From Hyphomonas sp. (GTDB lineage: Bacteria; Pseudomonadota; Alphaproteobacteria; Caulobacterales; Hyphomonadaceae): 64,000 nucleotides of DNA. The translations under genes and the position numbers were made by a program. Below, piece by piece: positions 1 through 64,000 of the stretch. Under the pieces are notes generated by a model, which was not told the DNA's origin, did no database searches, and saw only the letters and a program-made list of their open reading frames with translations. Every line of letters starts with the position of its first letter. Positions within the stretch are counted from its first letter, which is position 1. Location: contig NZ_JAGYJH010000003.1 in assembly GCF_018402285.1 (NCBI RefSeq), forward strand, positions 1,240,001 through 1,304,000. Direction: 5' to 3'.

Positions 1-1
1 A

Positions 2-796
2 GACCGCGCGGCCCATGATGTCACAACGCCCAGCCTCTCTATCTTTTATCCTGCCACGCCCGATGGCTCGGCGATCCTCATCATTCCGGGCGGCGGTTAC
101 AGATGGGTGGTGATCGACAAGGAAGGCTTTGAAGGCGCCCGGCATTTCGCCGGCGAGGGCGCCACGGTTTATGTCCTGCGTTACCGCTTGCCGCATCAGG
201 GCTGGCAGGCAGGTCCGGACGCGCCGCTTCAGGATGCCCAGCGGGCCATCCGCCTTATCCGCGCCCGCGCGGCGCAAGACCTGATCGACCCATCCCGGGT
301 CATGGTCGCAGGCTTTTCGGCGGGCGGACATCTCGCCGGTACGCTTGCGATGCGGTTTGACAATCCGGCCTATACGCCGGTCGACGCAACAGATGCTCTC
401 TCGGCAAGGCCGGACGCCGCCGCGCTGGTCTATCCCGTCGCGACGATGACCGAGCCGTTCGCCCATCCCGGCTCCCGGCTCAACATGCTGGGAGACCGGC
501 CGGCGCCGGAAGCGATCGCCAACTGGTCGCTCGAATCCATGGCGCGGGCGGACATGCCGCCTGTCTTCCTGATGCACGCCGCGGACGACGTCGCCGTGCC
601 TGTGGACAACGCGCTCATGCTCCACGCGGCGCTCCGCAAGGCGGGCGTGCCGGTGGCCCTGCATGTCTATGAAGCAGGCGGCCATGGTTTCGGGCTTCGC
701 GGCATAGACGGCACGCCGCTGCAATCTTGGCCCTCGCTTCTGCGCGAGTGGGGCGCTAACAAGGGTATCTTCCCTTACGTTACCCTTGAAGACTGA
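2..796 (+). CDS. alpha/beta hydrolase (esterase/lipase-like), 5' truncated by window edge
   Basis: The frame is open upstream of the listed ORF start: DRAAHDVTTPSLSIFYPATPDGSAILIIPGGGYRWVVIDKEG... PGGGY oxyanion motif, nucleophile GFSAGG, C-terminal GGHGF. Confidence 0.85.
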   Translation, partial: DRAAHDVTTPSLSIFYPATPDGSAILIIPGGGYRWVVIDKEGFEGARHFAGEGATVYVLRYRLPHQGWQAGPDAPLQDAQRAIRLIRARAAQDLIDPSRVMVAGFSAGGHLAGTLAMRFDNPAYTPVDATDALSARPDAAALVYPVATMTEPFAHPGSRLNMLGDRPAPEAIANWSLESMARADMPPVFLMHAADDVAVPVDNALMLHAALRKAGVPVALHVYEAGGHGFGLRGIDGTPLQSWPSLLREWGANKGIFPYVTLED

Positions 797-806
797 GCTG
801 CAGAAC

Positions 807-3641
807 ATGACCAGGACCCGTATCGAGCCGTCCCTGCCGGCCGCAGGCGAATATCTGCGCCAACAGGCAGAGCGGATCGGCGAAGACCCGATGACCAATT
901 CGGTCTTCTCCCTCGCCCAGACGCTGTTCCGGGATATCGAGCAGGGCCAAACCAGTCTCGATGACGTTGCCGGTCTGATTGATGAGGCCCATCTGCTGGT
1001 CGTCACCGAGCGCGCGGCCCGGCTTCGCGAGCGCCATGCCGGGGTAAAATCCGATAAGGTATGGGCGCAGGTCCGGGCACAGCTCGAACGCATCGCCGGT
1101 GAGGGCCTGACCGCCTTCCGAGCCGCTGTGGAGCAGGCCCGCGGCGGCGTCGTGTTCACGGCCCACCCCACTTTTTCGCTCTCCCCGGAACTGCGCGCGG
1201 CCATCGCCGCCGAAGCGGTAAAGCCCGGCAGGACAGCCCGCGCTGCCCTCAAGAAAGCCATCGGGTCTGACGCCAGAAGCTGGAACAGCTCCATCACGCT
1301 TGCCAGCGAGCATGAAGAGGCCCAGGCCGCGCTCCTTAATGCCGCCAGGGCCCAGCGCCAGTTTGCAGGGCTACTGTTTGATGTTGCCCGCGCGCGCTTC
1401 CCGGATCACTGGCAGTCCCTGCGCCCCGTCCTTCCCAGTATCGCCAGCTGGGTAGGGTATGACCTGGATGGCCGCACGGACATCCAGTGGTATCATTCCA
1501 TCACGTTCCGCCTCACGGAAAAGGCAGAGCAGCTCCGCCGTTACCAGGCCCGCGTTCAGGAAATTCTTGAAGCTCACCCTGGCGCGCCCGGGCTCGGCGC
1601 CCTGCTGGAGCGCCTCGGACTCGCCGCAGGCGAAACGGCGCTTCAGGCGGCAATGTTCAGCGGAGACCTTCAGTCGCCGGAACGTCTCGTCGCGGCGGCC
1701 AACCGCCTCACCCATGATGGTCCCGGCCGCCTGACAGATGCATCTGAAATCACTGCCGCGCTGGATGCGGCGCTGGCCGCGTCAACAGATGACACGGCAT
1801 TGGCCCGTGAGCTTCTGATCCTGCGCGCACAGGCCGAAAGCCAGCAGCTGGGCACGGGACGCATTCACCTGCGCGTCAACGCCGCCCAGATCGCCACGGT
1901 CATCAGCCGCGAGCTAAATCTTGATGCGGACGAACGCAGTCTCGGCCGTCTTGCCCTGGCCGAGCTTTCCCGCCGCGCGGCCACGCCCAAACCGGTTGAC
2001 GTGAACTTCGCTGACCTCTTCCTTGAGCCGTCCACCGCCCGCCGCCAGTTCATGATGTGCGCCCAGATCCTCAAGCATATCGATGCCCGATCGCCCATCC
2101 GCTTCCTGATCGCCGAGAGCGAGAACCCCGCCACCGTGATGGCCGCGCTCTATCTCGCCCGGCATTACGGCGTGAACGGAAAGCTCGACATTTCGCCCCT
2201 GTTTGAAACGCCTGAAGCACTGGAAACCGGCGGGCGCTTCATCGAGCGCCTGCTGGATGAACCCGAATTTGCCGCCTATGTGCGCCGCCGGGGGCATCTG
2301 TCCATTCAGCTCGGCTTTTCCGATTCCGGTCGCTTCATCGGCCAGATTGCCGGCAACATGGCGATCGAGCGTATCCACAACCTCATCCTGCGGGCGCTGG
2401 CGCCGCGCGTGCCCGGCGCGGGCCTTCTCATCTTCAACACCCATGGCGAATCGATGGGCCGCGGCGCCTGGCCGGGCAGCTTCGAGCAGCGCTTCGATCA
2501 TCTGCTCACGCCGTGGACGCGCGCCAATGCCCATACGCTGGGAATACGGATCATCCACGAATCGAGCTTCCAGGGAGGCGATGGATATCTGCATTTCGCC
2601 ACACCCGAACTTGCGCAAACCACGCTTGCCCACTGGTGCGCCCATCTGTTTGCGCCCCCGCCGGGCAGCGCGGCCAAAGACCCGTTCTATACGCGCACGG
2701 ACCTTGTCTGGGACTTCTACCGCGCCTTGCGCGCCTGGCATGAGCGCTTCTTCACCAATCCTGACTATGGGCGGCTCCTGTCGGATTTTGCGCCCGGTTT
2801 TGTCGTCACCGCCGGCTCGCGTCAGACACGTCGCCCGTCCGGCGCGGCGGGCCCGCGCGCCCTGCGCGCCATCTCGCACAATGCCGAGCTCCAGCAACTT
2901 GGCATCCCGGTCAACACCGCTTCGGGCATCGGCTCGTCCCTGCAGCGGGAAACCGACCGCCTCGTCGATCTCGTCAACACCAGCCCCCGCATGCGCAGTC
3001 TCGTCCAGCTCGCCTGGCGCGCCCGTCTGCTGACCAGCCTGCCGGTGCTGCGGGGCTATGCCTCGATCTACAATCCGGACGTCTGGATCGCCCATGCCCG
3101 CGCAGCGAGCTCCGAGCAGGCGTCAGCCTATCGCGGCGTCTATTACGCCCTGCGCGACGGTGAAACCGCCCTCTCGGTCAACCGCACGGCCAACCTCCTC
3201 TCGGTCGATCTTGACCGGTTCGACGGGCTTCTCGCCCGCCTCGATGAAGCGCCCTCGACAGCCTCCCGGCATGAAGACCGCATCCATCTGCATGTCATTC
3301 ACGGCGTCCGCCAGGCGCTGATGATGCATGCCTTCGCCCTTGCCGGGCGCCTGCCGCGCATTTCCGAGCGTCATGACACCAGCCTGCGCGACATCATCCG
3401 CCTCGTAACAGGCCTGCGGATTGCCGAATGCGTTGAGCTTCTGCGACGCATCTTCCCCGCGTCCCAGGACCGGATGACGCTCCTGTCCGCGCTGGAAGAA
3501 ACCGGCGAGGCAGCAACCGGGCCGGGCCAGTCTGGCTACGACCATATCCATGCGGAGGTGATCGCCCCGCTCGACCGGATCGATCAGCTTCTCCACCGGA
3601 TCAGCCTCGCCCTCAACCATCCCCATGACGCCTTTGGCTGA
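807..3641 (+). CDS. phosphoenolpyruvate carboxylase-like protein (PF00311-type, divergent)
   Basis: FTAHPT motif, LGFSDS, FNTHGESMGRG motifs aligning to PEPC FHGRGGSxGRG; ~945 aa; ATG at 807 (TTG at 786 possible). Confidence 0.75.
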   Translation: MTRTRIEPSLPAAGEYLRQQAERIGEDPMTNSVFSLAQTLFRDIEQGQTSLDDVAGLIDEAHLLVVTERAARLRERHAGVKSDKVWAQVRAQLERIAGEGLTAFRAAVEQARGGVVFTAHPTFSLSPELRAAIAAEAVKPGRTARAALKKAIGSDARSWNSSITLASEHEEAQAALLNAARAQRQFAGLLFDVARARFPDHWQSLRPVLPSIASWVGYDLDGRTDIQWYHSITFRLTEKAEQLRRYQARVQEILEAHPGAPGLGALLERLGLAAGETALQAAMFSGDLQSPERLVAAANRLTHDGPGRLTDASEITAALDAALAASTDDTALARELLILRAQAESQQLGTGRIHLRVNAAQIATVISRELNLDADERSLGRLALAELSRRAATPKPVDVNFADLFLEPSTARRQFMMCAQILKHIDARSPIRFLIAESENPATVMAALYLARHYGVNGKLDISPLFETPEALETGGRFIERLLDEPEFAAYVRRRGHLSIQLGFSDSGRFIGQIAGNMAIERIHNLILRALAPRVPGAGLLIFNTHGESMGRGAWPGSFEQRFDHLLTPWTRANAHTLGIRIIHESSFQGGDGYLHFATPELAQTTLAHWCAHLFAPPPGSAAKDPFYTRTDLVWDFYRALRAWHERFFTNPDYGRLLSDFAPGFVVTAGSRQTRRPSGAAGPRALRAISHNAELQQLGIPVNTASGIGSSLQRETDRLVDLVNTSPRMRSLVQLAWRARLLTSLPVLRGYASIYNPDVWIAHARAASSEQASAYRGVYYALRDGETALSVNRTANLLSVDLDRFDGLLARLDEAPSTASRHEDRIHLHVIHGVRQALMMHAFALAGRLPRISERHDTSLRDIIRLVTGLRIAECVELLRRIFPASQDRMTLLSALEETGEAATGPGQSGYDHIHAEVIAPLDRIDQLLHRISLALNHPHDAFG

Positions 3642-3839
3642 GACCCGCGGCAAGACGGCCAGGGGACAGTTTTATCACCCCGCCAACCCGTTGCGGCGTG
3701 TGCAGGCAGCAAAGTCCGGCAAGCGGCGTCTCAACCCTAGGTCTTTGGTCATAGCTGACTAAATCAATTGCAGGGCGATTGGCAGCGCGCTATCGGCTGA
3801 GTCTGTTTTCAGTATCAGGAAATGGCTAAGGTGCGGTGC

Positions 3840-4814
3840 ATGAACACTGAACGGCTCGACTGGGACACGTTGCGCGTCTTCCGCGTTGTGGCGGAGCTCG
3901 GCAGCATGAGCGGCGCCGCCGCCCGCCTTGGCGAATCCCCTCCGACCATCAGCCGCAAGATCGACGATCTTGAAGCCTCGCTTGGCGCCCAGCTGTTCAT
4001 CCGCTCCACCCGCGGCGTCGAGCTCACCGAAGCCGGCAAGGTCGTGCTTCGCCATGCCCACCAGATGGCAGAGGCCGCCAACACCCTGCGCGATGAGGCT
4101 GGCGCCCAGCGCGCCCCGGTGGAAGGCCGGATCGTCATTGCGACCGGTGACGGGATCGGCCCTTACTGGCTTGCCGCCCGCCTGCACGAATTCCAGAACG
4201 AGCACCCGCGCATCCAGATCCGGATGACCGTCAATGACGAGGCTGCTGACGTCACCAATGGCGACGCGGACATCGCCATCCATTTCGTTGAGCCAAAGAG
4301 CCATGAACTCCTCGCCCACAGGCTGGGCGTGCAGCATTATATCGGCTTTGCGGCAAAGGACTATTTCCGCGAGCGCAAGCCGCCAGACAGCCTCTTCGAA
4401 TACTACAAGTATCGCTGCCTGATGCATTCTGCCTATGTGAACCAGGTGGAACGCTGGGCGCCGAAAGTGTCCGAACTGAAACGGATGATCGATTACGCTT
4501 TCATCTCCAATTCCGGCACGGCGCTGATCCAGTCGTGCGCAGCAGGCGGCGGCGTTGCCATCCTGCCGTCCTTCGTCGCGGCCGTGGACAACCGGATCGT
4601 CCCGCTGGATCTCCCGGAAATCGCCCCGATCCAGTTCTGGATCGTCTACACAGAGCGTTTCCGGCGGCGGCAGGAAGGTCAGCCCTTTGTCGACTGGATC
4701 CGCAAACGGTTCGAGCAGGACGACGCCATGTGGTTCCGGGAACAGTTCGTCCACCCCCGCGACGTGTTCTCCAATGTCCACATTTTCCCCGGCGCGGCCG
4801 CCTCCCGGCCCTAA
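3840..4814 (+). CDS. LysR family transcriptional regulator
   Basis: N-terminal LysR HTH LRVFRVVAELGSMSGAAARLGESPPTISRKIDDLEASLGAQLFIR plus substrate-binding domain. Confidence 0.92.
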   Translation: MNTERLDWDTLRVFRVVAELGSMSGAAARLGESPPTISRKIDDLEASLGAQLFIRSTRGVELTEAGKVVLRHAHQMAEAANTLRDEAGAQRAPVEGRIVIATGDGIGPYWLAARLHEFQNEHPRIQIRMTVNDEAADVTNGDADIAIHFVEPKSHELLAHRLGVQHYIGFAAKDYFRERKPPDSLFEYYKYRCLMHSAYVNQVERWAPKVSELKRMIDYAFISNSGTALIQSCAAGGGVAILPSFVAAVDNRIVPLDLPEIAPIQFWIVYTERFRRRQEGQPFVDWIRKRFEQDDAMWFREQFVHPRDVFSNVHIFPGAAASRP

Positions 4815-4920
4815 TCCCGATTGTCGCGCCCGCTGCGCCTGGCATTGCGTGAGAGCGAAGTGGCGTCCTATGATCGCAAAGTCCGGTTGACAGGCCGTGG
4901 CATAGCCTGAGGGGGATACC

Positions 4921-5934
4921 ATCGACACGAATGACAGGCGCCCGGCCACGATCATCGACGTAGCCCGCGAAGCCGGCGTTTCCTTCAAGACAGTCAGCCG
5001 CGTGCTGAACGGAGAGCCCAATGTGCGCGCCGAAACCCGTCAGCGTGTCATGGAGGCAGTGGCCCGCCTCGGTTACCGCGCCAACCAGCATGCCCGCAGC
5101 CTGCGTGCGGGCCAGAGTCGTCTGATCGGCGTCTTCTATTCAAACCCGTCCCGCAACTATATCGGTGAAATCCAGATCGGCGCGCTCCAGCGCGGTAATG
5201 CCGAAGGGTTCTCCATCGCGTTCGAGCATCTTCAGGAGGGCCCGGAAGGGTCTGTGCTGCCGCGCGGCGGCGCAGCGCTCGCCGGTGTCGTCCTCACCCC
5301 GCCGCTCACCGAAGACCGCGCCCTGATCGCCCGCCTGATCGAAGCTGACACGCCCTTTGTCCGCCTCTCGCATACCGAAGCCGAAGGCGAGGTTGGTCAC
5401 ATCACCATGGATGACGAGGCGGCTGCGCGCGAGCTCATGGATCATCTCTTCACGCTGGGCCATCGCCGCATCGGTTTCATTGCCGGCACCCAGAGCCATC
5501 CCCAGGCCCGACTGCGCGAGGCAGGCTACCGCGCGAGCCTTGCCGCCGCAGGGATCCCGGTCGAGGAGTCCCTGATTACGCGCGGCACGTTTGAATTTGA
5601 ATCCGGCCTGCGCGCCGCCGCCGATCTCCTCGCGCGCACGCCCCGGCCGACGGCGATCTTTGCCAGCAATGATGATATGGCCGCCGCCGTGCTGGCCGTG
5701 GCCTTCCGGTCCGGCCTGCGTGTGCCCGAGCAGCTCTCGGTGACCGGCTTTGACGACACGCCGCTCGCCTCGGTTGTCTATCCGGCGCTGACCACAATCT
5801 ACCAGCCCAGCCGGGAGATGGCCTCGGTTGCCGTGAGCATGCTGCTGGAAAAGCGCAGCACCGACGGCCCCGGCAAGGCCTGCCTGCCATACCGTCTCGT
5901 GGTGCGTGAAACCACCGCGCCGCCGGAGGCCTGA
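4921..5934 (+). CDS. LacI family transcriptional regulator (start appears to be ATC)
   Basis: In-frame upstream extension of the 5002 ORF gives IDTNDRRPATIIDVAREAGVSFKTVSRVLNGEPNVR, a complete LacI HTH; SD-like GAGGGGG at 4909-4915; periplasmic-binding-like domain downstream. Confidence 0.85.
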   Translation: MDTNDRRPATIIDVAREAGVSFKTVSRVLNGEPNVRAETRQRVMEAVARLGYRANQHARSLRAGQSRLIGVFYSNPSRNYIGEIQIGALQRGNAEGFSIAFEHLQEGPEGSVLPRGGAALAGVVLTPPLTEDRALIARLIEADTPFVRLSHTEAEGEVGHITMDDEAAARELMDHLFTLGHRRIGFIAGTQSHPQARLREAGYRASLAAAGIPVEESLITRGTFEFESGLRAAADLLARTPRPTAIFASNDDMAAAVLAVAFRSGLRVPEQLSVTGFDDTPLASVVYPALTTIYQPSREMASVAVSMLLEKRSTDGPGKACLPYRLVVRETTAPPEA

Positions 5935-5978
5935 GCCCCCGTTCCCTGCGCCCCGGCTTTCGTGTAAGCGCCCTGTCC

Positions 5979-7082
5979 ATGACCAAGCCCATCAGCCAGA
6001 TCGCACCCCTCCCGCACATTGCTGCCACCAAGCCCTATGTTCCGGGCGGCAAGCTGCATGGCGCCAGGGGACCGGTTGCGATGCTTGCCTCGAATGAAAA
6101 CCCGTTCGGGCCAAGCCCGAAAGCGGTCCAGGCCGCCCGCGCCGCCGCCGCGGATGTCCACGTCTATCCCGATCCCGATTATGGCCAGCTGCGCGCCGCC
6201 ATCGCCGCCGCCAAAGGCATTGCAGATGTTTCCCGCGTCGTCACCTCGGCCGGGTCCGACGAGATCATCCACCTGCTCACCCAATGCTATGCAGGCCCCG
6301 GCGACGAAGTGGTCTTCACCGAACACGCATTCTCCATGTACCGCGTCTCGGCCGGTGCCCATGGCGCCATATCTGTCGTCGCCCCGGAAACGGAGATGAC
6401 CGCCGGCGTCAATGCCATCCTCGGCGCGGTTTCCCCGCGCACGAAGCTCCTTTTCCTCGCCAATCCCAACAATCCGACGGGCACCATGCTCACGGGGGAA
6501 GAGCTCCGGACGCTGCAGGACGCGCTGCCTCCGCAGGTCCTCTTCGTGGTCGATGGCGCCTATTCGGAGTATCTCGGCCCGGCCTATGAGGCCGAACTGC
6601 GCGACCTCGTCGACCGGCGCGACAACACCGTGATGATGCGCACCTTTTCCAAGATCTATGGCCTGGCCGCTATGCGCCTTGGTTGGGCCTACATGCCCGC
6701 CGCCATCGCCGCGATCTACCAGCGCATTCGCGGGCCCTTCAATGTCAGCAGCATTGCCGCCGCTGCCGGTATCGCCTGCGTCGGCGATGAAGACTTCCTC
6801 AGGATGTCCCGGGATCACAACACCAGATGGCGCGCCGTCATGACGGACGCCCTAAATGCCATGGGCCTGCCGACGCCGCCTTCGCACGCAAACTTCATCG
6901 TCACCGAGTTCGGGTCCGCCCAAAGGGCGGCCGACGCCAACCAGCATCTCAGGGATAACGACATCCTCGTACGCGCGATCAGCGGTTATGGCCTGCCCAC
7001 CAGGCTGCGCATTTCGGTGGGCAGCGAAGCGGACAATCAGCGTTTCCTGGACGCCATGCAGGCCTTCACCGCGTCACGCTGA
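5979..7082 (+). CDS. hisC: histidinol-phosphate aminotransferase (class I/II aminotransferase)
   Basis: SNENPFGPSP, YPDPDYGQLR, NPNNPTGT, RTFSKIYGLAAMRLGW PLP-lysine motif. Confidence 0.8.
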   Translation: MTKPISQIAPLPHIAATKPYVPGGKLHGARGPVAMLASNENPFGPSPKAVQAARAAAADVHVYPDPDYGQLRAAIAAAKGIADVSRVVTSAGSDEIIHLLTQCYAGPGDEVVFTEHAFSMYRVSAGAHGAISVVAPETEMTAGVNAILGAVSPRTKLLFLANPNNPTGTMLTGEELRTLQDALPPQVLFVVDGAYSEYLGPAYEAELRDLVDRRDNTVMMRTFSKIYGLAAMRLGWAYMPAAIAAIYQRIRGPFNVSSIAAAAGIACVGDEDFLRMSRDHNTRWRAVMTDALNAMGLPTPPSHANFIVTEFGSAQRAADANQHLRDNDILVRAISGYGLPTRLRISVGSEADNQRFLDAMQAFTASR

Positions 7083-7947
7083 TATTATCAATCAGCCGCG
7101 TCTTGCCGATCCACGCCGCCGCCAGCAGGCGCGCTTGCGTGCCTTCTTTCAAAGGCTCACCCAGGGGCAGGGCCTGCAGCGTCGCCGGGTCCACGAGCGT
7201 GACATAATCCAGCTTCCGGAATCCGGCAGTCAGGATATGCCCTTCTGCTTCCTTAAGCGCCTCTGAGGGCAGGGTACCGAGTGACATCCGAACCGAGGCC
7301 CGGTGCATTGCTGCAAAGATCGCGCCGGCCGCGCGCCGTTCCTCCGGGGAAAGATAAAGATTGCGGGAAGACTGGGCGAGCCCGTCCGCATCCCGCTTCG
7401 TTTCTCCGCCGATGATCTCGATGGGAAAGCCGAGGTCCTGCACCATCCGGCGGATCACCTGCAGCTGCTGGTAATCTTTTTCCCCGAACACGGCCAGGTC
7501 CGGCTGCGCATGCAGGAAGAGGCGGGCCACCACGGTCGCCACCCCGTAGAAGAAGTGCGGCCGGTAAATCCCGTCGAGCAGGTCCGACAGCGATTCGACC
7601 CGCACATTGGTCACTGATCCTTCGGGATACATTTCTGCAACACTGGGAAGATAAACAGCGTCACATTTCGCGCTGGCCAGCTTGGCAATGTCTTCGGCCT
7701 CGCGGCGCGGATAGGTGTCGAAATCCTCGCCCGGGGCGAACTGCGCCGGGTTAACGAAAATACTCGCTACGGTGCGTGTTACCTTTTCCTGAGCTTTTTC
7801 AATGAGGGAGAGGTGCCCCTCATGCAGGGCCCCCATGGTGGGGACGAAACCCACGGTTTCACCGGTCTGTTTCCAGGCCCGCACACAGGCCTGCAGTTCG
7901 TTTCGGGTACGGATTATTTCGACCCGGTTTTCTGTCGTCGAATTCAC
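7066..7947 (-). CDS. panC: pantoate--beta-alanine ligase
   Basis: VGFVPTMGALHEGHLSLI, SIFVNPAQFAPGEDFDTYPR, FGEKDYQQLQVIRRMV. Confidence 0.95.
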   Translation of the reverse strand: MNSTTENRVEIIRTRNELQACVRAWKQTGETVGFVPTMGALHEGHLSLIEKAQEKVTRTVASIFVNPAQFAPGEDFDTYPRREAEDIAKLASAKCDAVYLPSVAEMYPEGSVTNVRVESLSDLLDGIYRPHFFYGVATVVARLFLHAQPDLAVFGEKDYQQLQVIRRMVQDLGFPIEIIGGETKRDADGLAQSSRNLYLSPEERRAAGAIFAAMHRASVRMSLGTLPSEALKEAEGHILTAGFRKLDYVTLVDPATLQALPLGEPLKEGTQARLLAAAWIGKTRLIDNISVTR

Positions 7948-8014
7948 TTTTCAGATGCCCTGCTTCAAGATGAAGTTAATGTGTTGTTAACCCAGACGGG
8001 GGAATTTTACAGAC

Positions 8015-8497
8015 ATGACCCAGCGCATCGTAACCACTCTCCGCTCGCTCGCACTTTTCGGTGCTGTCTCGCTTGGCCTGCGCAAGGCGAACATCGAAGA
8101 AAGGCATCCTGAACCCATCCTCGGCGCCCTTCGCCCGGATGAAGAGAATGATGCCTGGTTGTTCGACCGGTCCGAGACCAATCTTTCCTCCGGTGCCTAC
8201 ATGCTGGAGCAGGAATATTCCCGCGTGTCCGGCGCTCTTTCGGCGCTTCGCGGCGTCCTGTCCAGCCTTGCCCGCGTTCCAGAAGCCGGCGAGATGGCTT
8301 ATGCCGCGCCCTATGACGCGCCGCTGGCCACCGATCCGATGCTCTTCGACGAGGCGCGCGCGCTCATCCCGGTTCTCACCAACGTGGTTCCCTTCGAGGA
8401 CGACGATCTCTTTGTCGAACATACCTTCGCTCTGCCGCGGGCCGGTGCCGGCCACCATCACCCGCAGTCTGTCGAAGCCCTGCAGCGCGTCGCCTGA
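8015..8497 (+). CDS. hypothetical protein between panC and mipZ
   Basis: 160-aa ORF co-oriented with mipZ, with coding-like composition; no family recognised. Confidence 0.55.
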   Translation: MTQRIVTTLRSLALFGAVSLGLRKANIEERHPEPILGALRPDEENDAWLFDRSETNLSSGAYMLEQEYSRVSGALSALRGVLSSLARVPEAGEMAYAAPYDAPLATDPMLFDEARALIPVLTNVVPFEDDDLFVEHTFALPRAGAGHHHPQSVEALQRVA

Positions 8498-8556
8498 CCT
8501 ACGCCGGAATAGTTTGACCGAAGGCTTGTTGCCGGAGGAGTTGTGGAGTTCCCTGG

Positions 8557-9444
8557 ATGCCCGCTGACGGCGTCGCTCATCTCAGCCGCGTTCCGGGTGC
8601 GGGCCTGGAGGCCCCTGCGCGGGACGCGCGCGTTATTGTCATCGGCAATGAAAAGGGCGGGGCGGGCAAGTCCACCGTCTCCATCCACCTGTCCGTCGCC
8701 CTCCTGCGCACCGGCAGGAAGGTCGGTGTCATCGATCTCGATGTCCGCCAGCGCTCGCTGACCCGCTATCTCGAAAACCGAGTCCGGTGGGCCCAGAACA
8801 CCGGCGCCACGCTCGTCATGCCGGAAATCGTCCGCGTCGAGGCCAGCCAGGAGCGCGACCTTGACCGCGCCGAGGCCGAGGAAAGCCAGCGCTTCCAGGC
8901 CGGCCTCGCCCGACTGAAGCAGACCTGCGACTTCATCCTTATCGACGCCCCCGGCGGCGATACCTTCCTCTCGCGCGCCGCCCATCGCAGCGCCGACACC
9001 CTCATCACCCCCCTCAATGACAGCTTCGTCGACTTCGACCTGCTGGGCGACGTGAACCCCCAGACCCTCGAAGTCCTGCGCCCCAGCTTCTATTCCGAAA
9101 TGGTCTGGGACTGCCGCAAGAAGAAGGCTCAGACGAGCCGCCGCCCGATTGACTGGGTGGTGATGCGAAACCGCATGTCGCCTCTGGCCGCCCGCAACAA
9201 GGAACGCGTCGGCGGCGCGCTGGAAAATCTCTCCAAGCGTATCGGCTTCCGCCTGGCCCCCGGTCTTTCCGAGCGCGTCATCTACCGCGAGCTCTTCCCC
9301 GCCGGCCTTACCCTGCTGGACCTCACTGAAGCGGGCTCCAACGTCGCCTTCACGATGAGCCACAAGGCCGCCCGCCAGGAGCTGCGCGATCTGGTCATCG
9401 TCCTCCAGCTCCCCGAACTCGCCGGCGCCAGCATCGACTTCTGA
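8557..9444 (+). CDS. mipZ: MipZ-like division-plane positioning ParA-type ATPase
   Basis: VIGNEKGGAGKSTVSIHLSVALLRTGRKVGVIDLDVRQRSLTRYLENR..., DFILIDAPGGDTFL, NDSFVDFDLLG; resembles Caulobacter MipZ from memory. Confidence 0.88.
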   Translation: MPADGVAHLSRVPGAGLEAPARDARVIVIGNEKGGAGKSTVSIHLSVALLRTGRKVGVIDLDVRQRSLTRYLENRVRWAQNTGATLVMPEIVRVEASQERDLDRAEAEESQRFQAGLARLKQTCDFILIDAPGGDTFLSRAAHRSADTLITPLNDSFVDFDLLGDVNPQTLEVLRPSFYSEMVWDCRKKKAQTSRRPIDWVVMRNRMSPLAARNKERVGGALENLSKRIGFRLAPGLSERVIYRELFPAGLTLLDLTEAGSNVAFTMSHKAARQELRDLVIVLQLPELAGASIDF

Positions 9445-9546
9445 CCGCCCCGGCGTCAGCCTTGCCAGGTATCCACAGCTGGCTTACCCCAATCCCCGAA
9501 ACAGACCTGCCCGTGAAGGCAGGCCACATCCTTTTGGGGGAAACCA

Positions 9547-10689
9547 ATGAGCCAGACCGAAATCCACGGCACCGTGGAGCCCCGCTTTGTCGCCGTCCGC
9601 AACGCCTTCGCGCAGAACTTCATCAATGGCGAGGAAAACGGCGCCGCCTTCTGCATGACGCTGGATGGCAAGCCCGTCGTCGACATCTGGGGCGGCTTTG
9701 TGGACGAGGCTCAGACCAAGCCCTGGCAGCAGGACACCATCGTCAACGTCTACTCCACCACCAAGACGATGACCGCGCTCACCGCGCTCTACCTGGCGGA
9801 CAAGGGCGCGCTGAAGTTTGAAGACCCCGTGGCGAAATACTGGCCCGAATTTGCCGCCGCCGGAAAGGCAGACGTCACCGTCGCCCATCTGATGAGCCAT
9901 TCGGCCGGCCTCTCTGGCTGGAAAGAGCCGCTGGTGCGTGAAGACCTCTACGACTGGGAAAAGGCCACCAGCCTGCTGGCCGCGCAGGAACCCTACTGGA
10001 AACCTGGCAGCGCGCCGGGCTACCACGCCATGACGCAGGGCTATCTCGTCGGCGAAGTCATCCGCCGCGTGGCGGGCGAAACCGTCGGCACGCTCTTCCG
10101 CAAGGAAATCGCCGGGCCGCTCGGCGCAGATTTCCACATCGGCCTTCCGGCTACGGAGGATCACCGCGTCGCTGATCTGACGCCCCCGCCCGCCAGCGGC
10201 ACGCTTGGGCAGGGCACGGCAGACCCGCTCATCACCAACATGGCCAGCAACCCGCCGATCAATCCGCTCGACACCCGCAGCCGCGCCTGGCGCGCCGCCG
10301 AAATTCCGGCCGCCGGCGGCACAGGCAATGCCCGCTCGGTCGCGCTCGTCCACACCATCCTTGCCAATGGTGGCCATGCCAATGGCAAGCAGATCATGTC
10401 CGAGGCCGGCTGCCGCAAGGCGCTGGAACTCCAGATCGAAGGCAATGACAAGATCCTCGGCATCCCGGTGCGCTACGGCCTCGGCTTCGGCCTGCCCGGG
10501 GGCGTGGCAAACTTCCCGAACCCCAACACCCTCTTCTGGGGCGGCTATGGCGGGTCCCTCGCGGTCATCGACATGGACCAACACGCCACCTATGCCTACG
10601 CCATGAACAAGATGGCCCCCACAACCACGGGCGACATGCGCGCCTTCGGCATGCTGATGGCCGCCTGGCAGGTCTTCATGGCGGGGTGA
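9547..10689 (+). CDS. serine hydrolase, class C beta-lactamase/esterase family
   Basis: VYSTTKTMTALTALYLADKG (SxxK), beta-lactamase family fold pattern, HLMSHSAGLSGW. Confidence 0.88.
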   Translation: MSQTEIHGTVEPRFVAVRNAFAQNFINGEENGAAFCMTLDGKPVVDIWGGFVDEAQTKPWQQDTIVNVYSTTKTMTALTALYLADKGALKFEDPVAKYWPEFAAAGKADVTVAHLMSHSAGLSGWKEPLVREDLYDWEKATSLLAAQEPYWKPGSAPGYHAMTQGYLVGEVIRRVAGETVGTLFRKEIAGPLGADFHIGLPATEDHRVADLTPPPASGTLGQGTADPLITNMASNPPINPLDTRSRAWRAAEIPAAGGTGNARSVALVHTILANGGHANGKQIMSEAGCRKALELQIEGNDKILGIPVRYGLGFGLPGGVANFPNPNTLFWGGYGGSLAVIDMDQHATYAYAMNKMAPTTTGDMRAFGMLMAAWQVFMAG

Positions 10690-10706
10690 CCCGCGCGGCT
10701 TGGCTT

Positions 10707-10740
10707 CCATGGGGCGCTCCCTTATAGGAGCCCCCCATGG
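10707..10740. promoter_or_regulatory. near-perfect inverted repeat covering the SD/start codon of tgt
   Basis: CCATGGGGCGCTCC-CTTATA-GGAGCCCCCCATGG: 14-bp arms with one mismatch; right arm includes the tgt ATG at 10737. Confidence 0.6.
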
Positions 10741-11882
10741 CTACCTTCCCATTCGAAATCTCCGCCCGCGAGGGCAAGGCGCGCACCGGGCGCCTGAAAA
10801 CCCCGCGCGGCGACATCCGCACGCCCGCCTTCATGCCCGTCGGCACTGCCGGCACGGTGAAGGCCCTCTATATGGATCAGGTCAAAGGGGCAGGGGCCGA
10901 CATAATTCTCGGCAACACCTACCACCTGATGCTCCGCCCCGGCGCCGAGCGGGTTCAGCGCCTCGGCGGCCTGCACAAATTCTCCGGCTGGCCTGGCCCG
11001 ATGCTGACCGACTCCGGCGGCTTTCAGGTCTGGTCGCTCGCCCAGCTGCGCAAGATGGACGCAGACGGCGTCACCTTCCAGAGCCATATCGATGGCAGCG
11101 CCCATCGCCTCACCCCCGCCCGCTCCATCGAGATCCAGGCAGACCTTCTGGGCGCGGACATCTCCATGCAGCTTGATGAGTGCACAAATTTTCCGTGTAC
11201 ACATGAAGAGGCAGCGCGGAGCCTTGAGCTCTCCCTCAAATGGGGCGAGCGCAGCCTCGACGCCTTCGGCGCCCGCGACCGCCAAACTCTCTTCGGCATC
11301 ATTCAGGGCTCAAACTTTCCAGATCTCCGCGAGCGCTCTGCCAGAGGCGTCACGGGCCAGGGCTTCGGCGGCATCGCGCTTGGCGGTCTCGCGGTCGGCG
11401 AAGGCCATGACCAGATGTGCGCCAGCATCGACATGACGACGCCGCATCTGCCCGACCACATGCCCCGTTATGTCATGGGCGTCGGCAAGCCCATCGACCT
11501 CGTCGAAAGCGTCGCGCGCGGCATCGACATGTTCGACTGCGTCCTGCCCACCCGTTCCGGCCGCCACGGCCAGGCCTGGACCTGGGATGGCCCGCTCAAC
11601 CTCAACAACGCAAAATTTGCCGAAGACACGAGCCCGCTGGAGGAAGGCGTAAACTGCCCGGCCAGCCAGGACTATTCCCGCGCTTACCTGCATCACCTTT
11701 TCAAGGCCGGCGAATATCTCGGCCCCATGCTGCTCTCCTGGCACAACACCGCCTTCTTTCAGGCCCTGATGGCAGAGATGCGCGCCGCCATCGCCGAAGG
11801 CCGTTTCGAGCAGCTGCGCGCGCAGCTCAGCGCCCGCTGGGAAAGCACGAAATCCAAACCGAAAACCAAGGCGCCCGGCTGA
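10737..11882 (+). CDS. tgt: queuine tRNA-ribosyltransferase
   Basis: GNTYHLMLRPGAE, DSGGFQVWSL, GIIQGSNFPDLRERS, RYVMGVGKPIDLVESVARGIDMFDCVLPTRSGRHGQAW. Confidence 0.95.
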   Translation: MATFPFEISAREGKARTGRLKTPRGDIRTPAFMPVGTAGTVKALYMDQVKGAGADIILGNTYHLMLRPGAERVQRLGGLHKFSGWPGPMLTDSGGFQVWSLAQLRKMDADGVTFQSHIDGSAHRLTPARSIEIQADLLGADISMQLDECTNFPCTHEEAARSLELSLKWGERSLDAFGARDRQTLFGIIQGSNFPDLRERSARGVTGQGFGGIALGGLAVGEGHDQMCASIDMTTPHLPDHMPRYVMGVGKPIDLVESVARGIDMFDCVLPTRSGRHGQAWTWDGPLNLNNAKFAEDTSPLEEGVNCPASQDYSRAYLHHLFKAGEYLGPMLLSWHNTAFFQALMAEMRAAIAEGRFEQLRAQLSARWESTKSKPKTKAPG

Positions 11883-11889
11883 CGCGCCC

Positions 11890-12510
11890 CTAGCGGTACT
11901 GGATCTTGCTCTCGGATTTCAGGGTCTCCAACGCCTCGAAGTCTGGCTGGGCGGGGATCTGGCACCCCAGCGCCTGGCCATAGCCTTTCAGATAGGCCCG
12001 TCTCTGCGCGCCGATCTTGAAGGCCTGATTGTATTTCTTCTCATGGCTCTCCGCGCCGGTCGCCTGGCGAACGAGGCCCCGGAAAGGGATCCATCCTGTG
12101 GAGACATTGCGCACTGCGTCGAGCGCCGCGTCGGAGGCTTCCTCCGCCAGCACTTCGGAATTCAGCCGCTCGTCCGGCTGGCCTGAATCCCAGTCGAGCC
12201 CCAGAACGGCGTCGAGCTCGGCAACGTCCATTTCGATGCCGGCGCAGGTCATCTCCCCGGGCGGGCCGTAGGGCACTTTCAGCGTCGCCAGAAGCTGTGG
12301 AATTTCCCGGCGGCGCAGGTTGAAATCATCCAGCGGGGCGGATGCCGCCCCGGCCAGCCCGTCGCGCGTCTGGCCGGCCGCGCTTCCGGCCGCAGCGCCC
12401 ATATTCTGGCCCGTCTGGCCCCCGCTGGCGCAGGCAGAAAGGGCAAGGGCGGCTAGGAGGGGCAAAGCAAGGTGTCGCATCGGCCGAGGAGATGTGAAAA
12501 ATATGGCCAC
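11890..12510 (-). CDS. hypothetical lipoprotein
   Basis: Signal peptide with lipobox LALSACAS; no other family recognised. Confidence 0.65.
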   Translation of the reverse strand: MAIFFTSPRPMRHLALPLLAALALSACASGGQTGQNMGAAAGSAAGQTRDGLAGAASAPLDDFNLRRREIPQLLATLKVPYGPPGEMTCAGIEMDVAELDAVLGLDWDSGQPDERLNSEVLAEEASDAALDAVRNVSTGWIPFRGLVRQATGAESHEKKYNQAFKIGAQRRAYLKGYGQALGCQIPAQPDFEALETLKSESKIQYR

Positions 12511-12595
12511 ATCAAGCCTCTGCGTGCAGGGAACGGTTGACCGGCCCCGACTCCCGGCCTAAATGGCCGCTTCGATTGGTTCCGGCCAGTCTTTG

Positions 12596-12671
12596 GTGCC
12601 CATAGCTCAGCTGGTAGAGCAACTGACTTTTAATCAGTAGGTCACAGGTTCGAACCCTGTTGGGCACACCA
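12596..12671 (+). tRNA. tRNA-Lys (anticodon TTT), CCA encoded
   Basis: Cloverleaf-compatible: GTGCCCA...TGGGCAC-A-CCA acceptor, CTTTTAA anticodon loop, GGTTCGAACC T-arm. Confidence 0.97.
12627..12671 (+). repeat. 45-bp direct repeat, left copy (within tRNA-Lys)
   Basis: CTTTTAATCAGTAGGTCACAGGTTCGAACCCTGTTGGGCACACCA. Confidence 0.97.
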
Positions 12672-12910
12672 TTTTCTTAAATAAATTCAATAGGTTGATT
12701 GGATGGATCCAGACGCGCTCCGGAACAAAATGAGCCGGGACACGTTGGGGGACACTCTTCCCCGCTGTTACCGCATTTAGAATTTTTCGTGTCTCGTTTT
12801 CACCCTGCGCCGGGAGCATCGAGGCTGCGAGGCAATATTTGAATTGGCGCGGGCGGTCTGCCGACCTCGCAGTGCGGACGGCAGAACTCACTCGTCCTGT
12901 CTGTCGTTCC

Positions 12911-13518
12911 ATGTCCGCTCAACATCAACACCATGTTCCAAAACTCTTTCTGCGCGGGTTCCTTATCCAGCACGACCACTAGGAGGCTATTGAACGCCTT
13001 CGGGTGTTCGACCTGCTTGCCCGCCGCGTGTTCTCCACTTCCAATGCCAACACCATGGGCAAGCGCCGCTACAACGATTTTTGGATCGACGAAGAGACAC
13101 TGGCCACTATCGAGCCTGCTGCCGGTAGAATTAGAGCCATGTTGCGTCGCTTGTGGAATGGTTGCGCACTGAGAAAAAGCTGGCTCGAACCGTCGAGGAA
13201 ATGGGCGACTGGACGCTGCTCTTTGCCTTGCAGTTCATTCGGACAAAACGCATTCGTTTGCTTCCAGCAGAACTGAGACGTCAGCTGAGCGAACGCTTTG
13301 TTCGAACGGGGTTTGATCCGAACAAAGTCGAAGGGTTACCTCCACTCGATGAAGAGGCCCTCAAGAAGCTGCACACCAAACGCCAGCTCGAAAGCCTGTT
13401 CAAATACTTGGAGATGTTTGCGAATAGAGAAATCGTTTTGATGGCTGCGCTGAATTGCCCCGGATCCAGGTGCCATGCCCGGCTGAGGAAACGCTCGCCC
13501 TTCCTCTCGAAGATCTGA
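12911..13518 (+). pseudogene. degraded DUF4238-like gene (in-frame TAG and one frameshift)
   Basis: MSAQHQHHVPKLFLRGFLIQHDH*(TAG 12980-12982)EAIERLRVFDLLARRVFS..., frame shift near 13130, then HVASLVEWLRTEKKLARTVEEMGDWTLLFALQFIRTKRIRLLP; HHVPxxxLRGF and FALQFIRTxRxR resemble DUF4238. Confidence 0.65.
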
Positions 13519-13579
13519 AAAAAAAGAATGTTCAATCGCCACGCCTTTTCTAGCCGTCGGCGGCGCGCACGTACCACTC

Positions 13580-15835
13580 CTATTGTTGGTCGAGGATTAT
13601 CTCATTGAAACGGTTCATTCCCGATCCACCCCTGGAACCCGCATCATAAATGTACCCGTAAGCTCTTCGCCCGTCTGGACGATTGAGTATGTTGCCGCGG
13701 ACCCAGGAACCCTCGATACCTTCCACCATGACGGTTGGCGGCTGCCATCCGCCGGCATCATGGGTCGCGAATATCTGCCGGGAGTGTTCATCAATAAATA
13801 GCAGATGTAAGACGCTGCCGTCCAAAACGACATCGGCGGCTGGCTGCTGGGCATCGACCGCATTCGTGATCACCGGCAGGCCGCTGATTTTCACTGCAGG
13901 TGTTGCAGGTGACATCCCGCGCACTCTTCGTTCCCACAAATGACCGTCTTCCAGCCTGTAGATGATGATCGTCGTGTCTGTTGTGGGGTCATAGACCAGA
14001 GGCAGAACGGCTCCGTACTCGGCCCGGCTGGTCCCTGCGCCTGTGGCAAGACGTTGCCGCGCCCCGAGCGAGCCATCGGCTTCCACGCGCCGATACCAGA
14101 CAGTCCCATCTGTCCTAAGGTAAGCCAGATGAACTACGCCGTCTGTACCGAGCACAGCCTGGGGACCAGCGTTGCCGTATTCATCGGCCGGATCCAACTC
14201 TGTCGCAGGTTCCCATTGGCCGTCCGGCGAACGGCTGGCCATATACAAACGGTCGGCGAGGAAAACCGTGACCAGGCTGCCATCCGGCCGAACCACGAGA
14301 GTGGCCATCTGGGCAATAGCCGTCGCTGTTGCGGCGACTTCGTCGCGGACTGACCATCGGTCAGGCTCATTAGGATGGTCAGAAGTATTAAAGACATGAT
14401 AGCGCACAGAATGCGTGACTTGATGGATGATGTGGATACTGTCCCCGACTTGCCGGCTGTCCACTGACTCCAGATCTCCTGTTTCAGGGCGATTGGCACC
14501 ATCGACCTCACGCCATGTCTTTCCGCCATCTGCAGATTTCATCATCATGAAACGGTTGTCGGTTTCACTTGGCTCCATGATGAAATAGAGGTCACCATTG
14601 CCTGCCTGCCACGGCCCGATACGGCCGGGTGTCTCTACAAAAGTCCCGCCAAGATGGCCGTCGGGAACAGTCAGAACGATCTGCGCAACTGCCGCGCCAG
14701 CCACCGGCAAACCCCCGGCCTCGATCATACGGAACTCGAACTTATCACCCGCCTCATTCATCAGCGCGCCGTCTGCAAGGCGCCGGATCACCAACGGCCA
14801 TTCAAATTCTCCGTGTCCTGACTTGCCTCCCCAAAGCGGGGTATCTTCAGATAAGGACAAACCGAAGCCCGGCACAAAAGCGGACTTTGATCCCGAAAGC
14901 AGATCCGTGGTAGCGTCAGCATCGGCGTAGGCGGTTGTGCCTGCGATGCTGACGAGAGGGCTCCTTGGCTCTCCTTCCAAAACAAGTTCGCGGAGGTCTG
15001 CGGTATGCAGAGCATCTGCGGAAATCCCAACATCGCCGGACCATAGCGCCGTCCCTGTGGGCACGATGAATTCCAGCGTATCATCATCGAAGCTGACTTG
15101 CAGTGAACCGCCCTCAAGCTGAATTTCCAGTTCAAGCCAGATACCCGGTTCGATAAAAACCTTGCGTTCGGCCATGACGCGTTCTTGGCCTTGCTGGACT
15201 TGGCTCACCTTGATCAGCTCAGGTTCAACCTGCACGCGGGCATAGTTTTCAGAATCGGCATAGGCGAACAGCATGGCGAACCCTGGCGATCCTTGGGGCG
15301 CTAGGCGAAATTCGACTGCATAACTGAATGTCGTCAAAGGCCAGGGGCTTGGATAAAGTGCGGCAAACCCGTCCTTGCTGCCATTGATCCGCAAGATCGC
15401 ATCGGATCCTGCGGCAACGACCGTCAGGGCCTCAGATGCCCCCTTCAGCAAGGTCCAACCGTCCAGGGCGCCAGGATCCTGATCTTCGAAGGTCATGTGG
15501 ACTTTTCGTTCTGGCTTTGGAAACCCATGCGCTTCAAGCGTTTCCCAGACCTCCCCATTGCGCCGGGCCTGAAGCCGGAATGTCTGAGGGTTGGTTTCAG
15601 CCGCCTCTGCTTCAAACCGTAACCGGAAAGGTTGATCTGCAGGCTGAAGAACTGCTTCACTCTGTTCGCCGGCCCAGCCCGTATCTCCATTCAAAGGTGC
15701 CTGAAGATCAGATCTCACGCGAAAGGCCGGATCGCTGGCAGCCACTTGCTGCGTTCCAAGGGCCAGACCCGTTGCCATCAGTAAACGCTGCAGCCAAGTG
15801 GACAAGGGGCGGACAGGAAACCTTTTGGAGCTCAT
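13580..15835 (-). CDS. secreted protein with concanavalin/laminin-G-like N-terminal part and BNR/Asp-box sialidase-like C-terminal part
   Basis: Signal peptide MSSKRFPVRPLSTWLQRLLMATGLALGTQQVAA; Asp-box SADGGKTWREV; repeated beta-propeller-like segments. Confidence 0.65.
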   Translation of the reverse strand: MSSKRFPVRPLSTWLQRLLMATGLALGTQQVAASDPAFRVRSDLQAPLNGDTGWAGEQSEAVLQPADQPFRLRFEAEAAETNPQTFRLQARRNGEVWETLEAHGFPKPERKVHMTFEDQDPGALDGWTLLKGASEALTVVAAGSDAILRINGSKDGFAALYPSPWPLTTFSYAVEFRLAPQGSPGFAMLFAYADSENYARVQVEPELIKVSQVQQGQERVMAERKVFIEPGIWLELEIQLEGGSLQVSFDDDTLEFIVPTGTALWSGDVGISADALHTADLRELVLEGEPRSPLVSIAGTTAYADADATTDLLSGSKSAFVPGFGLSLSEDTPLWGGKSGHGEFEWPLVIRRLADGALMNEAGDKFEFRMIEAGGLPVAGAAVAQIVLTVPDGHLGGTFVETPGRIGPWQAGNGDLYFIMEPSETDNRFMMMKSADGGKTWREVDGANRPETGDLESVDSRQVGDSIHIIHQVTHSVRYHVFNTSDHPNEPDRWSVRDEVAATATAIAQMATLVVRPDGSLVTVFLADRLYMASRSPDGQWEPATELDPADEYGNAGPQAVLGTDGVVHLAYLRTDGTVWYRRVEADGSLGARQRLATGAGTSRAEYGAVLPLVYDPTTDTTIIIYRLEDGHLWERRVRGMSPATPAVKISGLPVITNAVDAQQPAADVVLDGSVLHLLFIDEHSRQIFATHDAGGWQPPTVMVEGIEGSWVRGNILNRPDGRRAYGYIYDAGSRGGSGMNRFNEIILDQQ

Positions 15836-16252
15836 TATTTGTGTCCTAAATTCGCATCAGCCCATGGGGATTGTGCGCAAGATAGCGGAGAGTGCCGTGC
15901 GTCTTTCGCGCCGTCCGTAGTTTGCACAGCAACGTGACATTGATGATACGATAGAAAACGAAAATGAGAAGCAACCACGCGGATTGCCAATGGAGAAACC
16001 TGTCATGATTCTTACAGTTCTCCTGGCGCGCCGAGAGGTCTCTCTATCTAACGTATAGGCTTCTTTCAGCGCAGGTTCGCGCGGCAGTGACAGAAACCAT
16101 AATTCAGCTGACATTTTCAGGATGAACCAGGCCGGTCTCCCGACCCGATATTCACGCAAACGTTTTGTCACATAAGTATTTCGTAAAATTCAAACTTATC
16201 TCGCGACTCCCCGATTAAGAGAATGCTTGCTTAACCAATAGGGGTGTTTGGT

Positions 16253-19234
16253 ATGACTACGAACAAATTTCGCGCGGTGTTGCTAGGCAGCATTGCTCCA
16301 TTTCTCGCGATCTCCGGAGTGGGTTCGACTGCTCAAGCTCAGACCGGTGCCGCCGATACGCTCCAGGCGACCGGCGAAGTAACCGGCGTCGTGTCGGATG
16401 CGGTCCGGGGCGTCTACCTCGTTGGCGCCGAAGTGCGCATCACAGGCCTCAACATCGTTGCAGTTACCGACTCTGAAGGACGTTATTCCTTTCGTCAGGT
16501 GCCGCTTGGTCAACAGACGGTGGAAGTCAGCTATCTAGGGCGGCCGACCCGCCAGGCACGCGTCACGGTGACGGGCGGTGAACCTGCGCTTGTCGACGTT
16601 GTCCTCGGGGCGACCGGTGAAGATGACCGGGTGATGGAGAGCATCATCGTGCTCGGCGCACGTCCGCAGGCAGAGTCGGAGGCCGCAGCGCTTCAGGTTC
16701 AACGTTCGTCCAAAGCCATCGTCAACGTCGTGGCCGCTGACTCGATTGGCAACTTTCCCGATCAGAACATCGCGGCTGCCATTGGAAGACTGCCCGGCGT
16801 AGCTGTCGGACGCGACCAGGGACAGGAGCGCACGCTCAGCCTCAGGGGCGCGCCGTCCCGCTGGACATCAATCGCCTTTGATGGCGTGAATGTCATTGCA
16901 CCGGGCGGCAAGTCTGCGCGGACCGATACGGTTCCTGCTGCGATCGCCAGTTCCGTCATCGTGCGCAAGGCTGTGACACCGGCAATGCCGGGCGAGTCTC
17001 TGGCGGGAAATATCGACATCATCACCCGGGGCGCCTTTGACTATCCCGGTCCCAAGGCAGCTCTCAATACCGCCGTCGGATATAATGAGCTCGGCGGCGG
17101 TGAGCAGTATGATATCGGGGGCTTTGTCTCCAATACGTTTGCAGATGGCCGCATCGGTCTGCTCCTTTCGGCATCGCGCTATGAGCGCGAGATGATCACC
17201 GACAATTTCGAAACCGACTGGGAAACGGGTGAAGATTCTGAAGACCGTGAAGCCGGCTTTGCGGATCGCGCCTGGGCAGACGCGCACCAGAACAAGCTTT
17301 ATCGTCTGACGCGCAGCAATACGGCCTATTCCGGCCGGCTCGATTTCCGCCCCTCTGATGCGCATCGTTTCTTCTTCAGTTCCATCTATACCGAGTTTAC
17401 CGATGATGAACTGCGCAACGCGATGGAGTTTGATCTCGATGATGGGGCGCGGGACACCGACGAGGCTGCGATCACGCGCGGTTATGCCGACATCCGGACG
17501 GGCAATACACCCTTCCAGGGACGCATCTTCGCAGTCGAGCTCGACAGCACGCTTAACTCGAACAGAACCCTGCAGAGCATTTTCACCAATACGTTGGGTG
17601 GTGAGCAGAGGTTCGGAGATTGGGACGCTTCCTGGAGGCTGAACTATAGCAATTCGCTGTCTGAAAGCGGGCCGACGATCCAGTCAGCCTGGAGGAGCCC
17701 GCGCGGATCAAACGCCCTCGCCGGACGCCCGACCGTGATTTACGACTTTACCGATCCGGAAAATCACCGCGTCGAGCTGTTCGAGACGATCGTTAACCCT
17801 GATGGCTCTCTCTCTCAGGGCGAGTCGAAGCGCAACCTCGACGCTCAGGACTATGAGTTTGTTCGTCTGCGAAACAACGACCGGCTGCAGGACAGCTATT
17901 CCTACAGCGCCCGCCTCGATCTCGGCCGTGAGCTGACCCTGTTTGACCGGGCAACCGAATTCCAGTTCGGCGTTCAGTATGACGATCGCTCGAAGAAAGA
18001 CACCCGCCAGACCCTGGAAATCACTGCAGCCCAGCTGGCTGCTGCCGGCATTGCAGCCCCATCGAGGGCCGACATTGAGATAAATGATCCGTATAAAGGC
18101 GAATTGCCACTCGGTTATTCTTTCCGGTATTTCTCCGACAGCGCCATACGGCAGCTGTGGAACGGTCTGGCCGATCAGGGAGTGTCCCGGGTCCAGGCTA
18201 ATACATCCGAGACAAACAACTTCAGGGTCACTGAGAATGTAATCGCCGGTTATGCGATGACGACGACGTATTTCGACTGGGGTAACATTCTCGCGGGTGC
18301 CCGCGTGGAACGGGTTGAAAATACCGGGCGGGCCCTCGTCAGGTTCGGCAATAATTTCGAACTTGCCAATGTGGGGGATGATAGCCTTCAGGTCTTCCCG
18401 AGTATGCATGTCAACTGGGACATCAATGACCAGCTCAAACTGCGTCTTTCGGCAAACAGCGGCGCGGCACGCCCGGATTTCTCCATCCTGCGGCCGAACT
18501 TCAACGTCTCCGACGAGAACCAGACGATCAGCGGGGGCAACCCCTTCGCGCTTCCGGAAAAGGCGATCGGCGCAGATGGCTATCTCGAATGGTACCTGCC
18601 GTCGGGCGCCTTCCTTTCATTCGGCGCCTATTACAAGTCTCTGGACGACGTGCTGTTTTCGGTTCGCAATCCGGCTTTTGGCAGTGATGTCCTCAACGAG
18701 CCGGGAATTGATCGCTCCGGCTATGTGTTCACGACGACCGACAATGGCGGCAGTGGCTACTTGGCCGGCGCTGAGGTTGCCTTTTCCCAGACCCTTGAGC
18801 CTTTTGCTGACCGGTTGAACCTGCCCGAGTGGGCAGGTGGTTTCGGCGTACGCGGAAACTTGACGCTGAACGATTCGGAAGTGGAAACACCAGATGGCCG
18901 CAAGGTTCAGCTGCCCGGTTCGTCAGATCTGATCTACAATGCTGCTCTTTCGTACGAGCGCTACGGCCTCTCGACCCGGATCAGCTGGCAGTACCAGACA
19001 GAGTATATCGACAGCATCGGGAGTGGCGACGTCCTGGGTGATGGCTTCTGGAGCGATGTCGGGCGCCTGGATTTCAAGACGGAATATACCTTCAACGACA
19101 ATGCCCAGGTTTATTTCGAGGCAAACAACCTCACTCGTGAGCCGGGCGTGCGTTATGAGGGTATCGTTGCCCGCACCTCCGAATACGAAGAATTCGGGGC
19201 GCGCTATCTGCTCGGTCTCCGCCTGAACTTCTGA
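16253..19234 (+). CDS. TonB-dependent receptor with N-terminal carboxypeptidase-regulatory-like domain
   Basis: Signal peptide; VTGVVSDAVRGVYLVGAEVRITGLNIVAVTDSEGRYSFRQVPLGQQTVEVSYLG; plug domain; C-terminal F (LLGLRLNF) typical of outer-membrane beta-barrels. Confidence 0.93.
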   Translation: MTTNKFRAVLLGSIAPFLAISGVGSTAQAQTGAADTLQATGEVTGVVSDAVRGVYLVGAEVRITGLNIVAVTDSEGRYSFRQVPLGQQTVEVSYLGRPTRQARVTVTGGEPALVDVVLGATGEDDRVMESIIVLGARPQAESEAAALQVQRSSKAIVNVVAADSIGNFPDQNIAAAIGRLPGVAVGRDQGQERTLSLRGAPSRWTSIAFDGVNVIAPGGKSARTDTVPAAIASSVIVRKAVTPAMPGESLAGNIDIITRGAFDYPGPKAALNTAVGYNELGGGEQYDIGGFVSNTFADGRIGLLLSASRYEREMITDNFETDWETGEDSEDREAGFADRAWADAHQNKLYRLTRSNTAYSGRLDFRPSDAHRFFFSSIYTEFTDDELRNAMEFDLDDGARDTDEAAITRGYADIRTGNTPFQGRIFAVELDSTLNSNRTLQSIFTNTLGGEQRFGDWDASWRLNYSNSLSESGPTIQSAWRSPRGSNALAGRPTVIYDFTDPENHRVELFETIVNPDGSLSQGESKRNLDAQDYEFVRLRNNDRLQDSYSYSARLDLGRELTLFDRATEFQFGVQYDDRSKKDTRQTLEITAAQLAAAGIAAPSRADIEINDPYKGELPLGYSFRYFSDSAIRQLWNGLADQGVSRVQANTSETNNFRVTENVIAGYAMTTTYFDWGNILAGARVERVENTGRALVRFGNNFELANVGDDSLQVFPSMHVNWDINDQLKLRLSANSGAARPDFSILRPNFNVSDENQTISGGNPFALPEKAIGADGYLEWYLPSGAFLSFGAYYKSLDDVLFSVRNPAFGSDVLNEPGIDRSGYVFTTTDNGGSGYLAGAEVAFSQTLEPFADRLNLPEWAGGFGVRGNLTLNDSEVETPDGRKVQLPGSSDLIYNAALSYERYGLSTRISWQYQTEYIDSIGSGDVLGDGFWSDVGRLDFKTEYTFNDNAQVYFEANNLTREPGVRYEGIVARTSEYEEFGARYLLGLRLNF

Positions 19235-19238
19235 TATC

Positions 19239-19274
19239 GTAAGCTCCCTCGCGCGCTAGCGAGAGGGAGCTTAC
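19239..19274 (+). terminator. strong hairpin after the TonB-dependent receptor gene
   Basis: GTAAGCTCCCTC-gcgcgctagcga-GAGGGAGCTTAC, 12-bp perfect arms 5 bp after the stop; no clear T-tract. Confidence 0.65.
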
Positions 19275-19403
19275 ACCCGTTTGGGAGGGCGGTCTTCTGA
19301 GCGGGGGGGCAGAGTGGTCTGGCAAGGCCCCGTTAAGCATCAAGGCGGCCGGTTTGCAGACTTGCCGTTCATATACGTTCGTTACCATGAAGGAAGAAGT
19401 ACG

Positions 19404-20864
19404 ATGATCCGGGTCCGAGCCTTTATTCTTTCGGCTAGCCTTTCAATAATCTGCGCTACCGGTGCAAACGCGCATCAAGGCCACGCAGCGCCGCCATGGC
19501 AACAATCATCGGTTTGGCCCGACCGGATCGTCGTTACGCTCCCGGATGATCCGGCGACATCCTTTGCGGTAACCTGGAGAACGTCAGCGGACGTTGAAAA
19601 CTCTGTCGCGGAAATCGCTGTGGCAACACCTGATGCCCGCTTCGATCTGGCTGCGGAAAGCCGCACGGCAGTATCTGAAGAACTCGATCTGGCAACTGTG
19701 AAACGACTTGGTGCAGATGTTCCAGTTGAATGGAACAGCATGCTTGCGCCCGTTCGCTTCCATTCGGTTACCTTTGATGGCCTTGAGCCGGACACGCTGT
19801 ATGCTTACCGCGTTCGGGGCGCAGACTCGGCATGGAGTGAATGGTATCAGGTGCGGACTGCGCCTGTTGATGGTCCGATCTCTTTCATCTATGTGGGGGA
19901 CGCGCAGAACGGTATCCTATCGCATTGGGCGCGGACGATCCGGGCCGCATTTCAGACGGCGCCTGACGCCAGGTTCATTCTTCATGCAGGCGACCTCGTG
20001 AACCGCGCTTCGCGTGATTTTGAGTGGGCCGAGTGGTTTAAGTCTGTCGGGTTTATCCACGGTATGATCCCGGCGATGCCCGTTGCGGGCAATCACGAGT
20101 ATGATCGCATTGGTCTGCCGGAAGATACGACAAGCCGTATTCTCTCCATCCTGTGGCGCCCGCAGTTTACCCTGCCGGTCGAAGAAACACTCCACGCCGA
20201 TCTCCGCGAGACCGTCTATGACGTGCGCTACACAAAGGATCTGCATCTCTTCGTCCTCGACACGCAAGCAGGCCGGATCGACGAACAGGCCGAATGGCTG
20301 GACAAGGCCCTGTCAGAGAGCGACGCCCGCTGGCGGATCGTCTCGATGCACCACCCGATATTCTCCTCAGGCCGCGGAAGGGATAATGCTGACCGCCGGC
20401 AGATCCTTTTGCCGGTTTTCCTCAAGCACAATGTCGATCTCGTTCTGCAGGGACATGATCACACCTATGCGCGGGGCCTCATACCTCAGGATGATACGAC
20501 CCAGACACCAGAACGTATTGCAATGGGTGATACGGATCTTATCAAGACGATGTTCGTCAACTCTGTGTCGGGTGCCAAGCAGTATACGTTCAAGGATGAC
20601 CGCTGGGACGGCTATACCTCCGACGGTGTGGAACTTAAGAACTATGCAGAAAACACTCAATTTTTCCAAGTCGTTCGCATCTATGGCAATACGCTGAGCT
20701 ATACCGCTTATACAGCGACGAGGGAAATCTATGACAGCTTCGTCATGACTAAAGGAGAAGATGCAGTAAAAACCCTGCTGGAAGGCAGCGGATCTACGAT
20801 CGATCTTCGCCTTTTCGAGAGCACGATGCCCTACCCAGGGGTAAGTGATCTGAGTGCGGAGTAG
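19404..20864 (+). CDS. secreted metallophosphoesterase, purple-acid-phosphatase-like
   Basis: Signal peptide MIRVRAFILSASLSIICATGANA; fibronectin-like PAP N-terminal region; motifs GDAQN, AGDLV, GNHEY, MHHPIF, GHDHTYAR; SD at ~19390; the ORF-track start at 19281 is too early. Confidence 0.85.
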   Translation: MIRVRAFILSASLSIICATGANAHQGHAAPPWQQSSVWPDRIVVTLPDDPATSFAVTWRTSADVENSVAEIAVATPDARFDLAAESRTAVSEELDLATVKRLGADVPVEWNSMLAPVRFHSVTFDGLEPDTLYAYRVRGADSAWSEWYQVRTAPVDGPISFIYVGDAQNGILSHWARTIRAAFQTAPDARFILHAGDLVNRASRDFEWAEWFKSVGFIHGMIPAMPVAGNHEYDRIGLPEDTTSRILSILWRPQFTLPVEETLHADLRETVYDVRYTKDLHLFVLDTQAGRIDEQAEWLDKALSESDARWRIVSMHHPIFSSGRGRDNADRRQILLPVFLKHNVDLVLQGHDHTYARGLIPQDDTTQTPERIAMGDTDLIKTMFVNSVSGAKQYTFKDDRWDGYTSDGVELKNYAENTQFFQVVRIYGNTLSYTAYTATREIYDSFVMTKGEDAVKTLLEGSGSTIDLRLFESTMPYPGVSDLSAE

Positions 20865-20881
20865 TAAGTCCGAGCGATTGG

Positions 20882-20925
20882 CGCTGTAAACTGCGTATTC
20901 AGGATTAGCCTTCCAGTTTACAGCG
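20882..20925. repeat. 12-bp perfect inverted repeat near right end of the island
   Basis: CGCTGTAAACTG (20882-20893) ... CAGTTTACAGCG (20914-20925). Confidence 0.6.
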
Positions 20926-21054
20926 TCGTCGGAACGTGGCTTAGAGCAGACTGAAGGGTGCTGACCTGCCACTGAACTTTGATCTTGACGGGATTAGAGC
21001 CGCTGCGGTCTGTACGCCTTCCAGTGCGGGCTTAGCAACGAAGGATTGGCGGAG

Positions 21055-21099
21055 CTTTTAATCAGTAGGTCACAGGTTCGAACCCTGTTGGGCACACCA
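21055..21099 (+). repeat. 45-bp direct repeat, right copy (tRNA-Lys 3' remnant)
   Basis: CTTTTAATCAGTAGGTCACAGGTTCGAACCCTGTTGGGCACACCA, identical to 12627-12671, with no 5' tRNA half upstream. Confidence 0.97.
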
Positions 21100-21243
21100 A
21101 ATTTTTCAGTAGATTCACCTGTTTGCCTGGTGCGCCTGCAACGCGGTCGGGACCAGAATGTTCCGGTCGTAGGGTGCCCTTCTGACGCGTGCCGCAGGGT
21201 TACGGTCAAAAGACACCCCGCCCGCGGTTTGAGTCTCCAATCT

Positions 21244-22464
21244 TCACGTCGCTTGAAGTTCAAACGTAAGACCGGCATGAGCCTGCAGCCGGTCGATCAG
21301 TTTATCGCCCATGAGCCCTGCCGGGGTCCAAAACCCGCCCACGGTGTTTTCCGGCACGTCCCTGGCCAGGCAGGCAGCGGCCTGTGCCAGCATTTTAGCC
21401 GTGGAGCCATACCCTGGGTCGCGATCCCCGGTTACCCGGCATCTGATTTTGTCGCCGCGGCGTGTTGTTCCCAGGAACACCAGATCATATTCGCCATCGA
21501 GCTGTTGTTGTTCGCTCGGCCCTTCTCCCGGCTTGGGGAGGAAATAATTTTCCAGTAGCCAGCGCGTGGGCGGGAAAGCGAAGGCGAGCATCCCGCCTGC
21601 CAGTCCCAAGCTGATCGCTCTGGCCGTGCGCTTGCCGCGGCCACCGGCTCCCGACAACATGGCCTCTTCATACATAAAGTCGGTGCCATAGCTGTTGTTG
21701 CTCAACGCGTTGGAACGATGGACGACGCGCGCGTTGATGGCCGCCATGATGAAGGGAGCAATCCAGCTGTTGCAGTCTTCGTCATAAGCCATCTGCACAT
21801 CGTGCTGGCGGGCAGCAAAGGCATGGCCCGGCGGGCAAAGGCTGTAGGGATCCTTCAATTGCCTGCGCAGCTGAGCATCCCCCGACGCCTCCTTGACCAT
21901 ATTGATCATGCTCGCAATCGTTCCGCCGGAAGCTGCGCCCTTGATCTTCGCTACCCGCATGTTGATCCGGTTGCAGGTCTGACCAAGCTTTTCCGTTGCC
22001 TGCTGCTGAAGAAAATGGACACCCAGATCCGAAGGAATGGAGTCAAACCCGCAACAGTGCACGATCCATGCGCCGCTCTGCCTGGCGGCCTGCTCATGGC
22101 GCTCCTGCATCTTTCGGATCCATTGCGGCTCCCCTGTGAGATCGCAGTAATGGGTTCCCGACGTAGCGCAGACCTTTACCAGCGTGTCACCATAAAGCGC
22201 ATAAGGCCCAACCGTAGACACGATGACTTTGGTCCTTGCGCTCATTGCCTTGAGAGCCGCTTCATCACTGGCATCGGCGACGATCAATTCGATGCCTGAC
22301 AAGCCGATGTCCTGGCTGAGTTTTTCCAGCTTGCTTCGCGAGCGCCCGGCAATAGCCCATTTGATCGCTCCTTTCCCGAACTGCTCATTCATGTAGCGAA
22401 CCATGATCTGACCCACGAAACTGGTCGCGCCGTAAAGAATGATGTCGAAGGTCTTGTCTGTCAT
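21244..22464 (-). CDS. saccharopine dehydrogenase-like / trans-acting enoyl reductase family protein
   Basis: FDIILYGATSFVGQIMVRYMNEQFG Rossmann motif, AIAGRSRSKLEKL, TVGPYALYGDTLVKVC, DLTGEPQWIRKM. Confidence 0.85.
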   Translation of the reverse strand: MTDKTFDIILYGATSFVGQIMVRYMNEQFGKGAIKWAIAGRSRSKLEKLSQDIGLSGIELIVADASDEAALKAMSARTKVIVSTVGPYALYGDTLVKVCATSGTHYCDLTGEPQWIRKMQERHEQAARQSGAWIVHCCGFDSIPSDLGVHFLQQQATEKLGQTCNRINMRVAKIKGAASGGTIASMINMVKEASGDAQLRRQLKDPYSLCPPGHAFAARQHDVQMAYDEDCNSWIAPFIMAAINARVVHRSNALSNNSYGTDFMYEEAMLSGAGGRGKRTARAISLGLAGGMLAFAFPPTRWLLENYFLPKPGEGPSEQQQLDGEYDLVFLGTTRRGDKIRCRVTGDRDPGYGSTAKMLAQAAACLARDVPENTVGGFWTPAGLMGDKLIDRLQAHAGLTFELQAT

Positions 22465-22612
22465 TTGGTTCTCTGAACGCCTTGGGGTCAGCTACGAATG
22501 GCTCGGGCAGCCTTTGATCGATGAGGGGCGCCCCGTTTCAGCTTCGCACCATTGACCAACCGCTGTCTGAAGGCAAACTGGTGATTTCAGCCCAACCGCC
22601 CCCACCAGAACC

Positions 22613-23788
22613 CTAAAGCCCCAAAACCCCCTTCGCGATAATGTTCCGCTGAACTTCGTTCGAGCCGCCATAGATCGAACCGGCCCGGTTGTTGAGATAG
22701 CGCGGCATTGCCGTCACCAGCTCCGCCGGGCCGATCGGCGCCACATTCGCCAGCGGATGCACCGCTTCCAGCTGTTGGACGCCTGCGTAAATCCCGCTCG
22801 CCAGAACGGCGAGCTCATCTACCGCCTGCATCAGCTCGGTGCGCTGTATCTTCAGCATCGAGGCTGCCGGCCCCGGCGGTTTGCCGCTGGAAACAGCCGA
22901 AAGAATGCGCTGCTCGGTGCCTTTGATGGCCTCCACGCGCGTCCCCAGATCGCCGGCAAGACGCATGAGATCGGGGCACCCGATCCCTGTCACATAACGC
23001 TGCAAACGGGCAAGGCCTGCCTCCAGCCCGGCAGACGATCCGCCCGACCGCTCGAATTCCAGAAGGTATTTTGCCACCGACCAGCCATCATTCTCCTCGC
23101 CGAGGCGGCCGGACTTTGGCACGCGGACCTCGTCGAAAAACACCTGGTTGAGTTCATGCTCGCCCGCCAGCGTGATGATCGGGTCCACCTTGATCCCGGG
23201 GATCGACATGTCGAGCAGGAGGAAAGTTATCCCCTTTTGCGCCTTTGCCTCCGGGTCCGTCCGCACAAGGCAGAACATCTTGTTGGCGTGGTGGGCATGG
23301 GTGGTCCAGATCTTGGTACCGTTTAGCACATAATCGTCCCCGTCACTCACCGCCCGCAGCTGCAGCGAGGCCAGATCAGAGCCCGATCCCGGCTCCGAAT
23401 AGCCCTGGCACCAATAGTCCTCGCCCGAGAGGATCCGCGGCAGGTAATGCGCCTTTTGCTCCGGCGTGCCATAGCCGATGATGCACGGGCCCACCATGCC
23501 CAGCCCCATCGGCGCCAGCCCCGGCGCGCCTGCGCGGGCGCACTCGCTGGCAAAGATATAGCGCTGCATTTCGCTCCAGCCGGTGCCACCATACTTCTTC
23601 GGCCAGTGGGGCGCGACCCAGCCGCGTTCATGCAGAATGCGCTGCCAGGGCAGGGTGAATTCCGGCTCGATGAAGACGCTGGTGGCCAGCCGTCCGGCAG
23701 CGGCGAGTTCGGGGCTCAGCTTTTCCCCAAGGAAGGCTCGCACTTCCTGCTGAAATTCAACATCCTGCGATGACAGATCTAGTTTCAT
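22613..23788 (-). CDS. acyl-CoA dehydrogenase
   Basis: MKLDLSSQDVEFQQEVRAFL, CQGYSEPGSGSDLASLQLRA, YGGSNEVQRNIIAKGVLGL. Confidence 0.92.
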   Translation of the reverse strand: MKLDLSSQDVEFQQEVRAFLGEKLSPELAAAGRLATSVFIEPEFTLPWQRILHERGWVAPHWPKKYGGTGWSEMQRYIFASECARAGAPGLAPMGLGMVGPCIIGYGTPEQKAHYLPRILSGEDYWCQGYSEPGSGSDLASLQLRAVSDGDDYVLNGTKIWTTHAHHANKMFCLVRTDPEAKAQKGITFLLLDMSIPGIKVDPIITLAGEHELNQVFFDEVRVPKSGRLGEENDGWSVAKYLLEFERSGGSSAGLEAGLARLQRYVTGIGCPDLMRLAGDLGTRVEAIKGTEQRILSAVSSGKPPGPAASMLKIQRTELMQAVDELAVLASGIYAGVQQLEAVHPLANVAPIGPAELVTAMPRYLNNRAGSIYGGSNEVQRNIIAKGVLGL

Positions 23789-23856
23789 GGTCCGTGCCTC
23801 CCGGCTCATCCTCTTGCTTTCCTCATGACAGAGCAAGCAGAACAGCATGAGGCAAG

Positions 23857-24102
23857 ATGCACAGCTGGCGTCAGCTGCGCGCGCTGGAGGCGGTCAATCC
23901 CAGGATCGATCCGCAAGCGTATGGCTCTTACGGCATTGACGCCGCCATCGTCGCGCCGCTCCAGCCTCCCATGGGCGTCTGCGCGCCAGCCATGCGCTTC
24001 CATATGAAGAGTGCCAGCCGCAAGCTGGGCGTTTCCGGCCGTTCACAGTCGATCCGGCTGGCGACAACGCTCGGCTATCCCGGGCAGGGCAGCGGGGCCT
24101 GA
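23857..24102 (+). pseudogene. short ORF ending in a LuxR-type HTH remnant
   Basis: C-terminal FHMKSASRKLGVSGRSQSIRLATTLGY resembles the recognition half of a LuxR HTH; the region before it lacks the first HTH helices. Confidence 0.4.
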
Positions 24103-24109
24103 AACGGGG

Positions 24110-25330
24110 TCAGGTGACTTTCGCCCGCGCGTGGAACTCCGGCTTGTCCCAGCTGCCACTCTGCAGAATGTGCTCAAGCGCGTCCATCGCGCCCCGGACA
24201 TCTGCATGGCTGAGGAAGAGCGGCGACAGGCCAAAGCGCACAGTATCGGGCGCCCGGAAGTCTGCCATCACGCCGCACGCGGCCAATGCCTGAACGACGG
24301 GATACCCCTCCTTGATCCGCAGGCTGACATGTCCGCCGCGCCGCGACGGATCCCGGGGCGACATCACGTCCAGCCCCATGCTGTCTGCCCGGCTGATGAC
24401 AAGATTGCCCAGCGCCCTTGCCTTCGTGGCAAGGGCGCTGGCGCTCACATTCGCGAATGTCTCCAGCGCGCCGCTGAGCGTCGCCAGCGACAGGATGGGC
24501 GGCGTACCGCTGGCAAAGCGCGCGGCGCCGGCGCGGGGGGCATAGTCCGGCGTGAATGCAAACGGCGCGGCATGGCCCATCCAGCCCGGCAGCGGCGAAG
24601 CCAGACGGCCGGCCAATTCGCGCGCGGCATAGATGAAGGCCGGCGCGCCGGGACCGCCATTGAGATATTTGTAGGTACAGCCCGCCGCGAGGCGCGCGCC
24701 ACTCGCCTTCAGTTCGACATCCAGAACGCCGGTCGCGTGGCTGAGGTCCCAGACAATGATAGCGCCGTGGCGGGCTGCTTCTGCTTCGAAATCGTCAATC
24801 CTGGCAACCTCTGCCGAGCGATAGTTCACCGCGCTGCGGATCAGGACACCGCCGCGGGAAAGCGCGCCAAAGCCGCCGCCCGCCGCAAGGCGCTGAAACT
24901 CCGCGCCTGTCTGCCGGGCCATCTCCTCGGCGATATACTGGTCTGTCGGAAACTCGTCTTCCTCAACAAGGATCACCCTGCGGGCGGCAAGGGGCAGGGC
25001 GGCAGCCGCCAGCTTGAACAGGTTGACCGAGACGCTGTCAGTGACAATCACTTCCTCCGTATCCACACCGATCAACGGCGCGATCTGCGCGCCTGCGCGC
25101 TCGGCAAGGTCGATCCAGCCTGCACTGTTCCAGCTTCGCACCAGGTCGCGCTGCCAGTCTGCCTGCGCTTCGCGCAGGCGCTCTGACGCCGAGAGTGGCG
25201 GCGGGCCCAGAGAATGGCCGACAAGATAGCAGCAACCTTCCGGCAAGCAGAAAAGGCGCCGCTTGCCTGCCAGCGGGTCGATCTGGTCGAGCGCCAGTGC
25301 AGCGTCGCGGGAATGCGGGAGGGATGCCAT
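24110..25330 (-). CDS. kynU: kynureninase
   Basis: YLVGHSLGPPPLSASERL, VIVTDSVSVNLFKL, WDLSHATGVLDVEL, CTYKYLNGGPGAPAFIY. Confidence 0.9.
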   Translation of the reverse strand: MASLPHSRDAALALDQIDPLAGKRRLFCLPEGCCYLVGHSLGPPPLSASERLREAQADWQRDLVRSWNSAGWIDLAERAGAQIAPLIGVDTEEVIVTDSVSVNLFKLAAAALPLAARRVILVEEDEFPTDQYIAEEMARQTGAEFQRLAAGGGFGALSRGGVLIRSAVNYRSAEVARIDDFEAEAARHGAIIVWDLSHATGVLDVELKASGARLAAGCTYKYLNGGPGAPAFIYAARELAGRLASPLPGWMGHAAPFAFTPDYAPRAGAARFASGTPPILSLATLSGALETFANVSASALATKARALGNLVISRADSMGLDVMSPRDPSRRGGHVSLRIKEGYPVVQALAACGVMADFRAPDTVRFGLSPLFLSHADVRGAMDALEHILQSGSWDKPEFHARAKVT

Positions 25331-25399
25331 TTGAGCCACTTGCCTGTTCGGACGAAGCTGCGACACTAGCTTTCAGAGACGCCGGGGCAAGGAGGCAAC

Positions 25400-26353
25400 A
25401 TGTTCAAAGCCATTTCGGCTGTCGGGGCGCTGGCCCTGCTGGCGGCGGCCTGCACGCCGGCGCCGAGCCCGGCCAGCGCGCCGGTCACTGCTGCGATCGA
25501 GGAACCCGCCATGGCCGAGCCCCCTTTGATGACCTGGCCGGACCTGTTGGCCATCGAGCGGCCCACCGGCGCGGAAAAAATTGGCTGGGGAACGGGGCAA
25601 ACCGATATTGCCGATCTCTGGTTACCGGCGGGGGCAGGCCCACACCCCGTGGCGGTGATGGTGCATGGCGGCTGCTGGCAGAAATCGATTGCCGACCGCA
25701 CGCTGATGGACTGGATGGCCCATGGCCTTGCCCAGCGCGGATGGGCCGTCTGGAACATTGAATATCGCGGTGTGGACGAGGCAGGCGGGGGCTATCCCGG
25801 AACCTTTCTGGATGTCGGCGCCGCCACCGATGCGCTTGCGGTCTATGCGCCTCAGTACAATCTGGACCTCTCCCGCGTGACCGGTATCGGGCATTCGGCG
25901 GGTGGCCATCTCATTCTCTGGCTCGCGGCGCGCGGCAAGCTGCCGGAAGGCAACGCGCTGAAGCCGGAGAGCCCCATCGCCTTTCGCGGCGTTGTCGTGT
26001 CAGGCGGCCTGGCAGACCTTGAGGCTGCCCGGCCGGTGACACTGGAGAGCTGTCTTGATGCGGTCTACGAACCGCTGACCGGCCCGGCAAGCGCAGAGCG
26101 GCCTGATCCGCTGGCGGATGTTTCGCCGGCGCGCCTGCTGCCCATTGGCGTACCTTTTGTCAGCGTCCATGGCGACAAGGACCAGATTGCGCCGCCGCTT
26201 CTGGGCGAGGCATTGACCGGGAAAGCCGTCGCGGCTGGGGACGCTGCCGAACTGATCATTGTGCCTGAGACGGGTCATGTGGAACTCGTCGCGCCGGATA
26301 CGGACGCCTTCCGCCTGCAAGCAGAGGCGCTGGAGCGCTTTATCCAGCCCTAG
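25400..26353 (+). CDS. alpha/beta hydrolase lipoprotein
   Basis: Lipobox LLAAACTPA; MVHGGCW, GIGHSAGGHLILWLAARG, C-terminal GHVELVAP. Confidence 0.87.
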   Translation: MFKAISAVGALALLAAACTPAPSPASAPVTAAIEEPAMAEPPLMTWPDLLAIERPTGAEKIGWGTGQTDIADLWLPAGAGPHPVAVMVHGGCWQKSIADRTLMDWMAHGLAQRGWAVWNIEYRGVDEAGGGYPGTFLDVGAATDALAVYAPQYNLDLSRVTGIGHSAGGHLILWLAARGKLPEGNALKPESPIAFRGVVVSGGLADLEAARPVTLESCLDAVYEPLTGPASAERPDPLADVSPARLLPIGVPFVSVHGDKDQIAPPLLGEALTGKAVAAGDAAELIIVPETGHVELVAPDTDAFRLQAEALERFIQP

Positions 26354-27750
26354 CAGGCCTTAAGGCTGGCCAGAAGCTCCTGCGCAAAGACCGTCAGCGT
26401 GTCATCCCGCGCGCCCATGACGAGGATGCGGTCGCCTGGCTGGGCAAGTTCCATCAGGCGGGCGCCACAGGCGGCGCGGTCGCCCAGCGCCTCGGCGTGT
26501 CGGCCCAGCGCCGTGATGTCAGCGGCAAGGTCCGTGCTGCCGACAGAGCGGTCGACGGTGCCCCCGAAATAAGCCGGCTCGGGCATGAGGAGGATATCCT
26601 CCGCATCCAGATTCTGCGCAAAGCACTCGGCAAACTCGCGGCGCATGTTGCGCAGCGGGCCAAAGCCGTGGGGCTGGAACATCACCAGCACGCGTCCGGG
26701 GAACTGGTTTATGGTGCGCAGGGTCGCGGCGATCTTGTCCGGGTTGTGCCCGAAATCGTCTATCACGGTCACGCCGCCCCCCGTGCCGATCACATCGAAG
26801 CGGCGGGAGATGCCCGCGAAGCTGCCAAGCGCTTCTGCGGTTTCTGCCAGCGTGACGCCGCAGGCCAGCGTGGCGGCAATAGCGGCCAGCGCATTGGAGA
26901 CGTTGTGCTCACCCGGCGTTGCGAGGCGGATGGGGGCGGAGGCGCCGGAGGTCTGGTCGTGTACGGAAAAAGTGATGTGGGTGGGCGCAGGCGCGATGTC
27001 GTGCGCGGTGAGGCGGGCAGCAGGATCGCTCAGGCTGTAGGTGACCGCTCGGGGAAAGGCCCCGGCCATGCGGGCGGTCTCGTCATTGTCGAGGTTCAGC
27101 ACGAGGGTTTCGGCGCGGGCCGCAAAGCCGCCGAAGAGGGCGCGCAGCTCGTCCATCGATTTATGATCGAGCGAGATGTTGGAGACGACCGCGACGCGCG
27201 GGTTGTACCCGGCGATCGAGCCGTCGCTTTCGTCAACTTCTGAGACGAAGATGCCGCTGGCGCCTACCAGAGAGCTGGCGAAGAGGGCGTCCGGCGTCTG
27301 GAAATTCTTCATGACCGCGCCGTTCATGACGGTGGGGCTTTTGCCGGCATGGTGGAGTATCCAGGCGATCATGCCGGTGGTGGTGGATTTGCCGCTGGTG
27401 CCTGCCACGCCGATGGCTGTTGGCGCGGCGTTGAAGAGGGCGGCGAGCATCTGCGCCCGGCTCATCCGCCTGGCCCCCACGCTCAGGGCGGCGGCAATAT
27501 CGGGCACGGTCTCCTCTATGGCGGCCGACGCCACGATGACCTGATCGGAGCTGGTCACCCCGCTGCCATCCTGCGGGAAGAGGCGGATACCGCGCCCACG
27601 CAGATAATCAAACTTTTCCGGCGTGCGCCCCTGATCGAGCGAGCGGTCCGACCCCTCGATGATGTGGCCCTGATCGAGCAGGATCAGCGCCAGCGGCAAC
27701 ATGCCGGAGCCGCCAATGCCGCAGAAGAAGTAGCGATTGTGATTTATCAT
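26350..27750 (-). CDS. Mur ligase family protein (MurC/Mpl-like)
   Basis: FCGIGGSGMLPLAL, GVAGTSGKSTTTGMIAWIL P-loop, EVDESDGSI, GEHNVSNALAAIA, DDFGHNPDKI. Confidence 0.85.
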   Translation of the reverse strand: MINHNRYFFCGIGGSGMLPLALILLDQGHIIEGSDRSLDQGRTPEKFDYLRGRGIRLFPQDGSGVTSSDQVIVASAAIEETVPDIAAALSVGARRMSRAQMLAALFNAAPTAIGVAGTSGKSTTTGMIAWILHHAGKSPTVMNGAVMKNFQTPDALFASSLVGASGIFVSEVDESDGSIAGYNPRVAVVSNISLDHKSMDELRALFGGFAARAETLVLNLDNDETARMAGAFPRAVTYSLSDPAARLTAHDIAPAPTHITFSVHDQTSGASAPIRLATPGEHNVSNALAAIAATLACGVTLAETAEALGSFAGISRRFDVIGTGGGVTVIDDFGHNPDKIAATLRTINQFPGRVLVMFQPHGFGPLRNMRREFAECFAQNLDAEDILLMPEPAYFGGTVDRSVGSTDLAADITALGRHAEALGDRAACGARLMELAQPGDRILVMGARDDTLTVFAQELLASLKAC

Positions 27751-27805
27751 AAAGTCCACTCTAACTGCGATTCTGATTACCCCAATCTGTGCCTTGGAGC
27801 CGCAA

Positions 27806-28645
27806 ATGTTACAACGCAGATCGCGCATCGGCATCGTCGCCCCCGGAAGGGCTCTCGATCAGTCTATCGCGGATCGCGTGACTGCCCTCGCCGGCGACGC
27901 GGCGGAGCTGGTCTTCCACACCCAATGCTTTCTGCACGACGGCCACTTCGCTGGGCCGGATCAAGCGCGGGCCGATGCCTTCGTAGAGTTTGCCAATGAC
28001 CCCGCACTCGATGCGATCTGGTTTGCGCGGGGAGGGTATGGGGCTTGCCGGCTCCTGGATCTGGCGTTTGGGCGGCTGGGGGAGGCGGCGCGGCGCAAGA
28101 CCTATATGGGGTATAGCGATACCGGGTTCCTGTTGGCGCGGCTCGCGCGTGAGGGGGTTGGCCGGGTGGCGCATGGGCCGATGCCGGCGGATATTCTGCG
28201 GGAGGGTGGCGAGGCTGCCGTGCGCCGGGCGATTGGGTTTCTGACGGGGGTGGACGGCGATGCGGGGGTTGAGCCATCGACGCTCGCGCCTGGAAAGCAC
28301 GCGGCGTATAACATCAGTGTACTGGCGAGTCTGATCGGCACAGTGCATGCGCCTGACCTTTCCGGGGTGACGCTTTTGATCGAGGATGTGGGCGAGTATC
28401 ATTACCGGCTGGACCGGCTGATGTTCACGCTGACCTCCAGCGAAACGGTGCGCGCGGTAGCGGGCATCCGGCTGGGCCGTTGCGGGCCGATCCCGGTGAA
28501 TGATGTGGATTTCGGGAAAACCGAGGAAGAGATTGCGCAATCCTGGTGCGCGCGGGGTGGCATTGCGTATCTTGGCCGGGCCGACATTGGCCATGATGTG
28601 GGCAACAAGATTGTGGTGTTCGGGGCGCGGGGCGCGGGGGCATAA
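27806..28645 (+). CDS. LD-carboxypeptidase (peptidase S66 family)
   Basis: IGIVAPGRAL, DAIWFARGGYGACRLLD, MGYSDTGFLL. Confidence 0.88.
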   Translation: MLQRRSRIGIVAPGRALDQSIADRVTALAGDAAELVFHTQCFLHDGHFAGPDQARADAFVEFANDPALDAIWFARGGYGACRLLDLAFGRLGEAARRKTYMGYSDTGFLLARLAREGVGRVAHGPMPADILREGGEAAVRRAIGFLTGVDGDAGVEPSTLAPGKHAAYNISVLASLIGTVHAPDLSGVTLLIEDVGEYHYRLDRLMFTLTSSETVRAVAGIRLGRCGPIPVNDVDFGKTEEEIAQSWCARGGIAYLGRADIGHDVGNKIVVFGARGAGA

Positions 28646-28682
28646 AAAAAGCGGGCATCGCGTCTGCGAGCCCGCCTTTTTG
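28644..28682. terminator. bidirectional intrinsic terminator
   Basis: AAAAAAAGCGGGC-atcgcgtctgcga-GCCCGCCTTTTTG between convergent genes. Confidence 0.85.
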
Positions 28683-28702
28683 TTTGAGGGCGGATGACTG
28701 GG

Positions 28703-30121
28703 TCAGAGGTTCTTGACGATGTCCTCGACCATCTTCTTTGCGTCGGCCAGCAGCATCATCGTGTTGTCGTTGAAGAACAGCTCGTTCTCGATACCGGCAT
28801 AGCCCGAGCCCATCGAGCGTTTGATGAAAAGCACCGTGCGGGCGTTTTCCACGTCGAGGATGGGCATGCCATAGATCGGGGAGGTCTTGTCCGTCTTTGC
28901 GGCGGGGTTGGTTACGTCGTTTGCGCCGATGACGAAGGCGACATCTGAAGAGTTGAACTCCGAGTTGATGTCTTCGAGCTCAAACACCTCGTCATAAGGC
29001 ACCTGCGCTTCGGCCAGCAGCACGTTCATGTGACCCGGCATCCGGCCCGCGACGGGGTGGATGGCGTATTTCACTTCGACGCCTTCTTCTTTCAGCTTCT
29101 CGGCCATTTCTTTCAGCGCGTGCTGGGCCTGGGCGACCGCCATGCCGTAGCCTGGCACGATGATGACCTTGGAGGCGTTCTTCATGATGAAGGCGGCGTC
29201 TTCGGCCGAGCCGCGCTTATAGGGCCGGTCTACCTTTGCGCCGCCAGCCGCGGCCGCTGCATCTTCCCCGCCAAAGCCGCCGAGGATGACCGAGATGAAG
29301 CTGCGGTTCATGCCCTTGCACATGATGTAGGAGAGGATGGCGCCCGAAGATCCGACGAGCGCGCCGGTGATGATCAGGGCGAAGTTGCCGAGCGTGAAGC
29401 CCAGCGCCGCTGCCGCCCAGCCGGAATAGGAGTTCAGCATCGAGACGACGACGGGCATGTCTGCCCCGCCGATCGGGATGATCAGCGTGATGCCGAGGAT
29501 CAGGGCCAGGGCGGTGAGGCCCCAGAAGGCCCAATGGGCCGTGCCGCCGGACTGGATGAGGATCACCATCAGGGCAATAATGCCGACGCCGAGGGCAATG
29601 TTCAGAAGGTGGCGGGCGGGCAGCAGGATCGGCGCGCCGCTCATATTGCCGTTGAGTTTGGCAAAGGCGATGATCGAGCCGGTGAAGGTCAGCGCGCCGA
29701 TGGCCGAGCCGAGGCCAAGCTCGATCAGCGAGACGGCGTTGATCCCGGTGATGCCGAGGATGCCGAAACTGGCCGGCGCATAGAGCGCGGCCGACGCCAC
29801 GAGAACTGCCGCGAGACCGACGAGCGAGTGGAACGCCGCGACGAGCTGTGGCATGTCCGTCATCGGAATTTTCCGCGCGATGATGGCGCCGATCGTTCCG
29901 CCGACGGCAACTGCCCCGATCATCAGCGCCCATGTGGCAGCGTCCAGCGAGTCCCACAACAGGATGATTGTGGTCGCCACGGCAATCGCCATGCCGATCA
30001 TGCCGTTGCGGTTGCCCTTCTGGCTGGTGGCAGGGCTGGAGAGGCCGCGCAAGGCCAGGATGAAGAGGATGCCCGATACGAGATAGAGCAGGGGCGCCCA
30101 GGTCGAGTTGAACTGTTCCAA
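28703..30121 (-). CDS. pntB: NAD(P) transhydrogenase subunit beta
   Basis: VPGYGMAVAQAQHALKEMAEKLKEEGVEVKYAIHPVAGRMPGHMNVLLAEAQVPYDEVFELEDIN. Confidence 0.95.
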   Translation of the reverse strand: MEQFNSTWAPLLYLVSGILFILALRGLSSPATSQKGNRNGMIGMAIAVATTIILLWDSLDAATWALMIGAVAVGGTIGAIIARKIPMTDMPQLVAAFHSLVGLAAVLVASAALYAPASFGILGITGINAVSLIELGLGSAIGALTFTGSIIAFAKLNGNMSGAPILLPARHLLNIALGVGIIALMVILIQSGGTAHWAFWGLTALALILGITLIIPIGGADMPVVVSMLNSYSGWAAAALGFTLGNFALIITGALVGSSGAILSYIMCKGMNRSFISVILGGFGGEDAAAAAGGAKVDRPYKRGSAEDAAFIMKNASKVIIVPGYGMAVAQAQHALKEMAEKLKEEGVEVKYAIHPVAGRMPGHMNVLLAEAQVPYDEVFELEDINSEFNSSDVAFVIGANDVTNPAAKTDKTSPIYGMPILDVENARTVLFIKRSMGSGYAGIENELFFNDNTMMLLADAKKMVEDIVKNL

Positions 30122-30123
30122 GA

Positions 30124-30495
30124 CTACTGCCCCTTCTTCTTGTACATGGCCAGCATGCGCTGGGTGACGAGGAAGCCGCCAAAGATGTTGACGCTGGCAA
30201 GGGCGACGGCGATGGCGCCGAGGATCTTGGCGATCCAGCCTTCAGAAGACAGGCCGTGAGCGGCGGCGGCAACCAGCGCGCCGACGACGATCACGGATGA
30301 AATCGCGTTGGTCACAGCCATCAATGGCGTATGCAGCGCCGGGGTGACCGACCAGACGACATAATAGCCGACAAAGCAGGCGAGCGCGAAGATGGCCGCC
30401 AGGAAGACGGTCGAGTCGATGCTGCCGGCGTCGGCGAAAGCCGGAAGCGCAAAGGCGGCGAGGGCGAGGGTAGTGGCAGTAGCGCGTTTCATCAC
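30124..30495 (-). CDS. pntA2: NAD(P) transhydrogenase subunit alpha part 2 (membrane)
   Basis: [58 protein letters not shown]. Confidence 0.92.
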
Positions 30496-31619
30496 TTCAG
30501 CCTTTCACTAACGGTTGCGCCATTGCGCGTGAGCAGCATGGCAACGACGACTTCATCCTCGGTATCGAGATTGATCGCGCCGTTTTCGGCGGTGATCAGG
30601 GGAATGAAGGCGAACAGGTTCTTGGCGTAGAGCGAGGAGGAGTCGGCCGGCAGGCGCGCGGGCAGGTTCGAGAACCCGGCCACTTTGACGCCGCCAACAT
30701 CGACGATCTCATCGGCTTTCGAGAGCGGGCAGTTGCCGCCCTGGCTTACGGCCATGTCGACAATGACCGAGCCGGGTTTCATCGACTTCACCATTTCCTC
30801 GGTGATCAGTACGGGCGCGGGGCGTCCCGGGATCAGCGCCGTGGTGACGACGATGTCCTGCTTGGCGATGTGGCTGGCCGTGAGGGCTGCCTGTTTGGCC
30901 TGGTATTCAGCCGACATTTCCTTGGCGTAGCCGCCGGAGGTTTCAGCCGCTTTGAACTCGTCATCTTCCACCGCAATGAACTTGGCGCCGAGCGAGGCGA
31001 CCTGTTCCTTGGCGGCGGGGCGCACATCGTTTGCGGTGACAACCGCGCCGAGGCGGCGGGCGGTGGCGATGGCCTGGAGGCCGGCCACGCCTGCGCCCAT
31101 GATGAAGACCTTCGCCGGGGCAATCGTGCCAGCCGCCGTCATCATCATCGGCATGGCGCGGCCATAAATCTGGGCGCCTTCGATCACCGAGCGGTAGCCT
31201 GCAAGGTTTGACTGGGACGAGAGCGCGTCCATCGACTGGGCGCGGGTGATTCGAGGCGTGAATTCCATCGACAGCGCCGCGATCTTCTTTGCGTTCAGCG
31301 CGGCCAGCTCCTCTGCCGGATAGGCAAACGGCTCCATCAGCGCGATCAGCGCCGCGCCATCGGGCAGGGCGGCAATCTCGCCAGGTTCGGGCCGGCGGAC
31401 CTTGAACACGATGTCCGCGTCTTTCGCCGCTTCGCCAGCCGAGCTGGCAATACTGGCGCCCGCTTCGGCAAAGGCTGCATCGAGGAAACCGGCCACGGTT
31501 CCCGCGTCTTGCTCGACCGTGACCGAATGGCCCAGTCCAACAAGCTTCTTGACTGTCTCCGGAGTTGCCGCCACGCGGGTTTCGCCGGGTCGCCGTTCTT
31601 TGAGCACTGATATCTTCAT
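30492..31619 (-). CDS. pntA1: Re/Si-specific NAD(P)(+) transhydrogenase subunit alpha part 1
   Basis: [60 protein letters not shown]; 4-bp overlap with the next gene. Confidence 0.95.
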
Positions 31620-31678
31620 GGCGCCTTGGATTAGGTTAAATGTTGCGCTGTGCAATAGTTATTTTGAGGGTTGAGGGC

Positions 31679-32446
31679 ATGAGTTTGTTTAGTCTCGCTA
31701 ACAGGACAGCTCTGGTGACGGGGGCATCCAGCGGCCTGGGCCGCCATTTTGCGCATGTTCTGGCTGATGCCGGCGCCACAGTTATCCTTGCAGCACGCCG
31801 GATGGACCGGCTTGAGGAAGTCGCCGCCGCGATCACGAAAAAGGGCGGAAATGCCCTGACCGTGGCCATGGACGTGACAGATGATGGCAGCATTGTCGCC
31901 GCTTTCGATTCTATCAAGGAAGCCCTCGGCCGCCCGGCGGACATCCTCGTCAACAATTCCGGAATGTCCCGCGGGGGCTGGTTCCGCGACATGTCCGAAG
32001 AAGACTGGAACGCGGTGATCGATACCAATCTCACCGGTGTCTGGCGCGTGGCCAAGCATGGCGCCAACGCCATGGTGGCGGCCAAGGCCAAGGGGTCGAT
32101 CATCAACATCGCCTCCATCACGGGCCTGCACCCCCAGGCGATGACGACCGCCTATTGCGTCTCCAAGGCCGGGGTCGATCACATGACCCGCCAGATGGCG
32201 CTGGAAATGGCCCGCTATGGCGTCCGCGTGAACGCGATTGCGCCGGGCTATTTCAAGACCGAGATCAATGACGAATTCCTCGACAGCGAGCAGGGGCAGT
32301 TGATGATCCGCCGGATCGCCATGCGCCGGATCGGCGACATCAACGAACTGGCCGGGCCGCTGCTGCTGCTGGCGTCTGATGCCGGCAGCTTCATGACCGG
32401 CTCGACCCTCGTCGTGGATGGCGGGCATTTGCTCAACAGCCTTTGA
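31679..32446 (+). CDS. SDR family oxidoreductase
   Basis: TALVTGASSGLGRHFA, NNSGMSRGG, YCVSKAGVDHM. Confidence 0.94.
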   Translation: MSLFSLANRTALVTGASSGLGRHFAHVLADAGATVILAARRMDRLEEVAAAITKKGGNALTVAMDVTDDGSIVAAFDSIKEALGRPADILVNNSGMSRGGWFRDMSEEDWNAVIDTNLTGVWRVAKHGANAMVAAKAKGSIINIASITGLHPQAMTTAYCVSKAGVDHMTRQMALEMARYGVRVNAIAPGYFKTEINDEFLDSEQGQLMIRRIAMRRIGDINELAGPLLLLASDAGSFMTGSTLVVDGGHLLNSL

Positions 32447-32981
32447 TTTGACTGGCCGTGTCGTTATCACGGGGTGCTCGGGTGGAGGTAAGTCCGCATT
32501 GCTGGATGAACTTGCACGGCGCGGCTTCAGCATAGTCGCGGAGCCGGGGCGCCGGATCGTGCAGGAACAACTGTCAAAAAGCGGAAACGCGCTGCCCTGG
32601 ATTGACATGTCGGCCTTTGCCCGGCGTGCCATTGACATGGCAGCGCGCGACCTTGAGCGCGTGCAGGGTGATGCCGGTTGGGTGTTCTTTGATCGCGGAT
32701 TGATTGATGCTGCCGCAGCGCTTTGCGCGGCAGACGCCCTGCCGGTTGAGACACTGCTCCCACCGACAAGTCCCTATCATAAAACGGTGTTCATAGTGCC
32801 GCCCTGGCTGGAGATTTTTCACTCTGACCCGGAGCGCCGGCATGGGTTTGATGAGGCGGTCCGGGAATACGAGCAGCTGACGCAAGTTTACCCTGCATAC
32901 GGTCATCAGCTTGTCGAATTGCCAAAGGTATCGATTGGCAGACGTGCAGACATTGTTCTGGCAAACCTCGCCTTGAGCTGA
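32418..32981 (+). CDS. AAA family ATPase / nucleotide kinase-like protein
   Basis: VVITGCSGGGKSALLDELARRGFSIVAEPGRRIVQEQ Walker A; VFFDRGLIDAAA. Confidence 0.8.
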   Translation: MAGICSTAFDLTGRVVITGCSGGGKSALLDELARRGFSIVAEPGRRIVQEQLSKSGNALPWIDMSAFARRAIDMAARDLERVQGDAGWVFFDRGLIDAAAALCAADALPVETLLPPTSPYHKTVFIVPPWLEIFHSDPERRHGFDEAVREYEQLTQVYPAYGHQLVELPKVSIGRRADIVLANLALS

Positions 32982-33044
32982 GACCGGTAAAACCAACTGC
33001 CGCTTGCCGCGTTACGAAATCCGCATTACAGCCAAATCCACGCA

Positions 33045-33206
33045 ACAGGTGCCCGGATCATGGTCCGGGTGAAAAGGGAAGCCGGTGGGAATCCGGCGCT
33101 ATGCCCGTAACTGTGAGCGGGGAGCCGTGTGAGCGATACGCCACTGGGAAACCGGGAAGGCAGCTCTCTCCGGCGATGATCCGCGAAGTCAGGAGACCTG
33201 CCTGTT
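33045..33206 (+). promoter_or_regulatory. cobalamin (AdoCbl) riboswitch
   Basis: GTGAAAAGGGAAGCCGGTGGGAATCCGGCGC...GCCCGTAACTGT...GCCACTG...CCGGGAAGGC...GAAGTCAGGAGACCTGCC, upstream of btuB. Confidence 0.95.
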
Positions 33207-33322
33207 GCCGTCGTTGGCTCGCCGTCCGGGAACAGGCGTAGGGCCGCGGAAGGCCACCTTCCGTTCATGCGACATGTCATGAACCCGCCGCGAGGAAACC
33301 CCTCCGGTCCAAGAAGGATGCT

Positions 33323-35179
33323 GTGGATATGTTCCTCAGAGCCGCACTGCTGGGCGCTTCGGCGCTTGTTTTCAACGTTACCCTTGCGCAGGCCGAAGAG
33401 GCCCGCATTCTCGATACGGTCGAAGTTTCGGGCCTGCGCGCCGTCGAGCCCGAACATGTCACATCGTCCGTATCCGTCCTGACGCAGGATGATCTGGCCG
33501 TCCGCCTGTCGCCCAACCCCGCTGACCAGCTGCGCGCGCTACCGGGTGTTGCGGTTTCCCGTTCGGGAAGCCTTGGCGGCCTGACGCAGGTGCGCCTGCG
33601 CGGGGCCGAAGCCAACCATACGCTTGTCCTCCTTGAAGGCATCGAGATTTCCGATCCGGTCAATGGCGACACCGATTTCGGCCTGCTCACGGCCCTGCCC
33701 ACAGGCCGCATCGAAGTGCTGCGCGGGGCCTCCTCCTCGATCCATGGCTCGGATGCCATTGGCGGGGTTGTCTCCCTTTCGGCAGCGCGGGAGGCGGGTT
33801 TTAACGCCTTTGCCGAAGCCGGCAGTTTCGGCACCGTCCGCGGCGCGCTCGGTCTCTCCGGCGCGCAGTTTGGCGGCGCCATCACCGGCTTCACCACTGA
33901 CGGCGTGGACACGTCCGGCAGCGGCGGCAGCAAGGATGGCTCCGAGGCGCTCTCGGGTTTCGTGAATGGCAGGTTTGATCTGGGGGCGGACTGGTCGCTT
34001 TCCCTCGTCGGCCTCGCGCGTCAAACCAGGTCCGAGTTTGACGCCGACACCGACTTTGACGGCCTGCTGAATGATGTTGACCGCAGCACTGAGGCGGACC
34101 AGTGGCTGGCAGGCGTGGCCCTGGCAGGGTCCTTCGGCCTGCTCGATCATATCATCCGGGCGAGCTTCAATGAGGTTGACCGCGATAATTTCAGCGTTGG
34201 CACGAAGACCGACGACGCCAGGGGCCAGCGCGCCAAGCTTGCCTGGTCGCCCAGCTATACGAGCGGCGTCCACACGCTGACCGGCCTTCTGGACTATGAG
34301 CGCGAAGATTATGACCGCACGGATGTTCAGTATGCTGGCGCAACCGACGCGTCCGAGCGCTTTGAGTCTGTTGGCCTCGCGGCAGAATATCGCCTGGCGG
34401 CGGGCGCGTTCGACTTTTCGGCATCGGCCCGGTTTGACGACAATGACGGACGCTTCGATGATGCCACCACCTGGCGTCTTGGCGCAGGCTACACGATCGA
34501 CAGCATTGGCGGGCGGGTGCGTGCGTCTGCCGGAACCGGCGTGAAGAACCCGACCTTTACGGAGCTGTTCGGCTTCTTCCCCGGCAGCTTCGTCGGCAAT
34601 CCGGGCCTGAAGCCCGAAGGGTCCACCAGCTGGGAAATCGGCTGGGAACAGACGATGGGTGAGTTGAGCTATTCGGCCACCTATTTCGAGGCGGACCTGA
34701 CCAAGGAGATCTTCACCGTCTTCAATCCGGATTTCACCTCGACGGCAGCCAACCGCGCCACCGACAGCGAGCGGAGCGGCATTGAACTGGCGGCCCGCTG
34801 GCAGGCGCTGGAGAATCTGGCGTTGTCCGGTCAGGCGACTTTCTTTGACTCGCAGGACACTAACGGCGTGGACGAGATCCGGGTGCCGGAGGCAACCGCG
34901 TCCCTGGCAGCTGACTGGCTGGTCAATACCGACGGCCTGCGTCTTGGCGCAGCGCTCGATTATGTCGGCGATCAGGGCGACACCGATTTCGGCCCGTTCC
35001 CGGCCCGGGCGGTCAGTCTGGATGCCTACACCCTTGCCTCGATCACGGCAGAATATCCGCTGACGGAGCGTATCTCGTTCACCCTTCGCGGTGAGAACGT
35101 GCTCGATGAGACGGCTACGGATGTCTATGGTTATACTGGCCCGGGCGCCGGCGTGTTCGTGGGGTTGAAACTCAAGTGA
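33323..35179 (+). CDS. btuB: TonB-dependent vitamin B12 receptor
   Basis: Signal peptide, ILDTVEVSGLRAVEPEHVTSSVSVLTQDDL, RLRGAEANHTLVLLEGIEISDPVNGDTDFGLL, C-terminal VGLKLK; directly under the cobalamin riboswitch. Confidence 0.9.
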   Translation: MDMFLRAALLGASALVFNVTLAQAEEARILDTVEVSGLRAVEPEHVTSSVSVLTQDDLAVRLSPNPADQLRALPGVAVSRSGSLGGLTQVRLRGAEANHTLVLLEGIEISDPVNGDTDFGLLTALPTGRIEVLRGASSSIHGSDAIGGVVSLSAAREAGFNAFAEAGSFGTVRGALGLSGAQFGGAITGFTTDGVDTSGSGGSKDGSEALSGFVNGRFDLGADWSLSLVGLARQTRSEFDADTDFDGLLNDVDRSTEADQWLAGVALAGSFGLLDHIIRASFNEVDRDNFSVGTKTDDARGQRAKLAWSPSYTSGVHTLTGLLDYEREDYDRTDVQYAGATDASERFESVGLAAEYRLAAGAFDFSASARFDDNDGRFDDATTWRLGAGYTIDSIGGRVRASAGTGVKNPTFTELFGFFPGSFVGNPGLKPEGSTSWEIGWEQTMGELSYSATYFEADLTKEIFTVFNPDFTSTAANRATDSERSGIELAARWQALENLALSGQATFFDSQDTNGVDEIRVPEATASLAADWLVNTDGLRLGAALDYVGDQGDTDFGPFPARAVSLDAYTLASITAEYPLTERISFTLRGENVLDETATDVYGYTGPGAGVFVGLKLK

Positions 35180-35991
35180 GACAAGGGCTTGCAGCCTTTC
35201 TCCTGATGATGGGGCTGGCCGGTTCTGCATCCGCAGGACCGGCCAGCCTCGATCCCGGACGGCCGAGCGTGGTGTCCCTCGACTATTGCGCCGACCAGTT
35301 CGTGCTGGCGCTCGCGGACCGCGGGCAGATCCTGGCCCTGTCGAAGGATTCCGAACGCGCTTTCAGCCATTTGCGGCAGAAGGCAGCGGGCATTCCCAAG
35401 GTGCGCGCGGCGGCAGAGGATGTCGTCGCACTGCGGCCTGATCTTGTTGTGCGCAGCTGGGGCGGGGAGGCGCGGGCGCTTGCCCTGTATGAGCGCTTCG
35501 GCATCAGGACGGTGCAGATCGGGTATGCCGAAAACGTTGAAGACACAGGCCGCCTGCTGCGAGAGGTCGCCGCCGCAATCGGGCAGCAGGACCGCGCCGA
35601 GGAGATCCTCGCCGCGACACCGGCGCCGGCTGAGCCCACTGGCCGCGCGGCGCTGTATGTGACCCCCGGCGGCGTGAGCGCGGGCAGGGACACGATGATT
35701 GGTTCGATCATGACCCATGCCGGCCTCGCGAATGCAAACCGGGGGACGGGCTGGACAAGCCTGCCGCTGGAAAGTCTCGTTCTGGAGCCGCCCGGCCTGA
35801 TGCTGGCGGCCTTTTTCGGATTTGATGATGACGCGACTGACCGCTGGTCGGTCTCGCGCCATCCGGTGATGCAGCGTCTGATGGCAGAGGCCCAGGTGAT
35901 CGACATGGACGAGGCCCGGGTTTCCTGCGGCGGCTGGTTCGTGGCTGATGAAGCCGCTGACATTGCTGCGGCGCTGGAGGCCGGGCGATGA
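35176..35991 (+). CDS. btuF: cobalamin ABC transporter substrate-binding protein
   Basis: Signal peptide; PSVVSLDYCADQFVLALADRGQILALS; 4-bp overlap with btuB; operon context. Confidence 0.85.
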   Translation: MRQGLAAFLLMMGLAGSASAGPASLDPGRPSVVSLDYCADQFVLALADRGQILALSKDSERAFSHLRQKAAGIPKVRAAAEDVVALRPDLVVRSWGGEARALALYERFGIRTVQIGYAENVEDTGRLLREVAAAIGQQDRAEEILAATPAPAEPTGRAALYVTPGGVSAGRDTMIGSIMTHAGLANANRGTGWTSLPLESLVLEPPGLMLAAFFGFDDDATDRWSVSRHPVMQRLMAEAQVIDMDEARVSCGGWFVADEAADIAAALEAGR

Positions 35992-36971
35992 GCCGGCTGA
36001 CGTTCGCCCTCGCGCTGATCGCTGCGCTGCTGTTTGCGGTGTCCGCGCTTGTGGGCACCGCGCCGCTGCCGCTTGGCGACACGCTGGCGGCGCTGGCCGG
36101 GAAGGGCGACGAGCGCGTGCGCGCCATCCTCTGGGAGCTGCGCCTGCCGCGCGCGGCCGCTGCCTTTGCCGTGGGCGCGGCGCTTGGCCTTGCCGGGGCA
36201 GGGCTGCAGGGGTTGTTGCAGAACCCGCTGGCGGAGCCTGGCGTGCTGGGCGTGTCTGCCTTCTCGGCGCTGGGCGCGGTCATTGCGATCTTCTTCGGCT
36301 TTGCGGCGGTGGGCAGTTTTGCCGTGCCCCTGGCGGCGATCTTAGGCGCAGGGATTGCCACCCTCCTTCTGGTTTTCGCCGCGATGCGCGGGGCCGGCAG
36401 CGTGACGCTGCTGCTGATCGGTATCGGACTTTCGAGCCTTGCCGGGGCGCTGATGTCGCTTGCCCTCAATATGGCGCCCAACCCCTATAGCCTCGCTGAC
36501 CTCGTCAACTGGATGATGGGCTCGGTGGCCAACCGCTCCTGGGCGGACATCCTGCTGGGCGCGCCCGGATGGGTCATCGGGGCGGGCCTTGTCCTGATGG
36601 CAGGGCCCGGCCTTCGCGCGCTGAGCCTTGGCGATGAGACAGCCAGGACCCTTGGCGCAGACCCGCGCCGCATCCGCCTCATGGTGATCACCGGAACTTC
36701 GCTTCTGGCAGGCGCCAGCGTGGCAACGGCTGGCACCATCGGCTTTGTGGGCATCGTGGCACCGCACATCATCCGCCCGTTCGTGCGGCATGATCCCCAG
36801 CGCCTGCTGATCCCGTCGGCCTTGCTCGCCGGGATCATCCTTATGGCCGCCGACATCGCCATCCGCGTCCTGCCCTTCCAGCAGGAGCTGAAGCTGGGCG
36901 TGGCGGCCGCGCTGGTCGGCGGGCCGGTGTTCATCTGGATCGCCACGCGGCTGGGGAGGGTGTCGCCATGA
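35988..36971 (+). CDS. btuC: FecCD-family ABC permease (B12)
   Basis: LRLPRAAAAFAVGAALGLAGAGLQGLLQNPLAEPGVLGVSAFSALGAV, GTIGFVGIVAPHIIRPFVRHDPQRLLIPSALLAG. Confidence 0.92.
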   Translation: MSRLTFALALIAALLFAVSALVGTAPLPLGDTLAALAGKGDERVRAILWELRLPRAAAAFAVGAALGLAGAGLQGLLQNPLAEPGVLGVSAFSALGAVIAIFFGFAAVGSFAVPLAAILGAGIATLLLVFAAMRGAGSVTLLLIGIGLSSLAGALMSLALNMAPNPYSLADLVNWMMGSVANRSWADILLGAPGWVIGAGLVLMAGPGLRALSLGDETARTLGADPRRIRLMVITGTSLLAGASVATAGTIGFVGIVAPHIIRPFVRHDPQRLLIPSALLAGIILMAADIAIRVLPFQQELKLGVAAALVGGPVFIWIATRLGRVSP

Positions 36972-37717
36972 TTTCTGCCGAACACCTGACTGTGACCCTG
37001 AATGGCCGGGCCGTGGTCCGGGATGTCTCCTTCTGGCTCAATACCGGCGAGATGGCGGCGCTGGTTGGCCCGAACGGGGCCGGGAAAAGTACGGTGCTGA
37101 AGGCGCTGTCGGGGGTGTTGCCCTCAGGCGGCGAGGTTCGCATCGGCGGCGCCCCGGCGGACAAGCTGACCGTGAGAGGGCGGGCCGAGCGCCTTGCCTG
37201 GCTGCCCCAGACCCGGCCGGTGGCGTGGAACCTGATGGCCGCGGATGTGGCAGCGCTGGGCCGGTTCGGGGGCGCGCCCGGGCCCTTCGACGCAATGGGC
37301 GAGACTGACCGGGCCGCCGTGCGCGCGGCGCTGGAGAAGGCGGACGCGGCCCAGCTGGCGGAGCGGCCTTTCCAGGCGCTTTCAGGCGGGGAGCAGGCGC
37401 GGGTTCATCTTGCGCGACTGCTGGCCTCGCCGGCGCCGGTGCTGCTGCTGGACGAGCCGTGCGCGGCGCTGGATATAGCCCATCAGCTGTTGCTGATGGC
37501 GGCGCTGCAGGCGGAGGCGGAGGCGGGGCGGACGCTGATCGTGGTGCTGCATGATCTGGAGCTGGCGGCGCGGTTCTGCCCGCGTATCCTGGTGATGCAG
37601 GACGGCGCGCTGGTGGCTGACGGGGCGCCGGAGGCGGCGCTGTCGGCGCCGACGCTGGGCGATGTGTTTGGCGTGCGCCGGGGCGCCGGGGGCCGCCTGG
37701 AGCGGGCAGTTCCCTGA
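36968..37717 (+). CDS. btuD: ABC transporter ATP-binding protein (B12)
   Basis: ALVGPNGAGKSTVLKALSG, ALSGGEQARVHLARLLA, LLLDEPCAALD. Confidence 0.93.
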   Translation: MISAEHLTVTLNGRAVVRDVSFWLNTGEMAALVGPNGAGKSTVLKALSGVLPSGGEVRIGGAPADKLTVRGRAERLAWLPQTRPVAWNLMAADVAALGRFGGAPGPFDAMGETDRAAVRAALEKADAAQLAERPFQALSGGEQARVHLARLLASPAPVLLLDEPCAALDIAHQLLLMAALQAEAEAGRTLIVVLHDLELAARFCPRILVMQDGALVADGAPEAALSAPTLGDVFGVRRGAGGRLERAVP

Positions 37718-37816
37718 CAATAGGGGAACTTTTACAGGCGCTGTTAGGGTCATGTTAGGCCAAATTTGGGACAGTTCCGGTCAGATCGGGACAATTGATA
37801 CCCCGCAGGACCTTGC

Positions 37817-38059
37817 ATGAACGCCGTCAAGAAACCGCTCGACCAGGAACCGGAAACGCCCGCCGCAGAAACCGCTGCCGGGACCCCGGCTGCGCCCGCA
37901 CGCGCTGGCCACCCATCCCCGGTGCACATCCTGCAGGCCCGGATCGAGGCGGCATTCTCTCCGCAGAACGAAGGCAAGGTGATGCGCGTGCTTACCATGC
38001 TGCTGGTGGTTGCCCTGTCTGTCTGGATGGGCGCGCTTGTGCTTCAGGGCGGCGCCTGA
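37817..38059 (+). CDS. small single-TM hypothetical protein
   Basis: 80 aa with C-terminal TM VLTMLLVVALSVWMGALVL upstream of galU. Confidence 0.55.
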   Translation: MNAVKKPLDQEPETPAAETAAGTPAAPARAGHPSPVHILQARIEAAFSPQNEGKVMRVLTMLLVVALSVWMGALVLQGGA

Positions 38060-38144
38060 GTTTTTTCGCTTGGCAGGCGACTTGCTAGACAGCAGCAGGC
38101 CGTGCCGTTAGGGCACAAAGAGTATTCCAAGGAGTGTCACGCGC

Positions 38145-39017
38145 ATGCGCGTCAGAAAAGCTGTACTTCCCGTCGCCGGGCTCGGCACCCGTGTGCTGCC
38201 TGCCACCAAGGCCATTCCGAAGGAACTGCTTCCCGTCGTCGACAGGCCGGTGATCCAGTATGTGGTGGATGAGGCGCTGGAAGCGGGGATCGAGCACATC
38301 GTGTTCGTGACCGGTCGCGGCAAGGGCGCCATCGAGGACTATTTCGACCATGCCTATGAGCTGGAGACCCAGCTGAAGGCGAAGAACAAGACCGACATTC
38401 TCAAACAGGTCGAGGCTTCGCGCCTCCCGGCGGGCTCGTCGAGTTTCGTGCGCCAGCAGCAGCCGCTCGGCCTTGGCCATGCGGTGTGGTGCGCGCGCGA
38501 TGTGATCGGCAACGAGCCTTTCGCCGTGCTGCTTCCCGACGTGATCGTGAAGGGCAAGCCCTCCAGCCTCAAACAGATGGTCGACGCCTATGACAAGGTG
38601 GGCGGCAATGTGATCGGGGTGGACCCCGTGCCGGAGGAGCGCGTCTCCTCCTATGGCGTGATCGCGCCGGTCTCGCGCGACGGTCGCCTGATCAAGATGT
38701 CCGGCATGGTGGAGAAGCCGCCGCGCGAGAGCGCGCCTTCAAACCTTGCCATTACCGGCCGCTATATCCTGCAGCCGGAAATCTTCGCTCTTCTGGAAAA
38801 GCAGGGCGCGGGCGCTGGCGGCGAGATCCAGCTGACGGACTCGATGGCCAGGCTGATGGAGATCCAGGATTTCTACGCTTATGAGTTTGAAGGCTCGGTG
38901 CATGATTGCGGCAACAAGACCGGCTATTTCGATGCCGTGCTCGCCCATGCGCTGGACAATCCGGACACGGCAGACTTTGCCCGCGCGCTGGTGAAGACAA
39001 CCGCGCAGGCGCTTTGA
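38145..39017 (+). CDS. galU: UTP--glucose-1-phosphate uridylyltransferase
   Basis: AVLPVAGLGTRVLPATKAIPKELLPVVDRPVIQYVVDEALEAGIEHIVFVTGRGKGAIEDYFD. Confidence 0.96.
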   Translation: MRVRKAVLPVAGLGTRVLPATKAIPKELLPVVDRPVIQYVVDEALEAGIEHIVFVTGRGKGAIEDYFDHAYELETQLKAKNKTDILKQVEASRLPAGSSSFVRQQQPLGLGHAVWCARDVIGNEPFAVLLPDVIVKGKPSSLKQMVDAYDKVGGNVIGVDPVPEERVSSYGVIAPVSRDGRLIKMSGMVEKPPRESAPSNLAITGRYILQPEIFALLEKQGAGAGGEIQLTDSMARLMEIQDFYAYEFEGSVHDCGNKTGYFDAVLAHALDNPDTADFARALVKTTAQAL

Positions 39018-39163
39018 TTGCCGGGGAGCTGGCAAACATTCCAGGCAGACTGACTTGATTGCCGGAGTGGCCGCTGCAATTCTGAAACATGCCTTACGCC
39101 TGTCGCGGGCTGATTTTTGTACAATCAGTCTTTGAGCGCCTGGTGCCTGCCGACAGCAAAGCA

Positions 39164-39240
39164 TGGTGACCCCGGCAGGACTTGAACCTGCGACCATTCG
39201 CTTAGAAGGCGAGTGCTCTATCCAGCTGAGCTACGGGGCC
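39164..39240 (-). tRNA. tRNA-Arg (anticodon TCT)
   Basis: Reverse complement GGCCCCGTAGCTCAGCTGGATAGAGCACTCGCCTTCTAAGCGAATGGTCGCAGGTTCAAGTCCTGCCGGGGTCACCA. Confidence 0.97.
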
Positions 39241-39282
39241 AAACCCTTGGGAAGGGATGCGCGGGGATTAGCGCAGCTGGCC

Positions 39283-39591
39283 TTAGTGTGTCCACGGCTG
39301 TTTGCGGTCGGCCGAGAAGTTCTCGGCATAGGACTTCACCAGGCGCTTGCGCTCGCGCGGCTCGTCCACGGTGAAGTTCAGGCCTTCGCGCTCGGCATAG
39401 GCAATGGCCTGTTCGCGCGTGTCGAACTGGAGGCGGACCTGGCCGGACGTATCGTCGATGCTGGTCCAGCCCATCAGGGGATCGGGTCTGCGCTGGGCAT
39501 CGGGATTGACGAATTCGAGCGTCCATTCCTTCGTGTTGCCACGACCCGATTGCATGGCGCTCTTGGCCGGCTTGTAAATCCGAGCTTCCAT
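39283..39591 (-). CDS. NADH dehydrogenase (ubiquinone) Fe-S protein 4-like, ETC complex I subunit
   Basis: MEARIYKPAKSAMQSGRGNTKEWTLEFVNPDAQRRPDPLMGWTSIDDTSGQVRLQFDTREQAIAYAEREGLNF, NDUFS4-type pattern; the longer ORF-track start is upstream read-through across tRNA-Pro. Confidence 0.88.
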   Translation of the reverse strand: MEARIYKPAKSAMQSGRGNTKEWTLEFVNPDAQRRPDPLMGWTSIDDTSGQVRLQFDTREQAIAYAEREGLNFTVDEPRERKRLVKSYAENFSADRKQPWTH

Positions 39592-39622
39592 TCCAGAGCC
39601 TCCCGAGGCACCCAAAAATGAT

Positions 39623-39699
<77 letters not shown>

Positions 39700-40055
39700 G
39701 AGTCCCGGTGTAGTCAGATAAGACCGGTAAGCAAGCGCTTTTCGCTGTGCCGGAGGGGTGAATCTGCTGTGTTGCTGTGAGGATCCCAAGGGAATGAAGG
39801 AGCCAGCCGCCGTTTTCGCCCGAAAGCATGGCTGCCGGCTCCCGCCATTTGCACGAAGGGACCAGTCACCTTGCGGCAAGCCGGGCTCCGCGTGCGTCCC
39901 CTGGCGGCACCTAAACATTCTGACAGCTGGCGTGTCTTGACATTTGCGGCCACTGCCAGTGTCTTTTCCGGCCAGCGGTCAACTTTCTGATTGCGAAGTT
40001 GTGTTGGGCCTGTGGGGGCACACGCTGCGGTTCTGCCGCGGGAAGGACGAGGCCC

Positions 40056-41084
40056 ATGCCGACTGTGTCTTCGGCATATCTGTCGAATTATGCTGAAACC
40101 TGCATCGCGCTGGGCGCGCCGGCGCAGAAGATCTACGCACTGGTGCCCGGCGGGCGGACGGCGCTGGACCAGCCCGACGAGCGCTTTGCCGCCGATGTGG
40201 TGGTGCGCGTTCTCGATGCGGCGGCCGAGTTTACCGGGAACGAGACGGTGGGGCTGCGCGTGGGCATGCAGTTCCGCCCGGCGAGCTTCCTTGATGTCGG
40301 CTACGCGCTGTCCTCAGCGGGCACGATCAAGCAGGCGCTTGAGATCAACACCCGCTATCAGGCGCTGACGCAGGAGATCGTGCGCACGAGCCTGGAGATC
40401 AGCGGGGGCCTTGCCCGCATTCGCTGCGCGCCGGCCCTGCCGGGGGTGGAGGCGATGCGGCGGGTGATGGAGGCGGTGTTTGCCGGCTATGCCACCATCG
40501 GCTTCTGGCTGCTGCGCGATCATGGCAGCCCGATCGAGGCGATGCAGTTCCGCCACCGCGACCCCGGGCCTGCCTGCCGCGAAGTGTATGAAACCCTCTT
40601 CGGCAAGGGCGTGAAATTCGGCGCGAAGGAAGACATGCTGGTGTTCCGGGCTGACCTCGTGGTGCGGCCGCTGCCGGGGGAGAACCAGGCGCTGGTGCGC
40701 CTTCTGACCGAGCGGCTGGAGACGCGGCTGGCGGCGCTTGAGGAGGGGGTGAGCCTGCCGGAGAAGGTGCGCAACTGCCTGCACATGCAGATGGGGCGCG
40801 GGCGGCCCGGCATGGCGGGGACGGCGAAGCTGCTCGGTTTTACCGAGCGAACGCTGCGCCGGCGGCTCTCTGCGGCGGGGGTGAGCTTTGCCGACCTCCT
40901 GCAGGCTGCGCGCAAGGAGGCCGCCGAGATTTACGTGCGTGAGGGCAAGCTGTCGCTGACCGAGATCTCCCATGCCACTGGCTATAGTGACCAGAGCGCC
41001 TTCGTGCGCGCCTTCCGGGGCTGGCACGGCGTGTCGCCCGGGGCTTACCGGCGGGCGCTCTCCGCGCCGCCGGAAGAGAGCTGA
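40056..41084 (+). CDS. AraC family transcriptional regulator (arabinose-binding-like N-terminal domain)
   Basis: C-terminal AraC HTH: LSLTEISHATGYSDQSAFVRAFRGWHGVSPGAYRR. Confidence 0.9.
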   Translation: MPTVSSAYLSNYAETCIALGAPAQKIYALVPGGRTALDQPDERFAADVVVRVLDAAAEFTGNETVGLRVGMQFRPASFLDVGYALSSAGTIKQALEINTRYQALTQEIVRTSLEISGGLARIRCAPALPGVEAMRRVMEAVFAGYATIGFWLLRDHGSPIEAMQFRHRDPGPACREVYETLFGKGVKFGAKEDMLVFRADLVVRPLPGENQALVRLLTERLETRLAALEEGVSLPEKVRNCLHMQMGRGRPGMAGTAKLLGFTERTLRRRLSAAGVSFADLLQAARKEAAEIYVREGKLSLTEISHATGYSDQSAFVRAFRGWHGVSPGAYRRALSAPPEES

Positions 41085-41097
41085 ACGAGCAGGCCGG

Positions 41098-41988
41098 TCA
41101 GCTCTTGCGGGGCTTGCGTTCGACGCGGCGCATCAGGCCTTCCTGAGCGACCGAAGCGACGAGGCGGCCGGTGCTGTCATAGATCGAACCACGGTTGAAG
41201 CTGCGCGCGCCGCCGGCATAGGGGCTGTCCATCGAGTAGAGGTGCCAATGATCGAACTTGGTGGGCGCGTGGAACCACATGGCGTGGTCGAGGCTCGCCG
41301 ACATCAGCTCGCCGGTCATCCAGGAGACGCCGTGGGGACGGTTTCCGGTGCCCAGCAGCGCCATGTCGGAGGCGTAGGCCATAAGGCAGTGATGCAGCCA
41401 GGGGGCCTCGTCAATCGGACGGGCAACGCGGAACCAGAGGTTCTGCTGGTCGCTGGCCCTTTCCGGCTTCAGGGGATCGAGCGGGTCGATCTCGCGCATC
41501 TCCACCGGACGGTCGCGCAGGAAATGGCCGCGATGGCGCTCGGGCACCTGCTCGGCAAATTTGCGACGCCATTCGATCCGGTCGCCCAACTCGTCCGGGG
41601 CGGCCACCTCGGGCATCTCGTGCTGGTGGTGCCAGCTGTCCTCGTTCACATGGAAGGAGGCGGCGAAGTTGAAGATCTGCTTGCCATGCTGGATGGCGAC
41701 GACGCGGCGGGTGGTGAAGGAGCCGCCATCGCGGGAATGGTCGACCTGGTAGATGATCGGGACGCTCGGATCGCCGGGGCGGATGAAGTAGCAGTGGAGG
41801 GAATGGCAGAGGCGGTCTTCCGGCACGGTGCGGTAGGCGGCGACGAGCGACTGGGCGATGACCTGGCCGCCGAAGACGCGCTGGCTTTCCTCTTCATCCG
41901 GGCTCTGGCCGCGGAAGAGATCAAGTTCGAGACGCTCCAGATCGAGCAGGGTGAGGAGGTCTCCAACCGGGTCCTTAGCCATGGCCAT
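41098..41988 (-). CDS. tesB: acyl-CoA thioesterase II
   Basis: FRGQSPDEEESQRVFGGQVIAQSLVAAYRTVPEDRLCHSLHCYFIRPGDPSVPIIYQVDHSRDGGSFTTRRV. Confidence 0.93.
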   Translation of the reverse strand: MAMAKDPVGDLLTLLDLERLELDLFRGQSPDEEESQRVFGGQVIAQSLVAAYRTVPEDRLCHSLHCYFIRPGDPSVPIIYQVDHSRDGGSFTTRRVVAIQHGKQIFNFAASFHVNEDSWHHQHEMPEVAAPDELGDRIEWRRKFAEQVPERHRGHFLRDRPVEMREIDPLDPLKPERASDQQNLWFRVARPIDEAPWLHHCLMAYASDMALLGTGNRPHGVSWMTGELMSASLDHAMWFHAPTKFDHWHLYSMDSPYAGGARSFNRGSIYDSTGRLVASVAQEGLMRRVERKPRKS

Positions 41989-42173
41989 ATTCCTTATCAT
42001 ATTATTCTTGTGCGGCGCAGCATCTACCAGACCTCGCGCAGAACGCAAACCTGCCGAAAATTCCCTGTTATGGTTAGCAAAATCTTTGACAATCCCTGCA
42101 ATACTCCCATCTGGTAATCTCAATAAAATCCCGAAAACCTGATTTCGACCCTCTGCGTTGGGAGGCGCCGCAC

Positions 42174-43964
42174 ATGAACCTTTTTGCCAAACTGGCCCGC
42201 GAATACCGGCTGTTCCAGGACATCCTGCTCGTCAAGAAATGGACGGGGGACATTTCTCCGGATTCTGACCATCTCGTGGCGGATGATTACGAGCAGGCGG
42301 TGGACAAGTTCTCCGCCAATATCGCATTCCGCTTCGAGGGCAACTCCACGACCTATGCGGAGTTTGATGCGCAGGCGAGCCGGTTTGCCAACTGGGCGCT
42401 GGGGCAGGGGCTGAAGGCGGGGGATTGCATTGCCCTCTTCATGGAAAACCGGCCCGACTATGTGGCGGCCTGGGCGGGCTTTGCGAAGATCGGGGTCGTG
42501 ACGGCGCTGATCAACCACAACCTCGAAGGCGAGGCGCTGGCCCATTGCGTGAATATTTCCGAAGCCAAGCTGATCGTGACAGGCGCCGACCAGGACGGGG
42601 CCGTGCGTGGCGCGGCGGGCCTCTTCAAGGACGCGCCGACAGTCTGGTCGCTGGGCGGCGCCGTGGGTGAAGACCTTGGCGCGGCGCTGGCTGCGGCCTC
42701 ACCGCAGCGGCCTGACCGGTCGCATCGCGCGGGCCTTCTGGGCAAGGATCTCTGCCTTTATGTTTATACCTCCGGTACGACCGGTCTGCCCAAGGCGGCG
42801 CGCCTGACGCAGGCCCGCACCCAGGGCATGATGAAGAGCTTCATTCCGCCCTGCCGTATCACGCAGGAAGACCGGGTTTACATCACCCTGCCGCTCTATC
42901 ATGGCACAGGCGGGCTTTGCGGCGTTGGCCAGGCACTGATGACAGGCGCAACGATCATCCTGAGGCGGAAGTTTTCTGCCAGCGCCTTCTGGGACGACGC
43001 GACGGACGAGGGCGCGACGGCCATCGTCTATATCGGGGAGCTTTGCCGCTACCTCGTGAACTCGCCGCCCCATCCGAAGGAGCGCGCACACAAGATCCGC
43101 ACCGGCTTTGGCAATGGCTTGCGTCCGGAAGTCTGGAACGAGTTCATGGAGCGGTTCAATATTCCGCACCTTGCCGAGTTCTATGGCTCGACCGAGGGCA
43201 ATGTCAGCTTCATCAATTTTGACGGCAAGCCCGGCGCCATCGGGCGTGTACCCGGCTGGCTGAAGAGCCAGTTTGCACATGTTGGCTTCGTCAAGTTCGA
43301 CATTGAGACAGAACAGCCTGTCCGCGGGCCGGATGGCTTTTGTATTCCCGCTGCGCTCGACGAGCCCGGCGAGGCGATTGGGAAGATCGGCGAAGATGTG
43401 CGCCAGCGCTTTGAAGGCTATAATGACCAGAAAGCAACCGAGAAGAAGCTCCTGCGCGACGTGTTCGAGAAGGGCGATCTCTGGTTCCGCACCGGCGACC
43501 TCCTGAAGAAGGACAAGGCCGGATACATCTATTTTATAGACCGGATCGGCGACACCTTCCGCTGGAAGGGCGAGAATGTCTCGACCAACGAAGTGGGCGA
43601 AGCCCTCTCCAGGATCGAAGGTATCGCCACGGCCAACGTCTATGGCGTGCCTGTTCCGGGAACGGACGGGAAAGCCGGCATGGCGGCCGTGACGCTTGAC
43701 GGGGAAGTTGACATGCCCGGCGTTTACAGGCGTCTGGCAGCGCTTCTGCCGTCCTATGCCGTGCCGATCTTCATCCGGGTACAGCCGGAAGCCGAAACGA
43801 CGGGCACCTTCAAATACCGCAAGGTGGAGCTGGTGGCCGAAGGCTTTGATCCGGCCAAGGTCGAAGGCGACGCGCTTTGGATGTATGATCCTGCTGAGGC
43901 CGGCTACGCTCCGGTGACGGCGGATCGGTATGCGAGGCTGCTGGCGGGCGGGTTCAAATTTTAG
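42174..43964 (+). CDS. long-chain acyl-CoA synthetase (FATP-like)
   Basis: LYVYTSGTTGLPKAARLTQ, EFYGSTEGNVSFINFDGKPGAIGR, WFRTGDLLKKDKAGYIYFIDRIGDTFRWKGENVST. Confidence 0.94.
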   Translation: MNLFAKLAREYRLFQDILLVKKWTGDISPDSDHLVADDYEQAVDKFSANIAFRFEGNSTTYAEFDAQASRFANWALGQGLKAGDCIALFMENRPDYVAAWAGFAKIGVVTALINHNLEGEALAHCVNISEAKLIVTGADQDGAVRGAAGLFKDAPTVWSLGGAVGEDLGAALAAASPQRPDRSHRAGLLGKDLCLYVYTSGTTGLPKAARLTQARTQGMMKSFIPPCRITQEDRVYITLPLYHGTGGLCGVGQALMTGATIILRRKFSASAFWDDATDEGATAIVYIGELCRYLVNSPPHPKERAHKIRTGFGNGLRPEVWNEFMERFNIPHLAEFYGSTEGNVSFINFDGKPGAIGRVPGWLKSQFAHVGFVKFDIETEQPVRGPDGFCIPAALDEPGEAIGKIGEDVRQRFEGYNDQKATEKKLLRDVFEKGDLWFRTGDLLKKDKAGYIYFIDRIGDTFRWKGENVSTNEVGEALSRIEGIATANVYGVPVPGTDGKAGMAAVTLDGEVDMPGVYRRLAALLPSYAVPIFIRVQPEAETTGTFKYRKVELVAEGFDPAKVEGDALWMYDPAEAGYAPVTADRYARLLAGGFKF

Positions 43965-43968
43965 GGGG

Positions 43969-45438
43969 TCAGCCCGCGCGGCCCATACGGCGTTCGAGGC
44001 GGGTGGAGAACCAGGAGATGATGCGTCTCCAGATTTCGTCTTTCAGGACGGCGCCTTCGACATCGTGATCGATCGACGGGTTGTCATTGATTTCGATGAT
44101 GATGACGCCCTGTTCGGTTTCCTTCAGGTCGACGCCGTAGAGCCCGTCGCCGATCAGGCTGGCGGCGCGGACGGCGACATTGACGACTTCGGGCGGCGCG
44201 TCTTCGACCGGCATGGTGGTGAAGCCCCCTTCGGTGGATTTGCCGCCTTCGCCATATTTGACCGTCTGCCAGTGGCCGCGGGCCATGCGGTATTGGCAGG
44301 CGTAAAGCGGTTCGCCGTTGAGGACGCCGATACGCCAGTCGAATTTCGTGGGTCGGAATTCCTGAGCGATGATGAGGGCGGTGTCCTCGAACATCTTCTT
44401 GGCGCCGGATTTGAGCTCGTCGAGGGACTGGGCCTTGACCATGTTGGTGCCGAAGCTGCCATCGGGGGTCTTGAGGATCACCGGGCTGCCCAGGCGTTCA
44501 AACAGGCCGCCAAGGTCTGTCTTCTCGTCAACAATTTCCGTACGCGGAATGGGTAGCCCGGCCTTCTCCAGGATTTCTTTGAGATAGACCTTGTTGGTGC
44601 AGCGGATCATCGAATGGGTGTCGTCGATGACGGGCATGCCTTCCTGCTCGGCGCGGCGGGCGAAACGGTAGGTGAAATTGTCGATCGAGGTGGTGGCGCG
44701 GATGAAGAGGGCGTCGAATTCGGCGAGCGATGGCAGGTCGGTCGGGTCGATCAACTCGACCTCGACGCCCATCTTTTCGGCGACGTCCGCGAGGCGTTTA
44801 AGGGAGGCGGGCTTCGATGGCGCGGTTTTTTCGTGCGGATCGACCAGCACGGCGAGGGCCCATTTGGCGGGCGTGCGGGTCTTCTCGTTTTTGACGCGGC
44901 CCTTGGTGTAGGCCTCCATCGAGTCGAGGAAGAACTGGCGGCGCTGGTCTTTCAGCTTGTGGGGCGGGACGGCGCGGATGCGGCCCATGCCGTGGGGAGC
45001 TTCCTCGTCGAATTCGATTTCGAGGGCGGGTGTGCGGAACCAGTCCATGGCTTCGCGGGCGAGGCGCTCATATGCGGGGATCTCGGTGCGCGAGAAAGCG
45101 ACGAACAGGGTCTCGACCTTTGGCGCGCCTTTGGCGAGGGCATCCTGCAGGGTTTCACCAAGGTCTGGCAGGGCATGGTTGTAGAGCGTCTTCTTGGAGA
45201 GCTCGACCATGGTCTGGACGCTGGGGCTGATCCGGTGGCCGCGCGCTTCGGCCAGGAGGGAAGCGTAATAGCCTTCCGACTGATAGGAATAGGAGCGGGC
45301 AAGATTGAGAATGTAGGGCCGACGGCCGGTGAACAGCGCAGGCTTTGAAATATAGTCTGAAATACGCAGAACCTTGTGCGGCGTCTCGGCTTGAGAGATG
45401 TCGCTTGCCGATTCAACAAGCACGACCCAATCAGTCAT
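43969..45438 (-). CDS. RimK-family ATP-grasp ligase with RimK-like N-terminal (RLAN-type) domain
   Basis: C-terminal ATP-grasp PVILKTPDGSFGTNMVKA, FDWRIGVLNGEPLYACQYRMARGHWQTV, YGVDLKETEQGVIIIEINDNPSIDHDVEG; long N-terminal extension. Confidence 0.88.
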   Translation of the reverse strand: MTDWVVLVESASDISQAETPHKVLRISDYISKPALFTGRRPYILNLARSYSYQSEGYYASLLAEARGHRISPSVQTMVELSKKTLYNHALPDLGETLQDALAKGAPKVETLFVAFSRTEIPAYERLAREAMDWFRTPALEIEFDEEAPHGMGRIRAVPPHKLKDQRRQFFLDSMEAYTKGRVKNEKTRTPAKWALAVLVDPHEKTAPSKPASLKRLADVAEKMGVEVELIDPTDLPSLAEFDALFIRATTSIDNFTYRFARRAEQEGMPVIDDTHSMIRCTNKVYLKEILEKAGLPIPRTEIVDEKTDLGGLFERLGSPVILKTPDGSFGTNMVKAQSLDELKSGAKKMFEDTALIIAQEFRPTKFDWRIGVLNGEPLYACQYRMARGHWQTVKYGEGGKSTEGGFTTMPVEDAPPEVVNVAVRAASLIGDGLYGVDLKETEQGVIIIEINDNPSIDHDVEGAVLKDEIWRRIISWFSTRLERRMGRAG

Positions 45439-45896
45439 GGGGCTCCATTAGAGGGCGCATCGAGAGACTTCTCCATCCGCAGCGCCGCTTCTCCGTCCGG
45501 ATAGTAGGACTCAAGGGTGGCAATTACGCGATAACCGCCCGCCTCGTAAAGCCGGATGGCTGAACTATTTGTTGAGCGCACCTCAAGGCGAACGGCGCGG
45601 GCGTGGCGGCCTGCTGCATCTGCTTCACAGGCGGCCATCAGGGTGCGGGCGAGGCCCTGGCCGCGTGCCTCAGGCGCGACGGTGATCGAGTAGAGGCGGG
45701 CGAGGGCCGCGCCCTTGCGGTAGAGCATCACGGCGGCGGCGAGGAGGCCGCCCTTTGGGGGTTCGCAGACGAGGACGCTGGCATGGCCGGTGAGGAGGCG
45801 GCGCCAGGTGCGCCGGTCGAACCGGTCTTCAGCCGGGAAGCTCGCTTCGAGGGCCACCAGCGCGTCGATGTCGGCGGCGGTGGCGGGCCGGATCAA
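45435..45896 (-). CDS. GNAT family N-acetyltransferase
   Basis: [63 protein letters not shown]. Confidence 0.92.
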
Positions 45897-47008
45897 AGGC
45901 GCACCATGTCGTCGCGGTGGATGATGGCGGGACGGCCCTTGTAGCCCAGGAGGGCTTCGGCTTCTTCGGTGCGGCGCCCGGCGATGCGTCGGATGTCTTC
46001 AGCGCCGTAAGCGGTGACGCCTTTGGCCAGGAGGCGGCCATCGGGGGCGCGCACGGCGACGGCGGCGCCGCGCTCGAACTGGCCCGTGACGCCGCGGACG
46101 CCGACGGCCAGGAGGCTTGCACCTTTTTCCAGTGCGGCAGCGGCGCCGTCATCAACGAGCAGTTCGCCTTCGGGCTTGAGATGGCCTTCGAGCCAGGAGG
46201 CGCGGGCCTTGGCCGGGGTGATGCGCGAGGCGATGAGGGTGGCGCGTTCGCCGGCCTCAATGGCGCCGAGAGGATGGGGGCGGTTGCCGAGCGTGATGAG
46301 GGTGGAGCAGCCCGCCGCATGGGCGATGCGGGCGGCGGCAAGCTTGGTAGCCATGCCGCCGGAGCCGACACCGGCGGCAGCGTTGGCGCCGGTGGCCATG
46401 GCGTCATGCTCAGGTGTCAGCGCTTCGAGGAAGGGGATGTGGGTGGCCCCCGGGTTTGTGCGGGGGTCGGCGGTGTAGAGGCCGTCGATATCGGAGAGAA
46501 GGATGAGGACATCGGCCGCCATCATCTGGGCGACCCGTGCGGCGAGGCGGTCATTGTCCCCGTAGCGGATTTCTTCTGTGGCGACGGTGTCGTTCTCGTT
46601 GATGACGGGGACGACGCCAGCTTCCAAAAGGGTTTCGAGCGTGGCGCGCGCGTTCAGCCATCTGCGGCGGTTTTCGGTGTCGCCGGGGGTGAGGAGGGCC
46701 TGGCCGCAGGCGATGGAATGAGGCGCGAGGGCATCTCCCAGCGCGGCCATGAGGCGGGGCTGGCCAATGGCGGCGGCAGCCTGTTTCTGCTCAAGGCGGC
46801 CTTGATAGGGCGCGCCGAGGGCGGCCTTGCCGAGGGCGACAGCGCCGGAGGACACCAGGATGACTTCTTTTCCACGGCCACGCAGGGCGGCGATGTCGCC
46901 AGCCAATGCGGCCAGCCAGTCGCGGCGCGGGGCGCCGGCTTCCGCGATCAGGGCAGAGCCGGTTTTCACGACGATGCGCTTGGCGCGGGCGAGTGTGTCT
47001 TCGGTCAT
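45893..47008 (-). CDS. proB: glutamate 5-kinase
   Basis: [70 protein letters not shown]-terminal PUA-like domain. Confidence 0.95.
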
Positions 47009-47131
47009 CGCTGACGGCGATACACGGCCAGACAGGCAAAGGCGAGGGGCTATCCAGAAGCAAAATGGCCTCCGGACGGGTCATCCGGAGGCCACTTTCG
47101 GTCAAGTCCTGCCACGATCAGCCATAGGCCG

Positions 47132-47287
47132 TCAGGCGGCGGTAAACATGGAAACTGCGATGAAGCCAATTACTGTGAGGGCCAGCGAACCGGCGAGAAT
47201 GCGCCAGAGGCCCACATGGCGGGCCTGGGTGACTTCCCGGGTGCTCATGTTCTGGCGATGTTCGGCCTGATTTGTTTCAGTCTGCAC
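47132..47287 (-). CDS. small single-TM protein (51 aa), paralog of 47408-47560
   Basis: (GTG start, SD AAGGAG 7 nt upstream) VQTETNQAEHRQNMSTREVTQARHVGLWRILAGSLALTVIGFIAVSMFTAA*; absent from the ORF track as too short. Confidence 0.7.
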   Translation of the reverse strand: MQTETNQAEHRQNMSTREVTQARHVGLWRILAGSLALTVIGFIAVSMFTAA

Positions 47288-47407
47288 GTGTCTGCTCCTT
47301 CTTTTTTAAGGTGCGTCCTTGCCCGAACAACGCGTTTTGCAACGGATCGTTCCATTTTGCGCGCAGGGATATGTGCAGCAAGCCAGACTGAACCGAGCGG
47401 GGGTCGC

Positions 47408-47560
47408 CTACTGCGCCGTGATACCTGCGATGACGGCGAAGCCGATGACGACAATGACGAGCGAAGCGGCGAGCATTTTCCAGAGGCCGACCCGGCTGGC
47501 GCCCGAAATGCGTTCGGTTTGCCTCGACTCGGCGGTTTCCTTGATTTCGTTTCGCGTCAT
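47408..47560 (-). CDS. small single-TM protein (50 aa), paralog of 47132-47287
   Basis: SD AAGGGAG; MTRNEIKETAESRQTERISGASRVGLWKMLAASLVIVVIGFAVIAGITAQ*. Confidence 0.7.
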   Translation of the reverse strand: MTRNEIKETAESRQTERISGASRVGLWKMLAASLVIVVIGFAVIAGITAQ

Positions 47561-47671
47561 GGTGTGCTCCCTTCAGTGAAGTGACCAACCCGCAAAGTAT
47601 AGCACACCCTTCCCTGGCGGCCTAATGCGGTGTGAACCGGGTCAACGCGCAGAACACAAACAGGAGCGAAA

Positions 47672-48286
47672 ATGAAACTCTACAACACGCCGATGCCGGC
47701 GCCAAATCCGCGCCGGGTGCGTATGTTCCTGGCCGAGAAGGGGGTGTCGATCCCTCTGGTGGACGTTGCGCTGGTCAAGGGCGAGCACAAGAGCGCCGAC
47801 CATGTGGCGCGCAACTCGCTTGGCCAGACGCCGGTGCTGGAGTTGGACGATGGCACCTGCATCAGCGAGACGGTGGCGATCTGCCGGTATCTGGAAAGCG
47901 TCTATCCTGAGCCAAACCTCTTTGGAAAAGACGGGCTGGAGACAGCGCTGATCGACATGTGGGTGCGCCGGGTGGAGTTCCAGCTGATGAGCCCGGCGGG
48001 CAATTTCTGGCGCCATGCCCATCCGTTCACCGCCAAGATGGTGGTTCCTCAGTATCAGGAGTTTGGCGCGTCAAACCGGGGCCATTACGAGCGGGCGCTG
48101 ATGTGGCTCGACGGGGAACTGGCCGGGCGCGACTTCATTGCGGGGGAGCGGATTACGATTGCCGATATCTGCGCGCTGTCGACGGTGGACTTTGCCAGCT
48201 GGATCGGCCTGCCGGTGCCGGAGAGGGCTGGGAATGTGACAGCGTGGCATGGACGCGTGAGCGGGCGGGAGAGCGCGGGGGCGTAA
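47672..48286 (+). CDS. glutathione S-transferase family protein
   Basis: MKLYNTPMPAPNPRRVRMFLAEKGVSIPLVDVAL, NSLGQTPVLELDDGTCISETVAICRYLE. Confidence 0.93.
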   Translation: MKLYNTPMPAPNPRRVRMFLAEKGVSIPLVDVALVKGEHKSADHVARNSLGQTPVLELDDGTCISETVAICRYLESVYPEPNLFGKDGLETALIDMWVRRVEFQLMSPAGNFWRHAHPFTAKMVVPQYQEFGASNRGHYERALMWLDGELAGRDFIAGERITIADICALSTVDFASWIGLPVPERAGNVTAWHGRVSGRESAGA

Positions 48287-48609
48287 CCCCTCTTCCACGC
48301 GGTCTTTCCCGATCTGGACTGGTAGGGCAGGCGCCGGTTCAGCGGGAGGCGAAAGCTGAGCCGGTCTTCAACCTGCGTTGCCAAGAAGCTTCTGTAGAAG
48401 CATATGCCGTATGCATTGGTGGATTTGAGGTGCCAGTCGATGCGCCCGCACCCCAGCGCTCTTGCCTTTGCTCATGCGTCAATGTCTGCGCCAGGATTGC
48501 AGCAGGCATGAAGCTTACACAGAAGTTCCACCATCGACGTATGGTGCTGAGGACTGAAGAATGAGACGGGCATGTAGCGCTTATGATAGCCTGATGATCC
48601 GATCCGTGT

Positions 48610-49804
<1,195 letters not shown>

Positions 49805-50332
49805 TCAGGCGATCCTCGCCATCATGATGTGGTCGGAGGGCTCGCCCCGGCCCTTGGAGAACATGGGGCCGCGCCCGCAGGGAAGGAAGCCGAGCTTGCG
49901 CAGGACCTTGCCGGAGGCCGGGTTGTCGGCGAAGTAGCCTGCGACGAGGGCGGCCGACGCACGGGTGTCTTCGAGCCAGCGGATGATGCCATTGCCCGCC
50001 TCGGTGCAGTAGCCCTTGCCCCAGGCCGGCGGCATCAGCCAGTAACCGATCTCGAAGGGGTCTGCAGGGGAGCCGCGGGTGGCGGAAATGATGCCGCTCG
50101 GTGCGCCGGATTTGGGCGCGATGACGAAGTAATGGCCGGTGTTCTCCTCCCGCTGGCGCGCCTGCGTGGCGATCCAGGCAAGGGTCTGGGCCTTGGTCTG
50201 GCCGGGAGGGATGCTGGCGAGCATGCGATAGACGCGGGGGTCGTTGACCGCCTCGGTGAAGGGGCCGGCATCCGCGGGCACGAGGCGCCGCAGGGCGAGC
50301 CGCTGTGTTTCTATCTCGATCGCTTCCGTCAT
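49805..50332 (-). CDS. GNAT family N-acetyltransferase (RimJ/RimL-like)
   Basis: ETQRLALRRLVPADAGPFTEAVNDPRVYRMLASIP, IGYWLMPPAWGKGYCTEAGNGIIRWL. Confidence 0.92.
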   Translation of the reverse strand: MTEAIEIETQRLALRRLVPADAGPFTEAVNDPRVYRMLASIPPGQTKAQTLAWIATQARQREENTGHYFVIAPKSGAPSGIISATRGSPADPFEIGYWLMPPAWGKGYCTEAGNGIIRWLEDTRASAALVAGYFADNPASGKVLRKLGFLPCGRGPMFSKGRGEPSDHIMMARIA

Positions 50333-50473
50333 GGCCGCCTCCTGTGTGCGGGGCCTGGCGGGGGAGGGCAAATTAAAAGGGGGAGACAGTGGCCTGCCTC
50401 CCCCCGGAAACTGGTCGTCCTGAACGCGACCCGGCCACCACTCTGACGTGCGGCCGGATGCTCCCCAGGCCGC

Positions 50474-50743
50474 TTACTCGGCTGCGTCCGCCATCTGTAC
50501 AACGTTCACGTAAACGCGGCCGCCGGACTTGTGAGCGTACTCAACCTTGCCGCCTTTAAGCGCGAAAAGGGTGTGGTCCTTGCCCATGCCAACGCCTTTG
50601 CCCGGCCATTTCTGGGTGCCGCGCTGGCGCACGATGATCATGCCCGGAACGACGACTTCGCCGCCGTATTTCTTTACGCCGAGATATTTAGGGTTCGAAT
50701 CGCGACCGTTGCGGGACGAACCACCTGATTTCTTATGAGCCAT
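50474..50743 (-). CDS. rpmA: 50S ribosomal protein L27
   Basis: [62 protein letters not shown]. Confidence 0.98.
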
Positions 50744-50779
50744 GGTCTGCTCCTGATCCTTTAGCGGAAGGCTTTCGCC

Positions 50780-51379
50780 TTATGCTTCCTTAGCGAGTTC
50801 TGCGGCCTGCTCAACCCAGCCGTCCTTGGCGAAACGGCCAGCGAGGCTGAGTTCTTCTTCGAGCCTTGCGATGTCGTCAGCGGAGAGCGCAGCGATCTGA
50901 GCGAAGGTGGTGATGCCGGCGGCATTCATCTTCTTCTCGAGGGCCGGGCCAATGCCGGTGATTTTCTTGAGGTTGTCACCGCCAGCAGCTGCTTCTTCTT
51001 TGGGCGCAGCGTCAGCCTTGGGAGCCTCTTCCTTCTTTGCAGCGGCTTTCTTGGCCGGAGCCTTGCCGTCGGTGTTGATGGACGTGATCGTCACTTCCAT
51101 CAGGTCCTGACGGTGGCCGATGGTGCGGCGGTAGGTCTGGCGCTGGCGCTTCTTGCGGGTGATCAGCTTGGGGCCGCGCACTTCAGCGGCGACTTCGCCG
51201 GTAACCGTAGCGCCCGCAACCGTGGGCGCGCCCACCGTTACACCGGCGCCTGCGCCAACCATGAGAACGGCGTCAAAAGTGACCGTCTCGCCGGCAGCAG
51301 CGGCCAGACGCTCGATGACGATGGTATCGCCTTCGGCAACCTTATACTGCTTGCCACCTGTTTTAATGACCGCGAACAT
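50780..51379 (-). CDS. rplU: 50S ribosomal protein L21 with C-terminal extension
   Basis: [25 protein letters not shown]...[25 protein letters not shown], then K/A/E-rich linker and [30 protein letters not shown]. Confidence 0.96.
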
Positions 51380-51658
51380 GGGGCCAATTCCTTCCGGGAT
51401 GGAACTCGTGAAAATGTGTGAGGGCGCCGCACCTGAAAGGCGCCGCGCCCGAAGGTCGGGGGTAAACACCAAAGCGAACCGGCTGTCAAACCCCAACTTC
51501 ACGCCGATTGCCGGAAAATCCGGGGTATCAGCACGATGTTAGGCTTACGGCCGGAATTGGCCGGTTGGAGCAGGGGTATGGGCCCCGGCCACTGGCCGAT
51601 TGAGCGCCCTGGGCCGGGCCCTGCCGCGCGCGCTGCGACCGGCTGACAGGAACGCGGG

Positions 51659-52066
51659 TCAGTCCGCCGATGGCTCCCGCTTCCAGATCCAGATCAGGAG
51701 GAGGAGGCCGGTGATGATGCCGATGGCGAAGCCGGAGAGCATCCAGGGATGGAGGTACCAGCGCTCGCCCCAAGTGAACTCACCGCTCATGATGTTGGCC
51801 CAGCCCCTGAAATGCTGGGTCGAGGCGACCGCCAGGCCGAACACGGCGAGGACGGCGGAAAGGTAGCGCACCAGCCAGTGCGCGGGATTTGGCAGCATGA
51901 GCAATAAACCCAGAAGGCCGATGACTGTGCGCTGGGTCCGGCAGAAGGGGCATTCATAGACGAGGCCAGCCAGGTCGACCGCCCATGTGATGATGGCGAT
52001 GGCAATCGCCACACTGCCGACGATCCTGCGATGGCGCAGCAGCAATTCCGGAAACCTGTCGAACAT
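51659..52066 (-). CDS. membrane protein, possibly disulfide-bond protein B-like
   Basis: 4 TM-like segments; YECPFCRTQRTVIGLLGLLLML resembles DsbB PCxxCxxQR motif. Confidence 0.6.
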   Translation of the reverse strand: MFDRFPELLLRHRRIVGSVAIAIAIITWAVDLAGLVYECPFCRTQRTVIGLLGLLLMLPNPAHWLVRYLSAVLAVFGLAVASTQHFRGWANIMSGEFTWGERWYLHPWMLSGFAIGIITGLLLLIWIWKREPSAD

Positions 52067-52186
52067 GATCTGACCCCTCCCGATTCCATCGGAACCTGAG
52101 CACGCCGCAGGTGCGCCCGCAAGCCCGCCGGCGCCCTGCAGCCCATTGTGAGGCTCTACAGATTTGCAGAAGCGAGCGAGATTTTT

Positions 52187-52213
52187 CGGGAAGAAAGTCT
52201 GGCGGAGGGGGAG
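52187..52213. repeat. 27-bp imperfect direct repeat of tRNA-Ser 3' end (degenerate att-like copy)
   Basis: CGGGAAGAAAGTCTGGCGGAGGGGGAG, 25/27 identical to 53902-53928. Confidence 0.75.
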
Positions 52214-52429
52214 TCCGGCGAATCTAAAGTCAGGTGGTCATAACTATCTGTAAAATATATACTTTTAATCTTATTGTATATCGAGTTGCCTTTATGAGAG
52301 AGGTCGCATGTATTGCCGCGCCTGTGCTCCAAACTGATGGCATACCGGAAGAAGCTGAGCAGGGAAGAGCTATCTGCGAGCAGGGGAGTTAAGAAGCCTT
52401 GCTTCGCGAGCCTCGCAGCAACCGTGTCT

Positions 52430-53377
52430 CTACCCAGCCAGATCCGAAGTTTCAGATGCACGCGCAAGACGCATCATCCCTCGGGAATAGATGGAGCGCG
52501 CCAGCCTGTTCGCACCGAGCGAGACGGCAATGGCACTCGGGAGCACAAAACGCCAATACTCCCGCACAGCTTCACTCGGATCAGCGCGCAAGCGCTGCGC
52601 TATCGCAGGGGCCTCGCGGTAATAGCGGTCAATGTCGGCCTTTCCTCCCGGCTGGCGGCTCAGCCATGCATCGCGAAACCGACGCAAGGTCCTAAGCTCC
52701 CAGCAATCATCTGTGAGGCCAATCACATCACATGCCGCTGTGGTGAGGAAACAGTCGCCCTCGATTGGCGTACAAAGCCCATCGTTGTAGGACTTTAAGA
52801 CCAGATTTCTTTGGCTATCCGCAAAAGTTGTTATAGCAGTATAAGCTGTAGAACCATCATATTCTATTTTTACGATTTTGTTCGGATCTTCTAATCTCAA
52901 GCTCAAATTTCTAAAGGGCAAAGCAAAAGTATTATATTCGAAAAAAGTATCTGCGTAAAATTTCACTTCCCAATGATAATCCAAATTACGCTCTATAGGT
53001 ACTAATTCTCCCGGTATCTCTTGATGATTGATTTCTAGTATAGCTCTGGTCTCGATAGAGGCCTTCAAATCTAACAAATAAGCCTCTCCTCCTACGAGAT
53101 CGCTGCGTCGTTCATCCATGTAAAAAACCAATCTTGGACCGTTTTCATGGGTCGTCACATCTGCGTTGGATGGCGTGCTGTTCGTCGGCAGCAGGATTAC
53201 TCGATGATAGTTTATGAGACCGAGTGATTCCTCAACAAGTTCAGTGATGGTCAACACGTTCTGCGAGAGCTGCCCTTGCTCTCGGCATATCGGCTTTTCT
53301 GGCTGGGCAAGGCCCGCAGATGGGATCAATCCAGCAACGGCAAGCAGCGCGGCAACACGTTTGGATAGTGCTCTCAT
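52430..53377 (-). CDS. secreted protein with CFI-box-like C-terminal region
   Basis: Signal peptide MRALSKRVAALLAVAGLIPSAGLAQ; C-terminal DCFLTTAACDVIG...LRTLRRFRDAWLSRQPGGKADIDRYYREAPAIAQRL; noticeably AT-rich coding sequence. Confidence 0.65.
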   Translation of the reverse strand: MRALSKRVAALLAVAGLIPSAGLAQPEKPICREQGQLSQNVLTITELVEESLGLINYHRVILLPTNSTPSNADVTTHENGPRLVFYMDERRSDLVGGEAYLLDLKASIETRAILEINHQEIPGELVPIERNLDYHWEVKFYADTFFEYNTFALPFRNLSLRLEDPNKIVKIEYDGSTAYTAITTFADSQRNLVLKSYNDGLCTPIEGDCFLTTAACDVIGLTDDCWELRTLRRFRDAWLSRQPGGKADIDRYYREAPAIAQRLRADPSEAVREYWRFVLPSAIAVSLGANRLARSIYSRGMMRLARASETSDLAG

Positions 53378-53547
53378 TCTGGATATCTCCGATATTTGAG
53401 GATCGACTGCGCCGCACTAAACACACGATTTACGACTCAGCTAGGCGTCTCGCAACACTCCAACCAGACGCAGTTATGCCGGTCGGCCTGGGGCGCGGAA
53501 AAAACACCTCCAGGTTCGATTGCCCGAACGGCCGCTTTGACGCCCGA

Positions 53548-53811
53548 TCAGCGCAGTTGGCTGTCCTTGCTGCCGCGCCGATTGATGGCGGAGAATCTCG
53601 GCTGCTTTTCGCGTACTGACTGACAGGCCACGCAGGTCCGCGCGCCGGCCAGCGCCTTACGGCGAGCCAGCGGGATCGTCTCGCCGCATTCCTCGCACTC
53701 TTCGAGCCCAATGCCCGATGGCATGCGTGCTCGCGCGGCCGCCAGCTCATCCCGGACGCTGTCCTCGATCTGATCCTGAACAGCGCCATCGCGCGCCCAT
53801 CCACTTGCCAT
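53548..53811 (-). CDS. DksA/TraR family C4-type zinc finger protein
   Basis: Two CxxC pairs: CEECGETIPLARRKALAGARTCVACQ. Confidence 0.9.
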   Translation of the reverse strand: MASGWARDGAVQDQIEDSVRDELAAARARMPSGIGLEECEECGETIPLARRKALAGARTCVACQSVREKQPRFSAINRRGSKDSQLR

Positions 53812-53901
53812 GTTCCGTTTTCCTGTGCCGGTTTTGTTTTGGCGAAAGGGATATAGAAAAGCGGCGGCTCAGTTTCATGGGACAAAGGCACTGCGCCACG
53901 C

Positions 53902-53928
53902 CGGGAAGGAAGTCTGGCGGAGAGGGAG
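53902..53928. repeat. 27-bp repeat copy overlapping tRNA-Ser 3' end
   Basis: CGGGAAGGAAGTCTGGCGGAGAGGGAG. Confidence 0.75.
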
Positions 53929-54004
53929 GGATTCGAACCCTCGATACCCTTGCGAGTATATCGGTTTTCGAGACCGACGCGATCGACCACTCCGCCACCT
54001 CTCC
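53915..54004 (-). tRNA. tRNA-Ser (anticodon CGA)
   Basis: Reverse complement GGAGAGGTGGCGGAGTGGTCGATCGCGTCGGTCTCGAAAACCGATATACTCGCAAGGGTATCGAGGGTTCGAATCCCTCCCTCTCCGCCA with long variable arm. Confidence 0.97.
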
Positions 54005-54214
54005 GCGCCGGGGTCTTTCAAAGGGGGGTGAACTATCGCGGCCCGGGCAAAAGCGCAAGCGCCGGATTGGGGAATTCGCCCGCCCCGTCGGAGGATTTTG
54101 CAGCAGCCCCCAGAGCGTCGAGCCCTCCCAAATACTTTAGATAAAGCGGGCCTGCGGGATGGATCAGTGAAATTTGAGCGATTGGTTAAGGCTGACCTTA
54201 GCCGAGACTGAGGC

Positions 54215-55477
54215 ATGAGGCAGGATGGACAACCAGGATTGCTTGCCCGGCTCATGAGCGCTGAATTCTTCATCATGTTGCTGAACCCCGGCATCGGGGC
54301 GCTGCTGTCGGCAGCCTTTCTTCTTTTGTGGCTGAGCCAGCGCGGCAAGACCTACATTCTCTATGCCAGCATCGGCTATGGCTTGAACGCGCTGGCCTTT
54401 TTCATTCAGGATGTCGTGTTCCAGTATTTCGCCGCGCCCCTGCCGGGCAGCGCCGAGCGGATCTTCACCAACCTGATCTTCCTGCTCTCCGGCTGGCTGC
54501 TCTCGGCGGCGGTGCTTGGCCGGTACGGGCTGAAGCCGTCCTACCGCTTCCTGGCGGCGGTCACGGTGGCGGGTGTGGGCGGGGTGAGCTGGTATCTTCT
54601 GGCCGATCCGAGCGTCATGGGGCGCGTCCTGGCGATGAACACGGCGCTCGGGGCGATCACGCTGATGATCGTGCTGAAGCTGCGCCCGGTGCGCAGGCGC
54701 CATCTGATCGACCGGCTCCTGTTCGGCATGGCGGTCATCTCGGCGGCCAACTATATTGTCCGCCCGGCCACGATCCTTGCCACTCAGGGAAGCTTTGGCC
54801 CGGCCGCAGAATTTCAGCACTCGCTCTACTGGACGACAGTGCAGTTCACCCAGCCGCTGATCTCCATTGGTCTGGCGCTCAACCTGATGGTTGCTATCGC
54901 CATCGACCTGATCGAGGAGCTGCGCCGCGAAGCGCGTACCGACAAGCTGTCGGGCCTGCTCAATCGCGGCGGATTTGAAGCTGCGGCCAATGCAACGCTC
55001 GGCCGCAAGGGTGTGGACGCAAATCTCCCTGTCTGCCTGATCATCGCCGATCTCGACCATTTCAAGCAAATCAACGACACGTTCGGCCATTCTGTGGGCG
55101 ACGCTGTGATCGGCCTGTTCGGGCGGCACATCGCCGCCATGGCGAGTGAGGACATGGTGGCCGGGCGCATCGGCGGGGAAGAGTTCGCCGTGCTTCTGCC
55201 GGGGCACGAAGTCCAGGCCGCCCGCCTGTTTGCCGAGTCCCTGCGGGCCTGCCCTTGGGACTACTGGTCGGGCATGCTTCCCGACGCACTTTCTCCCGGT
55301 GTCAGCATCGGCGTTTCAGCCGCCCTGCCCGGCGCCAGTCTGCACGACCTTATGAACATGGCTGACGAAGCGCTCTATGACGCCAAGAATGACGGCCGCA
55401 ACCAGGTGTGCCTGTATGGCAGCAAATCGGCAGCCGCCCCGACCGCGACGCTGCACCTGATCAAGGTTCCGCGCTGA
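54215..55477 (+). CDS. GGDEF domain protein (diguanylate cyclase)
   Basis: N-terminal TM segments; DLDHFKQINDTFGHSVGDAVI; GRIGGEEFAVLLPG. Confidence 0.95.
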   Translation: MRQDGQPGLLARLMSAEFFIMLLNPGIGALLSAAFLLLWLSQRGKTYILYASIGYGLNALAFFIQDVVFQYFAAPLPGSAERIFTNLIFLLSGWLLSAAVLGRYGLKPSYRFLAAVTVAGVGGVSWYLLADPSVMGRVLAMNTALGAITLMIVLKLRPVRRRHLIDRLLFGMAVISAANYIVRPATILATQGSFGPAAEFQHSLYWTTVQFTQPLISIGLALNLMVAIAIDLIEELRREARTDKLSGLLNRGGFEAAANATLGRKGVDANLPVCLIIADLDHFKQINDTFGHSVGDAVIGLFGRHIAAMASEDMVAGRIGGEEFAVLLPGHEVQAARLFAESLRACPWDYWSGMLPDALSPGVSIGVSAALPGASLHDLMNMADEALYDAKNDGRNQVCLYGSKSAAAPTATLHLIKVPR

Positions 55478-55482
55478 GGGGA

Positions 55483-55510
55483 AATCCTCCTCCGGTTACG
55501 GAGGAGGATT
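55483..55510. terminator. bidirectional hairpin between convergent genes
   Basis: AATCCTCCTCCG-GTTA-CGGAGGAGGATT, 12-bp perfect stem. Confidence 0.8.
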
Positions 55511-55532
55511 GCAGGCGCGCTATGGAGCCGCT

Positions 55533-57230
55533 TCAGGCGTTTTGTGCCAGCGGGGCAAGGCGGTCGCGCAGGTCGCGCTTCAGGAATTTTCCGCTGGCAT
55601 TGCGAGGCAGGGGTTCGTCCAGGAACCAGATGTAGCGGGGCACCTTGTGCTTGGCCATGATGGTGGCGCAATGGGCGCGCAGGTCTTCCGCGCTGAGCGC
55701 TTCGCCAGGCTTCACCAGGACGGCCACGCCGACTTCCTCGCCGAGGCGCTCGTCCGGCACGCCGAACACACAGCATTCGGCGACGGCATTGTTGCGGTAG
55801 ATCGCCGATTCCACTTCGGCGCAGTAGACGTTCTCGCCGCCGCGCAGGACCATGTCCTTCTTGCGGTCGACAATGAAGATGAAGCCGTCCTGGTCGATGC
55901 GCGCGATGTCGCCGGTGTGCAGCCAGCCATCGGTGATCGAGGCGGCGGTTGCGTCGGGCCGGTTGATATAGCCCTTGATAACGGGGGAGCCTTTGACCCA
56001 GAGCTCGCCGACCTGGCCGGGGGGCACGGTGTTGCCGTCGTCGTCCACGCATTTGGCCTCAAAGCTCGGCATGGCAGGGCCGGCGCTGTCGGGCTTGTCG
56101 ACGAAGAAATCTCCGGACACGGAGGTGATGATTCCGCACGTCTCGGTCATGCCATAGCCAGTTGAGGGGCGCGCGGTGGAGACCTGTTTCTCGATCTTGA
56201 GCACGAGGTCTGGCGGCACCTGCGCCCCGCCGCCAGCCAGCGCCAGAAGGCTGGAGGTGTCGGTCTTCTCAAAATCGGGATGATTGATCAGCTCACGGGC
56301 CATCACGGGCACGCCGCTCATGCTGGTGACGCGCTCCTTCTCGATGATACGCAGTGCTTCGCCTGCTTCCCAGCGAAACATCAGCACCATCTTGCCGCCT
56401 GCCGCCGTGGTGGCATAGGCGCCGCAGTTGTTGGCGGTGACGTGGAAGAGGGGCGTGGTGATGAGCGTGACCGGGATGGGCGGCTCGGCCGGCGGGGCAA
56501 CGCCCGTCGCACGCTCGACGGCGAGGGCCGAGGAGGCCCCGGCAAACAGCATGTTGAAGAGGTTGGCAACACAGCCCCGATGGGTCAGCTGCGCGCCCTT
56601 GGGAAAGCCGGTGGTGCCGGAGGTGTAGAAGATGCAGGCGTCAGAATCAGGGTCGACGGTGACGTCCGGCATAGCGCCGCCATGGGCCGCGACGGTGGAC
56701 CAGTCGACCATGCCAGCGGGCATATCCGGGATACGCACGCCGACGAGTTGCATGCCCGCGGCCATTTCCGGGCGTTCCTGAACGCGGGCGAGGCGCTCGC
56801 CGTCCAGGAAGAGGACTTTCGGGGCGGAGTCAGAGAGGCCATAGGCCATCTCCTCGGCGGTCCACCAGGCGTTCATGCCGACCACCGTGATGCCGACAGA
56901 CAGGCAGGCCCAGTAGATAAGCATCCATTCGGGGAAGTTGCGCATGGCAATGGCCACCCGGTCGCCCGGCTTGACGCCCTGGGCGAGCAGCCAGTTGGCG
57001 GTGGAATTCACGATTTCATGGGCCTGGCCATAGCTGAGGCGCTCGTCATTGTAGACGAGGTAGGGTCGCTCGGCGAATTGCAGGGTCGACTGCCAGACTT
57101 CGCGCACGGTGGGCGGGGCGTTCTTGAAGATGCGCAGGCGGTTTCCCAGCACGTCCGCCTCGACAATCTCGAAGGCGCCGCCCGGTCCGGTCAGCTCATT
57201 ACGTGCCTTCAGCAGCTCGGCATAGTGCAT
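55533..57230 (-). CDS. class I adenylate-forming enzyme / acyl-CoA synthetase
   Basis: Start MHYAELLKARNELTG at 57230; ACIFYTSGTTGFPKGAQLTH, GYGMTETCGII, GWLHTGDIARIDQDGFIFIVDRKKDMVLRGGENVYCAEVE. Confidence 0.95.
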   Translation of the reverse strand: MHYAELLKARNELTGPGGAFEIVEADVLGNRLRIFKNAPPTVREVWQSTLQFAERPYLVYNDERLSYGQAHEIVNSTANWLLAQGVKPGDRVAIAMRNFPEWMLIYWACLSVGITVVGMNAWWTAEEMAYGLSDSAPKVLFLDGERLARVQERPEMAAGMQLVGVRIPDMPAGMVDWSTVAAHGGAMPDVTVDPDSDACIFYTSGTTGFPKGAQLTHRGCVANLFNMLFAGASSALAVERATGVAPPAEPPIPVTLITTPLFHVTANNCGAYATTAAGGKMVLMFRWEAGEALRIIEKERVTSMSGVPVMARELINHPDFEKTDTSSLLALAGGGAQVPPDLVLKIEKQVSTARPSTGYGMTETCGIITSVSGDFFVDKPDSAGPAMPSFEAKCVDDDGNTVPPGQVGELWVKGSPVIKGYINRPDATAASITDGWLHTGDIARIDQDGFIFIVDRKKDMVLRGGENVYCAEVESAIYRNNAVAECCVFGVPDERLGEEVGVAVLVKPGEALSAEDLRAHCATIMAKHKVPRYIWFLDEPLPRNASGKFLKRDLRDRLAPLAQNA

Positions 57231-57422
57231 GGTTTCTCCCCAATCTTCTGTTTGATGATTTTGAGCGATCATACACACTCCGAAAACCGAAGGAACATTG
57301 ACGCGACGGGAGGATATGAGCCTGGCGGGCTTACCCGGCGTTCGGGCTGGACGGGGATGCGCGGCGGGGCTTGGATCAGGGCTGACACAAGCCAAGGCCG
57401 GGCACAGCGGGAGGAAACACAT

Positions 57423-58229
57423 ATGGCAACGGATTATCAGGCGCTGCTCCTGGAGCAGGCGGGCGGCGTGCTGCGCATCACCATGAACCGGCCTGAGGCG
57501 CTCAATGCGCTCAACACCCAGATGGTGCGCGAGCTGCGGGAGGTGTTCCAGGCTCTGTATTATGACCGGTCGGTCCGGGTGGTGATGCTGGAAGGAGCGG
57601 GCCGTGCCTTCTGCGCGGGGCTTGATCTTAAGGAGTCCGCCGGGCGCCAGGAGGGCGGCAAGCGCCGAACGCCCGAGCAGGGACTGGATGGCCAGCGCTC
57701 GATTGCGGAAATCTATGTGGCCATGCGGCGCTGCCCGCAGCCCATCATTTCCATCGTGCAGGGCTCGGCGGCGGGCGGGGGCTTTGCGCTGGCGCTGGCG
57801 TCCGACATCCGGATACTGAGCGAGGACGCGCGGATGAACGCCGCCTTTATCCGCATCGGCCTGTCGGCCTGTGATATGGGTGTATCGTATTTCCTGCCGC
57901 GCATGATCGGCATGTCGCTGGCGAGCGAGTACATGCTGACCGGGCGGTTCATCACCGCAGAGCGCGCCATGCAGATCGGCCTGGCCAACCGGGTCGTGCC
58001 GCATACGGAGCTGCACAAGGAGGCTGATGCCTTTGCCGAAGACATGCTGCACGCCACGCCGCTGGGTCTGCGCCTGACCAAGGACGGGCTCAACCAGGCG
58101 ATTGATGCCGGCGGGCTGGAAGCGGCCATGGCGATCGAGGATCGCAACCAGATACTCACCTCGACAGACCCCAACTTTGCCGAGGGGATTGCTGCCTTCT
58201 TCGAGAAGCGAAAGCCCAATTATTCGTAA
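57423..58229 (+). CDS. enoyl-CoA hydratase/isomerase family protein
   Basis: ITMNRPEALNALNTQM, GAGRAFCAGLDLKE, QGSAAGGGFALALASDIRI. Confidence 0.95.
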   Translation: MATDYQALLLEQAGGVLRITMNRPEALNALNTQMVRELREVFQALYYDRSVRVVMLEGAGRAFCAGLDLKESAGRQEGGKRRTPEQGLDGQRSIAEIYVAMRRCPQPIISIVQGSAAGGGFALALASDIRILSEDARMNAAFIRIGLSACDMGVSYFLPRMIGMSLASEYMLTGRFITAERAMQIGLANRVVPHTELHKEADAFAEDMLHATPLGLRLTKDGLNQAIDAGGLEAAMAIEDRNQILTSTDPNFAEGIAAFFEKRKPNYS

Positions 58230-58368
58230 GGCGCCTGTCTCTGCGGTACCTGTCTCTGCGGCATGGCTTGACCTGCCGCAGGGGCGCTCTGAAAGTCGCG
58301 ACATAAAGACAATAGAGAGTGGGGCGTGGGCCGGCAGGGCGCGCGCCTGTTTGAAACTGGAGGCCTTC

Positions 58369-59493
58369 GTGAACCTGGATTTCTCGGACGAGCAGAAACA
58401 ATTGCGCGAGCAGGTGCGCCGGTTTCTGAGTGAAAACTGCACATCGGAAACGGTCCGCGCCATTCTGGAAGGCCCGGAAAGCTATGACAAGAAGCTCTAT
58501 CAGGGCCTTGCCGAACTCGGCGTGCTCGGCGCGGCGATCCCGGAAGAATATGGCGGGGTTGGCCTGACGCATCTGGAACTTTGCGTGGTGGCGGAGGAAC
58601 TTGGCCGCGTTCTGGCCCCGGTGCCTTTGTCCTCATCGATTTATCTCACGGCTGAATTCCTGATGCTGGCGGGCTCGGAAAGGCAGAAGGAAACCTGGCT
58701 GCCGAAACTCGCCGCCGGGGAAGCCATCGGCGCGTTTGCCTTTGCCGAAGGGCAGGGGCGGATGGCACCCGCCAAGATCAAGGCGGCGGTTTCAGGCGGC
58801 AAGCTCACTGGCACGAAGTTGCCTGTGGCTGACGGCGATGTGGCTGATGTTCTGGTCGTGGCGGCAACCAACGAGAAGGGGCAGGTCTCGCTCTATCTCG
58901 TGGAAGCTGGCGCCAAGGGCGTTTCGCGCGCGGCGCTGGAGTCGATTGATCCCTCCCGCAGCCAGGCGCGCGTCACCTTTGACGGCGCCCCGGCAGAGCT
59001 ACTGGGTACGGACGGCGATGGCTGGCACATTGCCACGCAGGTTCTGGATCGCGCAGCCGTGCTGATGGCGTTCGAGCAGGTTGGCGGGGCGGACCGATCG
59101 CTCGAGATTGCCCGGGATTATGCCCTCGAGCGCATGGCGTTCGGGCGGCCCATCGGGTCGTTCCAGGCGATCAAGCATATGCTGGCAGACATGTATGTCT
59201 CCGCCACGCTTGCCCGGTCCAACTGCTATTACGGCGCCTGGGCGCTGAACTCTGGCGCGGCGGAGTTTCCGGTCGCGGCGGCCACGGCCCGCGTCTCGGC
59301 GACCACCGCCTTCCAGCACTGTGCCAGGAACAACATTCAGGTGCATGGCGGCATGGGTTTCACCTGGGCGTTTGACTGCCATCTTTACTATCGCCGCTCC
59401 AATGCGCTGGCCGTTGCCCTGGGCTCGCTGTCGAGCTGGGAGAGTCAGCTGATCGAGCGCATGAGCGCAGGCAATGCCGAGCAGGCTGCGTAA
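58369..59493 (+). CDS. acyl-CoA dehydrogenase (GTG start)
   Basis: VNLDFSDEQKQLREQVRRFL, IPEEYGGVGLTHLELCVVAEELGRVLAPVP, QVHGGMGFTWAFDCHLYYRRS. Confidence 0.92.
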   Translation: MNLDFSDEQKQLREQVRRFLSENCTSETVRAILEGPESYDKKLYQGLAELGVLGAAIPEEYGGVGLTHLELCVVAEELGRVLAPVPLSSSIYLTAEFLMLAGSERQKETWLPKLAAGEAIGAFAFAEGQGRMAPAKIKAAVSGGKLTGTKLPVADGDVADVLVVAATNEKGQVSLYLVEAGAKGVSRAALESIDPSRSQARVTFDGAPAELLGTDGDGWHIATQVLDRAAVLMAFEQVGGADRSLEIARDYALERMAFGRPIGSFQAIKHMLADMYVSATLARSNCYYGAWALNSGAAEFPVAAATARVSATTAFQHCARNNIQVHGGMGFTWAFDCHLYYRRSNALAVALGSLSSWESQLIERMSAGNAEQAA

Positions 59494-59508
59494 CGGGAGG
59501 AATGAAAC

Positions 59509-60768
59509 ATGGATTTCAAAGACACACCTGAAGAAGCCGCCTTCCGCGCCGAAGTCCGCGCCTGGATCGACGCCAACGCGCCGAGGCATCTGGAAGACGA
59601 ACTGAAACGCGCAAGCTTCGGCTCGAACGGGATCGTCAGTGAAGATCCCATTGCGGCCGGAAAAGCCTGGCAGAAGAAAAAGGCCGAAGCCGGCTGGGCC
59701 TGCCTTCACTGGCCCAGGGAATACGGCGGCGGCGCCCGCACGCCGATCGAGCGCGTGATCTGGGGCCAGGAAGAAGGTCCGTATGGGGCCCTTACCGGCG
59801 TATTCACCATCGGCCATGGCATGTGCGGCCCGACCGTGATGTCTTGGGCCAGCGAAGAACACAAGCGCGCGCTGCTACCCCCGCTGGCCAGCGGCGAAAC
59901 AGTCTGGTGCCAGCTCTTTTCAGAGCCCGCCAGCGGCTCTGACCTTGCCGGTCTGCGCACGCGCGCGGTGAAGGCAGATGACGGCTCGGGCGACTGGATC
60001 ATCAACGGCCAGAAAATCTGGACCAGCGGCGCGCAGTATTCTGACTGGGGCCTCCTGATCACGCGCACCAACCCGGATGTACCCAAGCACAAGGGCCTCA
60101 CCATGTTCTTCCTGGACATGAAGAGCCCCGGCGTTGAAGTGCGCCCGATCAAGCAGGCCAATGGCCAGTCGAGCTTCAACGAAGTCTATTTCACCGATGT
60201 CCGCATCCCGGATTCCCAGCGCCTCGGCGAGGTAGGGCAGGGCTGGGAAGTTTCGCTCACCACACTGATGAACGAGCGCCTCTCCATCGGGTCTGGCATG
60301 TCGACCGGCTTCCCCGAGCTTTTCCGCTTCTGCATGGAAGCGGAGATCGACGGCGAGCCTGCGGTTGCCGACTCTGGCGTGCGCTCCAAGCTTGCCCAGT
60401 TCGCGGTCAAGCAGAGCGGCCTGAAATACACCGGCATGCGCGCCATTTCAGCCCTCTCGAAGGGCGAAACGCCGGGACCTGAAAACTCCATCGGCAAGCT
60501 GGTAGCCGGCGCTGCAATGCAGGAACTTTCGATGTTTGCGCTCGACCTTCAGGGGGAGTCCGGGGTGCTTTGGAATGAGGAAAGCCCCCAGCAGGGCCGT
60601 TTCCAGGCCATGCTGATGCGCTCACCTGCCACCCGTATCGAGGGCGGCTCTGACGAGATCCTGCGCAACATCATCGGCGAGCGGGTGCTCGGCCTGCCGG
60701 GTGATATCCGCGTCGACAAGGATGTGGCGTTCAAGGACATCCCGACGAGCGGACGCAAGAAACACTGA
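59509..60768 (+). CDS. acyl-CoA dehydrogenase
   Basis: MDFKDTPEEAAFRAEVRAWIDANAP, CQLFSEPASGSDLAGLRTRA, IEGGSDEILRNIIGERVLGLP. Confidence 0.94.
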   Translation: MDFKDTPEEAAFRAEVRAWIDANAPRHLEDELKRASFGSNGIVSEDPIAAGKAWQKKKAEAGWACLHWPREYGGGARTPIERVIWGQEEGPYGALTGVFTIGHGMCGPTVMSWASEEHKRALLPPLASGETVWCQLFSEPASGSDLAGLRTRAVKADDGSGDWIINGQKIWTSGAQYSDWGLLITRTNPDVPKHKGLTMFFLDMKSPGVEVRPIKQANGQSSFNEVYFTDVRIPDSQRLGEVGQGWEVSLTTLMNERLSIGSGMSTGFPELFRFCMEAEIDGEPAVADSGVRSKLAQFAVKQSGLKYTGMRAISALSKGETPGPENSIGKLVAGAAMQELSMFALDLQGESGVLWNEESPQQGRFQAMLMRSPATRIEGGSDEILRNIIGERVLGLPGDIRVDKDVAFKDIPTSGRKKH

Positions 60769-60813
60769 TGCGTAGATATGCTATGCCCGGCTGCCCCAAA
60801 GGTGGCCGGGCCC

Positions 60814-61407
60814 TCAGCTCCGGCTGAAATCGGCTTCCAGCAGCTTCACGGCAATCTGGCGCGCGCGCTCGGGCGGCTTGCCCAGGAGCTCGCCCAGTGT
60901 CGGGCCGAAGAGCCCCACTCCAAGGGCCAGGATCACGCTTATCAGGATCGAATCCTCAAGCTGCTCTTGCGACAAGTCGGCCGGATTGATCTTCTGGCGG
61001 ATGACTGTCTGAACCGCCTCGCGCACCGTCCGCAGGCGGCGGGATTCGTCGGTCAGCTCCAGCCAGGCGGCGAGGCGCGCAGCGCCCTTGTTTTCAAAGG
61101 CATCAAACAGGCGGGTGAGCGCGACGCTGCGCGCCTGTTTGGGATCTGCAGGCAGGTCCATCTCCAGAAGGCCGCTGACGAGCTCGCCGATCATCTTTTC
61201 CATCAGCGCGGCCTGGACGCCGTCAATGGTGCCGAAATGATGCAGCACGGTCGCGTTTGCCACGCCCGCCGCCTTGGCCACATCCGCCAGGCGCAGGGAT
61301 TGCGGCCCGTGCTCGACCAGCAGGCTTTCTGCCGCAATAAGGATGTTTTCCCTCGACGCTTCAGGGGACCGGCGAATTCTCGGCATCTTCGTTTTCTCTA
61401 TCGACAT
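60814..61407 (-). CDS. TetR/AcrR family transcriptional regulator
   Basis: SRENILIAAESLLVEHGPQSLRLADVAKAAGVANATVLHHFGT. Confidence 0.93.
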   Translation of the reverse strand: MSIEKTKMPRIRRSPEASRENILIAAESLLVEHGPQSLRLADVAKAAGVANATVLHHFGTIDGVQAALMEKMIGELVSGLLEMDLPADPKQARSVALTRLFDAFENKGAARLAAWLELTDESRRLRTVREAVQTVIRQKINPADLSQEQLEDSILISVILALGVGLFGPTLGELLGKPPERARQIAVKLLEADFSRS

Positions 61408-61491
61408 TTTTGTCAGTAACGGCTATATTCGTGTTTCAACGAGCCTTAAAGGCTCCCATCGATCCTTGTAAGCCGCATTTGCGAGTTGACC

Positions 61492-62328
61492 ATGAAACAC
61501 ACGCCTGAAGATGTAACGATCATTCCGCGCGACATCCGCTTTGATGTGTCCGGCGCCCAGAAGGGCTACTGGATGGATGGCGACCCGGTTGCCACGGCCG
61601 TGATGAACACGCTCTCGCTGACCTTCCCGGACGGCGAGCGCCTCTTCATCGACGCCGTGCGCGCCTACAAGGATCAGGTCAGCGGCAAGGTCGCCCAGGA
61701 TGTGAAGGATTTCATCGCCCAGGAAGCGATCCATTCGCGGGAACACCATTTGCTCAACAAGGTGATTGACCGGGAGAAATATCCCGTCGAGCGCATTGAG
61801 GGAATGATCCGTGAACGGATCGCTTTCTCGCGCTCTGCCGGTCCGATGCGGATGCTGATCGCAACCATCTGCCTGGAACACTTCACCGCGATGCTCGCCG
61901 ACATGCGCGCGCTGCACCAGGACATGTTCAGCAAGACCGATCCGGCGCTGGAACGCCTGTGGCGTTGGCACGCGATGGAAGAGACCGAGCACAAGGCGGT
62001 CACCTATGACGTGTTCATGGAAGTCACCAGGCACTGGTCGCCGGTGAAGCGCTACATGCGCCGCTGCATCTCCATGGCGCTGATCAGCTATTTCTTCACC
62101 CGCAATATCGCCACCTATTCCAGCTGGATGCTGGAAGCGGACGGCTATACGCCCGAAGCGGCGCAGAAAGCGGTCAAGGCCTTCCTCTGGAACAAGCCCG
62201 GCTTCTTCGCGCGCGGCTGGAAAATCTGGATCAGCTGGTTCAAGCCGGGCTTCCACCCCTGGGATCACGACAACCGGGCGCTGATGGCAGAATGGCGCAG
62301 CGAGTTTGATCTGGTGGCGGCCGAATAG
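61492..62328 (+). CDS. metal-dependent hydrolase, PF10118-like
   Basis: IPRDIRFDVSGAQKGYWMDGDPVATAVMNTLSLTFPDGERLFIDAVR, QEAIHSREHHLLN, WHAMEETEHKAVTYDVF. Confidence 0.88.
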   Translation: MKHTPEDVTIIPRDIRFDVSGAQKGYWMDGDPVATAVMNTLSLTFPDGERLFIDAVRAYKDQVSGKVAQDVKDFIAQEAIHSREHHLLNKVIDREKYPVERIEGMIRERIAFSRSAGPMRMLIATICLEHFTAMLADMRALHQDMFSKTDPALERLWRWHAMEETEHKAVTYDVFMEVTRHWSPVKRYMRRCISMALISYFFTRNIATYSSWMLEADGYTPEAAQKAVKAFLWNKPGFFARGWKIWISWFKPGFHPWDHDNRALMAEWRSEFDLVAAE

Positions 62329-62413
62329 CCCTTGCCGAGGGGCGCCGCGAGGGATTTGCGTCTGCCCTTCAATGCCGGCCTCCTGAAAACGGCAACCGGC
62401 CTGATGCCGGATA

Positions 62414-64000
62414 TCAGGCGCTGAGGCGCATAGCGCCCTCTGTGGTCCCGGCAGGGGCGGGCGCGGCGATTTCCGGATGCAGGTAGGGCATCAGCTGCGT
62501 CTGTGTCATGGCGCGTGAGAAGTGGAAGCCCTGCATGTGCGGCGCGCCCATTTCGCGCAGAATTTCTGCCTGCCTGCCATTGGAAACGCCCTCGACCACG
62601 CAGTCAATCGCGAGGCTTTTGCACAATCCCACAATTGATCGAATGATGCTCCGTGTGCCCCGGCGTGTCATCAGGCCGAGCGTGAACGACCGGTCGATCT
62701 TGAGCCTGGAGATCGGCATCTTCTGCAGGTAGCCGAGTGAGGAATAGCCCGTTCCGAAATCATCGAGCGCAATGCGCACGCCCATATCGGTGAACATCGC
62801 CAGGCAATCCAGCGCGCGTTCGAAATCCTGCATGATCGCCGTTTCGGTGATCTCGAACATCAACCGTTCAGGTGCAAACCCCGATTCCCGGATGATGTCT
62901 TTCAGCCGCGACGCCGTCTCTGGCGAGGCGAGGTCGATGGCCGACAGATTGAAGGAGAGGTGGACATGTTCCGGCCAGGTCAGCGCGTCAGTCAAAGCCT
63001 TCTTCAGTAGGATCCGCGTCAGGCGCGTCACGCTGCCATTCTGCTCGGCCGCGCGGATGAAGATGTCCGGCCGGACGGGTCCGAGCAGCGGCGAGGTCCA
63101 GCGGGCAAGCGCTTCCATCCCGGTCACCGTTCCGTCGGCGGAGCGGATTATCGGCTGGTAGACAATATGGAATTCTTCGTCGCGCGCTTCGCGCAGACCC
63201 TGCTCGATGGAGGATTGTTGCCGGATTTCGCGCTCATGCTGGCTGGTGAACACCATCGGCCGGCCGCGTTCCTGCTGTTTGGAATGATAAAGCGCATAGT
63301 CTGCACGTTCAAACAGCGTATCAGCGGTGTCGCCCGCCTCGGGAAAGGCGGCAAAGCCGACCGACGCGCCAATGCGGGCAACGCCCTCGCGGACATGAAA
63401 CGGCTCGGCGAACGCGTCACAGATCTGCTGGCCGAGTTTCAGGATTTCGGTTTGATCGCCAATGTCCGGCAGGATGATGCCGAACTCGTCCCCGCCGAGC
63501 CGGCCGACAATGCCGTGCGGACCGGCCAGCTGGCGCAGCCGCGCGCCGCTCTGGCTGAGCAACTGGTCGCCTGCCGCATGGCCAAAAATGTCGTTGACCG
63601 GCTTGAAGCCGTCGAGATCGATCACGCCGACGGTCAGGGCGCCGTGCTGTGAGCGGGCCAGTGTCAGGCGTTCTTCCAGCCTGCGGAAAAATCCCCGCCG
63701 GTTGGTCAGTCCTGTGAGGGGGTCCATATGCGCTAACGCGTCGGCTTCAGCAGATTTCTCCTGAAGCTCCTCGACCAGCGCCTTGGTGTCCTGCAGCAAG
63801 CCCTTGCGCAGATGCGCGGCCACCAGAAGATCCAGCGATCCGTCTGCCGGAGAAAAGTCCGACATCTGAAGCATGAAGGCTTCTTCTTCGGCATTCACAT
63901 CGGGCACATGGCCGACCAGAAGGCAGATATTGTCGCTGTCGCGCACGACAATGCCGCGCAGGCGAAGGACTGTCTTCCCGGCCCGAATCATGACGGTCAC
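62414..64000 (-). CDS. GGDEF-EAL domain protein (truncated by window edge)
   Basis: GRLGGDEFGIILPD (GGDEF), GMEALARW, DDFGTGYSSLGYLQKMPISRLKIDRSF (EAL). Confidence 0.95.
   Translation of the reverse strand: MTVMIRAGKTVLRLRGIVVRDSDNICLLVGHVPDVNAEEEAFMLQMSDFSPADGSLDLLVAAHLRKGLLQDTKALVEELQEKSAEADALAHMDPLTGLTNRRGFFRRLEERLTLARSQHGALTVGVIDLDGFKPVNDIFGHAAGDQLLSQSGARLRQLAGPHGIVGRLGGDEFGIILPDIGDQTEILKLGQQICDAFAEPFHVREGVARIGASVGFAAFPEAGDTADTLFERADYALYHSKQQERGRPMVFTSQHEREIRQQSSIEQGLREARDEEFHIVYQPIIRSADGTVTGMEALARWTSPLLGPVRPDIFIRAAEQNGSVTRLTRILLKKALTDALTWPEHVHLSFNLSAIDLASPETASRLKDIIRESGFAPERLMFEITETAIMQDFERALDCLAMFTDMGVRIALDDFGTGYSSLGYLQKMPISRLKIDRSFTLGLMTRRGTRSIIRSIVGLCKSLAIDCVVEGVSNGRQAEILREMGAPHMQGFHFSRAMTQTQLMPYLHPEIAAPAPAGTTEGAMRLSA

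Follow-up and report, generated by a model that had tools for sequence, protein, structure and literature searches.

Genomic islands that target tRNA genes are defined in Islander (PMC4383910) by a regenerated tRNA gene together with a displaced fragment of that gene, with an integrase as a further requirement, and an attachment (att) site centred on the anticodon (class A) is recorded for 2083 of the 3919 islands catalogued. In Sinorhizobium meliloti, a tRNA-Lys gene is an integration hot spot that hosts islands with 46-49 bp repeats of its 3' end (PMC11476347). The island described here lies in a 64,000-nucleotide stretch of a Hyphomonas sp. genome, referred to as the window. Like the Islander class, it shows a regenerated tRNA gene, a same-orientation displaced 3' fragment and an anticodon-loop crossover; unlike that class, it is a relic without an integrase and fails the integrase filter, and so it would be missed by Islander. 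It also resembles the S. meliloti islands in sitting in a tRNA-Lys gene with a 3'-end repeat of a similar kind, although the latter use the CUU isoacceptor, occur in a different order and are integrase-bearing elements. The satellite-like elements of two genomes from the same family, G046 and G068, share the att core, an arm motif at a near-identical offset and the flanking tgt gene with the window island, whereas the window island does not possess their mobility genes and carries a TonB receptor, a phosphatase and a sialidase-like protein instead. Integrase-less islands are usually labelled merely as decayed. The window island is ordinary in kind, and what is new is a typed and placed account of integrase loss, in which one scar would type the lost integrase (the arm motif) and another would place its loss (an IS3-family remnant that abuts the core of attR).

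The tRNA-Lys(TTT) gene, its displaced 3' half and the island-free sites

An intact tRNA-Lys(TTT) gene was identified by ARAGORN and Rfam on the forward strand at 12596-12671. Its last 45 bp (12627-12671), which span from the C opening the anticodon loop, at CTTTT, to the encoded CCA, are repeated on the same strand at 21055-21099 with 45/45 identity. The 45-mer is present at just two sites in the whole 3.04-Mb assembly when up to three mismatches are allowed, which rules out chance, and the 31 bases that lie 5' of the second copy show no match to the tRNA, leaving this copy without a 5' half. The perfect repeat and the missing 5' half were both described in the original prediction, and both descriptions are accurate. 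The upstream copy is the attL core, where the 3' half of the intact gene appears to have been supplied by the island, and the downstream copy is the attR core, the displaced original 3' half. An intact tRNA gene followed downstream by a displaced 3' fragment on the same strand is the arrangement that characterizes tRNA-targeted genomic islands.

To the left of the tRNA gene lie tgt, encoding tRNA-guanine transglycosylase (10737-11882, forward strand; NCBIfam TIGR00430), which adjoins tRNA-Lys in nearly all congeners examined, and a lipoprotein-like gene (11890-12510, reverse strand), which has a homologue of 45-79% identity at the same place in congeners. To the right, outside the repeat, lie a saccharopine-dehydrogenase-like gene (21244-22464, reverse strand; PF03435; G+C 0.582) and the conserved acyl-CoA dehydrogenase gene (22613-23848, reverse strand). 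Six congeners (G007, G010, G011, G017, G022 and G024) possess an island-free allele, as expected for a tRNA-targeted island, in which the order is lipoprotein gene, tRNA-Lys and acyl-CoA dehydrogenase gene. In G011 the acyl-CoA dehydrogenase gene follows directly after tRNA-Lys with a gap of ~120 bp, and in the other five tgt, the lipoprotein gene and tRNA-Lys are followed by 0.7-3.7 kb of variable DNA before the acyl-CoA dehydrogenase gene. The comparison for an empty site proposed with the original prediction is therefore answered by six genomes. When the outer flanks of attL and attR were compared with the island-free congeners, the similarity did not exceed that of shuffled sequence, since each genome has a different stretch 3' of tRNA-Lys; the DNA adjoining the tRNA gene varies among all close congeners, and the exact empty-site junction could not be aligned.

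Neither the cargo nor the saccharopine-dehydrogenase-like gene is present at the locus in any of the six island-free congeners, which makes the latter gene a separate local gain and not ancestral at the locus. It has relatives of 81-85% identity in other genomes of the family, and nothing above chance was found in a search for a third, decayed att between it and the acyl-CoA dehydrogenase gene. The proposal that core-like genes lie immediately outside the island thus applies to tgt and the lipoprotein gene, which are conserved in congeners, but not to the saccharopine-dehydrogenase-like gene.

Cargo and composition of the island

Three intact cargo genes lie between the repeats: a secreted sialidase/BNR-like protein of 751 aa (13580-15835, reverse strand), assigned on weak PF13088 and PF06439 scores from Pfam only; a TonB-dependent receptor of the TIGR01782 type (16244-19234, forward strand); and a secreted metallophosphoesterase of the purple-acid-phosphatase type (19281-20864, forward strand; PF00149 and PF16656). 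These genes had been predicted as the cargo, to which a DUF4238 pseudogene and the IS3-family remnant must be added. The pseudogene (12917-13449, forward strand) has an in-frame stop, a frameshift and a missing C-terminal part, and two stretches in different frames match a PF14022 protein from G066 (joint E 5e-13). An intact DUF4238 relative in G049 weakly matches the PADLOC model DUF4238-Pers, and the pseudogene may therefore be what is left of a gene linked to defence. Downstream of the phosphatase gene, at 20880-20930, GCGCTGTAAACTG ... CAGTTTACAGCG form an inverted repeat that is perhaps the terminator of that gene.

The distribution of the cargo was surveyed in an order sample of 398 genomes, 37 of which are congeners. 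Relatives of the sialidase-like gene are present in 5 of the 398 genomes, with the source genome counted, and the protein has relatives of 57% identity in two named genomes, Altererythrobacter and Erythrobacter; the phosphatase was found in 32 of the 398 and has relatives of 58-65% identity in other genera. Neither gene is present in any congener in the sample besides the source genome. The phosphatase is neighboured by a TonB receptor in several other genera as well, and so the pair looks like a functional unit. Together, the TonB receptor, the secreted phosphatase and the rare sialidase-like protein suggest the gain of a nutrient-scavenging trait. The cargo DNA has no match in the phage collection, and in the plasmid collection the cargo shows weak TonB-type matches to two plasmids and the sialidase-like protein shows none.

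The composition of the island is also foreign, as is characteristic of tRNA-targeted islands: its G+C is 0.566, against 0.648 in the left flank and 0.635 in the right, and in its right half the tetranucleotide composition deviates by up to z = 3.7. Both of the compositional measures proposed with the original prediction therefore set the island apart.

The layout seen in the window recurs in G270 (L143, 5591-12369), where the sialidase-like gene lies with a divergent TonB receptor, immediately next to a tRNA-Arg(CCT)-like 5' half and an integrase. This integrase was dropped as evidence on the island, since the split tRNA-Arg and restriction-like genes next to it point to it being part of a neighbouring island.

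Integrases at tRNA-Lys(TTT) and the arm motif

An orphan copy of the same tRNA-Lys half, which always starts at the anticodon-loop CTTTT, is present in nine other genomes of the family (G014, G021, G027, G034, G038, G046, G057, G059 and G068). A PF00589 tyrosine integrase adjoins one att copy in eight of the nine, which makes tRNA-Lys(TTT) a recurring target of integration in the family. The exception is G038, in which the orphan half (C2; L129, 2231-2275) is integrase-less and differs from the window 45-mer by two mismatches. The occupant in G034 is a large prophage, as judged by gene content, and those in G014 and G021 are 4.1-kb elements. The G068 occupant (L127, 2018-12210) spans 10.2 kb and encodes an integrase, an AlpA-like HTH protein, a primase-like protein and a small terminase subunit, and the G046 occupant (L135 and L136) is satellite-like with integrase and primase-like genes. 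The integrases share 78% identity between G014 and G021 and 93% between G046 and G068, those of G057 and G059 share ~54% with that of G027, and identity between types is ~23-31%; at least four distinct integrase types use tRNA-Lys(TTT), and their carriers comprise a prophage, satellite-like elements and small islands. The outer flank of attR in G021 resembles the flank that follows tRNA-Lys in G012, where a single att copy was found. The exact 45-mer is present in none of the viral contigs.

A tandem GGGACAC motif, GGGACACGTTGGGGGACAC, is present on the forward strand at 12737-12755, 65 bp inside the att core of the window island, and G068 and G046 carry GGGACACGCTCGGGGACAC 66 bp inside attL. 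In the 1.43 Mb examined, the tandem was found elsewhere only in four viral contigs, which had themselves been retrieved by the motif, and its expected number of chance occurrences over all the sequence examined is ~0.03. The four viral contigs have no linked tRNA-Lys site and were not used. The motif was not found in the attachment flanks of other integrase types. It is read here as a pair of predicted arm-type binding sites (P' arm) of a G046/G068-type integrase, and it consists of two repeats only. The window island shares it with the G046 and G068 elements at nearly the same offset, and the integrases of those two elements are 93% identical to each other; the lost integrase therefore probably belonged to this type. 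No leftover integrase sequence was found in the window. The island thus shares the att core and the arm-type motif with the phage satellites (PICI-like) of G068/G046 type, but the AlpA-like regulator, primase-like and terminase genes present in G068 are absent from the ORFs and Pfam matches of 12672-21054.

The region 3' of tRNA-Lys is variable in all close relatives, even those without repeats, and so the 45-bp copy might instead be a chance fragment of a tRNA gene or a duplication unrelated to integration, with the genes between the copies representing ordinary strain variation. This is highly improbable, since the core and its starting point are shared with the nine orphan copies, eight of them from genomes in which an integrase adjoins an att copy, the island is shifted in composition, and the arm motif is shared with G046 and G068. 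Integration of an island into tRNA-Lys, as originally predicted, is instead borne out by the island-free congeners, the lower G+C, the absence of the cargo from congeners, and the att half-copies that bound integrase-bearing elements in relatives.

The IS3 remnant, probable loss of the integrase and mobility

The right end of the island is occupied by 98 bp (20962-21059) left over from one end of an IS3-family insertion sequence, the outer terminus of which lies at the left while its truncated interior side meets the att core at CTTTT. The remnant exhibits 89% identity with IS loci in G018 and G010 and 74% identity with annotated IS3 ends on Mesorhizobium plasmids. The five bases CTTTT are common to the IS (GGCGGAGCTTTTCC) and the att core (CTTTTAATCAG) at the junction, which coincides with the first core bases used by all the orphan copies seen in the family. 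In the G046 and G068 elements the place of the remnant is taken by the P arm and, within ~0.3 kb, the integrase. The simplest history compatible with these sequences is a single deletion that extended from the IS interior up to the core and probably took the P arm and the integrase with it. The remnant could also have been located beside attP already before integration.

The account of the locus that is held with good confidence is that an element of G046/G068 type entered tRNA-Lys(TTT) and that a subsequent deletion from the IS3 copy to attR removed its integrase and fixed the island. The tyrosine integrase of such an element would have acted by a crossover in the anticodon loop, so that the tRNA gene would have been rebuilt with the element's own 3' half (attL) and the old 3' half pushed 8.4 kb downstream (attR). 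The TonB receptor, phosphatase, sialidase-like and DUF4238 genes may have been brought along or gathered later. An IS3-family copy situated between the cargo and the integrase would then have provided one end of the deletion, which would have run from the IS interior to the CTTTT at the beginning of the core of attR. With the P arm on the attR side lost, together with the integrase and the remaining mobility genes, the island would have been left fixed in place. No intact copy of the element, with the same arm motif and the same cargo together, was found.

As a special case of this history, the integrase may have deleted itself by recombining attR with a CTTTT pseudo-site in the resident IS3, thereby removing the P arm along with its own gene. 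The junction falls precisely where the core begins in the orphan copies throughout the family, with five bases shared, and this is consistent with such an event, but a microhomology-mediated deletion would yield an identical junction and the sequence beside the pseudo-site bears no clear likeness to a core-binding site. Self-deletion is a tentative suggestion of low probability, and if true it would represent a route whereby cargo islands become fixed.

The deletion history implies an immobile island. From what is established on tyrosine integrases, excision of the island by a lambda-type mechanism is unlikely with the P arm gone. No PF00589 match, and hence no integrase of the kind that marks a putatively active tRNA-targeted island, lies inside the island; all six PF00589 matches in the genome, the assembly of which is 90.9% complete and may miss a further integrase, lie outside it, in agreement with the prediction that no integrase is visible between the repeats. 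The two 45-bp cores are nevertheless intact and identical and the arm motif of attL is retained, and the island could on this basis still be mobile, excised in trans by an integrase encoded elsewhere. This is improbable, given that IS3 sequence stands in place of the attR-side P arm, that the only two full-length integrases unlike XerC/XerD adjoin tRNA-Leu(CAA) and a tRNA-Arg-like 3' fragment, and that the genome possesses no other tRNA-Lys att copy. Between the two fates offered by the original prediction, a decayed relic or an element mobilised in trans, the replacement of the P arm by the IS3 remnant favours the relic, and the location of the two non-Xer integrases speaks against mobilisation.

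These two integrases mark other loci on contig C3. A 373-aa tyrosine integrase adjoins an orphan tRNA-Arg-like 3' half, CTCCGAAGGC...GGGTGCACCA, near the contig end, and the region (C3:6093-9509; L066, ~7533-8960) is probably another tRNA island. A further tRNA island is present at C3:523,000-535,000 (L062), where an integrase starts ~80 bp past tRNA-Leu(CAA), a second integrase fragment lies 10 kb on, and tandem repeats of ~126 bp are located between the two.
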